Source of the DNA: Candidatus Jettenia sp. AMX2
Lineage (GTDB): Bacteria; Planctomycetota; Brocadiia; Brocadiales; Brocadiaceae
Length of the DNA stretch: 64,000 nt
Direction: 5' to 3'
Assembly (NCBI GenBank): GCA_030583665.1
Contig: CP129469.1
Span: forward strand, 992,001-1,056,000
Of this stretch, positions 1 through 64,000 are shown in pieces. Position numbers and translations under genes: made by a program. The notes under the pieces were generated by a model. It saw only the letters and a list, made by a program, of their open reading frames with translations. It searched no databases and was not told where the DNA came from. Position 1 is the first letter of the stretch. Every line of letters begins with the position of its first letter.

Positions 1-2058
1 GAATTCAATTCCTTCATCAGTAATTAGCCGGTCTGAATCAAACTGATGGCAACCAGAGCAGTTATATTTTCCTGCTATTCGCTTTCCCTCTGCAATTGCC
101 AGTTGTTTATCCGTTAATTCTGCATGATATTTCTTCGGCAATTCTTCTTCTTTTAAACCCTCAAGGAACGTTACCAATGCATCTGTTTCTTCATCGTTTA
201 ATTTGAAATCCGGCATTTTTAACTGTTCGTCAGGTGTCCTGTACCTGCCTTTGTCAAATTGCCTCGGGTCTTTCAACTTTGCTCTTAGCCATGCCTTTCT
301 TGCTAAACCAACATTTTCAGTCTGTTTATCCAGTCCCGCTTCATGCAGTATTTTTTTTTCCAGTAATCCAAAATCGAAGAGTTGTATGTATTTTGATCCG
401 ATTGCCGATAATTCCGCACCGATCTCCCCGAGTCCTTCCATGCCCGGTATCCCGTGACAGCCGAAACAACCGTACTTTTTTATTAATGACCTGCCTTCTT
501 CTGCCAGATCTTCATTTTCCAACCATCCGGTATCATATTCTTCCACAATATTTTCACTTGTCTTTTTCATCAGGTATCCGGCAATAAGATGTGCATTTTC
601 TTCTTTTAATCTGAAATCAGGCATACGTGTCATGGGTTGTTTTTCTTTTGGATTCATAATCCAATCAACCATATATGCATAGTTTGTTTTTTCACCTATT
701 CGTGAAAGACCGGGAGCGAATTCCCTTTTTGTGTTTTCTTTGTAAGGATGACATCCAATGCAACCTGTGTGTTCAAAAAGAAACATTCCTTTCTTTAATT
801 GTTCTTCATTAAACGAGGGGGCTTTTTTATCGTGTGTTTTAATTTCATTTGCATTTTGCCAGAGGTATGCAGCAATTGCCTGTGATTCTTCCGTCGAAAG
901 CCCAAAGTCTGGCATTGAAGTAGTCGGTCTGAATTCCTTAGGATCTTTCAACCACTGAGTTATCCACCATGGTTTTACTTTTTCCTTTATAGGATAGAGA
1001 TCGGGGCCTATCATTCTGTTTTTGTCCCTCCCCGTACCTTTTGTTTCATGGCAACCGTAACAACCGAGTTCTTCAAACAGCCTTTTGCCTTCCCAGAGAA
1101 TTTCTGCACCTTTCACTTCTCTGCCTTCGTAATGGCACCGAAGGCATGACGACTGAATACTTTTTCCCCGGTATAATGGAGTCAACCAGTATTCTACTTC
1201 TCCGTGTGCTTTTTTTACGCTGGTTGTGGCACTGGCTTGACCTCCGTGGCAAAGTACACAACCAAATTTCTCCGGAGGGTGATTGCCTAAATACACTTCA
1301 CGGTCAGGATGGCTTGTATATGGCTGTTTCTCCGACACTCCTTCCGGTTCGTTTATGCCAACGTGACATGACATACACCGGTCAACAATGTCTATATCTG
1401 TAAGGTATATCTGATATCTTTGTAAGTCAGGACGAAACTCTTCAAGATTTGCCAATTGTCTTTTATATTTTTCCAAACCAGCGGTAAATGCCTGTAATCT
1501 GTCTGTACAGGAATCTATTTCATTTCTTATTTCATTGATACGATTGTTTATATCTGTTAACTTTCTCTTTACATCTTGTATCTTTGCGTTGTACGTATTG
1601 TCCCTGTCTTCTAACTGTTCAATCTGTCTTTTCATATCTTCATTTTTTTCTTTCCCGTAGAGATACACCTTTTCCATACGCTCGTTTCGTACCGCAGTTG
1701 CTTCAAACCTTAACTTTTCAAGTTCATTATGGAAACGGTTCTTTTCTACCAATAGGTCTTTATATTCCTTCTGTACTGAAGGGTCTTCAAATTCCTTCCG
1801 TGCACGTTCCAATTCATTTTTGGTTTTTCTATATTCTTTCTGAATATCTTCTTGTTCAAAAAATGCCCGATCCTTTTCATAGGCTTCTTTTATTTTTTTA
1901 TACTTTACATTATTATATTGCTCCTGATATCTTTTCCATGGCCGTCTTTCTACCGTTTCGTTATAAATTGCCCATACGGTAACTATTACAAGGATAAAGC
2001 TTGTTACCGCAAATGCACCACTGTAGGTTTTTTCTTCTTCTTTTTTTGGGGGGAGCAT
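1..2058 (-). CDS. Membrane-anchored multihaem cytochrome c with coiled coil (3' end outside window)
   Basis: Read on the minus strand from ATG at 2058, this frame stays open for 686 codons to the window edge, so the C-terminus is missing. Residues about 12-31 form one membrane anchor. Residues about 40-150 are charged and heptad-like, suggesting a coiled coil. Seven CXXCH haem-c sites start at residues 228, 267, 305, 333, 433, 531 and 667. The sites from 333 onward are followed by short cytochrome c-like repeats containing MPDF motifs. It is the last visible gene of the Rieske/cytochrome b operon and probably takes electrons from the complex on the positive side of the membrane. No exact family name can be given. 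The haem count is a minimum. Confidence 0.9.
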   Translation of the reverse strand, partial: MLPPKKEEEKTYSGAFAVTSFILVIVTVWAIYNETVERRPWKRYQEQYNNVKYKKIKEAYEKDRAFFEQEDIQKEYRKTKNELERARKEFEDPSVQKEYKDLLVEKNRFHNELEKLRFEATAVRNERMEKVYLYGKEKNEDMKRQIEQLEDRDNTYNAKIQDVKRKLTDINNRINEIRNEIDSCTDRLQAFTAGLEKYKRQLANLEEFRPDLQRYQIYLTDIDIVDRCMSCHVGINEPEGVSEKQPYTSHPDREVYLGNHPPEKFGCVLCHGGQASATTSVKKAHGEVEYWLTPLYRGKSIQSSCLRCHYEGREVKGAEILWEGKRLFEELGCYGCHETKGTGRDKNRMIGPDLYPIKEKVKPWWITQWLKDPKEFRPTTSMPDFGLSTEESQAIAAYLWQNANEIKTHDKKAPSFNEEQLKKGMFLFEHTGCIGCHPYKENTKREFAPGLSRIGEKTNYAYMVDWIMNPKEKQPMTRMPDFRLKEENAHLIAGYLMKKTSENIVEEYDTGWLENEDLAEEGRSLIKKYGCFGCHGIPGMEGLGEIGAELSAIGSKYIQLFDFGLLEKKILHEAGLDKQTENVGLARKAWLRAKLKDPRQFDKGRYRTPDEQLKMPDFKLNDEETDALVTFLEGLKEEELPKKYHAELTDKQLAIAEGKRIAGKYNCSGCHQFDSDRLITDEGIEF

Positions 2059-2150
2059 TTTTTAATAGTGTTACTGATATATACTGGACAGAGTAAATAA
2101 CGTATCGTTTCTATACATAGCGTCATTAAACGGATACAGAAAAACACCGG

Positions 2151-2171
2151 ATTCCGGGCCAAACCCGGAAT
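2151..2171. repeat. Short GC-rich hairpin between operon genes
   Basis: ATTCCGGG at 2151-2158 pairs perfectly with CCCGGAAT at 2164-2171. It lies in the 190-bp gap between the cytochrome b C-terminal gene and the multihaem gene. No T-run follows on either strand, so it is more likely a dispersed palindrome or mRNA-processing hairpin than a terminator. Confidence 0.6.
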
Positions 2172-2248
2172 GACAGACCGTTGTATGCTGAAGTCGCTAT
2201 GTGTAACGGTCTAATGAAACAAAACCCGCAAAAAGTACTGTTTCCTCT

Positions 2249-3079
2249 TCATATATTAAACCACGGAGTTACCCACACGTACTTTATATGGAATACGAGC
2301 CTGAGAAATACTTTTATCGGTAAAGACATCATAGTTAAAAAGAGAAATGCGACGATAGAATATTTTATGAAGCCAAGCGTCTCTAAAGCCTTGCTTTTTC
2401 GTGACTGCATAATGTAATGAGGTACGCTTATTCCAAGGAAATAATAACCAAGAACAACGGCGCCGCCGAGAAACATTCCCAGGGGAGAGCCGGACTTAAC
2501 TCCGACGAAGCTGGTTAAATCATAATTAGTTTCTGCAACGATTCTGTGAGTGTCCCATTCCTGCCAGGGCCAAAACCACAGCCAGCCTGGTCCCCGCATA
2601 AACACACCGACAATTATTAATAAAATCCACAGGATATGAAAGCCAAAGAAAAACGTAAGAAGGGCAAACTTCCGTTGCTTAAAAGTATAATATCCGTTTC
2701 CTTTTGGATTAAAATCAACAAAGGGTATTACCATGAGTCCGATTATTATCAACATCGGAAAAACAACACCCGCAATCCACGGATCAAAATATACAAGCAT
2801 TTCCTGTAAGCCGAGGAAATACCAGGGGGCCTTTGCAGGGTTGGGCGTCATCGTAGGGTTCGAATGTTCTTCCAGCGGTGCATCAAACACAATTGACCAT
2901 ACAATGAGGATAATCATGCAAATCAATGCCGCCAGGAGTTCTTTCCTTATTAAATAAGGCCATGTTGAAATCTCATTTTCTGAAATCCCGAGGTCTTTTT
3001 CCTTGGCAAGCGACTTGCCTTTTATAAAGGCCAGCGCCCTGTACCGGCCTTTTGTTTCAGGTTTATCCTCTTCTGACAT
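2249..3079 (-). CDS. Cytochrome b C-terminal subunit (subunit IV-like) of bc1-type complex
   Basis: This 276-residue membrane protein has about six hydrophobic segments. The region PAKAPWYFLGLQEML (about residues 81-95) is typical of the C-terminal half of cytochrome b, or of subunit IV of b6f, and follows a short hydrophilic N-terminus. With the separate N-terminal cytochrome b gene upstream it makes a split cytochrome b, which forms the quinol oxidation site and exchanges electrons with the Rieske protein. The tail beyond the usual domain adds a further hydrophobic pair. The gene is in the same orientation as its neighbours but is separated from the reductase gene by about 390 bp of repeats. 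Confidence 0.88.
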   Translation of the reverse strand: MSEEDKPETKGRYRALAFIKGKSLAKEKDLGISENEISTWPYLIRKELLAALICMIILIVWSIVFDAPLEEHSNPTMTPNPAKAPWYFLGLQEMLVYFDPWIAGVVFPMLIIIGLMVIPFVDFNPKGNGYYTFKQRKFALLTFFFGFHILWILLIIVGVFMRGPGWLWFWPWQEWDTHRIVAETNYDLTSFVGVKSGSPLGMFLGGAVVLGYYFLGISVPHYIMQSRKSKALETLGFIKYSIVAFLFLTMMSLPIKVFLRLVFHIKYVWVTPWFNI

Positions 3080-3470
3080 TCACCTTCTCCATACTACAAT
3101 CCATCAACTTCTTGTTTTTTTGTGCTTGTTTATACAGGAATATAGTTCATTCGTTAGCAGTTCGTTCACAAATATTATTTGTAAATAAGCCCGACAAATT
3201 CCCCTCCCTCGACGGGAGGGGTTAGGGGAGGGTGGGTCAATCAATCAATGTTTTCCTTATAACTTTTTTCTGCATCGCTGGGTCGTTTTCTGAGAATTTT
3301 TGATATATGCCATAGTTTTTTCCCAATTCCTATTCACCCCCGCCTGGCCTCCCCCATCAAGGGGGAGGAAATTTTGGTATCACAATCAACTTTGAACTCT
3401 GAATCCTGGAACCCCAAAAGCTGAAAGGATTCGCGCTTCCAAGCCAGGATTAACCCTTATTATTTCTCAA
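3080..3470. repeat. Gap with dispersed palindromic repeats
   Basis: This gap inside the respiratory operon holds no convincing gene. It contains a CCATCAACTTCTTG element (about 3100-3130) that recurs at about 36275, 54480 and 57250. At about 3201-3233 is a CCCTCCCTCGACGGGAGGGG hairpin family member that recurs near 35393, 58813, 60901 and 61550, and a related CCCCATCAAGGGGG hairpin lies near 3350. Because the genes on both sides point the same way, the repeats must be transcribed through or must divide the operon. Confidence 0.7.
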
Positions 3471-5180
3471 TCAACTTACCGAATAAGCAAATCGCTTCAT
3501 TGAAATCGCATTAACGGGACAGCGCCTAACACAAAGCCCGCACCGGATACACTTTTCTTCATCAATTACCATAACAGCATCCCAGTCATTCTGAACAGCA
3601 CCTTCACTTTGTAATACAACCAGATTCTCTCCTTCAATTCTTTCGCGGGATACCATAGATATACAATCATACGGGCAAACGTCAATACACCCGCCACACA
3701 GAATACACGTTTCATCAATAAAAATATTGTAGTGACAGAGAAGACACCGTCCGGCTTCTCTTGCTGTGCATTCTCCGGATAAACCCCGTTCGGATTCTGT
3801 ATCCAGTTTCCATCGCTCCCCCAAAGGTAATGATTCTTGTTCCTGTCTGGGAACTGCCTCATACCCTGGCATTCTTTCAGGGAGCGTTTGTTCTTTATAA
3901 AAAAACTGATACCCGCTTTTTTTCTGACCGGTTAAATAGGTATGTATTGAGCTGGCGGCTTTTCTTCCATCTGCTATTACCTCAATGACATTTCTTGGTC
4001 CCGTTATACAATCACCGCCGGCAAATATGCCATTCTTTGTTGTCATAAACGTTTCTTTGTCAACTGCCGGCATTCCGGTTTTGTCAATTTTTATACCAGA
4101 GTCTTCGGCAACAAAAGAAATTTCCGGTAATTGCCCGATGGCGGATATTATCATTTGCGCCGGCAAGGTGAAAATGCTTCCTTCTATAGGAACCGGCCTT
4201 CTTTTCCCCTTATCATCGGGTTCACCCAGCTTATTTTTTATACATTCGATGTGTGTTACCTGCCGGTTTTCTCCCCAAATCTTAACCGGGGAAGTCAGGT
4301 ATAATACCTGTATGCCTTCTTTTTCTGCTTCTCTTACTTCCTGTTCACCGGCTGGCATCTCTTTCAGACTTCTCCGGTATACAATGGAAACTTCTTTTGC
4401 ACCCAGTCGCAATGATGAGCGTGCACAGTCGATTGCAGTAAAACCTCCCCCAATAACAACAACTCTTTCAGGGACAGATGTGATGTTTCCAAGGTTTGTT
4501 TCTTTCATGAAATAAATACCCGGTAATACCCCTTCCAAATCTTCACCTGGCACATTCAGGCGTAATGATTTATGCGCCCCGGCAGCTATATATACAGCAT
4601 CATGATTCTTTACTATCGTATTGAATTTTTCCTGTGAATCTATTGGTGAATTTAAAAGAATTTTTATACCAAATGACCCGATCCAGCTTATGGCATTTTT
4701 AATATGTATACGCGGTAAACGGTAAGGAGGAATACCAACGCTCAGCATGCCGCCCGGTACCGGCAACGCTTCAAAAATGCTTACCTGATGGCCTTTCAGC
4801 GCCAGATCATGTGCGGCTGCAAGACCCGAAGGCCCTGAACCAATAATGGCAATGCTCATCCCGGTTTTTTTCACATGTGCCGGTATTTCAGGGTATGTTA
4901 ATTCTGAAAATTCCGCAGCGCTCCTTTTCAGCAAACAAATCGCAATAGGCTCATCGATTACACCCCGACGGCATGCCGTTTCGCAAGGATGTGTACATAC
5001 CCTTCCCAATATATAAGGAAACAGATTGGCCATGAAATTGAGTCGGAGAGAGGCATTGAAATTCCCTTCAACAATATGTTCTATATAGTTCATTGCCGGC
5101 GTGTTGACAGGGCATGCGTATTGACAATTTATGTTTTGCCGGAACCAATGATCATCTGCTTTCATGATGGTATATTTCAC
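3471..5180 (-). CDS. GltD-like NAD(P)H:FAD oxidoreductase with C-terminal 2x[4Fe-4S] ferredoxin domain
   Basis: This 569-residue protein starts at GTG 5180, preceded by AAGGA nine bases upstream. The N-terminus has the FeS-binding cysteines of the glutamate synthase small subunit family (CQYACP near residue 20 and CTHPCETACRRG near 62). An FAD dinucleotide fold follows (IGSGPSGLAAAHDLA near 113) and then an NAD(P) fold (VVVIGGGFTAIDCARSS near 242). The C-terminus carries two ferredoxin clusters, CILCGGCIDVCPYDC and CIRCGLCVRRCP. No glutamate synthase large subunit is nearby. Its place between the two cytochrome b genes suggests that the bc complex exchanges electrons with NAD(P)H or ferredoxin, as proposed for related anammox complexes. 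The direction of flow cannot be read from sequence. Confidence 0.9.
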   Translation of the reverse strand: MKYTIMKADDHWFRQNINCQYACPVNTPAMNYIEHIVEGNFNASLRLNFMANLFPYILGRVCTHPCETACRRGVIDEPIAICLLKRSAAEFSELTYPEIPAHVKKTGMSIAIIGSGPSGLAAAHDLALKGHQVSIFEALPVPGGMLSVGIPPYRLPRIHIKNAISWIGSFGIKILLNSPIDSQEKFNTIVKNHDAVYIAAGAHKSLRLNVPGEDLEGVLPGIYFMKETNLGNITSVPERVVVIGGGFTAIDCARSSLRLGAKEVSIVYRRSLKEMPAGEQEVREAEKEGIQVLYLTSPVKIWGENRQVTHIECIKNKLGEPDDKGKRRPVPIEGSIFTLPAQMIISAIGQLPEISFVAEDSGIKIDKTGMPAVDKETFMTTKNGIFAGGDCITGPRNVIEVIADGRKAASSIHTYLTGQKKSGYQFFYKEQTLPERMPGYEAVPRQEQESLPLGERWKLDTESERGLSGECTAREAGRCLLCHYNIFIDETCILCGGCIDVCPYDCISMVSRERIEGENLVVLQSEGAVQNDWDAVMVIDEEKCIRCGLCVRRCPVNAISMKRFAYSVS

Positions 5181-5186
5181 AACGTA

Positions 5187-5339
5187 CTATCCTTTCTTGT
5201 CTTGTTTCTTTTCCTCTATGAGCCGGTCATTATGAAATGCTTGCTTAAAACTTATTCCTGTGAAAAAGAACAGCATGAATAGTAGTGCGACAATGGGAAT
5301 ATTATCCGGTTTTGTTACAATAGCCCAAACGTTTTCCAT
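5187..5339 (-). CDS. 50-residue single-span membrane protein in the bc operon
   Basis: An ATG at 5339 opens a 50-codon frame ending in TAG at 5187. The product has a hydrophobic stretch at about residues 14-30 and a lysine-rich C-terminus. It fits exactly between the cytochrome b N-terminal gene and the GTG-started reductase gene, with 16-bp and 6-bp gaps. That tight packing is the main reason to call it real. It could be a small structural subunit that docks the soluble NAD(P)H module to cytochrome b. I recognise no family. Confidence 0.65.
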   Translation of the reverse strand: MENVWAIVTKPDNIPIVALLFMLFFFTGISFKQAFHNDRLIEEKKQDKKG

Positions 5340-5355
5340 AATTACAGCCCCGCAT

Positions 5356-6168
5356 CTAAAGAGGTCCTGAAATGCCCCCGTCTTTGCGAATTCTCCAAAA
5401 GTGTACTATCATAAATATACTAATAATAAGCGGTAGTCCTATACAATGCCATACGTATGCCCTTAACAATGCATTGTCACCTACCAGTGAACCACCGAGC
5501 AGTGCAAAACGTATGTCGTTATAAGGTGTCATTCCGAGTTGTTCTCCAAAAGGTCCTTCATGTCCTATTAGCGGCGTAGAACTTGCCATATTCGTCCCTA
5601 CCGTGACAGCCCAGAATCCTAACTGATCCCATGTTAGTAAATAGCCCGTAAAACTTAACAGGAGTGTGAGTACGAGCAAAACAACACCTACACACCAGTT
5701 GAATTCCCTTGGAGGCTTGTAAGAACCCGTAGCAAACACACGGTACATATGAAACCACACGGTTATAACCATTAAATGCGCAGCCCAGCGATGAAGATTT
5801 CTTAAGATAGCCCCAAATGGTACCTGATATTCCAGGTCTTTAACATCCCAGTATGCATTGTGTACCGTAGGGCGATAATAAAACATCAGCAATACACCGG
5901 TTACCGTAAGCACCAGGAATAAAAAAAAGCTAATACCTCCCATGCACCAGGTAAATTTGAATTGAGGAGCGTGCCTCTTTACTTTTGCCGGATGCAGATG
6001 CAGAAAGACATTGGAAATAACCTTCAGCATCCTGTTCTTCGGCGTATCTGCGAAACCATGTCTGAATACAGATTTCCAGATTGCTGACTGAGAAACAAAC
6101 TCCCGGAGCATACCAAAAAACCTCTTTTCTCTTCTTGTTTTTAGTCTGTTTTTTGGTTTATCCTTCAT
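5356..6168 (-). CDS. Cytochrome b N-terminal subunit (b6-like) of bc1-type complex
   Basis: This 270-residue protein has a basic N-terminal extension of about 70 residues and then four hydrophobic helices. Histidine pairs for two b haems are visible in [20 protein letters not shown] (helix B) and in the YVWHCIGLP...[12 protein letters not shown] segment (helix D). It ends where a b6-type protein ends, so the quinol-site C-terminal half is encoded separately at 2249-3079. AAAGGTG lies about seven bases before the ATG. The gene starts 4 bp after the Rieske stop, indicating translational coupling. It forms the membrane core of the complex. Confidence 0.93.
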
Positions 6169-6172
6169 AATA

Positions 6173-6679
6173 TTACACCTTTAAAAAAGCACCTGGTTTA
6201 TCCCACTCGCTCCGTTCCCCTCTGTAACGAGTCCCCTGATCAACAATCATTTGACCATCATCTGCCAGCGTAATTTTAAACCGTTCCAGCGGCCTTGGTG
6301 CGGGTCCTTCTATATTAATACCTTCTGGTGTAAAACCGCTGCCATGACATGGACACTTGAATTTTCCTTCGGAGGCGAGCCAGTTTGGAGTACAGCCCAA
6401 ATGGGTACACTTTGCTTCAATAACATATATTTTATCAGGTTCCCGGACAATCCATATCCTGTATTGCTTCTTAAAACGTTCGCTAACACCTGCTTTATAC
6501 TGTGAAGGATTGCCTATTTTATATCGTGTGGGAGGTTCGAATATGGTTCTTGGAAAGAAAAATCTGATTGTCGAAGTTATTATTGTGGTTAAAAATACGC
6601 CTATAAACCCCCAACCGGTAAAATACAGAATTTTACGGCGGGTTATCAAATCGTTATGTTTTTTTGTTACTTCTAACAT
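6173..6679 (-). CDS. Rieske [2Fe-2S] iron-sulfur protein
   Basis: This 168-residue protein has an N-terminal membrane anchor (about residues 16-40) and a Rieske domain. The cluster-binding boxes CTHLGC (about 92-97) and CPCHGSGF (about 109-116) are intact, with two cysteines and two histidines. The anchor is uncleaved in most Rieske proteins of this type. It heads the operon and passes electrons from quinol to the cytochrome c subunit. The Shine-Dalgarno sequence is weak; a clear promoter lies about 100 bp upstream. Confidence 0.95.
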
Positions 6680-6779
6680 AATTAATTATTACTGTAGTTA
6701 CTTTGCTTCATTTATGTGTATTCCGTAATCCTAACTGTGAAGTTCGTCAATGGATATCAAAAAAACACTTTTTAGGAAA

Positions 6780-6808
6780 ATCATAAATCAGTCATAGTGT
6801 TTTGTCAA
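6780..6808 (-). promoter_or_regulatory. Sigma70-type promoter of the Rieske/cytochrome b operon
   Basis: On the minus strand TTGACA (6808-6803) and TATGAT (6785-6780) are separated by exactly 17 bp. The predicted start near 6773 gives a leader of about 95 bases before the Rieske ATG. No inverted repeat overlaps it. Confidence 0.75.
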
Positions 6809-6923
6809 CCATTAAAATTCGGGGGTTACAGTTTTTAAACTGAAATTTACAAAAAATTAGAAAATCAGGACGTACTATCATTCCCACCGCTAATTTAATT
6901 GTATAGGAATTTCAATGTTTGTT

Positions 6924-6998
6924 GTAGGGGCGAAGCATTTGCTGGTATTCAGTTTGAAGGTAGTCTTATATTCCGGGCAGCAAATGCTTCGCCCCTAC
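6924..6998. repeat. 75-bp inverted-repeat element, GAAGCATTTGC family
   Basis: Perfect 19-bp arms, GTAGGGGCGAAGCATTTGC at 6924-6942 and its complement at 6980-6998, enclose a short unique centre. A second copy of identical length lies at 60474-60548. Both copies share the preceding bases AGGAATTTCA.TGTTTGTT. The rest of the 6680-7054 gap holds the Rieske promoter and nothing else I recognise. Confidence 0.85.
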
Positions 6999-7054
6999 GT
7001 GTGGCAGAAGGGCTGTTGAGCGGGAAGGGTTCAAGTTTGTCTATTCCTTTTGGT

Positions 7055-7333
7055 TTAATTTTTCAATAATTTATGTATTTCTTCATTGGATGAAATAGAA
7101 TCAAGCGTAGTTTGAATAAATTCCATAATGTCTACTTCCTTCGGTTCGTAAGTAATCAAAAGGCTTCCGGCAAATATGCTTACCTTGATATCTTTTATTC
7201 CCGCCGGGATATAAAAAAATGAAAGTTTTTTAATATGATCAGGCAAGTTTCTCGCCGTTACCAGTTTTTTTATGAGAGGCACCCTCAGTCGTATGCGCCC
7301 GGGAATGTGATGAATAATATCATATGAAATCAT
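7055..7333 (-). CDS. Small HMA-like (heavy-metal-associated type 2) domain protein
   Basis: This 92-residue protein begins with a HIPGRIRLRVP motif (about residues 8-18), the hallmark of HMA_2-type domains, and has the alternating beta-alpha pattern of that ferredoxin-like fold. The metal-binding CXXC of classic HMA domains is absent, so metal binding is doubtful. Such domains are often found alone or before P-type ATPases. The start codon overlaps the thiE stop by 4 bp (ATGA), so the two are co-translated. The functional link to thiamine synthesis is not obvious. Confidence 0.75.
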   Translation of the reverse strand: MISYDIIHHIPGRIRLRVPLIKKLVTARNLPDHIKKLSFFYIPAGIKDIKVSIFAGSLLITYEPKEVDIMEFIQTTLDSISSNEEIHKLLKN

Positions 7334-8052
7334 GTGAAAACTCCTTTGTTACCAGGTTTTTTATTATTGTCCTGCCATTGGATTAAGGGATTGACTGACA
7401 ATGCTATTTTCTTAAACGTACGTGTTGTTTGTATAATAGTATCACTGCAAATTATTGCGGAGCAGACCGCAATGCATGAAACACCGGCATTGAGTACATC
7501 CGGGAGATTGTGAAGGTTAATCCCCCCTATGGCGACGAATGGGATTGTAATCTCCTTCCTTACTTCTTTTATATAATCCAGGCCTGCCGGAGGTTCATAA
7601 TCTTTTGTAGCGGTGTAAAAAACAGGCCCGGCACCGATATAATCAGCGCCTTCCTTTTGTGCCTTCCGTGCCTGAGCTATCGAATGGGTGGAAACCCCTA
7701 CTATTTTAGCATGACCAATAATCTTGCGTGCATTGCAGATCGTTATATCCGATTGCCCGATATGTAGTCCATCAGCGTCCACTTTTTTTGCAATTTCTGC
7801 GCGGTCATTTACGATGAAGAGGGTATTTGACCGTGAGGTTATCTTTTTGAATTCCTTCGCAAGCGTAAGGAACTGGTAATCCGGCATTGTTTTCTCACGA
7901 AGTTGCACAGCATCTGCGCCACCATGAATGACCTCCTCCAGGGTTTCCAATGCGGGTTTTTTCGTAAGGCTTGAACTTATAATAACGTATAATTTTACCT
8001 CTGAAAACCTTTTTATAATATCCAGGTCTTCTTTGTCTTTCAATAGAGACAT
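7330..8052 (-). CDS. thiE: Thiamine-phosphate synthase
   Basis: This 240-residue TIM-barrel enzyme joins HMP-pyrophosphate and thiazole phosphate to make thiamine phosphate. Visible family motifs are GADAVQLREK (about 45-54), FIVNDRAEIAKKVDADGLHIGQ with pyrophosphate/Mg ligands (about 79-100), and GADYIGAGPVFYTATK followed by FVAIGGI. The length fits, with about 20 extra N-terminal residues. I see no TPP riboswitch in the upstream 330 bp. It is co-transcribed with the HMA-like gene. Confidence 0.95.
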   Translation of the reverse strand: MSLLKDKEDLDIIKRFSEVKLYVIISSSLTKKPALETLEEVIHGGADAVQLREKTMPDYQFLTLAKEFKKITSRSNTLFIVNDRAEIAKKVDADGLHIGQSDITICNARKIIGHAKIVGVSTHSIAQARKAQKEGADYIGAGPVFYTATKDYEPPAGLDYIKEVRKEITIPFVAIGGINLHNLPDVLNAGVSCIAVCSAIICSDTIIQTTRTFKKIALSVNPLIQWQDNNKKPGNKGVFT

Positions 8053-8093
8053 GAATTAATGTACCTCTTCGAATTTTCACATGAATAATTATA

Positions 8094-8121
8094 TTGACTC
8101 TTTCCGGGTGTTTGGTATAAT
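8094..8121 (+). promoter_or_regulatory. Sigma70-type promoter reading toward purF, overlapped by an inverted repeat
   Basis: TTGACT (8094-8099) and TATAAT (8116-8121) are 16 bp apart, giving a leader of about 250 bases before purF. The -10 box lies inside an inverted repeat, TTGGTAT at 8112-8118 and ATACCAA at 8136-8142, and another ATTATACC occurs just downstream near 8148. This layout suggests a repressor site. The rest of the 8053-8381 gap contains a possible CTGC...GCAG hairpin near 8228-8252 but no riboswitch I recognise. Confidence 0.65.
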
Positions 8122-8381
8122 TTTTACATTATTTCATACCAAGATATTATACCAGCAAACCTATAGAAGCCTTTAGATCTAAAAGGAATAATATAGTATA
8201 TTAAACCCTGTAATCATTGATGCAGGTCTGCAGCTGTCTTTGCACAGCAGGTCTTTCAGCTTATTTCGTTTCTTCGAATAAAGTCATCATCAGGAAGATG
8301 CAAGTATTTTACCTTAGGATTTCTCATAAAGTAAATAAAACAATTTAATTATGTTTACCAAATAAGGACAGGTTTAAAAAA

Positions 8382-9797
8382 ATGTCAGATGCAAAAGAAC
8401 AGTGTGGTCTGTTTGGGGTATTTGGGTGTGAAGATGCGGCAGAGAAGGTTTATTGTGGTCTGTATTCATTACAACATCGCGGGGAAGAGAGTGCCGGTAT
8501 TGCTTCAACAAACGGGAAGGACATTGTTTGCCATAAAGGAATGGGCCTCGTACATGACGCGATAAAACCCGATATGCTCAAATCTCTTACAAACCCCATT
8601 GCAATAGGGCATGTCCGGTATCCGACTATAGGCTCGAATAATATAACGAACGTCCAACCACTTTTGGTTGATTATTATAAGGGAAAGGTTGCCGTTGCAC
8701 ACAATGGTCAATTGACAAATGCCAAGAGATTGCGCGATGAATTTGAGGCTAATGGTTCTATCTTTCACACGACCTCGGATACAGAAGTTATTGTTCATCT
8801 CATGGCAAAGCCCCTCCACATGATGCAAAAGAATTTGTCAATGGTACTGAATCATTTGCACGGCTCATTTGCGCTCTTGTTTCTGACGCCTGGCGAGATG
8901 ATTGGCGTACGCGATCCTCACGGTTTTAAACCTTTGTCTTTAGGAAGATTGAATCATGGTTATGTATTAGCCTCTGAGACCTGTGCGATGGATCAGGTTG
9001 GGGCGGAATATATGCGTGATATTAACCCGGGTGAAGCGGTTTATATTAGCAAGGAAGGGATCAGGAGCGAGTATTATTGTCTGCAAAGGCTTATTAAACC
9101 AGCCTATTGTATCTTTGAACTGGTATATTTTTCCAGACCGGACAGCAGGATATATGGTGAGAGCGTTCATTTATTTCGCAAAAGATTGGGCGCTAAACTT
9201 GCCGGGGAGTCGCCTGTGGATGCAGACGTAGTAGTCTCTGTCCCTGAAGGAGGAAATTCTGCTGCTATCGGATATTCTCATGCCTCTGGTATTCCGTTTG
9301 ACCGCGGCTTTATCAGGAATCACTATGTAGGCCGGACGTTTATATTGCCTGAACAGGATCGCCGGCATCGCGTGGTGGAACTGAAACTGAATGCTCTTAA
9401 AGAAACGGTAGAGGGAAAACGGGTTATTGTAATTGATGATTCTATTGTAAGAGGAACGACATCCAAATCGCGGTTTAGTTTATTACGGAGGGCCGGGGCA
9501 AAGGAGATACATGTAAGGATCACCTGTCCGCCTCATCGCTACCCCTGTTATTATGGAATTGATTTCCAGCATAAAGGCGAGCTTATTGCTGCACATCATA
9601 CGATAGAAGAGATACAGAGATTTTTAAACGTGGAAAGTTTGTGCTATCTCAGTGTGGATGGGATGATGAGCTGCACAACACAACCGCCGGAACACTTCTG
9701 CAATGCATGTTTTACCAGCAGATATCCAACTACTATTGAAGAAGAAACGAAAAAGCTTGCAGAAAGGGAATTGGTAAGCGAGATTGTAAAAACATAA
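8382..9797 (+). CDS. purF: Amidophosphoribosyltransferase
   Basis: This 471-residue enzyme makes the first committed step of purine synthesis, PRPP plus glutamine to phosphoribosylamine. The nucleophile is Cys8 in EQCGLFGVFG, after a seven-residue propeptide typical of processed PurF. The glutaminase domain continues with LQHRGEESAGI and HVRYPTIGS. The PRPP-binding motif VIVIDDSIVRGTTS lies near residue 350. C-terminal cysteines (CPPHRYPCYYG, CNACF) match the iron-sulfur ligand positions of Bacillus-type PurF. Confidence 0.97.
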   Translation: MSDAKEQCGLFGVFGCEDAAEKVYCGLYSLQHRGEESAGIASTNGKDIVCHKGMGLVHDAIKPDMLKSLTNPIAIGHVRYPTIGSNNITNVQPLLVDYYKGKVAVAHNGQLTNAKRLRDEFEANGSIFHTTSDTEVIVHLMAKPLHMMQKNLSMVLNHLHGSFALLFLTPGEMIGVRDPHGFKPLSLGRLNHGYVLASETCAMDQVGAEYMRDINPGEAVYISKEGIRSEYYCLQRLIKPAYCIFELVYFSRPDSRIYGESVHLFRKRLGAKLAGESPVDADVVVSVPEGGNSAAIGYSHASGIPFDRGFIRNHYVGRTFILPEQDRRHRVVELKLNALKETVEGKRVIVIDDSIVRGTTSKSRFSLLRRAGAKEIHVRITCPPHRYPCYYGIDFQHKGELIAAHHTIEEIQRFLNVESLCYLSVDGMMSCTTQPPEHFCNACFTSRYPTTIEEETKKLAERELVSEIVKT

Positions 9798-9884
9798 TCC
9801 GGAGAAAACACGATTCTCCTATAACGGTTCTGCACTTTTAAAGATCTGCATTATCTGTCTCAATAGTTATAACCCTACTATTCT

Positions 9885-10883
9885 ATGATTGGAAAACCCT
9901 TACACCTGATAAAAGGTATTGCAGGGAGGACCTTTTATCGTATTCCTCAACAACCTGAACGGATTCAAATCGAAATTACCAATCGCTGCAATTATTCATG
10001 CGGTATGTGTCCCCGGGAGTATTTTCATTTGCCGGAAAACGATATCTCATTCGATCTTTTTACAAGGATTATTCATCGTTTAACGCAAAAAAAGTTTTAC
10101 CAATATGCCATTACCCTTACCGGATGGGGGGAACCGTTACTGCATCCGCAATTGGCAGATATGATAGTTTATGTAAAAGATATGGGGCATGTTGCTGGGA
10201 TAACAACCAATGGATTGCTGCTTGCCTCTTTTGTGGAAAGGTTTATCGGGGTAAAGCTGGATAAATTAACTGTTTCTCTGGATAATGTGGGAGAAAGCAC
10301 GGGAGTGCCAGATGGCCATCCTTCTTATAAAATTATACAAAAGAGTGTGAGAACACTTATTCAGTTAAGAGGTGACAAGAGGAAACCCTTTATTACAATT
10401 CAAACAACCATGCATAATAAGCAGCAGTGTCTGGAGGCCGTTAGATTTGCCGGAGAGGTGGGAGCTGACCGCATATACCTGGTGCGATTAAATATTTCGT
10501 TGGGTAAGAATGGTTTTAAAAGGCCAGGGCTGGAGGAAGAATTGGAGATTTATAAAGAGGCTGAAAAAATAGCCCGGAAGTATGGATTGCAGGTTGATAC
10601 GAATTATGTCACCTTTCGGAATAATCTGCTTCGTACACTGTACCAGCAATTACGTCCGGCACTGTACAAATTTGATAAATACTGTCCAAAACCGTACGAT
10701 TATCTGTATATCACTGTGGATGGCATGGCCACTCCATGCTGTGACCTGCCCCGGTATGAAGTGGGCAATATACTAGAGCAGGGTCTTGATGAAATCTGGC
10801 ATGGTACGAATATACAGTATTTTCGCAGACACCAGCATGAAGTTTGCGGCAAGTGCGATACTTTAAAACTTAGACATTTATAG
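9885..10883 (+). CDS. Radical SAM protein with SPASM-like C-terminal cysteines
   Basis: This 332-residue protein carries the radical SAM cluster motif CNYSCGMC (about residues 36-43) within ITNRCNYSCGMCPREYF, then GGE-like TGWGEPLLHP. The C-terminal region has further cysteines (CPKPYDYLYITVDGMATPCC, then CGKC) and a DEIWHG motif, as in SPASM/twitch proteins that bind auxiliary clusters. Substrate is unknown. The next radical SAM gene starts 7 bp downstream, so the pair is co-translated. No precursor peptide gene is visible next to it. Confidence 0.88.
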   Translation: MIGKPLHLIKGIAGRTFYRIPQQPERIQIEITNRCNYSCGMCPREYFHLPENDISFDLFTRIIHRLTQKKFYQYAITLTGWGEPLLHPQLADMIVYVKDMGHVAGITTNGLLLASFVERFIGVKLDKLTVSLDNVGESTGVPDGHPSYKIIQKSVRTLIQLRGDKRKPFITIQTTMHNKQQCLEAVRFAGEVGADRIYLVRLNISLGKNGFKRPGLEEELEIYKEAEKIARKYGLQVDTNYVTFRNNLLRTLYQQLRPALYKFDKYCPKPYDYLYITVDGMATPCCDLPRYEVGNILEQGLDEIWHGTNIQYFRRHQHEVCGKCDTLKLRHL

Positions 10884-10890
10884 TGCTGAT

Positions 10891-12312
10891 ATGAAGATTA
10901 CCTTTCTTGTACCCCCTCCGGTTGACGGAAAGATACCCGAACGGGTTTCAGGGTGTTCCTACCTCCTTTATCCTGTTCCGAATATTTTCATTCTCGGTGC
11001 TGCTGCTGTACTGGAAAGGGATGGCCATACAGTACGGTACGTAGAGACCACCATGAAGAAGTGGAAGCGGGCACAGTTCCTTGCATTTTTGAAAAAAGAT
11101 GTAAGTGACATCTATTGCTTTTACTCTGTCAACCTTTCAATGAAAACGGACATGCAGGCATTAAAGGATATCCGGGAGATAAGAAAAGATATACCTGTTA
11201 TTTTTTTTGGCCCTTCACCATCTGACAGACCGGAAGAATTTATTGTGGACGCGAATGTATCTATCGTGCGGGGTGAACCTGAATACACAATATCCGAACT
11301 TGTTGGGGTGCTTGAAGCCAAATCGGATATTGAAGGTATAAAAAGTGTATCGTTCAGAAAGAAGGGCGAAATTATTCACAATATACACAGAGAGCCGGTT
11401 GAGGATCTTGATCAGTTACCCTTTCCTGCCAGGTACCTTTTGGAGGAAAGGGACGATTATTATAACCCAAAATTAGGGAAGCGTCCTTTTACGGCCGTTT
11501 GTACTTCGAGAGGGTGCTCCTATCGTTGTATATATTGTGTCCCATCCTCATTAAGTTTTTCAAGGGAACTTGAATATAAGTGCCATGCAGGTAAGAAACC
11601 GCCGGTAAGAAAGAGGTCACATGAGAATGTTATTGAGGAATTCAGATTGCTGAAATTACAGGGTTATAAGGCCATAAATATCCAGGACGACCAGTTTGTA
11701 TGGGGAGAAGAGCGGACAATACGTATTTGTGAAGGGATAAAAAACCTTGGTATTATATGGGGTTGTTCGGCGAGATCCGATCATTTGAATGAGAAGATTG
11801 TAAAGGCCATGGCAGCAGCCAACTGCAGATTTATCGACCTCGGTGTTGAATCGTTTAATCAGGAGATATTGGATTATATAAAAAAGGACATCGACGTTAA
11901 AAAGAACGAAGAGGCTATCGCATTAGTAAAAAAATATGGAATATCAGCAAAGATTAATATCATGTTCGGCGCATCACCCCTGGAAACAAAGGAAACTATT
12001 CAGAAGAATATGGAAGAGGTTAAACGATTGAAGGTGGACCAGGTGATGTATAATATCGCCAATCCCTTCCCAGGCACAGAATTTTATCAGATAGCCAAAA
12101 AGAATAAATTATTTGTTTACGGGGATTACAGACCGGTCAATGTGGCAAAGGAGGCGAATATTATGTATCCTCATCTTACAAAGAAGGACTTGGAAAGGGC
12201 TGTACATGATGCCAACATAAAATTCTTTATGACACCGCGCTTTATATTTAAAAACGTGCGAAAACTAGGTTCTCCGGATTCCTTAAAGGCTATGTTCAGG
12301 AAACTCTTTTAA
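10891..12312 (+). CDS. B12-binding-domain radical SAM protein
   Basis: This 473-residue protein has an N-terminal Rossmann-like cobalamin-binding region (about 1-150) and a radical SAM motif CSYRCIYC (about 210-217). It then has the family pattern LGVESFNQEILDYIKK and NPFPGTEFYQIAKK. Proteins of this type methylate or rearrange unactivated carbons and often act on lipids, hopanoids or glycans. The length and C-terminal pattern resemble the HpnJ group, but I cannot assign it. It lies between another radical SAM gene and a glycosyltransferase, suggesting shared modification of a lipid or glycolipid. Confidence 0.88.
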   Translation: MKITFLVPPPVDGKIPERVSGCSYLLYPVPNIFILGAAAVLERDGHTVRYVETTMKKWKRAQFLAFLKKDVSDIYCFYSVNLSMKTDMQALKDIREIRKDIPVIFFGPSPSDRPEEFIVDANVSIVRGEPEYTISELVGVLEAKSDIEGIKSVSFRKKGEIIHNIHREPVEDLDQLPFPARYLLEERDDYYNPKLGKRPFTAVCTSRGCSYRCIYCVPSSLSFSRELEYKCHAGKKPPVRKRSHENVIEEFRLLKLQGYKAINIQDDQFVWGEERTIRICEGIKNLGIIWGCSARSDHLNEKIVKAMAAANCRFIDLGVESFNQEILDYIKKDIDVKKNEEAIALVKKYGISAKINIMFGASPLETKETIQKNMEEVKRLKVDQVMYNIANPFPGTEFYQIAKKNKLFVYGDYRPVNVAKEANIMYPHLTKKDLERAVHDANIKFFMTPRFIFKNVRKLGSPDSLKAMFRKLF

Positions 12313-12328
12313 AGAAGAAGGCGTTATT

Positions 12329-13348
12329 ATGGATCACAATTATACGTTTTCCATTCTTGTTCCTGCTTACAACGAGGAACAATCGATTCAATCGTGCTTA
12401 CGTTCCATTATCGCAATCCCTGATAAAAAAGAGATAATTGTTATTGATGACGCCTCAACTGACCGGACGGCTGAGATAGTTGAACAATTTTCGGATAAAG
12501 GGGTAACCCTCTTCAGGAGAAAGAAGAATGGCGGAAGAGCGGCTGCGTTAAATTCCGGACTGCAGAGATGTACGGGGGATATTGTTGTTACCACCGATGC
12601 AGATACCGTTGTTCCTCCAGGCTGGCTGCAAAGGCTTGCTGTGCACTTTCAGCAGAAAGGTGTCATTGCTGTAGGGGGGGCATACCAGGCCAGCAATCAA
12701 GACAAACCTCTGGTGAATGCAATGAGTATTTTAGATCAGATATTGAACAGACTCCTGAGAAAATTCATTATTCCCAATAAACTTTCAGGCGTGAATTCAG
12801 CAATTTACCGAGACGTGCTACTCCGCTTAAATGGTTTTAATGAGAATGCGTGGTGGAGTGAGGATTCTGAGTTGGGATGGAAAATGAAGAATGCCGGGAG
12901 GGTTGTTTATGATCCTCACAATATAGTGAATACTGCATATCCTGCCACATGGGCAGATATCTGGAAGAGGAAGTTTTATTGGGGATATGCAATGGGTCTT
13001 AAATTTAAGGAACAGGTTCCGTTTACGATAAAACTCTGGCTGCGCCCCCTCATATTTTTAACACTCTTTACAAGCCTTATAGTATTTTTGACAACACTGC
13101 CTTTCGGATTAAACGTATATTTGATACCGGGTATTATTTTCTCCTTTTTGTTGAGTGTATTAACGATTTTATATATACCATTAGGTGTGATCGTGATAAT
13201 AAAAAATAAGGATTATGAATCTTTTAAAGCCTTGCCTTTCCTGGCAATCTTGCCCATAGTGCGGGAATTTGCTTACATGTATGGCATGTGTTTAGGTTTT
13301 TGTAAAGGCCGTATGGGTACAATAAAACCTACATGGAAAGGAATCTAA
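12329..13348 (+). CDS. Family 2 glycosyltransferase with C-terminal membrane helices
   Basis: This 339-residue protein has a GT-A fold: SILVPAYNEEQSI near residue 8, IIVIDDASTDRTAEI near 35, and a DXD-like TTDADTVVPPGW near 88. The acceptor region reads NAWWSEDSELGWK (about 172-184), similar to the ED/QXXRW region of processive enzymes but without a QRRRW box. Two or three hydrophobic helices occupy about 240-310. It probably transfers a sugar to a membrane acceptor. It follows the two radical SAM genes by 16 bp. Confidence 0.9.
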   Translation: MDHNYTFSILVPAYNEEQSIQSCLRSIIAIPDKKEIIVIDDASTDRTAEIVEQFSDKGVTLFRRKKNGGRAAALNSGLQRCTGDIVVTTDADTVVPPGWLQRLAVHFQQKGVIAVGGAYQASNQDKPLVNAMSILDQILNRLLRKFIIPNKLSGVNSAIYRDVLLRLNGFNENAWWSEDSELGWKMKNAGRVVYDPHNIVNTAYPATWADIWKRKFYWGYAMGLKFKEQVPFTIKLWLRPLIFLTLFTSLIVFLTTLPFGLNVYLIPGIIFSFLLSVLTILYIPLGVIVIIKNKDYESFKALPFLAILPIVREFAYMYGMCLGFCKGRMGTIKPTWKGI

Positions 13349-13504
13349 ACAGTAGTAAACACAGAGAATACGGAGAGAAACGTTATGATTAAAAACAGGT
13401 GCTTTTGTTTATTTTAATTGTAGGGGGAATTTTCATTTTATATTTTTATAAATAAAGGATGCGGGCGGGAAATCGGATGCGATTGTATTCGCTGCAGATA
13501 ACTT

Positions 13505-14572
13505 ATGACAAAAAGAATAAAAAGACTTACGTATAAGGATGCAGGTGTTGATATCCATACAAAGGGACGGTTTACAAAAGATATTTATTCAAAAATGAAG
13601 ACAAGTTTTAGTCCGCGTGTAATTGAAAATCCCGGTGGGTTTGGTGGCCTGTTTGCCTTAAATTCACGGACAAGAAAATATCGTCAACCGGTACTTGTTT
13701 CTTCCACAGATGGTGTTGGTACCAAATTAAAAATTGCCTTTATGATGAATAAACACAGTACAATCGGAATTGACCTTGTTGCTATGTGTGTCAATGACAT
13801 AGTGGTATTGGGTGCTGAGCCACTATTTTTTCTGGACTATTTGGCAAGCAGCAAGATTGTGCCAAAGGTTTTACACGAGGTATTGGATGGGATTGTGGCA
13901 GGGTGCCGGATGGCCGGTTGTACCCTTATTGGGGGAGAAACACCTGAGATGCCCGGTTTTTATCATGAAGGGGAATACGATATCGCAGGCTTTGTTGTTG
14001 GTGTTGCGGAGAAGGATAGAATTATTGATGGCAAGACAATAAAGCCCGGCGATGCAGTTATCGGTTTACGATCTGATGGAATCCACAGCAATGGGTTTTC
14101 CCTGGTAAGAAAGGTCTTCTTCGATAAAAACAGTATGAAGGTAACTCAAAAACTTACTCGCTACGGATCAAATACCACGTTAGGAGAAGAACTCTTAAAA
14201 CCAACCATGATCTATGTGAAGCCTATTCTTGATATCTTAAATAAACACAAAACAAAAAAGATTATAAAAGGGATGGCTCATATTACTGGCGGTGGTCTTC
14301 TTGAAAATATCCCCCGTATCTTACCCGAGGGTTGTGCTGTCAAACTGGAAAGAGCCAGGTGGGACATGCCAAAGATATTTCATATTATACAGAATTTAGG
14401 TGATATTAAAGACGAGGAAATGCTTCGTGTCTTTAATATGGGTATTGGTATGGTTTTGATTGTGTCCAAATTACAGGTAGAAACAGTCTTGCGTGATCTT
14501 GGGAAATCAGGAGAACCTGGAATAGTTATTGGCGAGGTTATAAAAGGATGCAAGGCAGTACATATTGTGTAA
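13505..14572 (+). CDS. purM: Phosphoribosylformylglycinamidine cyclo-ligase (AIR synthetase)
   Basis: This 355-residue enzyme closes the imidazole ring of the purine pathway using ATP. Recognisable features are TYKDAGVDIHTKGRF at the N-terminus, SSTDGVGTKLKIAF (about 67-80), IGGETPEMPGFY (about 140-151) and HITGGGLLENIPR (about 260). A 156-bp gap without a terminator separates it from the glycosyltransferase gene. It is in the same direction as purF, 3.7 kb upstream. Confidence 0.97.
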   Translation: MTKRIKRLTYKDAGVDIHTKGRFTKDIYSKMKTSFSPRVIENPGGFGGLFALNSRTRKYRQPVLVSSTDGVGTKLKIAFMMNKHSTIGIDLVAMCVNDIVVLGAEPLFFLDYLASSKIVPKVLHEVLDGIVAGCRMAGCTLIGGETPEMPGFYHEGEYDIAGFVVGVAEKDRIIDGKTIKPGDAVIGLRSDGIHSNGFSLVRKVFFDKNSMKVTQKLTRYGSNTTLGEELLKPTMIYVKPILDILNKHKTKKIIKGMAHITGGGLLENIPRILPEGCAVKLERARWDMPKIFHIIQNLGDIKDEEMLRVFNMGIGMVLIVSKLQVETVLRDLGKSGEPGIVIGEVIKGCKAVHIV

Positions 14573-14610
14573 CGTTTTTATTATAACCATAGTGTTTGGC
14601 CTGGCAGCTT

Positions 14611-14660
14611 GCAGGACAATCCTTATGTGTTGTTCCTTCACAACTGAAGGATTGTCCTGC
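14611..14660. terminator. Perfect 14-bp-stem hairpin between convergent purM and pssA
   Basis: GCAGGACAATCCTT at 14611-14624 pairs with AAGGATTGTCCTGC at 14647-14660. Its position between two converging genes suggests a bidirectional transcription stop. No strong T-run follows, so it may instead be a dispersed palindrome adopted as a terminator. Confidence 0.6.
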
Positions 14661-14678
14661 CATGCTTAATTTTTTCTG

Positions 14679-15413
14679 TCAGGAGATAATTGAATAACTT
14701 TTTCTGAGCGTCTTACCTTTAATAACACCATACATTACACAGATTATTAGATAAAAACTTAATGTTATTGATAGCGCTAATTCTGGTGCAACTATAAAGA
14801 AAAAGATAGCAGCAGAGAATTCCAAAATCATCGCAGGGATGCCTTGTTTAATGCCAATCTTGCCTGTGATATTAAAAAAGGGAATTTTACTGATCATAAA
14901 CAGGCCAAGCGCAATGGCAATGAATGGTAAAAATGTAATAACAATATCTGTTCCGACTTTTGTTTGTAAAAAGCGATCAAGGATAATGAGCTGTGCAATT
15001 GTGCCTCCTGCAAGCGTCGTTGGCAATCCCGTATAAAAGTGTTTTGGTATGCTTACCCCTTCGTCTTTCTGAGCATTAAACCTTGCCAACCGGAATGCAG
15101 TACATATCAGGAAAAATAATCCTATTGCCCATAGCATTGCAGGGGGGGTATTAAAACATATCTTTGTCAGGAGTACAGCGGGGGCAATACCAAAAGTAAC
15201 CAAATCTGCCATAGAATCTAGCTGTCCGCCGATATTACTGGTACTTTTCATCATACGGGCAAGTCTTCCATCAACTGCATCCAACACCATCGCTACCACA
15301 ATTAACCATGCTGCTATTTCAAATTTCTGATGCAGGACACATAGGATCGAAATAAAGCCACAAATAATATTTCCCATCGTTACCGAAGTTGGTAGCATTT
15401 CCTTTGCTTTCAA
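14679..15413 (-). CDS. pssA: CDP-diacylglycerol-serine O-phosphatidyltransferase
   Basis: This membrane enzyme makes phosphatidylserine from CDP-diacylglycerol. The CDP-alcohol phosphotransferase signature is complete: DG-x2-AR-x8-G-x3-D-x3-D in DAVDGRLARMMK through GGQLDSMAD. About seven hydrophobic segments are present. I chose TTG at 15413 because AGGAGGT lies just upstream. A longer frame to 15470 lacks such a site, and the ATG at 15398 is an alternative. The product is then about 244 residues, normal for the family. Confidence 0.9.
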   Translation of the reverse strand: MKAKEMLPTSVTMGNIICGFISILCVLHQKFEIAAWLIVVAMVLDAVDGRLARMMKSTSNIGGQLDSMADLVTFGIAPAVLLTKICFNTPPAMLWAIGLFFLICTAFRLARFNAQKDEGVSIPKHFYTGLPTTLAGGTIAQLIILDRFLQTKVGTDIVITFLPFIAIALGLFMISKIPFFNITGKIGIKQGIPAMILEFSAAIFFFIVAPELALSITLSFYLIICVMYGVIKGKTLRKSYSIIS

Positions 15414-15615
15414 TATGACCTCCTGAGATTTTAACAAGATAACGCTGTCAATAATATAATACTGCCACATACATTGTGGCTATAGAATCAGTATAGGGAA
15501 ACACTCACAAATACAATACCATAATTGCATAAGAAACAGATTTTGTTATATATTGTGTAAATATTTAGCATGATAATATTTATACAAATGCTGAATTGGT
15601 AAAAATATTTACATT

Positions 15616-15680
15616 TTGCAGTAATAACAATAAATTGCAGTATATTTACTGCAAGAACTATATACGATTACTGCGGTATA
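15616..15680. promoter_or_regulatory. Operator-like cluster of TTGCAGTA half-sites
   Basis: A perfect palindrome TTGCAGTA-TATT-TACTGCAA lies at 15635-15654. It is flanked by a direct half-site TTGCAGTAA at 15616-15624 and an inverted one, TTACTGC, at 15668-15674. The spacing of about 19 bp between half-sites suggests two or more protein dimers binding one face of DNA. It lies between the divergent pssA and aquaporin genes. No regulator gene is adjacent. Confidence 0.55.
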
Positions 15681-15737
15681 TTAGGAGGTAATTAAAGATT
15701 TAAAGCGGGATACTACTCGCTAACCGAAAGTTCTTAT

Positions 15738-15818
15738 GGAATGTTTTAATTGCAGGGGAACTGTTAAGAATTTCCGCTCTGCCTACCATTCGGAGTTTCT
15801 GAATCTTTTTGCTTGACA
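15738..15818 (+). other. Possible 26-codon CXXC micro-ORF upstream of the aquaporin
   Basis: An ATG near 15738 opens a 26-codon frame starting MECFNCRGT and ending in TGA. The CXXC resembles the start of YgiT-type zinc-finger antitoxins but the frame is far too short for one. A strong AGGAGG sits near 15683 but is about 50 bases upstream, too far to serve this start. It may be chance, a leader peptide or a gene remnant. Confidence 0.25.
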
Positions 15819-15841
15819 GTGGTAACTGATTTTGCTAGCTT
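15813..15841 (+). promoter_or_regulatory. Possible promoter of the aquaporin gene
   Basis: TTGACA at 15813-15818 is followed after 17 bp by TAGCTT (15836-15841), with a TGC just before it as in extended -10 promoters. The leader would be about 90 bases. The -10 match is weak. Confidence 0.45.
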
Positions 15842-15936
15842 GTGACAGTCTATATGTTACAAATTATAAGGAAAAACAAAGATTCCTGCTCAGTCGGAAA
15901 ATAAAATTACTTTAAAATATATCGGGAGAAAAACGA

Positions 15937-16632
15937 ATGAATGCGTACAAAAAGTATATAGCCGAGTTGGTTGGAACATTTGCTTTGGTGTTTATTGCGG
16001 CTGGTTCTGTATGCGCAGATTTTTATTTGCGGCAAACCGGTGGGCAGGGACTTGGCCTTTTAGGTATTTCAATAGCATATGGTGTAGTAGTAATTGCTGT
16101 TATCTATGCGACAAGTTATGTGTCCGGTTCTCACATAAACCCTGCAGTGACGATATCTTTTTGGATCACAAAAAGAATGGAACCCAACACAGCGATTATG
16201 TATATTGTTTCTCAGATCTCAGGGGCTGTTCTGGCCGGAATTACGTTAAAGGTTCTTTTTCCGGACGCACTCAAAACCGTATATCTGGGAACATCTGTAT
16301 TGGCACCTGGGGTATCTGTTGCACGGGGAATACTTATGGAATTTATTATTACATTTCTTCTGATCTTTACTATTTATGGCACCCTTGTAGATAAAAGATC
16401 TCCTGCCGGGTTTGCAGGTGTTGCGGTTGGGCTTGTGGTACTCTTTGGTGCAATGATCGGTGGTACTGTGAGCGGTGGTGCAATGAATCCTGCCCGCGTA
16501 TTTGGTCCTGCGATTGCATCTGGTCAGTTTGCCCATCATTATGTCTGGTGGATTGGACCAATCCTGGGAGGAGTTGCAGCAGGTTTCGTTTATGACAAGA
16601 TATTTGCTGAGGGTAGAAAACTAACAAAATAA
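15937..16632 (+). CDS. Aquaporin / MIP family channel
   Basis: This 231-residue protein has six transmembrane segments and both pore loops, SGSHINPAVT (about 62-71) and SGGAMNPARV (about 181-190). The arginine after the second NPA is the conserved selectivity-filter residue. Length and the compact second loop fit water-specific AqpZ-type channels better than the longer glycerol facilitators, though substrate cannot be fixed from sequence alone. GGGAGAA precedes the ATG. It appears to be monocistronic: an operator-like region lies upstream and a terminator directly after it. Confidence 0.93.
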   Translation: MNAYKKYIAELVGTFALVFIAAGSVCADFYLRQTGGQGLGLLGISIAYGVVVIAVIYATSYVSGSHINPAVTISFWITKRMEPNTAIMYIVSQISGAVLAGITLKVLFPDALKTVYLGTSVLAPGVSVARGILMEFIITFLLIFTIYGTLVDKRSPAGFAGVAVGLVVLFGAMIGGTVSGGAMNPARVFGPAIASGQFAHHYVWWIGPILGGVAAGFVYDKIFAEGRKLTK

Positions 16633-16650
16633 TTAAGAATATAATAATGC

Positions 16651-16697
16651 AAAAAGGCGGCAGCGTGCAGGTCAAATTTGCTCGTTGCCGTTTTTTT
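16651..16697 (+). terminator. Rho-independent terminator after the aquaporin gene
   Basis: CGGCAGCG at 16658-16665 pairs with CGTTGCCG at 16683-16690 (one G-T pair) and is followed by seven Ts. A run of As precedes the stem, so it could also act on the minus strand. Confidence 0.8.
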
Positions 16698-16709
16698 ATT
16701 GGAATTTGT

Positions 16710-17372
16710 ATGGCGCATGACAACGATAACAACATAAATACTGTACTAAAAATTATTAAACAAAAAAACAAAGAGTTTGTTGAACCAGTTGTCACCACTA
16801 TTTCAAGAAAACAAACCCCGTTTCACGTTCTGATTTCATGCATCTTAAGTCTCAGGACAAAAGATCAGACTACCCGTGAGGCGTCTGACCGGCTTTTTGC
16901 TGTAGCTGGGAATCCTGAGGATATGATGAGGCTTTCTGCAGAACGAATAGAGAAACTCATCTATCCTGTTGGGTTTTACAGAACAAAGGCAAAAACGATA
17001 AGGATAATTTGCGGGAAGTTAATTAAGATATATAAGGGGAGCGTACCGGATGAAATTGACGAATTGCTAAAACTGAAAGGTGTGGGGCGCAAGACTGCAA
17101 ACCTGGTTGTAACCCTGGGGTATAAAAAACCCGGAATTTGCGTAGATGTCCACGTCCACCGGATTACAAACCGATGGGGATATGTTGAAACAAAAAATCC
17201 AAAAGAGACGGAATTTGTATTACGGGAAAAGCTTCCTAAAAAATATTGGCTTACCGTTAACGATCTCCTCGTCACATTCGGCCAGAATATTTGTACACCT
17301 GTTTCACCTAAGTGTAGTATCTGCCCTGTAATCGCGTATTGTCAGAAAACAGGTGTAACCAGGCACCGATAA
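16710..17372 (+). CDS. nth: Endonuclease III (DNA glycosylase/AP lyase)
   Basis: This 220-residue base-excision repair enzyme removes oxidised pyrimidines. The helix-hairpin-helix LKGVGRKTANLVV contains the catalytic lysine, and the catalytic aspartate lies in CVDVHVHRITNRWG. The C-terminal [4Fe-4S] site is complete, C-x6-C-x2-C-x5-C. I start it at ATG 16710 (MAHDNDN) because a longer frame from 16647 would run through the preceding terminator hairpin. Confidence 0.95.
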   Translation: MAHDNDNNINTVLKIIKQKNKEFVEPVVTTISRKQTPFHVLISCILSLRTKDQTTREASDRLFAVAGNPEDMMRLSAERIEKLIYPVGFYRTKAKTIRIICGKLIKIYKGSVPDEIDELLKLKGVGRKTANLVVTLGYKKPGICVDVHVHRITNRWGYVETKNPKETEFVLREKLPKKYWLTVNDLLVTFGQNICTPVSPKCSICPVIAYCQKTGVTRHR

Positions 17373-17395
17373 AACAGTCCGGTATTTCTTTTTAG

Positions 17396-17513
17396 TTTTT
17401 TGAAAAAGTAGGAGGCGAAGCATTTGTCGGTTTGGTTATGAATGCATGTATACCAATCTATAGCAAATACTTCTCCCCGGTAAAAATCGCTATTATGAGC
17501 ATTTTTCAAAAAA
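17396..17513. repeat. 118-bp inverted-repeat element, MITE-like (copy 1)
   Basis: Terminal TTTTTTGAAAAA (17396-17407) and TTTTTCAAAAAA (17502-17513) enclose degenerate GAAGCATTTG and CAAATACTTC arms around a conserved centre that includes TATACCA. A related copy is at 44071-44174. It is a composite of the GAAGCATTTGC palindrome found at 6924 and 60474. It carries no gene. Confidence 0.75.
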
Positions 17514-17591
17514 CCAAATTGTTACAAAATGTATCTCTGAAGGTACTAATCTTCTCACCCGGACGGGTTGCCTGTACCCTCAAAAAACAAG

Positions 17592-17665
17592 CGCCCCCAG
17601 CAGGATTCAAACCTGCAGCCTTTGGCTCCGGAGGCCAACGCTCTATTCAGTTGAGCTATGGGGGC
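17592..17665 (-). tRNA. tRNA-Arg (anticodon CCG)
   Basis: The minus strand folds into a cloverleaf of 74 bases. The acceptor stem is GCCCCCA/TGGGGGC, the D stem GCTC/GAGC, and the anticodon stem TTGGC/GCCAA around loop CTCCGGA (anticodon CCG, reading CGG). The T stem is GCAGG/CCTGC with loop TTTGAAT. The 3' CCA is not encoded. The short plus-strand frame that covers it is not a gene. Confidence 0.93.
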
Positions 17666-17872
17666 AAAGGGTTTAATGCACCTACGGTATTGTAAATTTT
17701 AACTGACAGGAAACCAAACATAAAAAAAACTAAAGTAGCTTTTTGTATAACTTTGTATCTTTGACTTTCCGTATGTATGGCTGAATACCTATTGAAATAT
17801 TACAGAAAAGTAAGAAGTGAAATCAAGACTAATATTTAGCATTGAATAAGATATTTACGATGTGTTTTTTAA

Positions 17873-17901
17873 TTGACAAAGTTCTGACAGAGAAATATAA
17901 T
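17873..17901 (+). promoter_or_regulatory. Strong sigma70-type promoter for the aminotransferase gene
   Basis: TTGACA (17873-17878) and TATAAT (17896-17901) are both consensus and 17 bp apart. The predicted start near 17908 leaves an 80-base leader. The remaining 17666-17872 sequence shows nothing else I recognise. Confidence 0.8.
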
Positions 17902-17988
17902 TCCAGGCTCTTGTGATGCAAATACAGTAATTAAGAAAATTTATGAACGAAATTACATTTACAATTTTAGTAACAAATAGCGTTTATC

Positions 17989-19098
17989 ATGAAAGTAATC
18001 GCATTGGATTTAAAGCGGCAGTATGAGGGTATCAGGGAGGAAATACAGAGAGCTGTTTTCGAGGTAATAGACAGTCAGTCTTTTATTCTTGGACCTTTTG
18101 TTGAATCATTCGAACACACCATAGCGAAATACTGTTCAATCAAACATGCTATAGGAGTATCTTCGGGTACGGATGCGCTGTTATTAGCATTAATGGCTTG
18201 TGATGTGAGGAGAGACGACGAGGTTATTACCACACCTTTTACCTTCTTCGCAACGGCAGGTTCGATTGTCCGTCTGGGTGCAAATCCTGTATTTATTGAT
18301 ATAGATCCTGTTACCTATAATATGGATGTATCCAAACTCGAATCCGTTGTTAATAAAAAAACAAAGGTAATACTCCCTGTTCACCTTTACGGGCAGTGTG
18401 CTGATATGGATCCGATTCTTAAAATTGCGAATGTTTATGGATTAAGGGTGATTGAAGATGCTGCGCAGGCAATCGGCGCTCTTTATAAAGGAAAACATGC
18501 AGGGTCTTTGGGAAACATTGGCTGTTTTTCATTTTATCCTTCAAAAAATCTTGGCGGCTATGGTGATGGAGGATTGGTAACGACCAACGATGACGGGCTG
18601 GCAGGTTTTATTAAAATGCTGAGGGTTCACGGGTCAAAACCAAAGTATTATCACTCATATGTTGGCATTAACGGAAGACTTGATGCCATACAGGCTGCCA
18701 TCCTTTCTGTAAAGTTAAAGTATTTGGACCAATGGTCTGAAAAGCGCAGGCTTGTGGCAGCATATTATAATGAGCATTTGAAGGAATTGCCTGTACAATT
18801 GCCGAAAACAGAATCTTATAACACCCATATATTTCATCAGTATGTTATAGCAACGCCAGAGAGAAATTTGCTCATGAAATATCTGGAGAAACGGGGAATA
18901 GAAACGACCATTTACTACCCGGTTCCTCTTCATTTGCAAAAGTGTTTTGAATACCTGGAGTATAAGAAGGGTGATCTGCCTGTATCCGAGAAGGCGGCAG
19001 AGGAGACATTAGCCCTCCCTATATTTCCGGAAATAACACAAAGTGAACAGGATTATGTAATTGGTGCAATAAAAGATTTTTTCTCCGGAAAAAAATAA
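17989..19098 (+). CDS. DegT/DnrJ/EryC1-family sugar aminotransferase (WbpE-like)
   Basis: This 369-residue PLP enzyme has the family fold: SSGTDALLLAL near residue 60, the cofactor aspartate in VIEDAAQAIGA near 160, and the lysine in FSFYPSKNLGGYGDGG near 185. The segments PVHLYGQCADMDPI and YHSYVGINGRLDAIQAAIL resemble WbpE, which aminates UDP-3-keto-GlcNAcA. Partner genes of that pathway (WbpA, WbpB-D, WbpI) lie 30 kb downstream but no other aminotransferase is there. It is transcribed alone from a consensus promoter. The exact nucleotide-sugar substrate is an inference. Confidence 0.9.
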   Translation: MKVIALDLKRQYEGIREEIQRAVFEVIDSQSFILGPFVESFEHTIAKYCSIKHAIGVSSGTDALLLALMACDVRRDDEVITTPFTFFATAGSIVRLGANPVFIDIDPVTYNMDVSKLESVVNKKTKVILPVHLYGQCADMDPILKIANVYGLRVIEDAAQAIGALYKGKHAGSLGNIGCFSFYPSKNLGGYGDGGLVTTNDDGLAGFIKMLRVHGSKPKYYHSYVGINGRLDAIQAAILSVKLKYLDQWSEKRRLVAAYYNEHLKELPVQLPKTESYNTHIFHQYVIATPERNLLMKYLEKRGIETTIYYPVPLHLQKCFEYLEYKKGDLPVSEKAAEETLALPIFPEITQSEQDYVIGAIKDFFSGKK

Positions 19099-19304
19099 GC
19101 AACACAGACAGGTGAGTGATAGTTTGATGGGTAATCCTTTTCCTGTCCGGCTGCAGGGAAGTATGTATGCAAATTAACACACCTCCGTTAACAAGATACA
19201 AATATGCTATCAGGCGAGACCTGTTTCTGCAAAAGTATGGAGCGGAAATACGGAAAAACGCTCTATTTCCGGTAAGGACTGGATTATTGGACTAGGATAA
19301 ATTT

Positions 19305-22061
19305 ATGTTGTGTATCGTACGCCTTTTTCCTTTTTTCATTTTGTTGCTTGTTATAAATGTATATAGCTACGCAGAAAGTTTGTTATCAGTAAAAAATATT
19401 GAACAAAGGCCTTTTTCCCTGTCAGCAGGTCAAATTAGTACCTGGAAAAAGGAAGGCATCAGGGTGTTTGTTGCCAGCAATAGCGTAGAGGTGAGACAGA
19501 AACCTTTCTCTATTACTGCCGATACAGTCGTTTGCTGGTTTCATGAAGATGAGTCCATGCAAAGGAGAGAGGCTGCTATAGAAGTATATTGTGAAGGTAA
19601 TGTTACGATAATCAGGGACGACCATTTTGAGAAGTATGAACAAGTGTATCTACGATTTTATACCATGACTGGCATTGTGGTAAACCCCGAATTACAACCA
19701 ATAGAAACCTTTGAAGAGCCACTGATAACTGGTGTGGTTCTACGTGGCGAAGAAATACGTGCAAGAAAAGAAGAAGAGTATTTATCCACCGACATGCCGG
19801 AAGAAATCCACCCTGATGAAATCCCTGAAGAGGAGGAAATTATTGATATCCTTGCAGATCATATCGATTCATGGCTGGAGGATAAGAAGCGTGTTATTGT
19901 GGCTCTCGGAAATGTAAGGATTAGCAAAGGGGATACTACTTTGGAAGCCGATAATGTGGTTTTATGGCTCGATTTAAGTGAATCGGATGATTCTGATTAT
20001 CTCGGAATGCCGCTTACAGAGGTATATGCAGAGGGGAATGTAACGATACGGCGCAAAGAAGATACGGTTATTGCGGATAAAATATTTGAAAACAGGGCGG
20101 AAAACAAAGGTATTTATTTGAATAGTCAAATAAAAACAACTCCTTTTAAAGATGGAGTGAGAGGTAGTGGTATAATATCCATGCTTGAAGATATGCCTTT
20201 TTATATTGGCGGAGATGAGATACTGCTGGTTGGTGAAAGACAGTATGAAGTTACGAATGCCACAATAACTACTTGTGGATACGGACATCCGCACTATCAT
20301 TTTAAGGGCAGGAAGATCAGGCTGGTTCAAAGAGAAGCAAGTGATGTAGTGTCGTCTTGGCATAATACCTTTCATATAGACCGCTACCCCGTGGCATATT
20401 TCCCTTATTTATACCTTGATGTACGAAAAAGAAACCAACTTTTACGGGATTGGCAATTTGGAAGTTCTTCACGTTTTGGCTCATTTATCAGAACCGATTG
20501 GGATCTGTTTGCAATTACAGGAGGAGAGCAAAAAGATTGGAGTGACCTTGTCTTAAGCCTCGATTATTTATCAAAAAGGGGTCCGGGTGCCGGTCTTGAT
20601 TTTGAATACAGGCGGCATGGAATGTCCGGTTTGTTAAGTACTTATTACATAAGAGACTACGCAGAATTTGATATAAACGATGTTCCGATTGATCAGAAGG
20701 ACCGTGGTACAATCCTTTGGAGACACCGGCAGGAACTGCCATATGATATGCGTCTGGATATGGAATATTCTTATTTAAGTGATCCTCGATTTCTCAGGGA
20801 ATATTTTCCGCATGAATTCAAGCAGGAAAAAGACCGCGAAACAGTTTTATATTTCCGAAGGATTCATAATACCACTGCACAGACATTTTTAGTGAACAAA
20901 CAATTCCACGGGTTCGATACGACGGTGGATTCATTAAGGGAGAAAAGATATGTAGAGCGTCTTCCTGAAGTGACATACCGTATCCTTGGTGAACCTATCG
21001 GGGACAATAATTTTATATTTACCTCTGAATCTTCAGTAACAAATTTTGGTAGTACCATTGATCTGGCCGATGATCCCGTTAATTCCCAGTCCCTTGTGAG
21101 GGCTGATACGGTAAATCGTATAACGATGCCCTTCAAGCCTGGTTTTTTTAACATAAATCCTTTTGTTGAGGGAAGAGTAACCGGTTATACAGAAAGTGTT
21201 AATACGTCCGGGACTGTTGATGAGCCGGACGGTCCTGCTGCAGTACGTTTTATTGGCTCATTCGGATTCGATTGGAATTCAACACATTGGAGAACGTATA
21301 GTGTTTATAATGATTTATTTAAAATAAATCGTCTGCGCCATATCTTTGTTCCTGAGTTGCGCTATGTATATAGCCCAATTGTGACGAAAGATCCGGATAA
21401 ATTAATTCAGCATGATGAAATTGACGAAAAGGATTCATCTCAGGTTGTGGTATTTGGTGTGAAAAATAAATTACAGACAAAGCGGGGGGCGCCAGGTTTT
21501 GAGAAGACAGTTGATTTTCTGGAATTCAATATAGATTATTACCTGTTTCCAACGAATGCAGGTCTTTTTACTGATGGTATAAATGGTATTATTATCAGAG
21601 AGGATAATTTTATTAATCTGGATTTCAGGGCCCAACTGACCGACGTAGTGGCTTATGTTTCAGAACGTAATGAATTTAATACTGAAAGATTCCGGTTTGA
21701 TACCTATAGTTCTGGTTTAGAATTAAACAATATGCCCAATTGGCAATATTTTATTGTATATAGATTTATACGTGATATCAGTTCAAACATTGCTTTGGGG
21801 GCAGATTACAGGATTAGTGAAAAGTGGCGGGTGATGGCGGCAGAGAGGTATGACTTCCGGTCACTGACAGCAAAAGATGTAAACGGTGAAACGGCGCAGA
21901 AAACCAGAAACCTTAGCACCCAGTTTGCATTATTTTATTATTTTCATGATTGGGTGGCAAGCGTTAGCCTAGAACTTGATGCTGTAAGGGATGACAGGTC
22001 CTATAGATTTGATATTGTTCCGCGGGGACTGGAGAGGACGGTAAGACGCTTCTGGTTCTAA
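19305..22061 (+). CDS. lptD: LptD/OstA-like outer-membrane assembly protein
   Basis: This 918-residue exported protein has a hydrophobic signal sequence (about 1-23). Two OstA-like beta-jellyroll stretches follow (about 38-120 and 190-260), each with EVYCEGNVTI or EVYAEGNVTI motifs. A long C-terminal beta-barrel, rich in alternating aromatic residues, ends in aromatic FWF. The segment ATITTCGYGHPHYHFKGRKIRL with YFPYLYLDVRKRNQ is typical of LptD. It would insert lipopolysaccharide-like lipids into the outer membrane. No lptE or lptA gene is adjacent. Confidence 0.85.
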   Translation: MLCIVRLFPFFILLLVINVYSYAESLLSVKNIEQRPFSLSAGQISTWKKEGIRVFVASNSVEVRQKPFSITADTVVCWFHEDESMQRREAAIEVYCEGNVTIIRDDHFEKYEQVYLRFYTMTGIVVNPELQPIETFEEPLITGVVLRGEEIRARKEEEYLSTDMPEEIHPDEIPEEEEIIDILADHIDSWLEDKKRVIVALGNVRISKGDTTLEADNVVLWLDLSESDDSDYLGMPLTEVYAEGNVTIRRKEDTVIADKIFENRAENKGIYLNSQIKTTPFKDGVRGSGIISMLEDMPFYIGGDEILLVGERQYEVTNATITTCGYGHPHYHFKGRKIRLVQREASDVVSSWHNTFHIDRYPVAYFPYLYLDVRKRNQLLRDWQFGSSSRFGSFIRTDWDLFAITGGEQKDWSDLVLSLDYLSKRGPGAGLDFEYRRHGMSGLLSTYYIRDYAEFDINDVPIDQKDRGTILWRHRQELPYDMRLDMEYSYLSDPRFLREYFPHEFKQEKDRETVLYFRRIHNTTAQTFLVNKQFHGFDTTVDSLREKRYVERLPEVTYRILGEPIGDNNFIFTSESSVTNFGSTIDLADDPVNSQSLVRADTVNRITMPFKPGFFNINPFVEGRVTGYTESVNTSGTVDEPDGPAAVRFIGSFGFDWNSTHWRTYSVYNDLFKINRLRHIFVPELRYVYSPIVTKDPDKLIQHDEIDEKDSSQVVVFGVKNKLQTKRGAPGFEKTVDFLEFNIDYYLFPTNAGLFTDGINGIIIREDNFINLDFRAQLTDVVAYVSERNEFNTERFRFDTYSSGLELNNMPNWQYFIVYRFIRDISSNIALGADYRISEKWRVMAAERYDFRSLTAKDVNGETAQKTRNLSTQFALFYYFHDWVASVSLELDAVRDDRSYRFDIVPRGLERTVRRFWF

Positions 22062-22131
22062 GGGGTGGGCAGGGTGTATCTGAATCCTGCAACAGAATAG
22101 AGGCGAACGCTGATAAGAGGCAAATAAAATT

Positions 22132-22632
22132 ATGAAAAAAGCAATTTATCCGGGGACATTCGATCCCGTTACCAATGGGCACATTGATGTAATTAAAAGA
22201 GGATGTATTATTTTCGATACCCTGGTTGTTTCAGTAGGTTGTAATCCCCTGAAAGAGGCCCTGTTTTCTATCGATGAACGTATGGAAATGATCCGCGATA
22301 ATGTCAGGGATTTAAAAAATGTAGAGGTCGGTTGCTTTCAGGGCATGCTGGTTGATTATCTCAGGGAACAACAAACAAATATTATATTACGCGGCATACG
22401 TACTGTGTCAGATTTTGAATCTGAGTTTCAGAGGGCGCTGACAAACCGGGCATTGAACAAAGAAGTCGAAACTGTTTTTGTGATGACAAGTGAACAATAT
22501 TCGTTTCTGAACTCTACCTTGATTAAGGAGGCTGTTAGTCTTGGAGGCGATGTCAGCCAATTTGTTCCGCATAACGTTGAAAAACGATTAATGCAGAAAT
22601 TTAGCCATGTTTACAGCAGAAAGAATATTTAA
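22132..22632 (+). CDS. coaD: Phosphopantetheine adenylyltransferase
   Basis: This 166-residue enzyme makes dephospho-CoA. The nucleotidyltransferase motif YPGTFDPVTNGHIDVIKRG (about 6-24) contains the TxGH-like signature, and LRGIRTVSDFESEFQ and SEQYSFLNSTLIKE match the family. The TAATG at its end starts the next gene with a 1-bp overlap. Confidence 0.97.
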   Translation: MKKAIYPGTFDPVTNGHIDVIKRGCIIFDTLVVSVGCNPLKEALFSIDERMEMIRDNVRDLKNVEVGCFQGMLVDYLREQQTNIILRGIRTVSDFESEFQRALTNRALNKEVETVFVMTSEQYSFLNSTLIKEAVSLGGDVSQFVPHNVEKRLMQKFSHVYSRKNI

Positions 22633-23426
22633 TGAAAATCAATGTCCTGGTTATTGGTGATATTGTGGGAAAACCCGGACGTATTATACTGAAAAACAAA
22701 TTAAAAACCTATACCGATAAGGAAAATATCCATTTTTGTATTGCAAATGGTGAAAATGCAGCCGGTGGTGCCGGCATTACAGAAGATATAGCAAAAGAGT
22801 TGTTTTCTTATGGTGTCGATGTAATAACTTCCGGTGACCATATATGGGATAAGAAGGATATTATGCATTTTCTGGAGACAAATCGTTACATCCTTAGGCC
22901 TGCTAATTATTCACCACTTGCAGTTGGAAGAGGTTATACCGTAAAGGATTCCACCGCCGGCATTCCGATAGCAGTAATTAACTTACTCGGCCGGGTATTT
23001 ATGAAACCTGTAGATTGCCCTTTCCGGGTTGTTGATGATATCCTGAAGACCATATCAAGAGAAACAAAGGCAATTTTTGTGGATATGCATGCTGAAGCAA
23101 CCTCTGAGAAAATTGCTATGGGATGGTATTTGGATGGAAGGGTAAGCGCTGTCTGTGGTACCCACACCCATGTGCCTACTGCCGACGAACGGATATTGCC
23201 AAAAAGGACAGCAGTGATAAGTGATCTCGGAATGACAGGCCCTCACGAATCTGTTCTCGGAAGAAAGATTGAGTGTGTTTTGAAGGCAATAGTAACACAG
23301 ATGCCCGTAAGGTTTGATGTGGCGGAAGGAGATGTCCGTATAAATGGAGCAATGATCGTTGTGGATAGTCAAACGGGACAAGCTGAGAGTATAAAAAGGG
23401 TCGAAATAAAAGAGGATTATAAATGA
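22632..23426 (+). CDS. ymdB: YmdB-family metallophosphoesterase
   Basis: This 264-residue protein matches the YmdB/TIGR00282 family. Metal ligands appear in VIGDIVGKPGR (about 7-17), ANGENAAGGAGIT (about 38-50), SGDHIWDKKD and VCGTHTHVPTADERILP. Members hydrolyse cyclic nucleotides such as 2',3'-cAMP and affect biofilm and RNA stability in Bacillus. The gene overlaps xseA by 4 bp. Confidence 0.92.
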   Translation: MKINVLVIGDIVGKPGRIILKNKLKTYTDKENIHFCIANGENAAGGAGITEDIAKELFSYGVDVITSGDHIWDKKDIMHFLETNRYILRPANYSPLAVGRGYTVKDSTAGIPIAVINLLGRVFMKPVDCPFRVVDDILKTISRETKAIFVDMHAEATSEKIAMGWYLDGRVSAVCGTHTHVPTADERILPKRTAVISDLGMTGPHESVLGRKIECVLKAIVTQMPVRFDVAEGDVRINGAMIVVDSQTGQAESIKRVEIKEDYK

Positions 23427-24667
23427 ATTTCACAGGGATGGCATTTCCATTAATAAATACAGCAGGAAGTTCAAAAAAAATTCTGGCGGTTTCCATGCTT
23501 ACCAGGATGATCCGTAATTCTCTGGAAAAAGACTTTTTTCATGTATGGGTCATCGGAGAGGTATCGAATGTAAGAAGCCCACTGTCGGGGCACGTTTATT
23601 TAACACTCAAGGATGCCAGTGCACAACTCCAGGCAGTATTGTTTAAATCCGTTGCAAATACAGTAAAATTTGAACTAAAGGACGGCATGGAAGCAGTGGT
23701 TTTTGGTTCCGTTACCGTATATGAATTCCGAGGTCAATATCAGTTGATTATTGAACATATAGAGCCAAAAGGTATCGGTGCATTACAACTGGCTTTTTTA
23801 CAGTTAAAAGAGCGGCTTGAAAAGGAGGGCTTATTTGACCCGGCACGCAAAAGACCTCTGCCTCCATTTCCCAGAAAGATAGCTATTGTAACATCACCAA
23901 CAGGTGCTGCAATGAAGGATATACTTAAAGTGATCAGCAGAAGATTTGCAAAGGTGGAGATTGTTGTTTACCCGGTAAGGGTGCAGGGTGATTGTGCAGC
24001 ACATGAGATTGCACAGGCGATTCATGATTTAAATACCCTGTCTGACATTGATGTAATGATTATTGGGAGAGGGGGCGGCAGTCTGGAAGATTTATGGGCG
24101 TTTAATGAAGAAGTGGTTGCAAGGAGTATTTATGCCTCAAAAATTCCTGTTATTTCAGCAGTGGGACATGAGATTGATGTAACTATTTCAGATTTGGTTG
24201 CAGACAAGAGGGCACTAACGCCCACAGAGGCTGGCGAACTGGTTGTTCCCCTTCATGACCAGATAGTGGAATCGTTGGAGAAAATTAAAACTAGACTTGT
24301 TCGGGCATTATATAATAAAATAATGCTTACGAAGGGCAGACTTCAGACAATAAAAGAGAGCCTTTCATATAAAAAACCGATTGATAAGATTATGAGACTA
24401 CAACAGAAATCAGATGAAATTGTTCAAAGGCTTTCCACCATAAGCAAGCACAAGGTAGAATTAGAACATGAACGGCTGGGAGGTATCGTAAACAGGCTGG
24501 ATAATGTAAGTCCGTTGCGGGTACTCAGCAGGGGTTATTCTATTACTACGGCCATAGAGGATTCCAGGCCAATAAAATCAATTAAAGGATTGAGTATCGG
24601 TAAAAAGGTGAAAATACAGTTTTCACACGGGAGTGTTATTTCTTCAATTATTGAGATAATGAAATAA
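23423..24667 (+). CDS. xseA: Exodeoxyribonuclease VII large subunit
   Basis: This 414-residue protein has an N-terminal OB fold (about 24-120, with VWVIGEVSNVRSPLSGHVYLTLKD split across the fold). The XseA catalytic region follows, with KIAIVTSPTGAAMKDIL, IIGRGGGSLEDLWAFNEE and SAVGHEIDVTISDLVADKRA. A charged helical tail completes it. It forms the single-strand DNA exonuclease with the small subunit 11 bp downstream. Normal length. Confidence 0.96.
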   Translation: MNFTGMAFPLINTAGSSKKILAVSMLTRMIRNSLEKDFFHVWVIGEVSNVRSPLSGHVYLTLKDASAQLQAVLFKSVANTVKFELKDGMEAVVFGSVTVYEFRGQYQLIIEHIEPKGIGALQLAFLQLKERLEKEGLFDPARKRPLPPFPRKIAIVTSPTGAAMKDILKVISRRFAKVEIVVYPVRVQGDCAAHEIAQAIHDLNTLSDIDVMIIGRGGGSLEDLWAFNEEVVARSIYASKIPVISAVGHEIDVTISDLVADKRALTPTEAGELVVPLHDQIVESLEKIKTRLVRALYNKIMLTKGRLQTIKESLSYKKPIDKIMRLQQKSDEIVQRLSTISKHKVELEHERLGGIVNRLDNVSPLRVLSRGYSITTAIEDSRPIKSIKGLSIGKKVKIQFSHGSVISSIIEIMK

Positions 24668-24678
24668 TTGATTTAACG

Positions 24679-24906
24679 ATGGATAAGATGAAATTTGCAG
24701 ATGTGTTAAAAGGATTGGAAGATATCGTGGAACGCCTTGAAAGAGGAGACTTATCACTTGATGAAACCTTGTCTGAATATGAAAAGGGTATTAAACTCTA
24801 TAAACAGTGTGTTACTATGCTTGAGCATGCGGAAAAGAAAATCCAAATGCTTATAAAAGATGAAAATGGTAACTTTCTTACAAAAGATTTTGAAAGTGCG
24901 GACTAA
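24679..24906 (+). CDS. xseB: Exodeoxyribonuclease VII small subunit
   Basis: This 75-residue helical protein has the family pattern FADVLKGLEDIVERLERGD-LSLDETLSEYEKGIKLYKQC. It pairs with the large subunit encoded just upstream. Confidence 0.95.
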   Translation: MDKMKFADVLKGLEDIVERLERGDLSLDETLSEYEKGIKLYKQCVTMLEHAEKKIQMLIKDENGNFLTKDFESAD

Positions 24907-24927
24907 ATAAACTTTTTGCTATAATTA

Positions 24928-26865
24928 TTGATGACTATGAACAAAATATTAGATTATGTTGATTATCCGGAAGATCTAAAGAAATTAGGGCATGAAGATT
25001 TGTCCACGCTGGCATTGGAAATACGGGAATTGATAGTGGATGCCGTTTCGAAAAACCCGGGACATCTTTCATCAAATCTGGGCGTTGTTGAATTAACCAT
25101 TGCCCTGCATTACTGCTTTGATTTCAAAAAGGATAAACTGATATGGGATGTAGGTCATCAGGCATACGTCCATAAGATTCTTACGGGGAGAAAAATGAGA
25201 TTCTCGACCCTGAGGCAGTATAAGGGACTTAGTGGTTTTCCGGACAAATATGAAAGTCCTTATGACCCCTTTACCTGCGGTCACAGCGGGAATGCTATCT
25301 CGGCAGCCCTCGGATTGTCTTGCGCTGATGAAATTCTTGGATATAAAAGGTTTATTGTGGCGGTTGTTGGAGATGGTGCCATAGGAGCCGGAATGTCTCT
25401 GGAAGCGCTGAATCATGCGGGAGATCTTAAAAAAAATCTGTTGGTAGTATTGAATGATAATGAAATGTCTATTTCCAGTACTGTCGGAGCTTTTTCAAAA
25501 TATTTAAACAAGATCAGGACTGCTCCGTTGTATACCGACCTTAAAAAAGATTTTCATAATTTATTAAATATCCTGCCAGTATTTGGCAAACCGGTTGGGA
25601 AGACACTGGATCATATTCTTGAATTAATCAGGAGAGGCACTACACCCGGGCAGATATTTATAGACCTGGGCTTTAATTATTTTGGCCCGATTGACGGGCA
25701 CGATTTTGGCATACTTATTGAAATACTACATAACGTAAGGCACCTGGAAGGGCCTGTCCTTTTGCACGTGATTACGGAAAAAGGGCGAGGTTTTGAACCG
25801 GCATGCCGGAACCCTACCCAATACCATAGCGCCGGAAAATTTGAAATGTGTAACGGGAAGGTTACGGTAAAAGGTCAAAAGAAGATATCTTATACGAATG
25901 TATTTGGAGATACCCTGGTAGAACTGGCAAAAACAGATCATAAACTAGTAGGGATAACAGCCGCCATGCCTGACGGAACTGGCATGGTTTCTTTTGGCGA
26001 AAAATTTCCTGACCGGTTTTATGATGTGGGAATCTGTGAGCAGCATGCGGTCGGCTTGGCTAACGGATTGTCCGCTGGCGGACTAAAACCCGTGCTGGCT
26101 ATTTATTCGACATTTTTACAGAGGGCATACGATCAGGTATTCCATGACATATGCCTGCAGCGCAACGGTGCTGTTTTTGTGATGGACCGTGCAGGGATAG
26201 TTGGTAATGATGGCCCCACCCATAACGGTGTATTTGATATCGCTTACCTTCGTCATTTTCCGGAAATCATATTAATGGCGCCAAAGAATGGAAGTGAATT
26301 AAAATCAATGTTAAAATTTGCCATAGATACAAACAAACCTGTGGTGATCCGGTATCCAAAAGAGGATATCCCTGAAGAAGTGCTGAATTCCTGCGACACT
26401 TCGTTTGAAATCGGAAAGGCGGAAATAGTAAGAGAAGGAGCAGATGGTGTACTTCTGGCTTATGGCGCAATGGTATACCGGTGCATGCGGGCAGCTGAAA
26501 AGCTTAGTGAAAAAGGTATCGAGGTGATGGTGATTAATGCAAGATTTGCAAAACCTCTTGACAGAGAACTTATTTTGGAGGTAATCAGAAATTACAGAGT
26601 CATATTGACCGCAGAAGATCATGCGCTTATGGGCGGTTTCGGTTCTGCAGTACTGGAACTTGCTGTTGATGAAAGAGAGGATGCAAATAAAATTGTAAGA
26701 CTTGGCATTCCTGACCGGTTTATTGAACACGGCCCCCGGGATCTTATACTAAAGAACCTGGGTTTGGATGAAGACGGGATTGCCAGGAAGTTTATTGAAT
26801 CGTGTGAGCGGATTGACAGGAACAATTCATTCGCAAAGGTAGGGAAACGAAGCCTGACCGTTTAG
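24928..26865 (+). CDS. dxs: 1-deoxy-D-xylulose-5-phosphate synthase
   Basis: This 645-residue thiamine-dependent enzyme starts the MEP isoprenoid pathway from pyruvate and glyceraldehyde-3-phosphate. The TPP/Mg site reads VVGDGAIGAGMSLEALNHAGDLKKNLLVVLNDNEMSIS in pieces (GDGA near 150 and N at about 178). The GHSGNAISAALG and EQHAVGLANGLSAGGLKPV motifs are conserved. The first codon could be TTG 24928, ATG 24931 or ATG 24937, none with a clear Shine-Dalgarno sequence. A xseB-dxs-nadK order fits co-transcription. Confidence 0.97.
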   Translation: MMTMNKILDYVDYPEDLKKLGHEDLSTLALEIRELIVDAVSKNPGHLSSNLGVVELTIALHYCFDFKKDKLIWDVGHQAYVHKILTGRKMRFSTLRQYKGLSGFPDKYESPYDPFTCGHSGNAISAALGLSCADEILGYKRFIVAVVGDGAIGAGMSLEALNHAGDLKKNLLVVLNDNEMSISSTVGAFSKYLNKIRTAPLYTDLKKDFHNLLNILPVFGKPVGKTLDHILELIRRGTTPGQIFIDLGFNYFGPIDGHDFGILIEILHNVRHLEGPVLLHVITEKGRGFEPACRNPTQYHSAGKFEMCNGKVTVKGQKKISYTNVFGDTLVELAKTDHKLVGITAAMPDGTGMVSFGEKFPDRFYDVGICEQHAVGLANGLSAGGLKPVLAIYSTFLQRAYDQVFHDICLQRNGAVFVMDRAGIVGNDGPTHNGVFDIAYLRHFPEIILMAPKNGSELKSMLKFAIDTNKPVVIRYPKEDIPEEVLNSCDTSFEIGKAEIVREGADGVLLAYGAMVYRCMRAAEKLSEKGIEVMVINARFAKPLDRELILEVIRNYRVILTAEDHALMGGFGSAVLELAVDEREDANKIVRLGIPDRFIEHGPRDLILKNLGLDEDGIARKFIESCERIDRNNSFAKVGKRSLTV

Positions 26866-26870
26866 GGAAA

Positions 26871-27719
26871 ATGAAAAAAATTCTCGTCTTAGGCGACATC
26901 AGCAGAAAAAAGATATCTGATACTGTTTTCAGGTTGAAACCTTGGCTGGAGAAATACGTTGCTATTGAAATTGTTAATCTCTCAAAAGAAAAAAAGATTG
27001 AAATAGAAAAAAAAGATGCTGAGATTGCTGTTGTTTTTGGTGGTGACGGAGCAATTCTTTCGACATGCAGGGCCCTCGGCAGGGATCAGATACCAATTAT
27101 CGGCGTTCATATGGGAAAGTTTGGTTTCCTTGCAGAAGTTATGGAAAGAGACGTATGCGTTGCTCTGGAAAAGATATTCAGAGGGGATTACATGATACGG
27201 AAAAGAATGCTGCTTTTCTGTCACATTGAGCGTGACGGTAAGATAATCACTGAGACTACAGGGATTAATGATGCGGTGATTTCACGCTCGTCTTTATCAA
27301 GATTGATCGCAATCAAGCTGCGTATTGATGGAGAGGAGGTAGCAACCTACAGGGCAGACGGGTTAATTGTATCGACTCCTTTGGGTTCAACAGCGCATTC
27401 ATTGTCTGCCGGCGGACCGTTAGTGACACCTGACCTGCGTGCTTTTATCATTGTACCGATGTGTCCCCATACCCTTACCAACAGGCCACTTGTTGTTTCA
27501 TCTGACGTCAGGATTGAGATGGAACTCTTATCCGACTTAAGCGGTGCCGGACTGACCGTTGATGGTCAGGTTTTTACGGAATTAGAGGCAGGTGATAAAG
27601 TAAGGGTTGTGCGGTCTGATATTGAAGTTCAGATGATCGATACGGGTACAAGGACATTTTATGGAGTATTACAGGAAAAATTACGTTGGGGAGGGCAACC
27701 GAATTATGGCGATAATTAG
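26871..27719 (+). CDS. nadK: NAD kinase
   Basis: This 282-residue ATP-NAD kinase makes NADP. The catalytic GGDG motif occurs as VFGGDGAILSTCRA (about 55-68) and the second signature as VSTPLGSTAHSLSAGGP (about 168-184), with VDGQVF near 226. Alanine replaces the usual threonine after GGDG. The ferredoxin gene begins inside its last codons. Confidence 0.95.
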   Translation: MKKILVLGDISRKKISDTVFRLKPWLEKYVAIEIVNLSKEKKIEIEKKDAEIAVVFGGDGAILSTCRALGRDQIPIIGVHMGKFGFLAEVMERDVCVALEKIFRGDYMIRKRMLLFCHIERDGKIITETTGINDAVISRSSLSRLIAIKLRIDGEEVATYRADGLIVSTPLGSTAHSLSAGGPLVTPDLRAFIIVPMCPHTLTNRPLVVSSDVRIEMELLSDLSGAGLTVDGQVFTELEAGDKVRVVRSDIEVQMIDTGTRTFYGVLQEKLRWGGQPNYGDN

Positions 27720-27909
27720 GATAAAAGAGAATTATTGTAAAGGCTGTCTTCTCTGTATTCCGGTATGTCATAACGGGTCGTTAGTGATCTCTGAATTGAT
27801 AAACGAACAGGGTTTGCATCCCGTAAAGTTCAAAGAGGGGGCAGAGTGTGACGGGTGTAAAAAATGCGCAATAATGTGCCCCGATATGGCTATAGAAATT
27901 TATCATTAA
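27706..27909 (+). CDS. korD: 2-oxoacid:ferredoxin oxidoreductase ferredoxin (delta) subunit
   Basis: This 67-residue protein has two [4Fe-4S] motifs: CKGCLLCIPVC and CDGCKKCAIMCPDMAIEI. I start it at ATG 27706, after GGGAGGG. That gives a 14-bp overlap with nadK; a longer frame from 27661 lacks a start signal. It supplies the electron-transfer clusters for the alpha, beta and gamma subunits that follow. Confidence 0.9.
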   Translation: MAIIRIKENYCKGCLLCIPVCHNGSLVISELINEQGLHPVKFKEGAECDGCKKCAIMCPDMAIEIYH

Positions 27910-27976
27910 ACGTGCGGCACGCTATGGTTCTTCATATACTTCCGTTGTTAACTTATTGAGATAGTTTACCGGGGGC

Positions 27977-29083
27977 ATGTCGGGAATGAAACAATTATTA
28001 ATGGGAAATGAGGCTGCTGCAGAAGCAGCGATACAAGCTGGTTGCAGGTATTATTACGGGTATCCGATTACTCCTCAGAATGAGCTTATCAATTATATGG
28101 CAGTAAGAATGCCCCAGGTGGGAGGTACCTTTATTCAGGCCGAGAGTGAGATTGCAGCAATTAGTATGGTACATGGAAGTGCTGCAGCAGGGGGCCGTAC
28201 CATGACGTCATCTTCAAGCCCAGGCATTAGTCTGAAACAGGAAGGAATATCCTATCTGGCGGGGAGTGAACTTCCCTGCGTGATTGTAAATATCCAAAGG
28301 GGAGGTCCCGGTCTGGGTGATATTTCTGCATCACAGGCTGATTACTTTCAGGCAGTAAAAGGAGGAGGACACGGTGATTATCGTATCATTGTGCTGGCAC
28401 CATCTTCTGTACAGGAAATGGCGGATCTCGTATACGATGCCTTTGATTTGGCTGACAAATACCGTAATCCCGTCATGATTCTCGGGGATGCACAAGTCGG
28501 GCAGTTGATGGAGCCTATTGAATTCCGCAGAAAGCCGAAGGAAACCTTTTCTCCGAAAGACTGGGCGCTAACAGGTGCCATGGGGAGAAAGAGAAATATC
28601 GTAAAATCGTTTTATCCGGTGAAAGGCCAACTGGAAGAATTCAATGCCCATTTACAGAAAAAATACAGAAAGATAGAAGACCATGAGGTTCGCTATGAGG
28701 CGATTAATACCCATGGTGCTGATGTTATTCTGGTTGCATATGGTACCTCAGCACGCATATGTAAAGAAGTTGTCAGAAAAAGTCAGCAGATGGAATTTCG
28801 TGTAGGTCTCATACGCCCTATTACCCTATGGCCGTTTCCGAAGCAGTTTATCAGGACTATTTCAGGGAGGGCAACCTGCATTTTAACTGTCGAAATGAGT
28901 GCAGGACAAATGGTCGAGGATGTAAGACTGGCAGTCGAGGGCAGATGTGCAGTTCATTTTTATGGAAGAACAGGCGGAGGGGTGCCAACATCCCTGGAAA
29001 TTATGAAAAAAATAGCAGAGATCGTACCCGATAATCTCGTTGCCAAAGTACATGGGGTACTTCAACTGGTTGAGGCAAAATAA
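27977..29083 (+). CDS. korA: 2-oxoacid:ferredoxin oxidoreductase alpha subunit (KorA/VorB type)
   Basis: This 368-residue subunit has the pyrimidine-binding region of the family: GNEAAAEAAIQAGCRYYYGYPITPQNE (split, about 10-36), IQAESEIAAISMVHGSAAAG, TSSSSPGISLKQEG and NIQRGGPGLG. The order delta-alpha-beta-gamma fits 2-oxoglutarate or branched-chain 2-oxoacid oxidoreductases. Sequence alone does not fix the substrate. It could feed the reductive TCA cycle or ferredoxin reduction. Confidence 0.92.
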   Translation: MSGMKQLLMGNEAAAEAAIQAGCRYYYGYPITPQNELINYMAVRMPQVGGTFIQAESEIAAISMVHGSAAAGGRTMTSSSSPGISLKQEGISYLAGSELPCVIVNIQRGGPGLGDISASQADYFQAVKGGGHGDYRIIVLAPSSVQEMADLVYDAFDLADKYRNPVMILGDAQVGQLMEPIEFRRKPKETFSPKDWALTGAMGRKRNIVKSFYPVKGQLEEFNAHLQKKYRKIEDHEVRYEAINTHGADVILVAYGTSARICKEVVRKSQQMEFRVGLIRPITLWPFPKQFIRTISGRATCILTVEMSAGQMVEDVRLAVEGRCAVHFYGRTGGGVPTSLEIMKKIAEIVPDNLVAKVHGVLQLVEAK

Positions 29084-29084
29084 C

Positions 29085-29837
29085 ATGCAGACACTTTATG
29101 AAAAACCCAAAGCAATGTTCGACACGCCGACGCATTTTTGTCCGGGATGCGGTCATGGGATTGTTTTACGGTTAATTGCAGAGATTATTGATTCGTGGAA
29201 CATCAGGGGAAAAACTATCGGACTGGCTCCGGTGGGATGTTCCGTTCTGGCTTATAATTATCTTGATATTGATATGTGTGAGGCTGCTCATGGCCGTCCG
29301 CCTGCCGTTGCTACCGGTATTAAAAGGGTTCATCCGGACCATTTCGTGTTTGCATATCAGGGAGACGGTGATTTGGCGGCGATCGGGACGGCTGAAATTA
29401 TTCATGCTGCCAACAGAGGTGAAAATATAACATTTATCTTTGTTAATAATGCTATCTATGGAATGACAAATGGCCAGATGGCACCTACAACACTGCTGGG
29501 ACAGAAAACGGTCACAACACCTTCAGGGCGTGATGCGGTAAATTGCGGTTATCCGATACGTATCTGTGAACTGCTGGCCGTTCTCGATGGCAGCAGCTAT
29601 CTCGAAAGGGTAAGTATCTCCTCTCCGGAAAATATCCGAAGAACAAAAAAGGCAATTGAGAAAGGTTTTAAGACTCAAAAAGAAAAGAAGGGTTTTTCCC
29701 TTATAGAGATCCTTTCTCCTTGTCCTATCTACTGGAGAATGGATGCGAATGAATCAATGAAATATATTGATGAAGAGATGACTCGTACCTTTCCGCTCGG
29801 GGTAGTGAAAGATTGGGAGCAGAAGAAAAGTGGGTAG
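29085..29837 (+). CDS. korB: 2-oxoacid:ferredoxin oxidoreductase beta subunit (TPP-binding)
   Basis: This 250-residue subunit starts at ATG 29085, one base after the alpha stop. Motifs are THFCPGCGHGI (about 16-26), the TPP/Mg site GDGDLAAIGTAEIIHAANR near 102, and FVNNAIYGMTNGQMAPTT near 132. It binds the thiamine cofactor at the interface with the alpha subunit. A MITE follows 28 bp after the stop. Confidence 0.93.
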   Translation: MQTLYEKPKAMFDTPTHFCPGCGHGIVLRLIAEIIDSWNIRGKTIGLAPVGCSVLAYNYLDIDMCEAAHGRPPAVATGIKRVHPDHFVFAYQGDGDLAAIGTAEIIHAANRGENITFIFVNNAIYGMTNGQMAPTTLLGQKTVTTPSGRDAVNCGYPIRICELLAVLDGSSYLERVSISSPENIRRTKKAIEKGFKTQKEKKGFSLIEILSPCPIYWRMDANESMKYIDEEMTRTFPLGVVKDWEQKKSG

Positions 29838-29865
29838 TTAATAGGAGGTAGTTGGTAGATTAATA

Positions 29866-30056
29866 ACAGTACTTTGTTAAAAAATATGCCAAGTTTAATG
29901 TTAACTATAAAATAAGCAAAGACTTAAGCATGATTCAATTGGAAATTATAAGTCATCTAATCCATAGGAGATACAAAAATAATAATTTCAAAGCTTAACT
30001 ATCGGTAAATATGTAGCTTAAGTTCAAATTTATTGAAATTTTTAACAAAGTACTGT
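29866..30056. mobile_element. 191-bp MITE with 18-bp perfect terminal inverted repeats and AATA target duplication
   Basis: ACAGTACTTTGTTAAAAA at 29866-29883 is matched by its exact complement at 30039-30056. AATA flanks the element directly on both sides (29862-29865 and 30057-30060), as expected for a 4-bp target-site duplication. The AT-rich interior has no open frame of note, so it is non-autonomous. No other copy or parent transposase was seen in the window. Confidence 0.85.
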
Positions 30057-30168
30057 AATAACTCAACACCCAATATCTATATTTAATGTAAAGGAATTTC
30101 AAACCGTAAAATGGAAAAGTTGCTGCCAGAGGAAACCTATTTAACCTAAAAACCTTGCTGAGGGACGA

Positions 30169-30750
30169 TTGAAAAAAATGATACCCATAACGGAAAGGAT
30201 AATCCTTGCAGGTTTTGGCGGGCAGGGGATGATGCTGCTGGGAAAGTTGCTGGCACAGGCCGCAATGGCCGTCGGTAAATATGTGACTTTTTTCCCCTCC
30301 TATGGTACAGAAGTCAGGGGTGGAACAGCTGTGTATCATCTTATCATTTCAGACGAAGAAATCTTTTCCCCGCTCATTGAAGTTGCAGATACTTTGATAG
30401 TCATGAATCAGCCTTCCTATCAGAAATTTTATGGAATGTTAAAGCCTGATGGGCTGCTTATCCTGAATTCATCAATGATTACGGTACAAAACCATCCTGA
30501 AATGAAGGTGTATATGATTCCGGCTACTGAAATTGCCAGCAAACTGGGAAATGTCCTGGTTTCGAATATCGTTATACTCGGTGCATATCTGGCTATACGG
30601 AAATTGATTTCTGCTGACCAGATTTTGAAGCAACTGCGTGCAATATTAAAACAAAAAAAGGGTGAACTGTTTACCATTAATAAACAGGCGCTTGAGTACG
30701 GTATGAAAGTAATAACATCCCCGGTTTTGTCAAGTCATAACAAATCATAA
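30169..30750 (+). CDS. korC: 2-oxoacid:ferredoxin oxidoreductase gamma subunit
   Basis: This 193-residue subunit has the family motifs ILAGFGGQGMMLLGKLLAQAA (about 11-31, in two parts) and FFPSYGTEVRGGTA. The start is TTG 30169 (GAGGGA just upstream) or ATG 30178. It completes the enzyme but is separated from the beta subunit by 331 bp that hold the MITE, unlike the tight packing of the other subunits. Confidence 0.92.
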   Translation: MKKMIPITERIILAGFGGQGMMLLGKLLAQAAMAVGKYVTFFPSYGTEVRGGTAVYHLIISDEEIFSPLIEVADTLIVMNQPSYQKFYGMLKPDGLLILNSSMITVQNHPEMKVYMIPATEIASKLGNVLVSNIVILGAYLAIRKLISADQILKQLRAILKQKKGELFTINKQALEYGMKVITSPVLSSHNKS

Positions 30751-30772
30751 CAAAAAGCCTGCTCCATGGGAT

Positions 30773-32167
30773 GTGAGCAAACTAAAAAAACAAATGTTCA
30801 CCAACAAAAGAATAACCGTAATGGGACTAGGTTGTTTTGGAGGAGGCATCGGAGTTAGCCGGTTTCTCGTAAATCAGGGTGCATTTGTCACGGTTACCGA
30901 CCTGAGAAATGAAGGAGAACTTTCCTCCTCATTGAAACAGCTTGAGGGGCTTCCCATTGTTTACAGACTCGGGGGGCACCATGACGAAGATTTTATACAT
31001 GCCGACATGGTTATTGTTAATCCGGCAGTGCCGGAGAACTCAAGGTTTCTGCAAATAGCACTGAATAACCGTGTTTCCGTTGAAACAGAGATAAATATTT
31101 TTTTTGCCTTGTGCCCTGCCCCGATTATCGGTGTTACCGGAAGTAACGGGAAGTCGACCACAACAGGACTGATTGGCACCATGCTCGGGCAAACCTCACG
31201 CAGGGTATGGATAGGAGGAAATATTGGAAAGTCTCTCCTGACAGGATTGGAAGAGATAAAGCCACAGGATATTGTAGTGCTGGAACTCTCAAGTTTTCAG
31301 CTCAAAAGACTATCCTCCATACAAAGAAGTCCGCATGTGAGCGCCATAACAAACCTGTCTCCGAACCATCTTGACAGACATTCCGGTATGGATGACTATA
31401 TTCAATCAAAAAAGAATATCATCCTGTATCAGCATGAGAATGACTATGCTGTCATCAATTATGATGACCCTGAATTGAGGAAATGGGAGGACGAATGCAG
31501 GGGGCGTATTCTATGGTACAGTACAAAAGAAAAGGTAAGAAACGGTGTTTTTGTTGAAAATGATGATGTTGTTGTATCGCTTGACCATCAGATGAAAAAG
31601 ATAGCATGTCTGTCAGCGGTTAAGATGCCGGGTATACATAATATTCAGAATATTCTGGCTGCTTCCGGTGCTGCTTATCTTGCGGGTGCAGAAGAATCAC
31701 ATATCGGGGGAGGTATAGCGGCATTTACAGGATTGGAACATCGTCTGGAATTTGTATCTGTAGTACATGGCATTCAGTATTTCAATGATTCGAAGGCAAC
31801 TACGCCAGAATCGGCAATTGCTGCCATCAGGGCTTTTCGGGAACCGGTAATTCTCATTGCGGGTGGTGGTGATAAAGGGAGTGATTTTGATGAGTTTGCC
31901 AGCGTCTGCGTGAAATGTACAAAGGCGATTATTCTCATGGGGACAACAGCAAAAAAGATATACGGCCTTATTCAACGGAAAATGCCGGAGGCAGGAAGAC
32001 CTTTATTGTTTATGGCAAATACACTTAATGAGGCCTTTCATCGGGCAACTACTGTTGCAAAAACGGGAGATGTTATATTACTTTCACCTGCATGTGCGAG
32101 TTACGATATGTTCCAGAATTATGAAGAACGGGGAAGACAATTTAAGCAACTGGTGCAGGCATTGTAG
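30773..32167 (+). CDS. murD: UDP-N-acetylmuramoylalanine-D-glutamate ligase
   Basis: This 464-residue peptidoglycan precursor enzyme has the Mur ligase ATP site GVTGSNGKSTTTGLIG (about 119-134), SSFQLKRL near 175, the middle-domain SPNHLDRH and C-terminal FNDSKATTPESAIAAI. It starts at GTG 30773 or ATG 30794. Other mur genes are not adjacent. Its presence supports peptidoglycan synthesis in this planctomycete-like genome. Confidence 0.95.
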   Translation: MSKLKKQMFTNKRITVMGLGCFGGGIGVSRFLVNQGAFVTVTDLRNEGELSSSLKQLEGLPIVYRLGGHHDEDFIHADMVIVNPAVPENSRFLQIALNNRVSVETEINIFFALCPAPIIGVTGSNGKSTTTGLIGTMLGQTSRRVWIGGNIGKSLLTGLEEIKPQDIVVLELSSFQLKRLSSIQRSPHVSAITNLSPNHLDRHSGMDDYIQSKKNIILYQHENDYAVINYDDPELRKWEDECRGRILWYSTKEKVRNGVFVENDDVVVSLDHQMKKIACLSAVKMPGIHNIQNILAASGAAYLAGAEESHIGGGIAAFTGLEHRLEFVSVVHGIQYFNDSKATTPESAIAAIRAFREPVILIAGGGDKGSDFDEFASVCVKCTKAIILMGTTAKKIYGLIQRKMPEAGRPLLFMANTLNEAFHRATTVAKTGDVILLSPACASYDMFQNYEERGRQFKQLVQAL

Positions 32168-32351
32168 GATTTGGGGGGTAAGGAGTTGGTAGTTGGTAGG
32201 AGTGGGATTATCATGGAAAAAAATTTTTCGGGATTTTCAGCCATACTTGACAGCATTCACCCAACTTCATCGTATTGATTAAATAATGCATTTCTAAATG
32301 ACACCTGATAAACTTTTAAATCTTCATATCCTCTTCTATTCATAATTTTTT

Positions 32352-32383
32352 ACTACCACCTACCACCTACCACCTACCACCTA
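32352..32383. repeat. Heptamer tandem repeat (ACCACCT)n
   Basis: About four and a half direct copies of ACCACCT occur in the gap between murD and the TPR gene. Complementary TAGGAGGTAGTTGGTAG-like tracts occur at 29842-29858 and 32179-32196. Probably unstable simple sequence. Confidence 0.8.
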
Positions 32384-32386
32384 ATT

Positions 32387-33367
32387 TCACCTGCCTTCCT
32401 CTGCGGTCATCTGTGTTCTCTTCTTCTTACTCTCGAGCTGTTTTCCATAGAGAGATAAATAACCTTCAGCTTCTTCGTTCATGCCTTTTGCTTTATAGAC
32501 ATTTCCAATATCCTGATAAATCTCTATATTGTCAGGGTTTGACATGACAGCCATCTGGAAGGCGTTTAAAGCATCGTCATATTTATTTCTTCTCATATAA
32601 TCTTTCCCTAACAAATATTGAGCCTCTGAATTACCAGCATTAATCTCGACTGTTTTTACGAGACAGCGAATGGCTTCATCCATATCTCCCGTTTTTTCAT
32701 ATAAAAGTGCCATGTTATAAAATGCATTTTCATTATTTGGATCGATTTCAACTGCCTTTTTAAACTCTGTTATGGCTTCTTTATCCCTTCCCATGTTGGA
32801 ATAAACGATGCCCAGATTTGAGTGGATTGCCGGTAGATTCGGGTCCAATTCGGCACGTTTTTTAAATGCAGCGATTGCATCATCATATTTACCGGTTTTT
32901 GTATATGCAACTCCCAGGAAGGAGTAAGCAGAGCGGTGATCAGGATTAATTTGAATAGTTTTTTCAAATGTTTCAATTGCCTCGGGAAAAGAATCCTTCT
33001 CAAAATATGCCAGCCCTATATGATAGTAAGCATCATCGTTATCCGGTTTTTTTTCTAAGACTTTATTAAACACGCTAATGGCTTCATCGTACATACCTTT
33101 TTGTTCATAGGCTAGCCCAAGATTATAATAGGTATCCGGGTTATCAGGATTTAAGAAGATCGATTTCTTATACATCTCTATGGCTTCATCGAAAAGGCCG
33201 TATTGTGCATAGTTCAAACCTTGCTTGTTTTGTCCGCTTGCAATATCACGACCAAAAATGGCGATGTTTTTATCCATTTCTTCAGAAAAGCAAGGGATTG
33301 AATAAAATCCCAGTGTACCGGTAAAACTACAAACAACGACAAATCCTGCAAATATATTTCTATTCAA
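32387..33367 (-). CDS. Exported TPR-repeat protein
   Basis: This 326-residue protein begins with a signal peptide (about 1-28; a cysteine at about 26 could make it a lipoprotein). It contains about seven consecutive tetratricopeptide repeats with the 34-residue period NPDNPDTYYNLGLAYEQKGMYDEAI. TPRs form protein-binding scaffolds, often in envelope or secretion assemblies. The partner is not visible. It stands alone between murD (convergent) and the metal transporter genes. Confidence 0.88.
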   Translation of the reverse strand: MNRNIFAGFVVVCSFTGTLGFYSIPCFSEEMDKNIAIFGRDIASGQNKQGLNYAQYGLFDEAIEMYKKSIFLNPDNPDTYYNLGLAYEQKGMYDEAISVFNKVLEKKPDNDDAYYHIGLAYFEKDSFPEAIETFEKTIQINPDHRSAYSFLGVAYTKTGKYDDAIAAFKKRAELDPNLPAIHSNLGIVYSNMGRDKEAITEFKKAVEIDPNNENAFYNMALLYEKTGDMDEAIRCLVKTVEINAGNSEAQYLLGKDYMRRNKYDDALNAFQMAVMSNPDNIEIYQDIGNVYKAKGMNEEAEGYLSLYGKQLESKKKRTQMTAEEGR

Positions 33368-33424
33368 TAGATAAACTCCTAATTATGAACAAATTTCAAG
33401 AAATAAACTGATCTTTTAATCTTA

Positions 33425-33450
33425 TGTAGGGTGGGCACCGCCCACCAAAA
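33425..33450. repeat. GGTGGGCACCGCCCACC hairpin element
   Basis: Seven-base arms around ACC form a perfect hairpin at 33430-33446, within the longer conserved word TGTAGGGTGGGCACCGCCCACCAAAA (in pieces). Other family members lie near 34375, 35163, 35311, 36733, 41918 and 48718. This copy is just downstream of the ABC permease gene. Confidence 0.8.
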
Positions 33451-33495
33451 TTGACTAATTGAATTATTATACTGGCACACATACAGAGATTCAAC

Positions 33496-34365
33496 TTATC
33501 TCTTGAATAATCGGGCAATTATTTTTGCCATGTACAGGAATACAAATATGGCACAAAGCAGGGCTACATTTGTAGAACCGGTCGGCAGATCAAATCGGTA
33601 TGACAGATAAAAGCCGGTAAAAGAAGCGGTGATTCCGATAACGGAGGAGACAATGCAAAAAAGCGGGATGCCGCGGGTAACCATCCTGGCAGCCATGGGA
33701 GGTATCAGAAGGAAGCCAAATATAACCAAAGGCCCAACGGTCATAACACCAAAGGATATCACGATGCCTATAATGAGGTAGAGCAGGATATCCCAAAGGA
33801 CAATATTTTTGCCGAGTGTAGTTGCCATATCAGCATCATACGATACCACTACAAAATTACGGTGAAATCCGATCAGGAAAATAAAAATTGTGCCGTAAAT
33901 GACAAGCATGAATAATAAATAGAGGTTTGGAACAGCAACAATTTGGCCTTTCAGCATAGAAAACACTTCTGCTTGTCCGTAAGGATTCCAGGCGACAAAT
34001 AATATGGAAGCAGCCCAGGCCAGGGCATAGGTAAAACCGATACGGTTTTCAGTAAAACCGCCTCTCCGGCGTTCGAGGATAGCGAGGGTGAAGATGACTG
34101 CAAGGGTAAAAACGATCGAACCTGATAGTGCTGTGGCTGTTTCTGTTTCCGTATGGGCAAAGATGTGCCATCCGAGGGTATGCAGTAAAAAAGCGAAAGC
34201 AACCCCCGCATTTGATACCTGTGGCAGGGCGATACCTAATAAAACCATACGGCGAAGTACAAAAAATATACCTACCTGCGGGCACACAAGCCCCACAAGC
34301 AGTCCTGCATAAAGGGCATTTCGTAAAAGGAAATGCGGATTGAGTATTTCTAATAGTTGATCCAT
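33496..34365 (-). CDS. znuB: Metal (Zn/Mn-type) ABC transporter permease
   Basis: This 289-residue inner-membrane protein has about eight hydrophobic segments and the family 3 metal-permease pattern GLVCPQVGIFFVLRRMVLLGIALPQVSNAGVA (about 21-52, given in parts) and TVGPLVIFGFLLIPPMAARM. It forms the channel with the ATPase encoded 67 bp upstream. The symbol is by family; zinc versus manganese or iron is not decided by sequence. Confidence 0.85.
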   Translation of the reverse strand: MDQLLEILNPHFLLRNALYAGLLVGLVCPQVGIFFVLRRMVLLGIALPQVSNAGVAFAFLLHTLGWHIFAHTETETATALSGSIVFTLAVIFTLAILERRRGGFTENRIGFTYALAWAASILFVAWNPYGQAEVFSMLKGQIVAVPNLYLLFMLVIYGTIFIFLIGFHRNFVVVSYDADMATTLGKNIVLWDILLYLIIGIVISFGVMTVGPLVIFGFLLIPPMAARMVTRGIPLFCIVSSVIGITASFTGFYLSYRFDLPTGSTNVALLCAIFVFLYMAKIIARLFKR

Positions 34366-34432
34366 AGAGACAGGTTATGTAGAATGAGTACTGCCCACCA
34401 AAATAAAAATCCAAGACGAACGCTTCTTCCTA

Positions 34433-35152
34433 TCACATGTTTTTGATTTCATCCATCTGTAACGATGATATCATATCGGCTCTGTTACCGATTAATATTT
34501 TATTATTATGGATCCATAGTATCCGATCAGTGTTTTTAGGAATATTATAAATTTCATGGGTTACCATAATAATCGTTAAATTATGTCCTTGGTGTAAACC
34601 TGAGATAATTTCCATAATCTTTCGCTGTGCATGGATATCAACCCCGGCAATAGGCTCATCAAGAAGGAGAACGTTCGGCCGTGTTGCTAATGCCCGTGCT
34701 ATAAGGATACGTTGTTTTTGTCCGCCAGACAGTTCGGAGAAGAGCTGTTTTCTCCGATCGTACATATCTACATCTTTTAAACATTGATCAACCAGGGCAC
34801 GGTTTTCTCCTGGAGTCGGGCTGAATGGTTTCGCGGATCCAAAAGTACCCATTAATACCACTTCTTCCACGGTAAATGGATATATTTCGTCAAGGTACTG
34901 ACGTTGTGGTACATAGCCAAATCCCGGATAATGGTCATTACCGTAAATAATCTCACCTTGCTCAGGAGGAATAATTTTTAAAATGGTTTTAAACAGTGTG
35001 GTTTTGCCGGCTCCGTTCGGACCAAACAAAACCACAAATTCCCCTTTTTTCAGAGAAAAATTAATATTGCTCAGGATAATATTTCCCCTGTACCCAATCG
35101 CAACATCTTTTAAGGTAATACAATTATCGTTTGCCATACATTTTATAACCAT
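34433..35152 (-). CDS. znuC: Metal ABC transporter ATP-binding protein
   Basis: This 239-residue ATPase has Walker A GPNGAGKTTL (about 44-53), the signature LSGGQKQRILIARAL, Walker B NVLLLDEPIAGVD and the switch histidine in IMVTHEI. It couples ATP use to the permease encoded downstream. The binding-protein gene is 1.6 kb upstream, beyond a repeat-filled gap. Confidence 0.92.
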   Translation of the reverse strand: MVIKCMANDNCITLKDVAIGYRGNIILSNINFSLKKGEFVVLFGPNGAGKTTLFKTILKIIPPEQGEIIYGNDHYPGFGYVPQRQYLDEIYPFTVEEVVLMGTFGSAKPFSPTPGENRALVDQCLKDVDMYDRRKQLFSELSGGQKQRILIARALATRPNVLLLDEPIAGVDIHAQRKIMEIISGLHQGHNLTIIMVTHEIYNIPKNTDRILWIHNNKILIGNRADMISSLQMDEIKNM

Positions 35153-36796
35153 CCTTAGTCATGCAGGGTGGACACCGCCCACCAAAAATAATCTGAATCT
35201 ATAGTACTCAAAATATCAAACCGAACATATCTTCAATCGACGTGAAAACTATCCCATCGATCATGAGAGATTGCTTCGTTTACGCTCGCAATAACAGAAA
35301 CGGTCTTATTTGGTGGGCAGTGCCCACCCTACATAGAAATTATTTTTGACACGAATGAATTAGGCCTTCGGCGACTAAAAAACACATTTTCCCTCCCTTG
35401 ACGGGAGGGATTAAGGGAGGGTGATCACAGATTGTTCCTTTTACGCCCACCTAACCTCCCTGCCTGTGCTGTGCCTGACTGTCAGGCAGGCGACAGCACG
35501 CAGACAGGCCCCATCGAGCCTGCCTGTGCGTCACCGCACGCAGTCAGGGGGGAGGAACTAACAGCTTGAAATTTCTATACATGCACCTGGCGCGGCCTGT
35601 AACCGCAACCAAATTCGAAATACGAAACAACTTCAAATGCGTTCTTTGCGCCTTTGCGGTGAACTATTACGATTTATTCTAAATTAAAAAACCACGTCCT
35701 CTGGGCGTGGTCAGAGAACCAAGGCTATGCCAGTTATAACTTTCATTAACTATTGCAGAACTGCCTTAGTATTTAAAATCTTGTAAATCAAGGATGCCTT
35801 TTTGAAGCAAACGGAAAAAAACGTTGTTATCCCTACATAAGACAGAAATACTTCCAAATTGTACAATGATTACCGAAGGGTAAACTTATCCCCTTATAGG
35901 GGTAAACCCAAAGCCACCTGCTTCGCGGGTGGATTCTTTACTTTTTTTTCTAATCCCGAAGGGATTTCATGATTATAGCAAAAGTCATACAAAAGATTTC
36001 TAACCCCGAAGGGGTGACATAGGAAATCTACAATCATCTTACCATCATGTCACCCCTTCGGGGTTGTTGGCTTTTGATTGTTCATTTACTATAATCATGT
36101 CAGCCCTTTGGGCTTGGCACGGCCTTTGGCCGCAACCAAATTCGAAATTTGAATTTCGAAATTCGAAACAATTTCAAATGACAAATACTCAAAGCTCCAA
36201 ACCATACGTAAGCCTTATCTAATTAATGTCTTACGGTTATGTATTTTGAAAAGCAAGCACAAAAAAACAAGAAGTTGGTGGATAGTAGTACGAAGAACAT
36301 GAAGAAAGACAGGATTTAGATTTGCTTTGTAATTTCTCAGTAATAACCCTGACAGGGTTCTCAACCCTGTCAGGGTTTGCGGTATTTTCCTCTTCGCGTC
36401 CTTCGTGGTGTTAAGACGTATTTTTCTGTAGGGCAGCACTGTCTGCCATTGCCTGTTCCACCGCTCATTGCGAGGGTTTTTCCCGAAGCAATCCCCCCTC
36501 CCCCATGACCATGAGATTGCGGAGCCTGCTGCGAGCATTAGCGAAGCAGTCTCCGAGTTTGCTTCGTCGCTTTCGCTCCTCGCACCCGCTTCACTCCTCG
36601 CAATGACATTTTTTTTCAGGATTTATTATGCCCCATGTACCTGTATATAAACCAAAGAAACAAATTTAACCATATTCTGTTCAGCCTCATCTGTTAGATA
36701 CTATAACTCATGAAATATAATTATAGCAAATGTAGGGTGGACACCGCCCACCAAAAAAAAATCTGAACCTAACCCATAAAACTATAATTATAACAT
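35153..36796. repeat. 1.6-kb repeat-filled gap between znuA and znuC
   Basis: No credible gene lies here. It contains GGTGGGC-hairpins (35163, 35311, 36733). At 35366-35584 is an inverted copy of the composite block also found at 60751 and 61401. Further along are a TTTGCGCCTTTGCGGTGAACTA word (35642) and ACCCCGAAGGGGTGACAT hairpins (about 35990-36070). A block from about 35940 to 36300 matches 54480-54800 in reverse complement, and CCTGACAGGGTT palindromes lie at 36346-36376. The GCGAAGCAATC family lies near 36480-36560. A spurious frame at 36215-36538 is built from these repeats. Confidence 0.85.
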
Positions 36797-37717
36797 TTAC
36801 GTTTTCAGGGCTGATGCAATCTGCTTAACAGTATAATCGATAAGGGAGATATAATCATTAATTTCTTTTTTCCCTCCGACCATGATCGGCAAAACAACAA
36901 CCTTTGCACCTGTCTCTGCAGCAACAAATTCCGGCGTCCTGCGTTCACGAAATTGTTCTACAAGGATTAATTGAACATTTTCTCTCTTCATTGCAGGAAT
37001 AAGCGCATTTAAGTGCGTTGGTGAGGGTGTAATACCAGGTTTGGGTTCAAGCGTTCCTACGATATCAAGATTAAACCGTCTGGCAAAATAAGGAAATGTG
37101 TCATGGTAAGTAACAATTTTTGTTCCCTGAAAAGGTTTCAACAGGTTTTGCCATTCTGATAGTTTCTGCTCAAGTTTTCCGGAAAACTCCTCAAGATTAT
37201 TCCTGTAATATTCACAATTTGCCTGATCAATCTGACATAAGCGTTCACAGATATTTGCAGCGGCAATGTATCCACTTATGGGATCTAGCGTAAAGTGCGG
37301 GTTTCCCATAGGATGGACATCGCCCATAGCCCGTAGTCCCGAAGCAGGAATATTGGGTACATTTAATACACTAATTCCCGTGGAGGCATTCAAATATCCC
37401 GGGCTTCCTGGCAGGATTTTCCGGTTCCTTGCACCGTGTACCAGGGTTGGCAGCCAGCCGATTTCCAACTGCATCCCGCTTTCGATAAGCATGTCGGCTT
37501 TATTAAGCCTGACAATAAAGCCAGGTCTCGCATCAGTAAAATGGGGATCTTCTGTAGGCATTGCAATGCTGGTGACGTTAACCATATCCCTTCCGATCTC
37601 CTTCGCCAGAGCGCCCAGATCGGGGGTTGTCGCGACAATATTCAGTTTTGCATAGGCAGCCGGCATCCAGCTTATGAGAAAAAAGAAGCAAAGACATATT
37701 TGATAAAAAATTTTCAT
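36797..37717 (-). CDS. znuA: Metal ABC transporter substrate-binding protein (ZnuA/TroA family)
   Basis: This 306-residue exported protein has a signal peptide (about 1-23) and the cluster 9 binding-protein fold. Likely metal ligands lie in TEDPHF (His near 58), GNPHFTLDP (near 138) and VTYHDTFPYFARRF (near 204). The acidic/histidine-rich loop of many ZnuA proteins is absent. GGGAGGAAATCT precedes the ATG. It follows the porin-like gene by about 90 bp, so both may be one transcript. Confidence 0.9.
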   Translation of the reverse strand: MKIFYQICLCFFFLISWMPAAYAKLNIVATTPDLGALAKEIGRDMVNVTSIAMPTEDPHFTDARPGFIVRLNKADMLIESGMQLEIGWLPTLVHGARNRKILPGSPGYLNASTGISVLNVPNIPASGLRAMGDVHPMGNPHFTLDPISGYIAAANICERLCQIDQANCEYYRNNLEEFSGKLEQKLSEWQNLLKPFQGTKIVTYHDTFPYFARRFNLDIVGTLEPKPGITPSPTHLNALIPAMKRENVQLILVEQFRERRTPEFVAAETGAKVVVLPIMVGGKKEINDYISLIDYTVKQIASALKT

Positions 37718-37760
37718 AGATTTCCTCCCGGATAAATATTATAGATCTAATTGGTTATTT

Positions 37761-37788
37761 GTAGAGACGCAAGATTTTGCGTCTCTAC
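37761..37788. repeat. GTAGAGACGCAA perfect hairpin between porin-like gene and znuA
   Basis: Twelve-base arms GTAGAGACGCAA/TTGCGTCTCTAC surround GATT. The hairpin sits 44 bp before the znuA start and 19 bp after the porin stop on the transcribed strand. It could set the relative expression of the two genes, or be a dispersed palindrome. Confidence 0.75.
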
Positions 37789-37806
37789 AGAGATTTCTGA
37801 ATGTTA

Positions 37807-39435
37807 TTAAAACTTATGTGCGCCGTGTGCGCCCAGTAAGAATTCAAATTGTAAAAACACGGAATGTTCCGTTTCCTTTTCTCCCCCGAGAATCCTGTCA
37901 TAGTTGTATTGCAGACGGATCTTTGAGAATTCTGAAGGGTAAAACGTAAGATTGGGCGACAACCTCCAGCGTTCTGACTCCAGAGGACTTTCTGCAAACC
38001 TTTCTCCGTCAACATAATCACCCCTGAGTCCGGCTACCCATCCCTTCCTGAATCCCCAGGTAGCCTGGGAATAGACACCCCAGTTACGTATTACTTCGTC
38101 CGGCAATACAGGGTCTCCTGGATCTGGATCACCCGGACCGGCTTCAAAACGTCTGCCCATAACTTCTGTTTGCCAGGTTACAAAAGGGAATCCTCTGTCT
38201 GAATATCTGGATTTCCACTTCCAGTATACATCTGCACCGTAAATGATTGTTCTTTTGTCTCTCCCCGTGGAATTTGGCCCAAACGCTGCTGAGGCACCCA
38301 GCATGAGGGTTTGTTCGTCTGTCAGATCAAAGGCGGTTACAATACGCGGGGTATAGAGGAGGTCTTTCATACTACGTACCCGCATTTCGTCATCGTCGAG
38401 ATCAAACGCTTGACGTCCATGCAACCCATCCTCAAATCGAAAACTGCGAACGGTTTCCCCATGACTATTCTGAACGGTAAAAAACAACTCCGTGTAGTTT
38501 GGGGTAGGAGCAAGCCAGGAAATCCGGGCACCAGGGTTTCGCATGCCGTCAGGCCCCATAAATCTGCCGCTGACTAATGGTGCATCTGCGAAATCCCATA
38601 CATGGGGGTGGGTTGGATTCAACCTGCCAAATTCTGTAAAGAAGGTACCTGCCTTTGCCTGTAAATTTAATGGTAGAGACAGTGATGTGAGGTAGGCCTC
38701 TTCTATTTCAAGAAATGATTCCCCCTCTCTGTCGATTTGAAAGATGATGTAGGCATTTCCCTTAAAAAAGGGATCAATGACTCCTTCAAATGCCATTTCC
38801 AGTTGTTGTACGGTAAAGCCCCGCTGTATAGGATCGTGTGCGCCCACCTGAAGTTCTTCGAGGTCATCTGAAGTTGAACCTGCCAGGGAAAATAATCCGA
38901 TAAAAGAGATATCCACAAAACTCTGTCCGCTTCTCCATAAATAAATAGGATCTGTAGGTGACCAGCGGCCCGTAGTTGTTTCTGCCGGGGTAATCATAGA
39001 TTCTGCCAAAGAGGGGAGCCTCGATTGTGTGGATAGAGGAGTGTCAGCGATTGGGTCTCTTTGTGGCATTACAGGTTTTTCCGTTTCCGGCTTTACGGAG
39101 GTTTTTGTGTCTGCTCCGGTAACAATAAACATTTCCTCATTACGCTGCATTTTTATCTCAAGCTCCTCTTTTTCCCTTTCCAGGGTGGTTATCTTGCTTA
39201 ACATCTCTTCGAACTTTGCATCGTAATCTTTTTTCATTTGTTCAAAAAAAGCCTTCATAGCCTGAAGTTGCTCTGTAATTTCATCTTTTTTACTGTTGAT
39301 ATCTTCTACGCTCCTGACGGTACCCGTTACTCGTTCCTCTGCGAATACCATGTTTCCCGATATGATAGATTTTCCTGTAAGTATGCATGCGAATATAACT
39401 ATGCATACTGGCATCAAATAGTACAACCACTTCAT
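37807..39435 (-). CDS. Outer-membrane porin-like protein with N-terminal coiled coil
   Basis: This protein of about 542 residues has a signal peptide, a charged coiled-coil stretch (about 50-105) and a long beta-strand-rich region ending in aromatic residues, as in phosphate-selective or other trimeric porins. I start it at ATG 39435, because AGGAG lies seven bases upstream; the ATG two codons earlier is too close to that site. Its position before znuA suggests a role in metal uptake across the outer membrane. The specific porin family is not clear. Confidence 0.8.
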   Translation of the reverse strand: MKWLYYLMPVCIVIFACILTGKSIISGNMVFAEERVTGTVRSVEDINSKKDEITEQLQAMKAFFEQMKKDYDAKFEEMLSKITTLEREKEELEIKMQRNEEMFIVTGADTKTSVKPETEKPVMPQRDPIADTPLSTQSRLPSLAESMITPAETTTGRWSPTDPIYLWRSGQSFVDISFIGLFSLAGSTSDDLEELQVGAHDPIQRGFTVQQLEMAFEGVIDPFFKGNAYIIFQIDREGESFLEIEEAYLTSLSLPLNLQAKAGTFFTEFGRLNPTHPHVWDFADAPLVSGRFMGPDGMRNPGARISWLAPTPNYTELFFTVQNSHGETVRSFRFEDGLHGRQAFDLDDDEMRVRSMKDLLYTPRIVTAFDLTDEQTLMLGASAAFGPNSTGRDKRTIIYGADVYWKWKSRYSDRGFPFVTWQTEVMGRRFEAGPGDPDPGDPVLPDEVIRNWGVYSQATWGFRKGWVAGLRGDYVDGERFAESPLESERWRLSPNLTFYPSEFSKIRLQYNYDRILGGEKETEHSVFLQFEFLLGAHGAHKF

Positions 39436-39748
39436 GCTCATTCTCCTGGAAAAATTTCCTGATATATTTATCTGTTCCTAACCCCAACAAGTCGGAAGAG
39501 AAATATAGGTAATGTAGGATAAGGCTTTAGCCTTGCATTTCTGTTTTTTGGACAACCCCTCTGCTTACAAGAAATTACCATCATGACAAGCGGGGACGCT
39601 TGTCCTTGAAAAATGCTTTTTTGGCTAAAAGTGCAAAAATAATTTTGGAAAGATACTCTACACATAATCGTTTTTTGTTCGGCCAACTTGATTAGTTAAA
39701 ACCAATTTAACCGGCCATGCAAACCATATTAACAAAACAAAATAATGA
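39436..39748. repeat. Gap with GACAAGCG hairpin
   Basis: Contains the palindrome GACAAGCGGGGACGCTTGTC at about 39585-39604. Relatives lie at about 41819 and 44022. An AATAATGATTAT stretch near 39742 loosely resembles a Fur half-site but is not placed as a convincing operator. No gene. Confidence 0.6.
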
Positions 39749-40153
39749 TTATGCAGAAAAACAGGAGAAAGAAGGAGGAGGACGGATGGTGAATTTATGA
39801 ATGGATAACAATAAAAGGACAGGGTTAGAATATGGGATAAATTTTGTGAATATATATCCGAAGTGTGCGTTCAGTGAGAGGAATGACATCGAAAGCGAGG
39901 GTGACTTTAACCATTGGCAGATTTTGCACGTCTCAGAATCATGGTGATGAATGTGCCTGAGAATTTCCGCCTGATTATCACCGGAAGAATCATGAGATAT
40001 CCCCCCTTGCTGTGAGTGGCTGCACGACGAGGAATTAATACTATTATCGTGAAATCTCCCGATCGTGATACAAAACAGGAGATAGGGAATGAGAAAAAAA
40101 ATGAAAAGCTTGTTTGCTAAATTTTTATTTCCTGAAAAATATGGTAATAGCAT
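39749..40153 (-). CDS. Small His/Cys-containing membrane protein
   Basis: This 134-residue frame has a hydrophobic N-terminal helix (about 14-32). A histidine- and cysteine-bearing middle follows (EILRHIHHHDSETCKICQWLKS, about 64-85 in parts), and then a second hydrophobic stretch (about 88-118). The HHHDxxxCxxC cluster could bind a transition metal. It lies upstream of the porin and metal-transport genes in the same orientation. The pattern recalls DUF2946-like proteins, but I cannot confirm membership. The Shine-Dalgarno signal is weak. Confidence 0.6.
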   Translation of the reverse strand: MLLPYFSGNKNLANKLFIFFLIPYLLFCITIGRFHDNSINSSSCSHSQQGGISHDSSGDNQAEILRHIHHHDSETCKICQWLKSPSLSMSFLSLNAHFGYIFTKFIPYSNPVLLLLSIHKFTIRPPPSFSCFSA

Positions 40154-40188
40154 GGAATACCTGGAGTCTTTAAAAATAGTTTAACCTA

Positions 40189-40250
40189 GACAGGATTAAC
40201 AGGATTTTTTGTTTTTCAAATCTATCCTGTCTATCTTGTTAATCCTGTAT
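40189..40250. repeat. Imperfect palindrome of GACAGGATTAACAGGAT family
   Basis: GACAGGATTAACAGGAT (about 40189) and ATCTTGTTAATCCTG (about 40234) form long arms around a T-rich loop. A related single arm, ATCCTGTTAATCCTGTC, is at 42019-42035. It sits between the small His/Cys gene and the MATE gene. Confidence 0.65.
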
Positions 40251-40390
40251 AACACATATTTAGCCATGTTTTTCGTGGTGAATTCGAAATTCTTATTATC
40301 CATCATGAGAAGATATAACAAAGCAATTTCAAACGATAACAGGGGATGCTAATATTTTTTTGATAATAAGTCAAGCGAAAATTGCAATTG

Positions 40391-41737
40391 TTATACCTTA
40401 ATCCTTTTCCACCTTCCCCTTCTGAACAAAATATAGATAGCTATGGCACGGCCAATCCAGTCAATGGCTGCGGCAAGCCATACGCCGGCTAATCCCCATC
40501 CAAGGGTAATGCCAAATAAATAGGCCATTGGTGCAAGAAAAATGAAAGTACCTGCGATGGTTACGATCATAGGACTTAATGTGTCGCCAGCCCCCCGCAG
40601 ACCACCTGCAAATACCATATATATTGCAAGGGCGGGTTGCTCCATGGCCGCAACCATGATGCACACTGATGCCAGTAGCAGTACGTTGGGCTCAGGGTTA
40701 AATATCATCGCAATTTGTTCAGGGAAAACAAGAAAAACAACAGCAAAACTTCCCATAAATATCAGTGCAAAAAGACAACACCGTTTCATACTTAACAATG
40801 CAAGGTCAGGTGCCTTTTTACCAAGGCTTTGTCCTACCAGTGTTGCAGTTGAAATTGCAAAGGCAAGTCCTGGCATAAAAGACATTGCTTCAACACGAAG
40901 TGCTATCTGGTGTGCTGCCAGTGCTGTTGTGCCAAGCAATGTGACTATTTTTGTAAAAAAGAGAAATCCGGTATGGGTAAGGATGGCATCTATGGCAGCA
41001 GGGATAGAAACACGGAATATTCTTTTTATGGAGTTAATATGTATCTGGATTATATGGTATGGGGTTATCCGTACCGTATATTTTCCGGCAAAGAGCCTTG
41101 AGTAGAGTAATCCGGTGCCGGACGCATATGCAAGCACCGTGGCGAGGGCTACCCCAGGGACTCCCAGCCTGGGGAAAGGCCCTATGCCAAAAATTAATAA
41201 CCAGTTAAAGAGTATATTGATGCTGTTAATGATCAGGTTTATTTTCATGGGTGTCTTCGTATCCCCTGCACCACGCAGAATCGCATTACAGGTAAGAACC
41301 AGCAGCCGAAACAGGAGAGAAAAGGCAACTATCTGAAGAAACCTTGTACCAGGTACGATAACATCCGGTGCGGCACTCATCAAAAACAGTATTTTCTCTG
41401 CAAAGAGTATTAAAAACGGTGTAATCGTGAGACTCACAAGAGATGATATTACTATTGCCTGGCCTCCTACCATTTCAGCCTGTTCCTGCTCTTTTGCGCC
41501 GATATGTCTTGCAACAATACTGGCTGCACCGATATTAAAAGAAGAAAAGACCATGGAGATAATATAGAAAAGAGTACCTCCCAGACCCACAGCAGCGATT
41601 GCTTCGGTTCCCAATCGTCCTACCATGATGGTATCTGACAGAAAGACGCCCAGGTGGAGCACGTTCTCAATGACAATGGGAACGCTCAGCTTCAGAATGT
41701 TTTTATTGAGGTTTTTTTCCGTAAGCTCAAGTTTCAT
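40391..41737 (-). CDS. MATE family efflux transporter
   Basis: This 448-residue protein has twelve predicted membrane helices in two similar halves. MATE patterns include SVPIVIENVLHLGVFLSDTIMVGRLGTEAIAAVGLG (about 18-53, in parts) and the second-half ALAAHQIALRVEAMSFMPGLAFA. It exports cationic or polycyclic compounds using a sodium or proton gradient. Its substrate and regulation are not visible; it appears to be a single-gene unit. Confidence 0.92.
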   Translation of the reverse strand: MKLELTEKNLNKNILKLSVPIVIENVLHLGVFLSDTIMVGRLGTEAIAAVGLGGTLFYIISMVFSSFNIGAASIVARHIGAKEQEQAEMVGGQAIVISSLVSLTITPFLILFAEKILFLMSAAPDVIVPGTRFLQIVAFSLLFRLLVLTCNAILRGAGDTKTPMKINLIINSINILFNWLLIFGIGPFPRLGVPGVALATVLAYASGTGLLYSRLFAGKYTVRITPYHIIQIHINSIKRIFRVSIPAAIDAILTHTGFLFFTKIVTLLGTTALAAHQIALRVEAMSFMPGLAFAISTATLVGQSLGKKAPDLALLSMKRCCLFALIFMGSFAVVFLVFPEQIAMIFNPEPNVLLLASVCIMVAAMEQPALAIYMVFAGGLRGAGDTLSPMIVTIAGTFIFLAPMAYLFGITLGWGLAGVWLAAAIDWIGRAIAIYILFRRGRWKRIKV

Positions 41738-42314
41738 AGTACAGGGTTCAAGGTTTCAGGTTTAGTATCTTTCTGAAATTATTCTGAAATCCTTAGCAAA
41801 AATAGTTTTTTTAGTAGGACAAGCGTCCTCGCTTGTCATAATAAAATAATTCCTTATTCCTTGGCATATAGGGCAGGCAGTGCCTGCCAATTCCTTTTCG
41901 TTCATTTATGGCGTTTATTTTTGGCGGGCAGTGCCCACCCAACACTTTGCTTGCATGCAGGACAGATTTTTAATCTTGTTTTCTTTCAGAAAAATAAGAC
42001 CAACGTCAAAACATTGCCCTGCATATCCTGTTAATCCTGTCTTAATTCAGATAGACTAATAAATGTGTTTGATTATAAAACCTTCTTCTTCCTATGCAAT
42101 ATAAAATTAAATTACACTTTTTTAATAATCGAAAAAACATGGTTTTTGCGGTTTATCCGGTCAGGTAAATTATTTGCGTACAAATCCGGGGATGTGTTTT
42201 TCACCGTCCGCATCAGGATCAGGGTGAAATGGTGAGACAGGATTAGCCGGGTTTATGATATGAGATTAAGCTTCTGGCTTTGATTTCGGGGCTTTCAGCC
42301 CTGCTATCTGTTGG
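41738..42314. repeat. Gap with several short palindromes
   Basis: No gene. It holds single copies of the dispersed families GACAAGCGTCCTCGCTTGTC (41818), GGGCAGGCAGTGCCTGCCAATT (41876), GGCGGGCAGTGCCCACC (41918) and ATCCTGTTAATCCTGTC (42019). The last 250 bp show nothing recognisable. Confidence 0.7.
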
Positions 42315-43901
42315 TTAGAAGGAATAAGTATACTCAATCCGAAAGAGATGATCATGCCCTTTTTCACCGCTGGTGAAGTTATGGTTATAGATACGGGAAT
42401 AGTCATACCTGAGGAAGACCGAGGAAGAATTTGTGACCTGACAGGAGAAATCAATTCCGGCGGTATAACGCTTTTCCCTGGGTAAATTTAATTTACTGCG
42501 CTGGGTAGGTCCCATCTCAGACCTGCTTGCATTGAATCCCATCAGGTAAGAGTCACCAATCCATCTGCTGATTCGTCCATACAGTTCATTTCCATCGGTT
42601 CCGACAAAGTGGGATAATACCGCGTCCCTATAGGTAAACCCATCTGTATAGTCATGATGGGTAAACATGATTGATGTGGTTTTTGTGTATTCAACACGGA
42701 AATCGAGCCATGGGTCCCCTAAAAATCCGGTAAGATAAGCACCTATGAGCCCACCAGGCTTTTTTGGACGGATCCATCCTTTCCGTGTATCATCCCATCC
42801 CATTTCACCATACAGTGACATATCCCGTGCAATCAGGATATAACGATTAACATCAGGCATTCGCAAGGTAGCGTCGAGAGACATCAGATGATTTTCACCT
42901 TTTCTTTTTGTTGACCTTGTGATTTCACCAACAGTTGCCGGAAAATCTTTTAGAGAATACCCTTTTCCTTCCCCTCCGAATTGATAAGCGCGTCCGTGTC
43001 CTATCTCCAGAAAACGGGAAGGTGCAAGGCTGATACGATAACCACCTACAAAAGCTTTGGGCCAGTCATCACGGTTGCGTTCCAGTTGCCCCACAAAGGT
43101 TGTTGCCTTGATCGGGCCAAGATGGCTAAAAACCCAGGGGAGCCGGAAAGGCTCCGCAGCGCCTAACCGTACCTGATTCAACGGCGGTGCATTATTCGAG
43201 AAAAGCATCGAGCCCCGGAATCCCGGTCCCCACCAGAGGCTGTCACGTCCGATTTCAAGCTCTGTATTCCATAGGGTAAGCTTTGTATACCCGACTACCA
43301 GCCTGCCCTGAGTACTGTCCTTGTCATAAGACAATTCCGGGTGATAGTAAAATGACAGAAAATCACCGAGCTGGTGTCTGCCATCAAAGGCTACATGGGT
43401 ATTAGCCCCCTCATTGAAGCGTTTTCCCAGATCGGTAACGGGCCTTTGGGGGTTATGAGCGTAAGCGCCTCCAAATTGAAGATGATCAACCGGCTTAAGC
43501 GCCAGAAACCTTGCTTGTCCGTCCCTGTTTAAGGGGGTTCTTACTCCCATTTCTGCCAGCTCATTACTGAATTCCCGGACAAGCTTATATAAGAGTTCCT
43601 CAATGTGTTCACGGTTGTGGTAATCAATACCCTGATCCTGCTCAATCCGGCGTACCGCCTGCGCAACGATCCTGGCAACTTCCATCCTGCTCATAGGTTT
43701 CGTATTAAGGATTACCTGATCTGCCAGCCCGGCAAGCACAATCTTTTCCAGGGCATCATAGATCCATGAACGGTTTATCGCAAAACCTCCCCAGTTTTTT
43801 AAAGGGACATTCGTTCTGTCTCCTGCATCTGCAATCCCCGTAATCTGCAATAAAAAAAAGAAGGAAAACAAGAAATAAAAAACCGCTTTGTATGTTTTCA
43901 T
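42315..43901 (-). CDS. Wzi-like capsule assembly outer-membrane protein
   Basis: This 528-residue protein has a signal peptide (about 1-26), a helical N-terminal region (about 40-120) and a beta-barrel. The Wzi-family signature GRDSLWWGPGFRGSMLFS followed by NNAPPLNQVRL lies at about 219-248, and the chain ends in aromatic EYTYSF. Wzi proteins anchor capsular polysaccharide on the outer face. Its neighbours upstream are the chain-length and export genes, transcribed the same way. Confidence 0.85.
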   Translation of the reverse strand: MKTYKAVFYFLFSFFFLLQITGIADAGDRTNVPLKNWGGFAINRSWIYDALEKIVLAGLADQVILNTKPMSRMEVARIVAQAVRRIEQDQGIDYHNREHIEELLYKLVREFSNELAEMGVRTPLNRDGQARFLALKPVDHLQFGGAYAHNPQRPVTDLGKRFNEGANTHVAFDGRHQLGDFLSFYYHPELSYDKDSTQGRLVVGYTKLTLWNTELEIGRDSLWWGPGFRGSMLFSNNAPPLNQVRLGAAEPFRLPWVFSHLGPIKATTFVGQLERNRDDWPKAFVGGYRISLAPSRFLEIGHGRAYQFGGEGKGYSLKDFPATVGEITRSTKRKGENHLMSLDATLRMPDVNRYILIARDMSLYGEMGWDDTRKGWIRPKKPGGLIGAYLTGFLGDPWLDFRVEYTKTTSIMFTHHDYTDGFTYRDAVLSHFVGTDGNELYGRISRWIGDSYLMGFNASRSEMGPTQRSKLNLPREKRYTAGIDFSCQVTNSSSVFLRYDYSRIYNHNFTSGEKGHDHLFRIEYTYSF

Positions 43902-44070
43902 AAGTATGTTGTAAATGGTAAAACAATTAAGGATAAAATAATGAAAAGAAATTTATTTCCGTATTGGTAATCCCTTTGCCTTTGAAAAATTAAAAATAAA
44001 AAACGCAACTATGGCAGGGCAGGCGTCCCCACTTGTCATGATGAAGAATTTCCTCATTCGTAACTTTGGT

Positions 44071-44174
44071 TTATTGAAAAAGTAGGGGAGAAGCATTTGC
44101 CGGTTTGGATATGAACGCATTTATACCAGTTTATAGCAAATGCTTCGCCTCTACTTTTGGCATTTTTCAAAAAA
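44071..44174. repeat. 104-bp inverted-repeat element, MITE-like (copy 2)
   Basis: TTATTGAAAAAGTAGGGGAGAAGCATTTGC (from 44071, in parts) is mirrored by GCAAATGCTTCGCCTCTAC and ATTTTTCAAAAAAC at the other end. The centre shares ATGAA.GCAT and TATACCA with copy 1 at 17396-17513. It lies between the wzi and wzz-like genes. Confidence 0.75.
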
Positions 44175-44200
44175 CTAAAGTGTTACAATCGTTTTGCCTT

Positions 44201-45373
44201 CTACCGTTTCATCTCCTTCCCTCTTTGTTTATTGATAAATTCCAGGGAAAACGCAACAAAGACACTCAAAAAAAGGCCTGCGATTCCCGCAATGAGTGTA
44301 TTGAATACTATTTTTGGTCTACCGTGTCTGGTTGCAGGAACCGCCTTATCCAGAGGTTGAACAACAGGCAGGTCCTTTACTTCTTCAATCCTGGCTTTTT
44401 CCAGTTCCTGGGTAAGCAGGGTATAGACGCTTTCGTATACCATGACATTCCGTTCCAGTCGCGCAAGTTCCAAACCTATTTGAGGAACATCGGCTGCGGG
44501 AATATAGATTTCCCTCCTGGTATAGGCTGGATTCCCTGTTTCCAGAGGAAGCTCCAGCCCTTCGCTGTATTGAGTTTTCGCAAGCTGGTGCTTTAACTCC
44601 TGAATCTTGCGTCTGAGCCTGACAACCTCCGGGTGGGTATCCCTGGCGAAGTTCTGCATTACCTGCAGTTGAACCTCTGCAGTAGTGATTTCATTCCTGA
44701 GGCGCGCCGCTGCTGACATAGCGCCGCTTGCCTGGTCTGAGAAGGATACGGCGCTGTGTTTTTCCTTGAATTCCTTTAAAGCGTCCTCTGCCGATCTCAG
44801 GTCTTCTTCTGTCTTTTTCAATTGCCCGGCAATAAAACGCCGCTGGTTGCTTGCTGTTCCTGCACCGAATTCTGCATTCAGTTGATTCAGATGTTCTACA
44901 TAGGCATTGGCAATGTTTGCAGCCATTTCAGGATCTTTATCCAAAACCTCTATTGAGATTATACCACCTCTGGAAATAATGGTTGTTGCGTCTTTTAACG
45001 ACCTCGGTGTGCCGACAGGGTGTATCGGGTTATAATAATTCCGGAGATAAAACTGTTCGGAAATCCTTTCTCTTATCAGGCGGCTCTCCAGGATATTCAG
45101 GATTCTGTCCGCTTGTATCGATACGCCTGAGACGCCCAGCAGTCCTGCAATACCTGCACCCGGTATCCTGCCCCCTTCTCCCTGAACGGGCAGGATGGTC
45201 GCCGTTGATTTATAAAGTTTTGGCAATGAGAAACTATACAGTAAGGTAAGCAGAGCCACGGCAGCGCAAATAGCCCCTATAAGTCTTTTGTGACTGCAGA
45301 TAACCCGCCAGCAATCCATCAGATTAATTTCATCGTCTGCAGATACCGATTGATGTTGTTGTCCTTCCGTCAT
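44201..45373 (-). CDS. Wzz/GumC-type polysaccharide chain-length protein, no kinase domain
   Basis: This 390-residue inner-membrane protein has helices near residues 32-52 and 358-380 that bracket a periplasmic coiled-coil domain. The N-terminal Wzz pattern (INLMDCWRVICSHKR) and the C-terminal PxxP-like QPLDKAVPATRHGRPK region are visible. No Walker motifs follow, so unlike Wzc it lacks a tyrosine kinase. It works with the Wza-like exporter encoded 94 bp upstream. Confidence 0.88.
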   Translation of the reverse strand: MTEGQQHQSVSADDEINLMDCWRVICSHKRLIGAICAAVALLTLLYSFSLPKLYKSTATILPVQGEGGRIPGAGIAGLLGVSGVSIQADRILNILESRLIRERISEQFYLRNYYNPIHPVGTPRSLKDATTIISRGGIISIEVLDKDPEMAANIANAYVEHLNQLNAEFGAGTASNQRRFIAGQLKKTEEDLRSAEDALKEFKEKHSAVSFSDQASGAMSAAARLRNEITTAEVQLQVMQNFARDTHPEVVRLRRKIQELKHQLAKTQYSEGLELPLETGNPAYTRREIYIPAADVPQIGLELARLERNVMVYESVYTLLTQELEKARIEEVKDLPVVQPLDKAVPATRHGRPKIVFNTLIAGIAGLFLSVFVAFSLEFINKQRGKEMKR

Positions 45374-45467
45374 AAATATAAATCCTAACTAATTTGGTTA
45401 AAATATCTGTAACCTTTATCAGGAAAATAGTTGGGGCGTGGTAACCTCTTACCCTGTCCCTACAACA

Positions 45468-47705
45468 TTACCTTGTTGCTATTACAGCAAGGGATGCAGC
45501 TGTAATAGCGGTATTGCTGGCAATACTGGTAAGTTGTGTTATCCAGCTTAGATCCTTCATCCGGTGTTTTGGGGGCACCACAATGGCATCGCCCGGGTCG
45601 ATGTCCCTTAACTTCAGGAACCCGACAACGGCAGAGCCGTCTGCCTTGATGAGATATATCTCTTTCCGGTCTGCCGATTTGGTGAATCCACCACTGCGGT
45701 TGATATAATATTGAATATTTTCATTACTCTTATGGACAAACGCAGCGGGATTTCGCAAGCTTCCAATGGTAAAGACCTCGGCCGGACGCAATGGTACCGT
45801 GAGACGGTCCCCGTCTTCCAGGATGATGTCATAATCAGAACCTTCAAATCTATCCGGGGTGTCCAGATGAATAACGATCCGCCCCAGGGTAATCCTTTCT
45901 GCCAGGGCTCTGATCTGTTGGCGTCTTCGTGATATTTCCTCCTGTTGCCGCAGGGCTAGCCCGGGGGAATAACCAAAAATGGGTTGCCTTGCCTCCTCCA
46001 GGATATTTTCTTCAAAACGGTGTATAAAATCCTCCAGGGCCACCCGTTCCCTTGCTGCAGCAGACAGTCGGGTAAAAACGGACCCTTTCAGATATGCCAT
46101 ATCGGTAAAACCTCCAGCCCTTTTTATTACAGAACTAAGCCGTTCACCGTGTTCGATCGTATATGAACCCGGAAGTTTGAATTCTCCTCCTAAATAGACA
46201 GTGCCGCTGGGTCTGTACTTGCTCCGGACGAAGATCCTGTCCCCTGAGAGTATTTTCAAATCCTGCGATGCGTCCCCATCCCACAACTCTCTCAGGTTTA
46301 TATGAAAAATATCCGCCTTGAGGTCTTCCGCAAAACGGACAATCTCTATTCTTTCCAGATAAGCGGTGGGAAGAATGGCATCCGGCTGCAGGAGGTCACT
46401 GAGCTGCATTCCTGGTTTGGCTTCATATTTACCCGGGTGTTTTACCTGTCCTTCAAGGGTAAAGGTGTTATAGATGCGGTGGTCGGAAGGGTGCATGATA
46501 AGCAGATCGCCGTTTTGGATTTTTCTATCGTCTTGTGGTGAATCATTGCTGGTAAGATCAATATCAATAATCTCACGTTCCGCATTGGGTTTCATCCGTA
46601 TAATTTGCACGCGCCTGAGATAGCTTTGTGGCATCTGCCCACCTGCCATTTCAATAAATTCTCTAACAGGCAGAGGTTCCTTTAATTCATAGATAGCAGG
46701 CCGTCTTATTTGTCCCATAATACCTGCAACCGGACCGATAGGGGGGACGAAGATCACGTCACCCGACTCCAGCCGGAAGTCGCGGCTCTTATCGCCATGG
46801 AGAAGAAGATCATAAAAATCAAATGTTTCATCCTTCCGATGATTTCTTATTAATTTAATCTCTCTTAAGGTACCGTTTATGCTGGGTCCTCCAGCTGCAT
46901 AAAGTGCGTTAACCAGGGTTGATAGTGAGCTGATATTGTAAGCACCCGGATTATCAACCTCCCCAACGACATAAACCTTGATGGTTCTGAGATATCCCAT
47001 CGTAACGCTTGTCTCAAAACCGGTATAGTATTGGGAAAGATGCTTCCTGATTAAAGTCTCTGCCTGGGAAAACGTGAGGCCCCATACCCGTACAGGACCT
47101 ATTGTAGGGAGATAGATACGGCCATGATTGTCGACCGTCTGCACATAGGTATTTTCAATATTTCCCCACAGGGTAATCCGCAGCTCATCTCCTGGTCCCA
47201 AGACATAATCCGGTCCGACGGGGATATCCCGTATTGGTGCAAATGTAGTAATATTCCTTCTGAAAAGGGAATACCCAAATTGTCTCAGCCTTCCCAATGA
47301 ATCGCCTGTCGTCCCAGGCGCTTCTACCCCGGATGCAATCTCATGGAATGCGGCTTCAATGGAAGATGGTTCTTCATCCCGCTCCTTTATTGCCTGTACT
47401 GCAAGATCCTGAACTTCTCTTAACTGTTCCCTGTCTCTTCCGCCGGTGACATTTGCATCTGTATCATATCTTGCTTCATCACGATGGGCGGCCTGTCCTG
47501 CATTCCTATTATCAGCAGGCCTTGCCTCCCCGCGGAGGGGGCTGATATTTTGAGCAGGAGAAAAAGGCGCATGGTTAATACCAGGAGATAGTGTTTGCGG
47601 ATTATTTGGTGACGGCGCCCCTTCTGTTTGAGCAAAGGCCGGATTGCACATCCACAGCAAAAAGACAAGAAAATATAGCGGGATATTAACTATTTTATTT
47701 TGCAC
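45468..47705 (-). CDS. Wza-like polysaccharide export protein with multiple SLBB domains
   Basis: This protein of 745 residues starts at GTG 47705 after GGGAGGAGG; longer frames lack such a site. A signal peptide is followed by a low-complexity linker. Next is a polysaccharide export domain (VGPDYVLGPGDELRITLWG near 160) and about five SLBB domains (for example VYVVGEVDNPGAYNISSLSTL, in parts, and VYLGGEFKLPGSY). A hydrophobic C-terminal segment may span the outer membrane. It would form the export channel for the polymer made by the downstream island. It is larger than classical Wza because of extra SLBB repeats. Confidence 0.9.
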   Translation of the reverse strand: MQNKIVNIPLYFLVFLLWMCNPAFAQTEGAPSPNNPQTLSPGINHAPFSPAQNISPLRGEARPADNRNAGQAAHRDEARYDTDANVTGGRDREQLREVQDLAVQAIKERDEEPSSIEAAFHEIASGVEAPGTTGDSLGRLRQFGYSLFRRNITTFAPIRDIPVGPDYVLGPGDELRITLWGNIENTYVQTVDNHGRIYLPTIGPVRVWGLTFSQAETLIRKHLSQYYTGFETSVTMGYLRTIKVYVVGEVDNPGAYNISSLSTLVNALYAAGGPSINGTLREIKLIRNHRKDETFDFYDLLLHGDKSRDFRLESGDVIFVPPIGPVAGIMGQIRRPAIYELKEPLPVREFIEMAGGQMPQSYLRRVQIIRMKPNAEREIIDIDLTSNDSPQDDRKIQNGDLLIMHPSDHRIYNTFTLEGQVKHPGKYEAKPGMQLSDLLQPDAILPTAYLERIEIVRFAEDLKADIFHINLRELWDGDASQDLKILSGDRIFVRSKYRPSGTVYLGGEFKLPGSYTIEHGERLSSVIKRAGGFTDMAYLKGSVFTRLSAAARERVALEDFIHRFEENILEEARQPIFGYSPGLALRQQEEISRRRQQIRALAERITLGRIVIHLDTPDRFEGSDYDIILEDGDRLTVPLRPAEVFTIGSLRNPAAFVHKSNENIQYYINRSGGFTKSADRKEIYLIKADGSAVVGFLKLRDIDPGDAIVVPPKHRMKDLSWITQLTSIASNTAITAASLAVIATR

Positions 47706-48835
47706 TCTCCTCCTCCCGGATACAAATTTAAGATAATTCAACGGAAAAATCATGGAATGGCACCGGGAAAATTTTACATCCAGCGCCACGGTTCACAATT
47801 CGGGGTTCAATGGTTAAAGAATCATAGAGGATGCGGAAGATGTTGTTTATAGCTGCTAATTTGTACATAAAGTTTCTTAAAAACGCTCACGTAATCCCTC
47901 TTTACCAGAAAAACTTAAATACAGTTTCTGGAAATGAAGGTAAAGACAAAGACAAACGCACGATATTAAACACAAATCGATTTTAATAATCAATCTTATT
48001 TTTTGTTTTTTTATTATGAATTTCGTTTCTTGAAAAAATATCAATGAAAACGATGTTTACCTCCGGTGCAGGGGTGAAGCATTTGCCCGATTGGATAAAA
48101 AATCTTTGACAATCAGTAACCTAATTTGATATAAACTCCGTTTTAGCCCCCTTAACAAAGGGGGATTTTGGGGGTTGTCTTCTCACAGATGAACCAATTA
48201 CTACATCAAAAAGAAAAGTGCCAAATATCATACAAATTCTAACGTTTAAATGCAAAGGAATTTAACCATAGTTTCACATCGGAAACATGTCATTGCGGTG
48301 GATAGAGTTGTTTTTTCTCAATGTAAACTTCATTTTAATTGGCAAATTATTTAGTATCTACCAGATGAAACCGAACAGAAGAATGTCATTGCGAGGAGCG
48401 AAGCGACGAAGCAATCTCTAAACAGGCTCGGAACAAGCTCCGCAATCTCTGCCTTTGGGATTGCTTCGGGGTTCTGCACTTCGTTACGAACCTATCGCAA
48501 TGGTGTGTGGGGGTAATATGCAAGCACACGGTCATTGCGAGCGTAAGCGAAGCAATCTCATGGTCATGGTGGAGGGATTGCTTCAGGCTTCGCCTTCGCA
48601 ATGACGGGTGCGGTAGGGGGGGATCGCTTCGGAAAAGACCCTCGCAATAACCGATGGGTAGTCTTATTTAATTGAGAATATGTTCGGTTTGATGCTTTGA
48701 GTACTATAGTTACCGTAGAGTGGGCACTGTCCGCCAAAAATAAAAACCGTAAATGAACGAAACGGTAATTGGCAGATAGTGTCTGCAATACAGCCTAATT
48801 TAATCAGAATTCAAACCTTGAAAATCTATAGCCAA
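47706..48835. repeat. Divergent intergenic region with dispersed repeats
   Basis: About 1.1 kb between the export operon and the nusG-like gene. It contains a GAAGCATTTGC single arm (48068), CCCCTTAACAAAGGGGGATTT (48149) with relatives at about 57065, GCGAAGCAATC-family elements (48391-48640), one arm of a direct repeat (48622-48709) and a GTGGGCACTGTCCGCC element (48718). No convincing gene. Promoters for both directions must lie here, but I see none clearly. Confidence 0.7.
48622..48709. repeat. Direct repeat, left copy, flanking the nusG-like gene
   Basis: About 88 bp beginning GCTTCGGAAAAGACCCTCGCA and running through CCGATGGGTAGTCTT, TATGTTCGGTTTGATG and TTTGAGTACT. It is repeated with few changes at 49624-49710. 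Part of it occurs inverted near 35196-35290. Confidence 0.8.
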
Positions 48836-49351
48836 ATGAACCAAAGAAACCAAACTGATTTCCACTGGTTTGCCGTCCACACACGATCCCGTCATGAGAA
48901 ATTTGTAGACGCCTTTTTGCAAGAAAGGCATGTTTGTACCTTCCTGCCGCTTGTTAAAACCTTGAGCCGGAGAAGGGACAGAAAAACATTTGTCGATCTC
49001 CCGTTATTCCCCGGTTATCTGTTTGTTCATATACCATATGAATACACAGGCGAAATAAGGAGTATAAAGGGTGTGGTAAGAATCGTTGGCGATGACATCC
49101 TGAAACCTGTTCCTGTCGAAGAAAAACAAATTGAGGATTTAAAAATCCTGGTAAGCAGCGAAATAAAAATAGATCCGTACCATTATTTACAGGCAGGGAA
49201 AAGGGTTCGGGTTGTTGCCGGACCACTGCGGGGTATTGAAGGTATCCTTGTGAAGAGAAAAAAAAACTATCAGGTTATTGTTTCCTTAGATCTCATACAA
49301 AGGTCCGTAACAGCCGAGGTATGTATAACCGATATTGAGGCTGCCGGCTGA
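48836..49351 (+). CDS. NusG-family specialised antiterminator (RfaH/UpxY-like)
   Basis: This 171-residue protein has an NGN domain (FAVHTRSRHEKFVDAFLQER near 12, VKTLSRRRDRKTFVDLPLFPGYLFVHI near 42, in parts) and a C-terminal KOW domain (AGKRVRVVAGPLRGIEGILV near 122). Position at the head of an exopolysaccharide island is typical of RfaH, LoaP or UpxY regulators. A GTG at 48779 would add 19 residues; I prefer ATG 48836. Its cis target may be the repeated leader at 49711 and 52945. Confidence 0.9.
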   Translation: MNQRNQTDFHWFAVHTRSRHEKFVDAFLQERHVCTFLPLVKTLSRRRDRKTFVDLPLFPGYLFVHIPYEYTGEIRSIKGVVRIVGDDILKPVPVEEKQIEDLKILVSSEIKIDPYHYLQAGKRVRVVAGPLRGIEGILVKRKKNYQVIVSLDLIQRSVTAEVCITDIEAAG

Positions 49352-49623
49352 GAATCTCAATAGTTCCGGTGAAAAATTAGCCTTGACCCTGCGGTTCCCT
49401 GTTATAGTATCTATAGCCAAACAAGTCAGGTTTTCGGTGCTTAATCCAATAAAAACCAGAGATTTAGACGGTATTTTTCGAAAAGCAAAACTATACTAAA
49501 TAAAACCGGACAGAATATGGTGAAGTAGGTTTTTTTTGCTTGTACGCAGGTATATGGGACAGAGTGAATCCTGAAAAAATGCCATTGCGGGGAGCGAAGC
49601 GACGAAGCAATCCCTGCCTTTGG
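49352..49623. other. Gap after nusG-like gene
   Basis: No gene seen. The first 150 bp are not repeated elsewhere in the window. From about 49575 the GCGAAGCGACGAAGCAATC family begins. Confidence 0.6.
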
Positions 49624-49710
49624 GATTGCTTCGGAAAAGACCCTCGCAATGACCGATGGGTAGTCTTTGTCAGTTGAGAAATATGTTCGGTTTGATGTTT
49701 TGAGTACTCT
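49624..49710. repeat. Direct repeat, right copy, flanking the nusG-like gene
   Basis: Matches 48622-48709 over nearly its whole length. The two copies are about 1.0 kb apart in the same orientation and bracket the antiterminator gene, so recombination between them would delete it. Confidence 0.8.
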
Positions 49711-49776
49711 AAATAATGCCTCATAATTTCCGTAAGGTATTGTTCGGTTTTTCATACATGTCAAAGATTTTAGGCA
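49711..49776 (+). promoter_or_regulatory. EPS leader element, copy 1 (upstream of wbpA)
   Basis: A block of about 65 bp contains TAAGGTATTGTTCGG followed by TTTTCATACAT and AAAGATTTT. It is closely matched at 52945-53010 before wbpI. It lies 70-130 bp before the wbpA ATG, in the position where JUMPstart/ops elements sit. The core is not the known ops sequence. Confidence 0.6.
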
Positions 49777-49843
49777 TTATTTATGTCGTTATGTATAGCT
49801 CAGATTATGCAGATAAAACATTGCAAGCTTATAAAAGGAAAAA

Positions 49844-51199
49844 ATGAATCCAATGAGCACAACAAATGTAATAAACTCAATAAACTCAAAGAATGCAAAA
49901 ATCGCCATCATCGGTCTTGGCTACGTAGGCTTACCATTGGTACTGGCATTCTGTAAGGCAGGTTTTCGGGTAACCGGTTTTGATGTTGATCCTGAAAAAG
50001 CAGAGAAATTAAGGCAGGGCAAGAGTTATATAAAACATATCGATTCATCCCTGATCGCCCGGTTCGTTATTCCTTCGTTTGCTGATGAATTTAATACGCA
50101 ACACTCATTTTTCCCCACCACTGACTTTAGCCTGTTATCTGCCATGGATTGCATCATTATCTGTGTGCCGACACCTCTCAGCAAAAACCGTGAACCGGAC
50201 ATGACCTATGTTTTTGGCACGGCAAAAACCATTGCCCAATATTTAAGAAAAGGTCAATTGATAGTTCTTGAGTCCACAACCTATCCGGGCACAACCGATG
50301 AAGATATGCGGGCGATCCTTGAGGAAACAGGGCTAAAGGCAGGGACCGATTTTCATCTGGCTTTTTCTCCTGAAAGGGAAGATCCGAATAATAAAGATTT
50401 TTCGACATCAACGATCCCCAAAGTTGTGGGCGGTTATACAGAACAATGCCTTGCGATCGCCCAGGCATTGTATAATTCTATAGTGGAAAAAACCGTGCCG
50501 GTATCGTCCACAAAAATTGCAGAGGCCACAAAACTCCTTGAAAATATTTACAGGTCGGTAAACATTGCCCTTGTGAATGAACTCAAAATATTATTTGACA
50601 GAATGGGAATAGATGTGTGGGAGGTGATAGAAGCCGCCAAAACAAAACCGTTTGGATTCCAGGCATTCTATCCGGGGCCTGGCCTTGGTGGTCATTGTAT
50701 TCCCATAGACCCCTTTTATCTTACCTGGAAAGCGAGGGAGTATGAATTCTCCACCCGTTTTATTGAACTTGCCGGTGAAATAAACACGATCATGCCGCGT
50801 TACGTTATTTACAAAACGATGGAGGCCCTTAATGAAAAGGGGAAAAGTGTAAAAGGTTCAAAAATTTTACTCCTTGGACTTTCTTATAAGAAAAACGTGG
50901 ATGATATGAGAGAATCACCTTCTCTAAGATTAATAGAGCTTTTGGAAGAAAAAGGTGCCAAAGTAGATTACCATGATCCCTATATTCCCAAACCACCAAA
51001 GCTGCGTGAGCACAAGCTTGAAAAAGAGTCTGTTGCATTAACCGATGAAAACCTTGCCAAATACGATTGTGTGGTCATTGCAACGGATCATTCGGTTTAT
51101 GATGGTGAATTTATTTTAAAAAACTCACAACTTATTATTGATACAAGGAATTTGATAAAGAACCATACAAACCATTCAGACAAAGTAAAAAGGGCATAG
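49844..51199 (+). CDS. wbpA: UDP-N-acetylglucosamine 6-dehydrogenase-type nucleotide sugar dehydrogenase
   Basis: This 451-residue NAD-dependent enzyme has the N-terminal Rossmann motif IIGLGYVGLPLVLAFCKAG (about 22-40). The catalytic region includes GPGLGGHCIPIDPFY with the active-site cysteine near 289, and the C-terminal motif [17 protein letters not shown] lies near 345. It oxidises UDP-HexNAc to the uronic acid. The neighbouring wbpB/D and wbpI genes favour the WbpA role. A related truncated copy of its C-terminal region lies at 62924. Confidence 0.92.
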   Translation: MNPMSTTNVINSINSKNAKIAIIGLGYVGLPLVLAFCKAGFRVTGFDVDPEKAEKLRQGKSYIKHIDSSLIARFVIPSFADEFNTQHSFFPTTDFSLLSAMDCIIICVPTPLSKNREPDMTYVFGTAKTIAQYLRKGQLIVLESTTYPGTTDEDMRAILEETGLKAGTDFHLAFSPEREDPNNKDFSTSTIPKVVGGYTEQCLAIAQALYNSIVEKTVPVSSTKIAEATKLLENIYRSVNIALVNELKILFDRMGIDVWEVIEAAKTKPFGFQAFYPGPGLGGHCIPIDPFYLTWKAREYEFSTRFIELAGEINTIMPRYVIYKTMEALNEKGKSVKGSKILLLGLSYKKNVDDMRESPSLRLIELLEEKGAKVDYHDPYIPKPPKLREHKLEKESVALTDENLAKYDCVVIATDHSVYDGEFILKNSQLIIDTRNLIKNHTNHSDKVKRA

Positions 51200-51273
51200 A
51201 AATTACTAAAAGTTTATGCTGAAACACCAGATAACGAAATTCAGGATTTTAAAATGTATACTTTTATACACCG

Positions 51274-52887
51274 ATGATAAATAAAACAAACAACTCACCA
51301 TTTATTGCCCTTGCAGGCTTAGGCTACTGGGGTAAAAACCTTTTGAGGAATTTTTACGAACTAGGGGTCTTACATACTGCCTGTGATGCTGATCCGGTCG
51401 CTCTCTCCGGACAGCAAAAAAAATATCCTGAGGCAAATTATTGCAATTCTTTTGATGTCCTTCTTTCTCATCCTGAAGTACAGGCTGTAGCAATATCCAC
51501 ACCTGCGGCGACTCATTATGAACTCATAAAAAAAGCCCTTAAGGCAGGCAAGGATGTTTTTGTGGAAAAACCACTTGCACTAACCGTAAGAGAAGGTGAG
51601 GAGTTAGTAAAACTTTCCGAAAGAGAAAACAGGATCCTTATGGTGGGGCATATCCTGCAATACCATCCGGCAGTTGTAAAATTAAAAGAACTTATCGCTA
51701 CAGGCCAGCTTGGTAAGGTTCAGTATATCTATTCCAACAGATTGAATATTGGAAAGCTAAGGACAGAAGAAAACATCCTGTGGAGCTTTGCACCGCATGA
51801 TATATCAGTAATCCTCATGCTTCTTGAAGATGAACCGGTAAAAATATCTGCCTATGGAGGGGACTATTTAAACAAGGGGATTTATGATACAACACTCACT
51901 GCCCTCGAATTTAAAAGCGAAGTAAAGGGTCATATCTTCGTGAGCTGGATACATCCTTATAAAGAACAAAAGTTGATTGTGGTAGGTTCCGGGGCAATGG
52001 CAGTTTTTGATGATGTGAGTAAAGAAAAACTCTATCTGTATCCTCATACCATAGAATGGAGAGATGGCAAGATTCCTGTTGCCCAGAAGGCTGATTATCA
52101 GGTTGTTCCTGTAGAATCCGGAGAGCCGTTAAAGCGGGAATTATCCCATTTTATAGAGTGTGTAATCCAAAGAAAGAAACCACAGACAGACGGTTATGAA
52201 GGACTCCGTGTATTAAAAATCCTGGAATTGGCAGAAAAATCCATAGCCAGTTCTAAACAAGGTACTTCAACTACCCGGCTCTTTGACTCTCCAACTCCTC
52301 AACTCCCCAACTCTTATGTCCACGAGAGCGCCTATATCGATGAAGACGTCGTGATCGGTGACGGAACAAAGGTGTGGTATTTTTCACATATCCTCAAAGG
52401 TTCAAAAATCGGTAAGAATTGTATAATTGGTCAAAACGTAACGATAGGTCCTGAGGTAGAAATTGGCGACAGGTGCAAGATCCAGAACAATGTATCTGTG
52501 TATGAGGGGGTAAAGCTTGAAGATGAGGTCTTCTGCGGTCCTTCCTGCGTATTTACAAACGTGTATAATCCCAGGGCCTTTATAGAAAGAAAGCATGAAT
52601 ACAAACAAACCCTTGTGAAAAGGGGGGCAACAATCGGGGCAAATGCCACCATTGTATGTGGAATAACCATTGGAGAATATGCAATGGTGGGGGCGGGTGC
52701 TGTTGTGAAGAGAGACGTGCCGGATCATGCAATAGTGGCCGGTGTACCGGCAAAACAAACAGGATGGGCATGCAAATGTGGCACAACCCTCAGATTCAGC
52801 AGTAACCATGGGATTTGTGGATATTGCGGTAATACCTATGTATCAAAAGAGAATAAATTAATTACGAATGGATGTGGACATGAATAA
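51274..52887 (+). CDS. Fused WbpB-like oxidoreductase and WbpD-like N-acetyltransferase
   Basis: This 537-residue protein joins two enzymes. Residues about 10-325 are a Gfo/Idh/MocA oxidoreductase (ALAGLGYWGKNLLRNFYELG, then the EKPLALT motif near 107). Residues about 345-515 are a left-handed beta-helix acetyltransferase (CKIQNNVSVYEGVKLEDEVF, NVYNPRAFIERK, GATIGANATIVCG). A short Ser/Thr/Pro linker near 326-343 connects them. A cysteine-rich tail (CKCG, CGYCG) may bind zinc. In Pseudomonas aeruginosa the two are separate proteins acting before and after the WbpE aminotransferase. The fused steps fit UDP-GlcNAc(3NAc)A synthesis. Confidence 0.92.
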   Translation: MINKTNNSPFIALAGLGYWGKNLLRNFYELGVLHTACDADPVALSGQQKKYPEANYCNSFDVLLSHPEVQAVAISTPAATHYELIKKALKAGKDVFVEKPLALTVREGEELVKLSERENRILMVGHILQYHPAVVKLKELIATGQLGKVQYIYSNRLNIGKLRTEENILWSFAPHDISVILMLLEDEPVKISAYGGDYLNKGIYDTTLTALEFKSEVKGHIFVSWIHPYKEQKLIVVGSGAMAVFDDVSKEKLYLYPHTIEWRDGKIPVAQKADYQVVPVESGEPLKRELSHFIECVIQRKKPQTDGYEGLRVLKILELAEKSIASSKQGTSTTRLFDSPTPQLPNSYVHESAYIDEDVVIGDGTKVWYFSHILKGSKIGKNCIIGQNVTIGPEVEIGDRCKIQNNVSVYEGVKLEDEVFCGPSCVFTNVYNPRAFIERKHEYKQTLVKRGATIGANATIVCGITIGEYAMVGAGAVVKRDVPDHAIVAGVPAKQTGWACKCGTTLRFSSNHGICGYCGNTYVSKENKLITNGCGHE

Positions 52888-52944
52888 ACCTCACCTTTAC
52901 CTCTGATGATCAAATCAAAACTTGCAGCTATAGAGAGTGACTTA

Positions 52945-53010
52945 AACAATGCCGTATAATATCCATAAGGTATTGTTCGGCTTTTCATACATAATTAAAG
53001 ATTTTATACA
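52945..53010 (+). promoter_or_regulatory. EPS leader element, copy 2 (upstream of wbpI)
   Basis: Shares AATGCC, TAAGGTATTGTTCGG, TTTTCATACAT and AAAGATTTT in the same order and spacing as copy 1 at 49711-49776. It lies 45-110 bp before the wbpI ATG. Confidence 0.6.
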
Positions 53011-53053
53011 GAATTTGGAATTTAAAATATACCTGTGTTAATTTAAGTTTCCT

Positions 53054-54229
53054 ATGAAAATTGCAAACATAATCGGAGCCCGTCCGCAATTTATAAAATA
53101 TTTCCCGGTCGGGAAGGCAAGAGAAGAATTCAAGAAACACAAAGCCTCACAAAAGATTATTGATATTCTCATACACACAGGACAGCATTATGATTATGCT
53201 ATGTCCAAAATCTTTTTTGATGAATTAGGTATTAAAGAGCCTGAGTATCACCTTGGTATTGGTTCTTGTTCGCATGGGATGCAGACTGGTTTAATCCTTC
53301 AGAAAGTGGAGGATGTCCTTTTGAAGGAAAAACCGGACGTTGTAATAGTTTATGGAGATACGAATTCTACCCTGGGAGGAACGCTGGCTGCTGCTAAACT
53401 TCATATTCCGGTAGCGCACATAGAAGCAGGATTAAGAAGTTTCAACAAACAAATGCCGGAAGAGATCAACCGTGTACTTACCGACCATTCATCTTCGATA
53501 CTTTTCTGCCCCACAGAAACAACAGTAAACAACCTCCGGAAAGAAGGTTTTTGTAATGTTATAAATAATGGAAAGATCATCAGTGATAGTTTGCAAAATT
53601 TATTTAATAACCATTCTATACGGGATATTACTTCATATATTTCACACCCTTTGGTTATTAACGCAGGTGACGTTATGTTTGATGTAATACTCTATGCCGT
53701 TAAGATTGCTGAACAGAAATCAGGGATCCTTGAACAGCTGGATATGGCAGAAAAAGAGTACTATCTCCTCACTCTTCACAGGGCAGAGAATACCGATAGC
53801 GTAGAAAAACTCAACGAAATTATTGACTTTGTAAATAGAGTATCGTCGGGTAAAAGGGTCATATTTCCAATACATCCCAGGACAAGAAAGGCATACGATA
53901 GCTCCGGCAAAAAATTTTCCCAAAGTATTGAAATCATAGAGCCTCTTGGTTATTTTGATATCCTTACCGTACTGAAAAATTGTAAGCTCCTGATGACAGA
54001 CTCGGGTGGTATGCAAAAGGAGGCATACTGGTTGAAAGTTCCTTGTATTACCCTGAGAGAAGAAACCGAGTGGACAGAAACGATAGAGAGTGGCTGGAAT
54101 ATCCTGTGCAAAGATTACAGGGGGAACCACTGTCCAAAAAACAATAACAACTATTATGGCGATGGCAAATCAGCAGAGAGGATTATTACTGTATTGGCCG
54201 GGTACGGAAATATAGTATCTGCCGGATGA
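53054..54229 (+). CDS. wbpI: UDP-N-acetylglucosamine 2-epimerase family enzyme (WbpI-like)
   Basis: This 391-residue protein belongs to the non-hydrolysing UDP-GlcNAc 2-epimerases. Motifs include IIGARPQFIKYFPVG (about 5-19), HTGQHYDYAMSKIFFDELGI (about 40-59), VYGDTNSTLGG, HIEAGLRSFNKQMPEEINR and LMTDSGGMQKEAYW. The GSCSHGMQTG region and pathway neighbours favour WbpI, which epimerises UDP-GlcNAc(3NAc)A to the manno form, over WecB. Confidence 0.9.
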   Translation: MKIANIIGARPQFIKYFPVGKAREEFKKHKASQKIIDILIHTGQHYDYAMSKIFFDELGIKEPEYHLGIGSCSHGMQTGLILQKVEDVLLKEKPDVVIVYGDTNSTLGGTLAAAKLHIPVAHIEAGLRSFNKQMPEEINRVLTDHSSSILFCPTETTVNNLRKEGFCNVINNGKIISDSLQNLFNNHSIRDITSYISHPLVINAGDVMFDVILYAVKIAEQKSGILEQLDMAEKEYYLLTLHRAENTDSVEKLNEIIDFVNRVSSGKRVIFPIHPRTRKAYDSSGKKFSQSIEIIEPLGYFDILTVLKNCKLLMTDSGGMQKEAYWLKVPCITLREETEWTETIESGWNILCKDYRGNHCPKNNNNYYGDGKSAERIITVLAGYGNIVSAG

Positions 54230-54320
54230 GACCGGACAGGGTATGGTTCACCTATTTAAATTTTATGCTTTCCTTAGATGCTGTAGTTATCGTTAACAAG
54301 AAAGGCAAAACTATTAAGGG

Positions 54321-54470
54321 CAAAACGATTAAAAAACTTTATTGAGATGTTGATAATATAGCATGTAGGGCAGGCACTGCCTGCCAATTATCTTTTCAAC
54401 TTTAGAGAAGCATTTCTGCGTTATAAAAGATTTGTTCATTAAATCAATATATTTATCTTCTTTATCTGTA
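54321..54470. repeat. About 150-bp dispersed element, copy 1 of 3
   Basis: Begins near AAAAAACTTTATTGAGATGTT, includes the palindrome GGGCAGGCACTGCCTGCC and ends with TATAAAAGATTTGTTCATT followed by AAATCAATAT. Other copies are at 60037-60178 and 62800-62920, all in the same orientation. Confidence 0.85.
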
Positions 54471-54476
54471 CTATTA

Positions 54477-54925
54477 TCCATCAACTTCTTGTTTTTTATG
54501 CTTGTTTTTCAAAATACATAACCGTAAGACACTAATTAGATAGGGCTTACATATAGTTTTGAGCTTTGAGTATTTGTCATTTGAAATTGTTTCGAAATCC
54601 GCAATCCGAAATTCGAATTTGACTGCGCCAAAGGCCGCACCAAGCCAGAAGGGCTGACATGATTATAGTAATGAACAACCAAAAACCAACAACCCCGAAG
54701 GGGTGGCATGATGGTAAGATGATCGTGGGTTTCCTATGTCACCCCTTCGGGGTTAGAAATCTTTTGTATGATTTTTGCTATAATCATGACATCCCTTCGG
54801 GATTAGAAAACAAGAAATAAATCGTAATAGTTCACCGCAAAGGCGCAAAGAAGGCATTCGAAATTGTTTCGAAATTCGAAATTCGAATTTGACTGCGGCC
54901 AAAGGCTGCGCCAGGCAATCTGTGG
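54477..54925. repeat. Long inverted-repeat partner of 35.6-36.3 kb
   Basis: Reverse-complement match to sequence between about 35590 and 36300, including the AACCGTAAGACACTAATTAGAT word, two CCCCGAAGGGG hairpins, TTCGAAATTCGAATTT tracts and the GTTCACCGCAAAGGCGC word. The match has small gaps and substitutions. Confidence 0.8.
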
Positions 54926-55071
54926 TTCCTAACTTTAATCTGCGAATCAGGGTTTACTCATAAACTATAAAGATTAAACATAACAGTATATATCCTGGTA
55001 GGTTACATAAAAGTGAGACATGTAACTGACAGGGACAAAGTCCAGACGCATCCTGCTACCAACCACACGGT
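54916..55071. repeat. 156-bp conserved element, copy 1 of 2
   Basis: Matches 62564-62720 at most positions, with words AATCTGTGGTT, TTTACTCATAAACT, AAAAGTGAGACATGTAAC, AAGTCCAGACGCA-like and CAACCACACGGT. Neither copy has a protein-coding pattern I recognise on either strand. Confidence 0.8.
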
Positions 55072-55401
55072 TACCACAATCCTGATTGAGAGGCAAAAAA
55101 CTAAATAAATTAGACAAATTCATTCAAAACTGTTATATTGTAGAACATGACTCTTAAAAAGTACTCCACTATAACTAAACCATAGTAAAGAAGCGTTATA
55201 ATAAGGTTAAATTGGGAGTAATCATGAAACTAAAAACCAAACCAGGAATAATCTCGAAGTAATTGAGAAGCTAAAAAACAATAAGCCATACAAATACTTC
55301 ACGATTTTCAGGATTAAAGGTAAAAAGATAAGATAAGAATAAATTAATAGTTTTAATCACAATCGTTTTGCTATTTCAGAAACAGCTAATTAACAAAAGT
55401 T

Positions 55402-56478
55402 ATGCATAAAATCCTCGTTACTGGTTCCGCAGGCTTCATCGGTTTTCACCTTTCCAGGCGTTTGCTTGGTGAAGGTAATAACATAGTCGCTCTTGATAAT
55501 CTGAACAATTACTACGATGTCAACCTTAAACTTGCAAGGTTAAAACAAATTGAAGACCACAAGAATTTTCAATTCATAAAACTCGATATAGCAAACCGTG
55601 AAGGAATCATGAAACTTTTTTTTGAAAATAAATTTGATATTGTGGTGAACCTTGCTGCGCAAGCCGGTGTAAGATATTCCCTGGTAAACCCGCACGCGTA
55701 TATTGACAGCAATATTAATGGATTCATGAATATCCTTGAAGGATGCAGGCATACTAACGTCAGGCATCTTGTTTATGCCTCTTCAAGTTCTGTCTATGGA
55801 GCTAATACAAAAATGCCCTTTTCTGTCCATCATAACGTGGATCATCCGGTATCACTTTATGCTGCAACAAAAAAAGCGAATGAACTGATGGCGCATACCT
55901 ATTCAAGTTTATATAACCTTCCCTGTACCGGACTCAGATTCTTCACCGTGTATGGTCCATGGGGCAGGCCTGATATGGCATTATTCCTGTTTACAAAAGC
56001 CATATTGGAAGGCAGGCCGATAGATGTATTTAATCATGGGAAAATGCAAAGGGACTTCACGTACATAAACGACATCGTCGAGGGAGTGGTAAGGGTTATG
56101 GAAAACATCCCGCAGTCCAATCATGAATGGAGTGGTAATGCTCCTGATGCAGCAACAAGTTATGCTCCATACAAACTTTATAATATAGGTAATAATAAAC
56201 CTGTTGAATTAATGAGATTTATAGAAGTACTGGAGGATTGCCTTGGTAAAAAAGCAAATAAAAAACTGTTACCTATTCAACAAGGCGATGTTCCCGCAAC
56301 ATATGCAGATGTGGATGACCTTATAAAAGATGTAGGTTTTAAACCTTCAACCCCAATTGAAAAGGGAATTGAACAATTTATTGCATGGTATAAACAGTAT
56401 TACCGTGTAACGGATACGGTTGAGTGTGAAGATGCAGGTTTGAGAAACGCGAAACCTGAACACAGTGCCAGCGAATAG
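55402..56478 (+). CDS. UDP-glucuronate 4-epimerase-like NAD-dependent epimerase
   Basis: This 358-residue short-chain dehydrogenase-type protein has the NAD motif [20 protein letters not shown] (about 5-24) and the UDP-glucuronate epimerase marker [17 protein letters not shown]. The catalytic YAATKK follows (Tyr near 153), after SSSSVYGA, and then [18 protein letters not shown]. It would provide UDP-galacturonate or a related sugar for the polymer. The C-terminal 15 residues beyond YYRV look non-conserved. Confidence 0.92.
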
Positions 56479-56622
56479 CGTCAGCAGACAGTGTCAGGGA
56501 GTGGTGTTAGTATGAAATCTGAACCCTTTATTTCATCGGAAAAAATGGCTGGATGAAGAAAAACATATCAAAACTTAGAGCTGAAGGTTACGAAATAGCA
56601 TCAATGATCAAAGGATTAATCA

Positions 56623-56902
56623 ATGTCCAGGAGTTTCCCGGAGATGATGGTCACTTCTGCTAAGATCAGGGAGAATGTCCAGCCGGTTTTGGATGGGTGC
56701 GATAATATTGTCGCTGCATACCTTTTCGGCTCCGTGGCCACTGGACGGCAACGTCCCGGAAGCGATATTGATATTGCGGTCTTACTTGTGGAGGCGCGAC
56801 ATCATGACCGCAAGTCTGCAAATGGCCATCCAGAACTGCATCGACATGGCCGCTCATATCGTCAGAGAGGAGGGGCTGGGGATTGCCGGCCGTTTTGATT
56901 GA
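56623..56902 (+). pseudogene. Chimeric remnant of an MNT antitoxin and a HEPN/HepT toxin
   Basis: The first 55 codons encode a minimal nucleotidyltransferase start, with the active-site pattern GSVATGRQRPGSDIDIAVLL. In the next reading frame, from about 56793, the sequence continues as the middle of a HepT-type HEPN protein (RRDIMTASLQMAIQNCIDMA, HIVREEGLGI). The MNT C-terminus, the HepT N-terminus and the HEPN RNase motif are missing. It looks like an internal deletion that joined two adjacent toxin-antitoxin genes out of frame. Confidence 0.7.
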
Positions 56903-56911
56903 AACAAGTTG

Positions 56912-56989
56912 CCTGAGGGTACAGAATTGTCCTTGGAAGATATTCAGACGGCTTTGCGTTACGCCAGGATAGCTGTTGATCATTTATAG
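56912..56989 (+). pseudogene. C-terminal fragment of a DUF433-like antitoxin
   Basis: Translates as LSLEDIQTALRYARIAVDHL then stop, the end pattern of DUF433/VapB-like small proteins. No start or helix-turn-helix part is present. Confidence 0.45.
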
Positions 56990-57403
56990 GTGGAAAACAA
57001 ACTGCTGGGACTAGTAAAATCGTTACAATCAAAAAATTTAACCACGTAGTTTTTTACGAAAACCCCCTAAATCCCCCTTTGTTAAGGGGGACTTAGCAAG
57101 TACAAAATTATTTATTATTAAAAAGGGCTTGGCAGTCGTAATTCCCCCTTAGAAAAGGGGTAAGGGGGTTGTAGAAACGCGAGAGGAAACACTTCCAGAA
57201 TTCTCTCTTATCAATGGAGAAGTAGAGACTTGAAACAAGCATAAAAAACAAAAAGTTGATGGATAGTAGTACGAAGAAAGACATAGTGTTATAGAATTTG
57301 ATAATCTGCCTAATCGAATAACTTAAGGGCTGCTCATGAAGAAATAGTAAAAGAATCAAAAGATTTGTTTTACAATATTTCTCTTCGTGCCTTTCGTGTT
57401 AAT
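56990..57403. repeat. Gap before the ABC transporter gene
   Basis: No gene. It holds a CCCCTAAATCCCCCTTTGTTAAGGGGG palindrome (57062) and a CCCCTTAGAAAAGGGGTAAGGGGG palindrome (57144), both related to 48149. A CAAAAAGTTGATGGATAGTAGTACGAAG word (57245) is shared with 3100, 36275 and 54480. Confidence 0.7.
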
Positions 57404-59473
57404 ATGAACTTATACAAAAAACTAAAATCCTTATTAACCCCTTCCGAACGCAAACGCGCCATATTAGTATTCCTGCTCATGTTAATAGCAGCGGCCGTTG
57501 AGATGATTGGCGTAGCATCCATCTTACCATTTATGGCAGTACTGACAAACCCACAGGTAGTAGAGACCAATGCCTGGCTTGCTGCTGCATATCACCGGTT
57601 AGGTTTTGAAAGCCGTGAACAGTTCCAGCTGTTTCTGGGAATAGGGGTATTTGCTATCTTCATTGGCAGCTTAGGGCTCAAGGCATTTACCACCTATGCC
57701 ATCACGCGTTTTAGCTTTATGCGGCTGCACACCATCTCGTGCAGGTTATTGGGTGCTTATTTAAGACAGCCTTACGAGTTCTTCTTGGGCCGTAATACAG
57801 CCGATCTCGGTAAAAGAGTGCTGCAGGAGGTACAACAGGTAACGAAGAACGTGTTGCAGCCATCAATGCAACTGATTGCTAGTTCTATAATTGCGACTAC
57901 TATCCTTGGTCTTTTGCTGGCCATTGAGCCGCTATTGTCGCTGACCGTTGCCGCGGTATTAGGTGGGTCATTTGGCCTGGCCTATCTGTTGGTACGGCGG
58001 TTGCTCGCCCGTATAGGCAGTGACCGTGTTCGTGCAAACCGCGAGCGATCAATCTTTGCTACCGAGGCACTCAATGGCATAAAGGAATTACGCTTGCTGG
58101 GGCGGGAAGCAGGCTATCTGAATCGCTTTCGTAACCCTTCCGAACGGTTTGCACGCCATCAGGCTACCAGTACAGTTGTCGGAACATTGCCGCGATATGC
58201 GATTGAGGCGGTGGCTTTTGGCAGTATTCTGTTGCTTAAGCTTGTGTTGCTGGCTCGTTACGATGGTGTACTGGGGGCATTACCATTTATTGTTACCTAT
58301 GCATTTGCCGGCTATCGGCTGCTGCCCACATTCCAGCAGATATTCAATAATCTTACCCAGGTACGTTTTAATGCACCGGCGTTGGATGTATTGTTTGATG
58401 ATCTGACCAGTAAAGAACATTCGGCGGTTAAAGGTGACAGTTTTTCAATAACACCTGAGCGTTTGGCGCCCGCCCGGCAGATACAACTGGACCATATAAC
58501 CTATTATTATCCTAAAAATTTAAAGCCGGCGATACATGATCTGAATCTTACCATCGCTGCCGGGAAGTGTATTGGTATTGTTGGCTCCACAGGCAGCGGT
58601 AAGACTACAGCCGTCGACATCATCCTCGGTCTTTTGCATCCCACAGAAGGCACAATCCTCATAGACGGAAAACCAATCTTAGGGGAAGCCCGGGAAGCAG
58701 AAGAGAGAGGTCAGAGGTCAGAGGTCAGAGGTCAGAGGACAGAAGTCAGAGGCCAGAGGTCAGAGGACAGAGGCCAGAGGTCAGATTTGCGTAGCAAACA
58801 GCCAAACATTCCCCTCCCTCGACGGGAGGGGCCAGGGGAGGGTGACCAGATGAAACCAGAAACCTATAACACAGAACCTGGAACCCAAAACCAGGAATCT
58901 CCTTTGCGTACTTTGCGCCTTTGCAGTGAATTATCCCGGACAGAAACCCCAAACCTGCTGCGGGCATGGCAAAATGCAATTGGCTATGTTCCCCAACATA
59001 TCTATCTGACCGATGACAGTGTAAAGGCAAACATTGCTTTGGGGATTCCCTTAAAAGAAATTGACGATGTGGCTGTGGAACGGGCTGCCAAGGCAGCGCA
59101 AATTCATGACTTTATCGTCTCGGAATTGCCGCAGGGTTACGATACCATAATCGGCGAGCGTGGTGTCCGCCTTTCCGGCGGCCAGCGCCAGCGCATTGGC
59201 ATTGCCCGTGCGCTCTACCATGATCCTGCTGTTCTCATCTTCGATGAGGCTACCAGTGCCCTTGATAACCTGACCGAACAAGCGGTGATGCAGGCCGTAT
59301 ACAGTCTGAGTGGGGAGAAGACCATTATTATTATCGCCCACCGCCTGAGTACCGTAAAAAAGTGCAGCACAATCTTCCTGCTGGAGAAAGGCCGGCTAAT
59401 AGGAACGGGTACATATGAGGATCTGGCATTGAATAATAAGAAATTTCAGACTATGACGGAAGGAATAGGGTAG
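57404..59473 (+). CDS. ABC exporter/flippase (PglK/MsbA type) with an in-frame repeat insertion in its ATPase domain
   Basis: This protein of about 689 residues has a six-helix exporter domain (about 1-330) and an ATPase domain with Walker A GSTGSGKTTAVD (near 395). The signature LSGGQRQRIGIARALYHDP, Walker B LIFDEATSALD and the HRLSTVKK histidine follow. Its likely role is flipping a lipid-linked glycan across the inner membrane. Residues about 428-516 are not ABC sequence but translated dispersed repeats, between PIL and NLLRAWQ. Most family members have a few residues there. The frame stays open. I start it at ATG 57404; a frame from 57365 adds 13 repeat-like residues. Confidence 0.9.
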   Translation: MNLYKKLKSLLTPSERKRAILVFLLMLIAAAVEMIGVASILPFMAVLTNPQVVETNAWLAAAYHRLGFESREQFQLFLGIGVFAIFIGSLGLKAFTTYAITRFSFMRLHTISCRLLGAYLRQPYEFFLGRNTADLGKRVLQEVQQVTKNVLQPSMQLIASSIIATTILGLLLAIEPLLSLTVAAVLGGSFGLAYLLVRRLLARIGSDRVRANRERSIFATEALNGIKELRLLGREAGYLNRFRNPSERFARHQATSTVVGTLPRYAIEAVAFGSILLLKLVLLARYDGVLGALPFIVTYAFAGYRLLPTFQQIFNNLTQVRFNAPALDVLFDDLTSKEHSAVKGDSFSITPERLAPARQIQLDHITYYYPKNLKPAIHDLNLTIAAGKCIGIVGSTGSGKTTAVDIILGLLHPTEGTILIDGKPILGEAREAEERGQRSEVRGQRTEVRGQRSEDRGQRSDLRSKQPNIPLPRREGPGEGDQMKPETYNTEPGTQNQESPLRTLRLCSELSRTETPNLLRAWQNAIGYVPQHIYLTDDSVKANIALGIPLKEIDDVAVERAAKAAQIHDFIVSELPQGYDTIIGERGVRLSGGQRQRIGIARALYHDPAVLIFDEATSALDNLTEQAVMQAVYSLSGEKTIIIIAHRLSTVKKCSTIFLLEKGRLIGTGTYEDLALNNKKFQTMTEGIG
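58684..58950. repeat. Composite repeat insertion inside the ABC transporter gene
   Basis: About 267 bp (89 codons). It has a GTCAGAG heptamer tract (58707-58785) and a CCCTCCCTCGACGGGAGGGG hairpin with downstream GGGGAGGGTGA (58809-58845). A CCTGGAACCCAAAA word similar to 3403 follows, and then TTTGCGCCTTTGCAGTGAA, matching 35642. All three known modules are intergenic elsewhere in the window. Confidence 0.88.
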
Positions 59474-59558
59474 GAGAGGTTCACTGCTCACCACAGGAGA
59501 TATGCATCATACTTTTGGTTTTTGAAATTTGAAAATTATTTGATATCCGGGATGCGGG

Positions 59559-59941
59559 ATGTCATTTATATATGACAAAGAGCTGGCTGAAGATATCTTG
59601 AAGAATATAATCTGGTCATTAGAACAGATAAACAGGAGATTCCAGGGTATAAGAACGAGTGACGATTTCATAAGGGATGATCACGGCATTGAGAAGCTTG
59701 ACAGTATCTGCTGCAGTTGATCAATATTGGCGAGGCGCTGAAGCATATAGACAAACTAACAGATGCTAAGCTTCTTGAAAATTATCCTGAAATTGACTGG
59801 AAGAAGGCAAAGGGGTTGAGGGATATCATAACGCATCACTACTTTGATATTGATGCCGAGACGGTATTTACTGTATGTAAAAACCATGTTCCTGCGATGA
59901 AAGAGGTTATCATCAAGATTGTGAATGACCTGAAGAGGTGA
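59559..59941 (+). pseudogene. HepT-like HEPN (DUF86) toxin gene broken by a frameshift
   Basis: From ATG 59559 the frame reads about 52 codons and stops inside TGCAGTTGA. The following frame continues as QLINIGEALKHIDKL and ends with the HEPN active-site pattern LRDIITHHYFDID, then a normal C-terminus. A single missing base near 59715 explains the break. Upstream MNT partner is absent. Confidence 0.8.
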
Positions 59942-60036
59942 GGCTTGCCAGCTTATGAGCTAGCTCGTTTGTTTGCGAATAAACTGACTTACAAAGACCC
60001 GAAGGGGTGGCAAAAAGCCAATGAATAATAAAACCT

Positions 60037-60178
60037 TTAAAAAACTTTATTGAGATGTTGATAAATAGCATGTAGGGCAGTCACTGCCTGCCAATATATC
60101 TTTTCAACTTTAGAGAAGCATCTCTGTGTTATAAAAGATTTGTTCATTAAATCAATATTTTTATCTTCTTTATCTGTG
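60037..60178. repeat. About 150-bp dispersed element, copy 2 of 3
   Basis: Matches 54321-54470 with the centre GGGCAGTCACTGCCTGCC and the same right end TTTGTTCATTAAATCAATAT. Confidence 0.85.
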
Positions 60179-60473
60179 TAATCCGTGTAATCTGTGGTTC
60201 CTGTCTTTTTGTCTTTGTTGTTTAAAGCGTCTTTTTTTAAAAATAGTCTTGCCTTCTCAGAGATAAAAATGAGAAATCATTTGTGATTTAATCTTGAAGT
60301 AATTGATAAGCCTAAAACAGCCTTTACCCAATTGCCTCCACCCAACCAAAAAAGATAATAGTTCAACCAACCGCAAAGTCACAGAGAACGCAAAGATTCG
60401 AAGATTGTTGACAATTTTGACTTCGAATCTCTTTTCCCTGCTATTGAAATATTAAGGAATTTCAGTGTTTGTT

Positions 60474-60548
60474 GTAGGGGTGAAGCATTTGCTGTTCAAA
60501 GTGTATAATCTCATGCAGACTGAACAATGGCAAATGCTTCGCCCTTAC
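60474..60548. repeat. 75-bp inverted-repeat element, GAAGCATTTGC family (copy 2)
   Basis: Arms GTAGGGGTGAAGCATTTGC and GCAAATGCTTCGCCCTTAC, same total length as 6924-6998 but with a different centre. Confidence 0.85.
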
Positions 60549-60750
60549 GTGGAGACATAAACAAAGTCTCCAAAGGCTTAATGTAATGTATAGGAAATTC
60601 AAAGTTTTTCATTATGCCGTTGACACATCCCTAACCCCTCTCAAGAGGAGAATTGCAAAGTCTCCTCTTGGGGGAATTATAAAGTCCCCTCCCGGGAGAG
60701 GATTTAGGGGTGGGTAAAGAGTTGTTGGGTTTTGTCTTTTAAAACCCAAC

Positions 60751-61211
60751 CTAATTTAATGTATAGGAATTTCAAACTGTTAGTTCCTCCCCCCCTGTCT
60801 GCGTGCGGTGACCTGCCTGCCGCGCTGCGGCGCAGGCACGGCGCACAGGCAGGCTCGATGGGGGAGGTTAGGTGGGGGTAAAAGGAACAATCTGTGATCA
60901 CCCTCCCTTAATCCCTCCCGTCAAGGGAGGGAAAATGTTTTTTAGTCGCCGAAGGTCTAATTGATGGGTAAATATTGGGTAAATATGAGGTAACCCCGAA
61001 GGGGTGAGATGATTATAGCCAATACATAACCATAGATTAACAACCCCGAAGGGGTGGCATAAAACAACGATAATTCCGAAGGGATAGTATGAAGAATCTG
61101 TATTCTCTGTCACCCCTTCGGGGTTTAACCTATGTTTTGTATCTTTTACTATAATCATAACATCCCTTTGGGATTAAAAAAGTGGCAACTTATCAAATCC
61201 CACCCTAACTT
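60751..61211. repeat. 460-bp composite direct repeat, copy 1
   Basis: Runs from CTAATTTAATGTATAGGAATT to CCCACCCTAACTT. It contains a GC-rich palindromic stretch with CTGCGGCGCAGGCACGG, a CCCTCCCGTCAAGGGAGGG hairpin and two ACCCCGAAGGGGTG hairpins with TATAATCAT words. Nearly identical to 61401-61860. The first 210 bp recur inverted at 35366-35584. Confidence 0.9.
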
Positions 61212-61400
61212 GATAGTATAGGAATTTTCATTTTAATGAAGCGGGTTTGCGGGGAGGTGTAGTTATAAGGCTGGTGATGGTAATATGATACGATAGTGTT
61301 TGTCCCAGTTCATGATCAGAACACTGTCAGGGTTGAGAACCCTGACAGTGTTAATCTCCATTCGACCCTACGTGTGGCTACAAACAAAGTCACCGAAGGC

Positions 61401-61860
61401 CTAATTTAATGTTAAGGAATTTCAAACTGTTAGTTCCTCCCCCCTGTCTGCGTGCGGTGAGCTGCCTGCCGCGCTGCGGCGCAGGCACGGCGCACAGACA
61501 GGCTTGATGAGGGAGGTTAGGTGGGGGTGAAAGGAACAATCTGTGATCACCCTCCCTTAATCCCTCCCGTCAAGGGAGGGAAAATGTTTTTTAGTCGCCG
61601 AAGGTCTAATTGATGGGTAAATATTGGGTAAATATGAGGTAACCCCGAAGGGGTGAGATGATTATAGCCAATACATAACCATAGATTAACAACCCCGAAG
61701 GGGTGGCATAAAACAACGATAATTCCGAAGGGATAGTATGAAGAATCTGTATTCTCTGTCACCCCTTCGGGGTTTAACCTATGTTTTGTATCTTTTACTA
61801 TAATCATAACATCCCTTCGGGATTAAAAAAGTGGCAACTTATCAAATCCCACCCTAACTT
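61401..61860. repeat. 460-bp composite direct repeat, copy 2
   Basis: Differs from copy 1 at only a few positions, such as GAGCTGCC for GACCTGCC and CTTCGGG for CTTTGGG. The copies are offset by 649-650 bp, pointing to recent duplication. Confidence 0.9.
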
Positions 61861-62118
61861 AATTTTTCTTTGCGCCTTTTGCATCTTCGCGGTGAACTAT
61901 TACCAAAAAAGTTTCAAAAACCCATTGACAAACAAACATCCAATATGATACAAACTTCGTTCATATTTGAACCCATAAGAAAAATAAAAACTTCCATACT
62001 TGGGAAATCTGAATAATAAAATTTTGAATTTCTGAAGTTGGGTTTATGGATGTTATTCGTAATTTGGTATTTATAATTTGGTATTTAAGAATGTCAGTGG
62101 TCAATATAAGAAAACTTC

Positions 62119-62469
62119 ATGAGCACCTTGAGAAACAGCGAAGCCAGAAAAACAACAAAAATCCGGGTATTAAGGGATATCTCAAAAAATCCCCATATAT
62201 CACAAAGGGAAATAGCATCGAGAAACGAAATCAGTCTTGGCAAGGCAAACTATATCATAAAATCGCTGATAGAAAAAGGACACGTAAAGCTCCACAACTT
62301 CAAGGAATCAAAAAACAAGAAGGGGTACATGTACCTGTTAACCCCGAAGGGGATAAAGGCGAAGGCGATATTAACAGCAGACTATCTCAAAAGAAAAATG
62401 AAAGAATACGAGAGACTCCGGAGAGAACTGAACGAACTAAAACAAGAACTCAACAAACCAGATTATTAA
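62119..62469 (+). CDS. EPS-associated MarR-family winged-helix regulator
   Basis: This 116-residue protein has a winged helix: ISQREIASRNEISLGKANYI (about 27-46) as helix-turn-helix, then LIEKGHVKLHNFKESKNKKG and the wing YLLTPKGIKAKA. A leucine-rich coiled tail (YLKRKMKEYERLRRELNELK) follows. This layout matches the EPS-associated MarR group (TIGR04176), which occurs in exopolysaccharide clusters. It probably controls this island. A longer overlapping frame at 62046-62612 is a shadow. Confidence 0.88.
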   Translation: MSTLRNSEARKTTKIRVLRDISKNPHISQREIASRNEISLGKANYIIKSLIEKGHVKLHNFKESKNKKGYMYLLTPKGIKAKAILTADYLKRKMKEYERLRRELNELKQELNKPDY

Positions 62470-62563
62470 GTTTGGATATAGTATATAGGAAATTGAGAAT
62501 TATTTGTAATTTGGAGTTTACCCAAAAGCATCAAATCTTTTATAAAAATCTGTGTAAATCTGT

Positions 62564-62720
62564 GCAATCTGTGGTTTGTAACCTTAATCTGAGAATCAGG
62601 ATTTACTCATAAACTCTAAAGGTTAAACATAGTAGTATATTTCCTGGTAAGTTACACAAAAGTGAGACATGTAACCGAGAGGGACGGAGTCCAGACACAC
62701 CCTGCCAACAACCACACGGT
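62564..62720. repeat. 156-bp conserved element, copy 2 of 2
   Basis: Second copy of 54916-55071. It lies directly downstream of the MarR-like gene and just before the third 150-bp element, the reverse of the order seen near 54.3-55.1 kb. Confidence 0.8.
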
Positions 62721-62799
62721 ATAAAAAGCAAAATAATTACGTACAAAACCATATTTAATAAAATTTCTTTTAATCGTTTTGCCATTAAAATAAAAGAGG

Positions 62800-62920
62800 T
62801 AAAACGATTAAAAAACTTTATTGAGATGTTGATAAATAGCAAGTAAGGCAGGCACTGCCTGCCAATATATCTTTTCAACTTTAGAGAATCATCTCTACGT
62901 TATAAAAGATTTGTTCATTG
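62800..62920. repeat. About 150-bp dispersed element, copy 3 of 3 (truncated)
   Basis: Matches copies at 54321 and 60037 up to TTTGTTCATT, then switches abruptly to the dehydrogenase remnant. The centre reads AAGGCAGGCACTGCCTGCC. Confidence 0.85.
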
Positions 62921-62923
62921 TAA

Positions 62924-63033
62924 ATGAAGGCCCTGAATGAGAGGGGGAAAAGTGTAAAGGGTTCAAAAATCTTAATCCTCGGACTTTCTTATAAAAAAGA
63001 CGTGGACGATATGAGAGAATCCCCCTCGCTTAA
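62924..63033 (+). pseudogene. C-terminal fragment of a second WbpA-like dehydrogenase
   Basis: Encodes [19 protein letters not shown] then [18 protein letters not shown], closely matching wbpA at about 50819-50932. DNA identity is high but not perfect. It begins at the end of a dispersed repeat and is cut after about 36 codons, so it is a relic of a duplicated or replaced gene. Confidence 0.85.
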
Positions 63034-63183
63034 AATATTTGTAGAACGATACACTAGTAATTACTTATAACTAAACCAACTAGACAAATTCATTCAGAAA
63101 TGTTATGCTAATTTCAAAATCAAGTATCTTTTCGTAAGAATGTTACTGTTATATTTAAGGAGTTATTAATAAAGAGCAGAACC

Positions 63184-63375
63184 TTGTCTATTCCAGAGGA
63201 ATCTGTGATAAGTATGTTAAAGTCATTGCCAGAGAGAGATTTAATAGAAATATTTTGGAAAACCATAGTAGAAAGTGAAGGGTTTCCATTAAGTGATGAA
63301 GAAAAAGAAGAGATTCAGAAAGCGAAGATAGAACATGAAAAAGGTGAAACAATAAAATGGGAAGATTTAAAATAG
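63184..63375 (+). CDS. Small acidic antitoxin-like protein
   Basis: This 63-residue acidic protein (ESVISMLKSLPERDLIEIFWKTIVESEGFPLSDEEKEE in parts) resembles antitoxins paired with RelE/ParE toxins and overlaps a toxin remnant by 19 bp. TTG 63184 is a possible start. A better-spaced AAGGAG lies before an in-frame ATA at about 63169, which would extend it by five residues (KSRTL) if the original ATG has mutated. ATG 63213 is a shorter alternative. Confidence 0.65.
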   Translation: MSIPEESVISMLKSLPERDLIEIFWKTIVESEGFPLSDEEKEEIQKAKIEHEKGETIKWEDLK

Positions 63376-63615
63376 AATTTTCCAAGAATGCTGTGAAGGA
63401 TTATAAAAAGTCACCTAAAGATTATAAGATTCTATAGACTTTGCTTTATTTAAACTTTCAGATGGATTACCGATAGATATAAAACCAATTATTGGAGAAA
63501 AAGACGCTTATAGGATTAGAGTTGGGAAGTATATAGAGTATTATTTACAGTTCATAAAGATACTATAGTAATTACGAAAGTCTCACCTAGAGGAGACGCC
63601 TGCAAAAAAAGATAA
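63357..63615 (+). pseudogene. RelE/ParE-type toxin, inactivated
   Basis: ATG 63357 starts MGRFKIEFSKNAVKDYKK and stops at TAG after 26 codons. The sequence continues in other frames as FALFKLSDGLPIDIKPIIG, YRIRVGKY and VLFTVHKDTIVITKVSPRGD, the normal order of a RelE-family toxin. At least one stop and two frameshifts, including an extra AT near 63530, break it. The antitoxin frame upstream is still open. Confidence 0.8.
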
Positions 63616-63706
63616 GCGTACAATTTCAAAACAACATATCCATAGATGAACCCTGAACCTTCTGACTTTATCCGTGGTTAATGTCATTTTGAAATGGAGG
63701 AGCCAG

Positions 63707-63820
63707 GAAATTAAAATCACACATAAAACCGATATTACAGAACTTAGAGGGTATGAGAAAAAAATCTGGGGGGATGACGCACAGGAATATGTAAACAAAC
63801 TAAGAGAGAAATGGAACTGA
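63707..63820 (+). pseudogene. C-terminal fragment of a possible antitoxin
   Basis: An open stretch with no start encodes HKTDITELRGYEKKIW then QEYVNKLREKWN and a stop. It looks like the end of a small antitoxin-like protein, but family assignment is uncertain. The following 120 bp contain a 25-codon frame (MELKIATLLKEIVESAELRL) that overlaps its end and may be another relic. Confidence 0.35.
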
Positions 63821-63947
63821 AAATTGCTACACTCCTGAAAGAAATCGTTGAAAGTGCCGAACTAAGACTGAAATACAGGATAAAATAAAGGAAGCTAATG
63901 GCAGAACTCAATTTCACTATAAAGATAGTGTAGGGGGGTAAAAAATT

Positions 63948-64000
63948 ATGAGTTATAGAAATCCAGAAGGAATTCAGCATACCATTAAGACTGTTATTAG
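63948..64000 (+). CDS. Start of a gene cut by the window edge
   Basis: ATG 63948 follows a strong AGGGGGGT site and encodes MSYRNPEGIQHTIKTVI before the edge. Too short to identify. Confidence 0.5.
   Translation, partial: MSYRNPEGIQHTIKTVI

What the first reader, a model, noticed from the sequence alone, without database searches (positions are those of the whole stretch)
29862..30060. MITE inside the 2-oxoacid:ferredoxin oxidoreductase operon
A 191-bp element with perfect 18-bp terminal repeats and a clean AATA duplication separates the beta and gamma subunit genes, which elsewhere in this operon are packed tightly. The clean ends suggest recent insertion. It may reduce or uncouple gamma expression, or supply a promoter.
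Basis: seen in the sequence. Interest (0 to 1): 0.6.

Follow-up and report, generated by a model that had tools for sequence, protein, structure and literature searches.

The report
IS701-type MITE in anammox operon
A short, gene-less piece of jumping DNA, which borrows its ends from a common family of bacterial jumping genes, sits between two enzyme-subunit genes of an anammox bacterium; it is an ordinary kind of insertion at a spot where relatives carry other small repeats.

Summary
Window 29866-30056 is a 191-bp element with perfect 18-bp terminal inverted repeats (TIRs) and an AATA duplication, between korB and korC of a Brocadiaceae genome whose nearest named relative is Ca. Loosdrechtia aerotolerans. 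It is a MITE of the IS701 family. Relatives carry the same ends on ~1.47-kb elements that encode an IS701 transposase and have 4-5-bp duplications. Related ~130-193-bp MITEs lie in three other genera. A similar 173-bp MITE in relative G010 interrupts an IS701 copy, and uninterrupted copies give the exact empty site.

Two corrections. The gap is 340 bp, so about 145 bp is not MITE; part of that is the end of a ~40-copy dispersed repeat. The junction was probably loose before the MITE arrived. The gap is at least 79 bp in 16 of 30 family loci, filled by different repeats, and at most 11 bp in 14, including the same-genus relative. The genome holds only fragments of a matching transposase. Effects on gamma expression are untested; promoter and terminator scans found nothing above chance.

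The parts
29862..29865 (.). left copy of the target-site duplication, AATA
29866..29883 (+). left terminal inverted repeat, 18 bp
   Evidence: same ends on IS701 elements of relatives
29866..30056 (.). 191-bp IS701-type MITE, no coding capacity of its own, one copy in the genome
   Evidence: internal similarity to elements in G006 and G003, 0 of 500 shuffles as good
30039..30056 (-). right terminal inverted repeat, 18 bp, identical to the left
30057..30060 (.). right copy of the target-site duplication, AATA
30082..30107 (+). 26-bp end fragment of a different dispersed repeat (about 40 places in the genome), part of the older filling of the junction
29085..29837 (+). korB, 2-oxoacid:ferredoxin oxidoreductase beta subunit, upstream neighbour
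30169..30750 (+). korC, gamma subunit, downstream neighbour; GAGGG 5' of the TTG start lies outside the MITE

Best explanation
A type II MITE (kinship confined to the ends) of the IS701 family was inserted into the korB-korC junction of a Loosdrechtia-like anammox bacterium by an IS701 transposase acting in trans, making a 4-bp AATA duplication. The transposase source is now gone or decayed in this genome, so the copy is probably stranded. It landed in a junction that tolerates insertions and had probably already been widened by other repeat DNA. korC is most likely translated from its own ribosome-binding site, and the element is probably close to neutral. Shown: anatomy, matching IS701 elements, homologous MITEs, absence at this site in relatives, and an exact empty site for a same-ended MITE in G010. 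Inferred: trans-mobilisation of this copy, order of events, and neutrality.
For: Perfect TIRs and duplication. TIR with at most 1 mismatch found in 27 of 33 family genomes, against a single match of the reversed control pattern in the listed counts. 12 TIR pairs of 1,448-1,649 bp, of which 10 have exact 4-5-bp duplications (shorter, overlapping or inner pairs of the same loci not counted); the two long ORFs tested score 177.7 and 190.3 bits with IS701 model NF033540, cut-off 150. A published Thermus table lists IS701 at 1400-1550 bp with 4-bp duplications and one ORF (passage of PMC6352166); PMC8024623 says other IS701 members are known for 4 or 5 bp (passage). Internal homology to G006 and G003 elements, 0 of 500 shuffles; a profile search also finds a 130-bp relative in G018, flanked by TTAT copies. 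In G010 a 173-bp MITE plus 5 bp, removed, leaves 1,471 bp, 1,459-1,462 of them identical to three uninterrupted IS copies. Element absent from 44 of 44 relatives' junctions at 3 or fewer mismatches in the TIR.
Against: Single copy in its own genome, whereas MITEs are usually multicopy. No intact partner transposase there. No exact empty site for this copy. The G006 relative has no exact duplication. Internal sequence does not resemble the IS701 elements beyond the ends and their immediate neighbourhood in the BLAST, so descent from one of them is not shown. Internal similarity to the G010 173-177-bp MITEs is not above shuffles. The insides of only three elements made the profile, so the family is thinly sampled.
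Confidence: 0.92

Rival explanations
1. The element is a regulatory insertion: it supplies a promoter for, or lowers, korC expression, and has been kept for that reason.
For: It lies directly upstream of korC. Prokaryotic MITEs with sigma-70-like promoters that act on neighbours are on record (passages of PMC10969869).
Against: One promoter-like site against 1.9 expected and no terminator-like site. The same junction is expanded in relatives by unrelated repeats, so no particular sequence is kept there.
Confidence: 0.08
2. The element is a structured RNA or REP-like hairpin of the operon, not a transposon product.
For: As RNA the stretch folds better than 200 of 200 shuffles, z -5.05.
Against: The predicted outer stem is the two TIRs; no Rfam family matches it; the same TIRs bound IS701 elements with duplications; no relative has it at this operon.
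Confidence: 0.03

Closest known systems
IS701 family insertion sequences
   Same: Ends of the relatives' full-length elements, transposase family, length and 4-5-bp duplications
   Different: No transposase gene; 191 bp instead of about 1.47 kb
Type II prokaryotic MITEs (likeness to an IS confined to the ends; passages of the review PMC10969869)
   Same: Size within 50-500 bp, TIRs, duplication, likeness to the IS only at the ends
   Different: One copy in its genome instead of many
173-177-bp IS701-ended MITEs of relative G010
   Same: Same ends (up to 2 mismatches), 4-5-bp duplications in 3 of the 4 copies whose flanks were read, exact empty site for one
   Different: Multicopy; internal sequence not detectably related

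Membership tests
MITE | short, no coding capacity, terminal inverted repeats | tested here: met
   191 bp, 18-bp perfect TIRs; the only ORF of 60 aa or more touching it is a minus-strand ORF, 29995-30339, that overlaps korC and looks like chance
MITE | target-site duplication | tested here: met
   AATA on both sides
MITE | other copies with matching ends | tested here: met
   homologous elements in G006 and G003; one copy only in the own genome
MITE | empty site in a related strain | tested here: inconclusive
   absent from all relatives' junctions, but no relative shows the window's other 145 bp without the element; exact empty site shown only for the G010 173-bp element
IS701 family (as source of the ends) | full-length element with the same TIRs and an IS701 transposase | tested here: met
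   L052 and L070/L223
IS701 family (as source of the ends) | 4-5-bp duplications | tested here: met
   10 of 12 long TIR pairs; 7 with 4 bp, 3 with 5 bp
IS701 family (as source of the ends) | mobilisation by the transposase in trans | not testable with these tools
   needs a transposition assay
IS701 element proper | encodes a transposase | tested here: not met
   no transposase-like coding sequence in the 191 bp

The most novel reading that the evidence does not exclude
The korB-korC junction of Brocadiaceae is a recurrent landing slot: unrelated small repeats (IS701 MITE, two or more palindromic repeat families, C-rich repeats) have repeatedly loosened the gamma subunit gene from korB while korA-korB stayed 1-14 bp apart, possibly because gamma supply is regulated or tolerates uncoupling.
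Probability: 0.3. Interest if true: 0.4.

Novelty: new member of a known kind. Interest (0 to 1): 0.2.

Why it matters
It adds an IS701-linked MITE family, spread over several genera, to the little-described mobile DNA of anammox bacteria. The search for 'IS701' with 'MITE' gave 4 papers; of these I saw passages of PMC6352166 and PMC9208149 and only the listing for PMC11578231 and PMC10586675. 'anammox' with 'IS701' gave none, and 'anammox' with 'miniature inverted-repeat transposable' gave 2 papers that by title concern other organisms (listing only). The junction comparison shows how an operon boundary can be filled by unrelated repeats in different species.

Tried and rejected
Other copies in the own genome: none over the whole length. 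TIR matches with 2-3 mismatches were not above the reversed control (10+10 against 10+14), so only those with 0-1 mismatch were used in argument. An intact partner transposase in the own genome: only fragments at 922013-922387 and 426152-426375. A structured RNA: rejected. A strongly palindromic interior: self-complementarity of the inside without TIRs was reached by 5 of 500 shuffles, so only marginal. The first junction script mis-set stops and strands and was replaced. L153's korA-korB gap of 290 bp matches korA coding sequence of other loci, so it was treated as an interrupted korA, not an insertion. L137's junction has a TIR-like match with 4 mismatches, not assessed further. Junction loci not examined: one search covered 30 of the 32 genomes with a korC match; one more family genome had no match.

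Full report
What is there. The window is bases 992001-1056000 of a one-contig, 3,460,033-base genome. The closest named record with a related KorB is Ca. Loosdrechtia aerotolerans YC1 (91%), followed by other Brocadiaceae. A 200-base stretch at the junction of the same-genus genome G001 is found unchanged in this record. The window therefore comes from an anammox bacterium; its own name was not given. Between korB and korC lies a 191-bp element, 29866-30056, with 18-bp perfect TIRs and AATA on both sides. The TIR has no third match in the window at 3 mismatches.

What it is. As a whole the element occurs once in its genome. Its ends are common in the family: with at most one mismatch to ACATTACTTTGTTAAAAA they occur in 27 of 33 genomes, while the reversed control pattern gave one match in the counts listed. 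Where two ends face each other about 1.47 kb apart, they enclose a transposase. Two long ORFs (L052, L070) pass the IS701 cut-off of NF033540 and match Pfam DDE_5. Of 12 such long pairs, 10 have exact duplications, 7 of 4 bp and 3 of 5 bp. This fits values in print for IS701: 1400-1550 bp, 4 bp and one ORF in a table of PMC6352166 (passage), and 4 or 5 bp as stated in PMC8024623 (passage; the same paper found 4-9 bp for its own elements).

Relatives of the MITE. Two short elements of 192 and 193 bp in G006 and G003 (other genera) resemble the inside of the window's element with the TIRs cut off, reached by 0 of 500 shuffles each in one orientation; G003's is flanked by CATA copies, and G006's has no exact duplication. 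A sequence-only profile of the three found matches in 13 of 62 genomes of the order at E <= 0.01. Only the three sources and G018 were strong (G018, E 6.5e-12, a 130-bp element between TTAT copies); the rest were E 6e-6 or weaker. G010 carries 173-177-bp elements with the same kind of ends whose inside is not detectably related to the window's. One of these lies inside a 1,649-bp IS701 copy. Taking it out with one 5-bp copy leaves 1,471 bp, identical at 1,459-1,462 positions to three uninterrupted copies. Short elements with these ends therefore do transpose.

The site. The gap is 340 bp. Without the MITE and one AATA, 145 bp remain; 30082-30107 of this is the end of a repeat with about 40 further places in the genome (41 further matches at E <= 10), most of the 29 others shown running on into a C-rich stretch. 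In 30 family loci read (of 32 genomes with a korC match) the gap is at least 79 bp in 16 (79-645) and at most 11 bp in 14. The same-genus relative is tight. In the named set, taking L135-L156, L173 and the window as close relatives (24, my grouping by KorB identity), korB-korC is 40 bp or more in 12 of 24. korA-korB is 1-14 bp in 23 of 24, the exception being an interrupted korA. The long gaps fall into several unrelated sequence groups, some shared between species at the same junction. Shared ones may be inherited, so these are not independent counts. korD-korA varies too (13-203 bp in those 24), so korB-korC is not the only loose junction. No relative has the MITE at this junction: 44 tested, none with a TIR at 3 or fewer mismatches.

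How it works. Most likely an IS701 transposase acted in trans and put the element into an already loosened junction (inference). In this genome only transposase fragments like the query remain. An IS701 model search gave two weak matches, neither over the cut-off. The copy is therefore probably immobile now. korC has a GAGGG four bases before its TTG start, outside the MITE. The ATG that most relatives use corresponds to ATA at 30187, so the start has moved upstream. Promoter-like and terminator-like sites are not above chance, though those scans assume sigma-70 patterns. Effects on expression remain untested.

Verdict. 'Recent' and 'affects gamma' are unproven, and the claim that tight packing was broken by this element needs correcting. 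It is a new member of a known kind, of modest interest.

Noticed in passing
window 30082-30107 (also near 60754 and 61404): A 26-bp sequence beginning TTTAATGTATAGGAATTTCAAAC recurs about 40 times in the genome, mostly as the left end of a C-rich repeat; some copies are followed by other sequences, so the end may be shared by several repeat kinds.
   Followed up: partly
window 30773-32167: murD directly follows korC in the window; no same-strand murD match was found in the 44 relatives' stretches, and in Ca. Jettenia ecosi (L136) a murD homologue lies about 1.3 kb downstream of korC on the opposite strand, so the segment may have been inverted.
   Followed up: partly
window 30178-30189: The ATG used by most relatives' korC reads ATA (30187) in the window and in L090 and L093, so the gene must start further upstream.
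   Followed up: partly
L136, L141, L144, L149, L138 and L137, L147, L140 korB-korC gaps: Repeats of two sequence groups (CACGAAT-rich and CACAGAG/CGCAAAG-rich), palindromic in look, fill the same junction in other Brocadiaceae.
   Followed up: partly
L228 (G010:C1:1281100-1282950): A 173-bp MITE sits inside a full-length IS701-family copy that has the same kind of ends, with an exact empty site in three other copies.
   Followed up: yes
G000:C1:1563530-1563555: Two TIR-like ends overlap head to head in about 26 bp, perhaps the remnant of an almost wholly deleted element.
   Followed up: no
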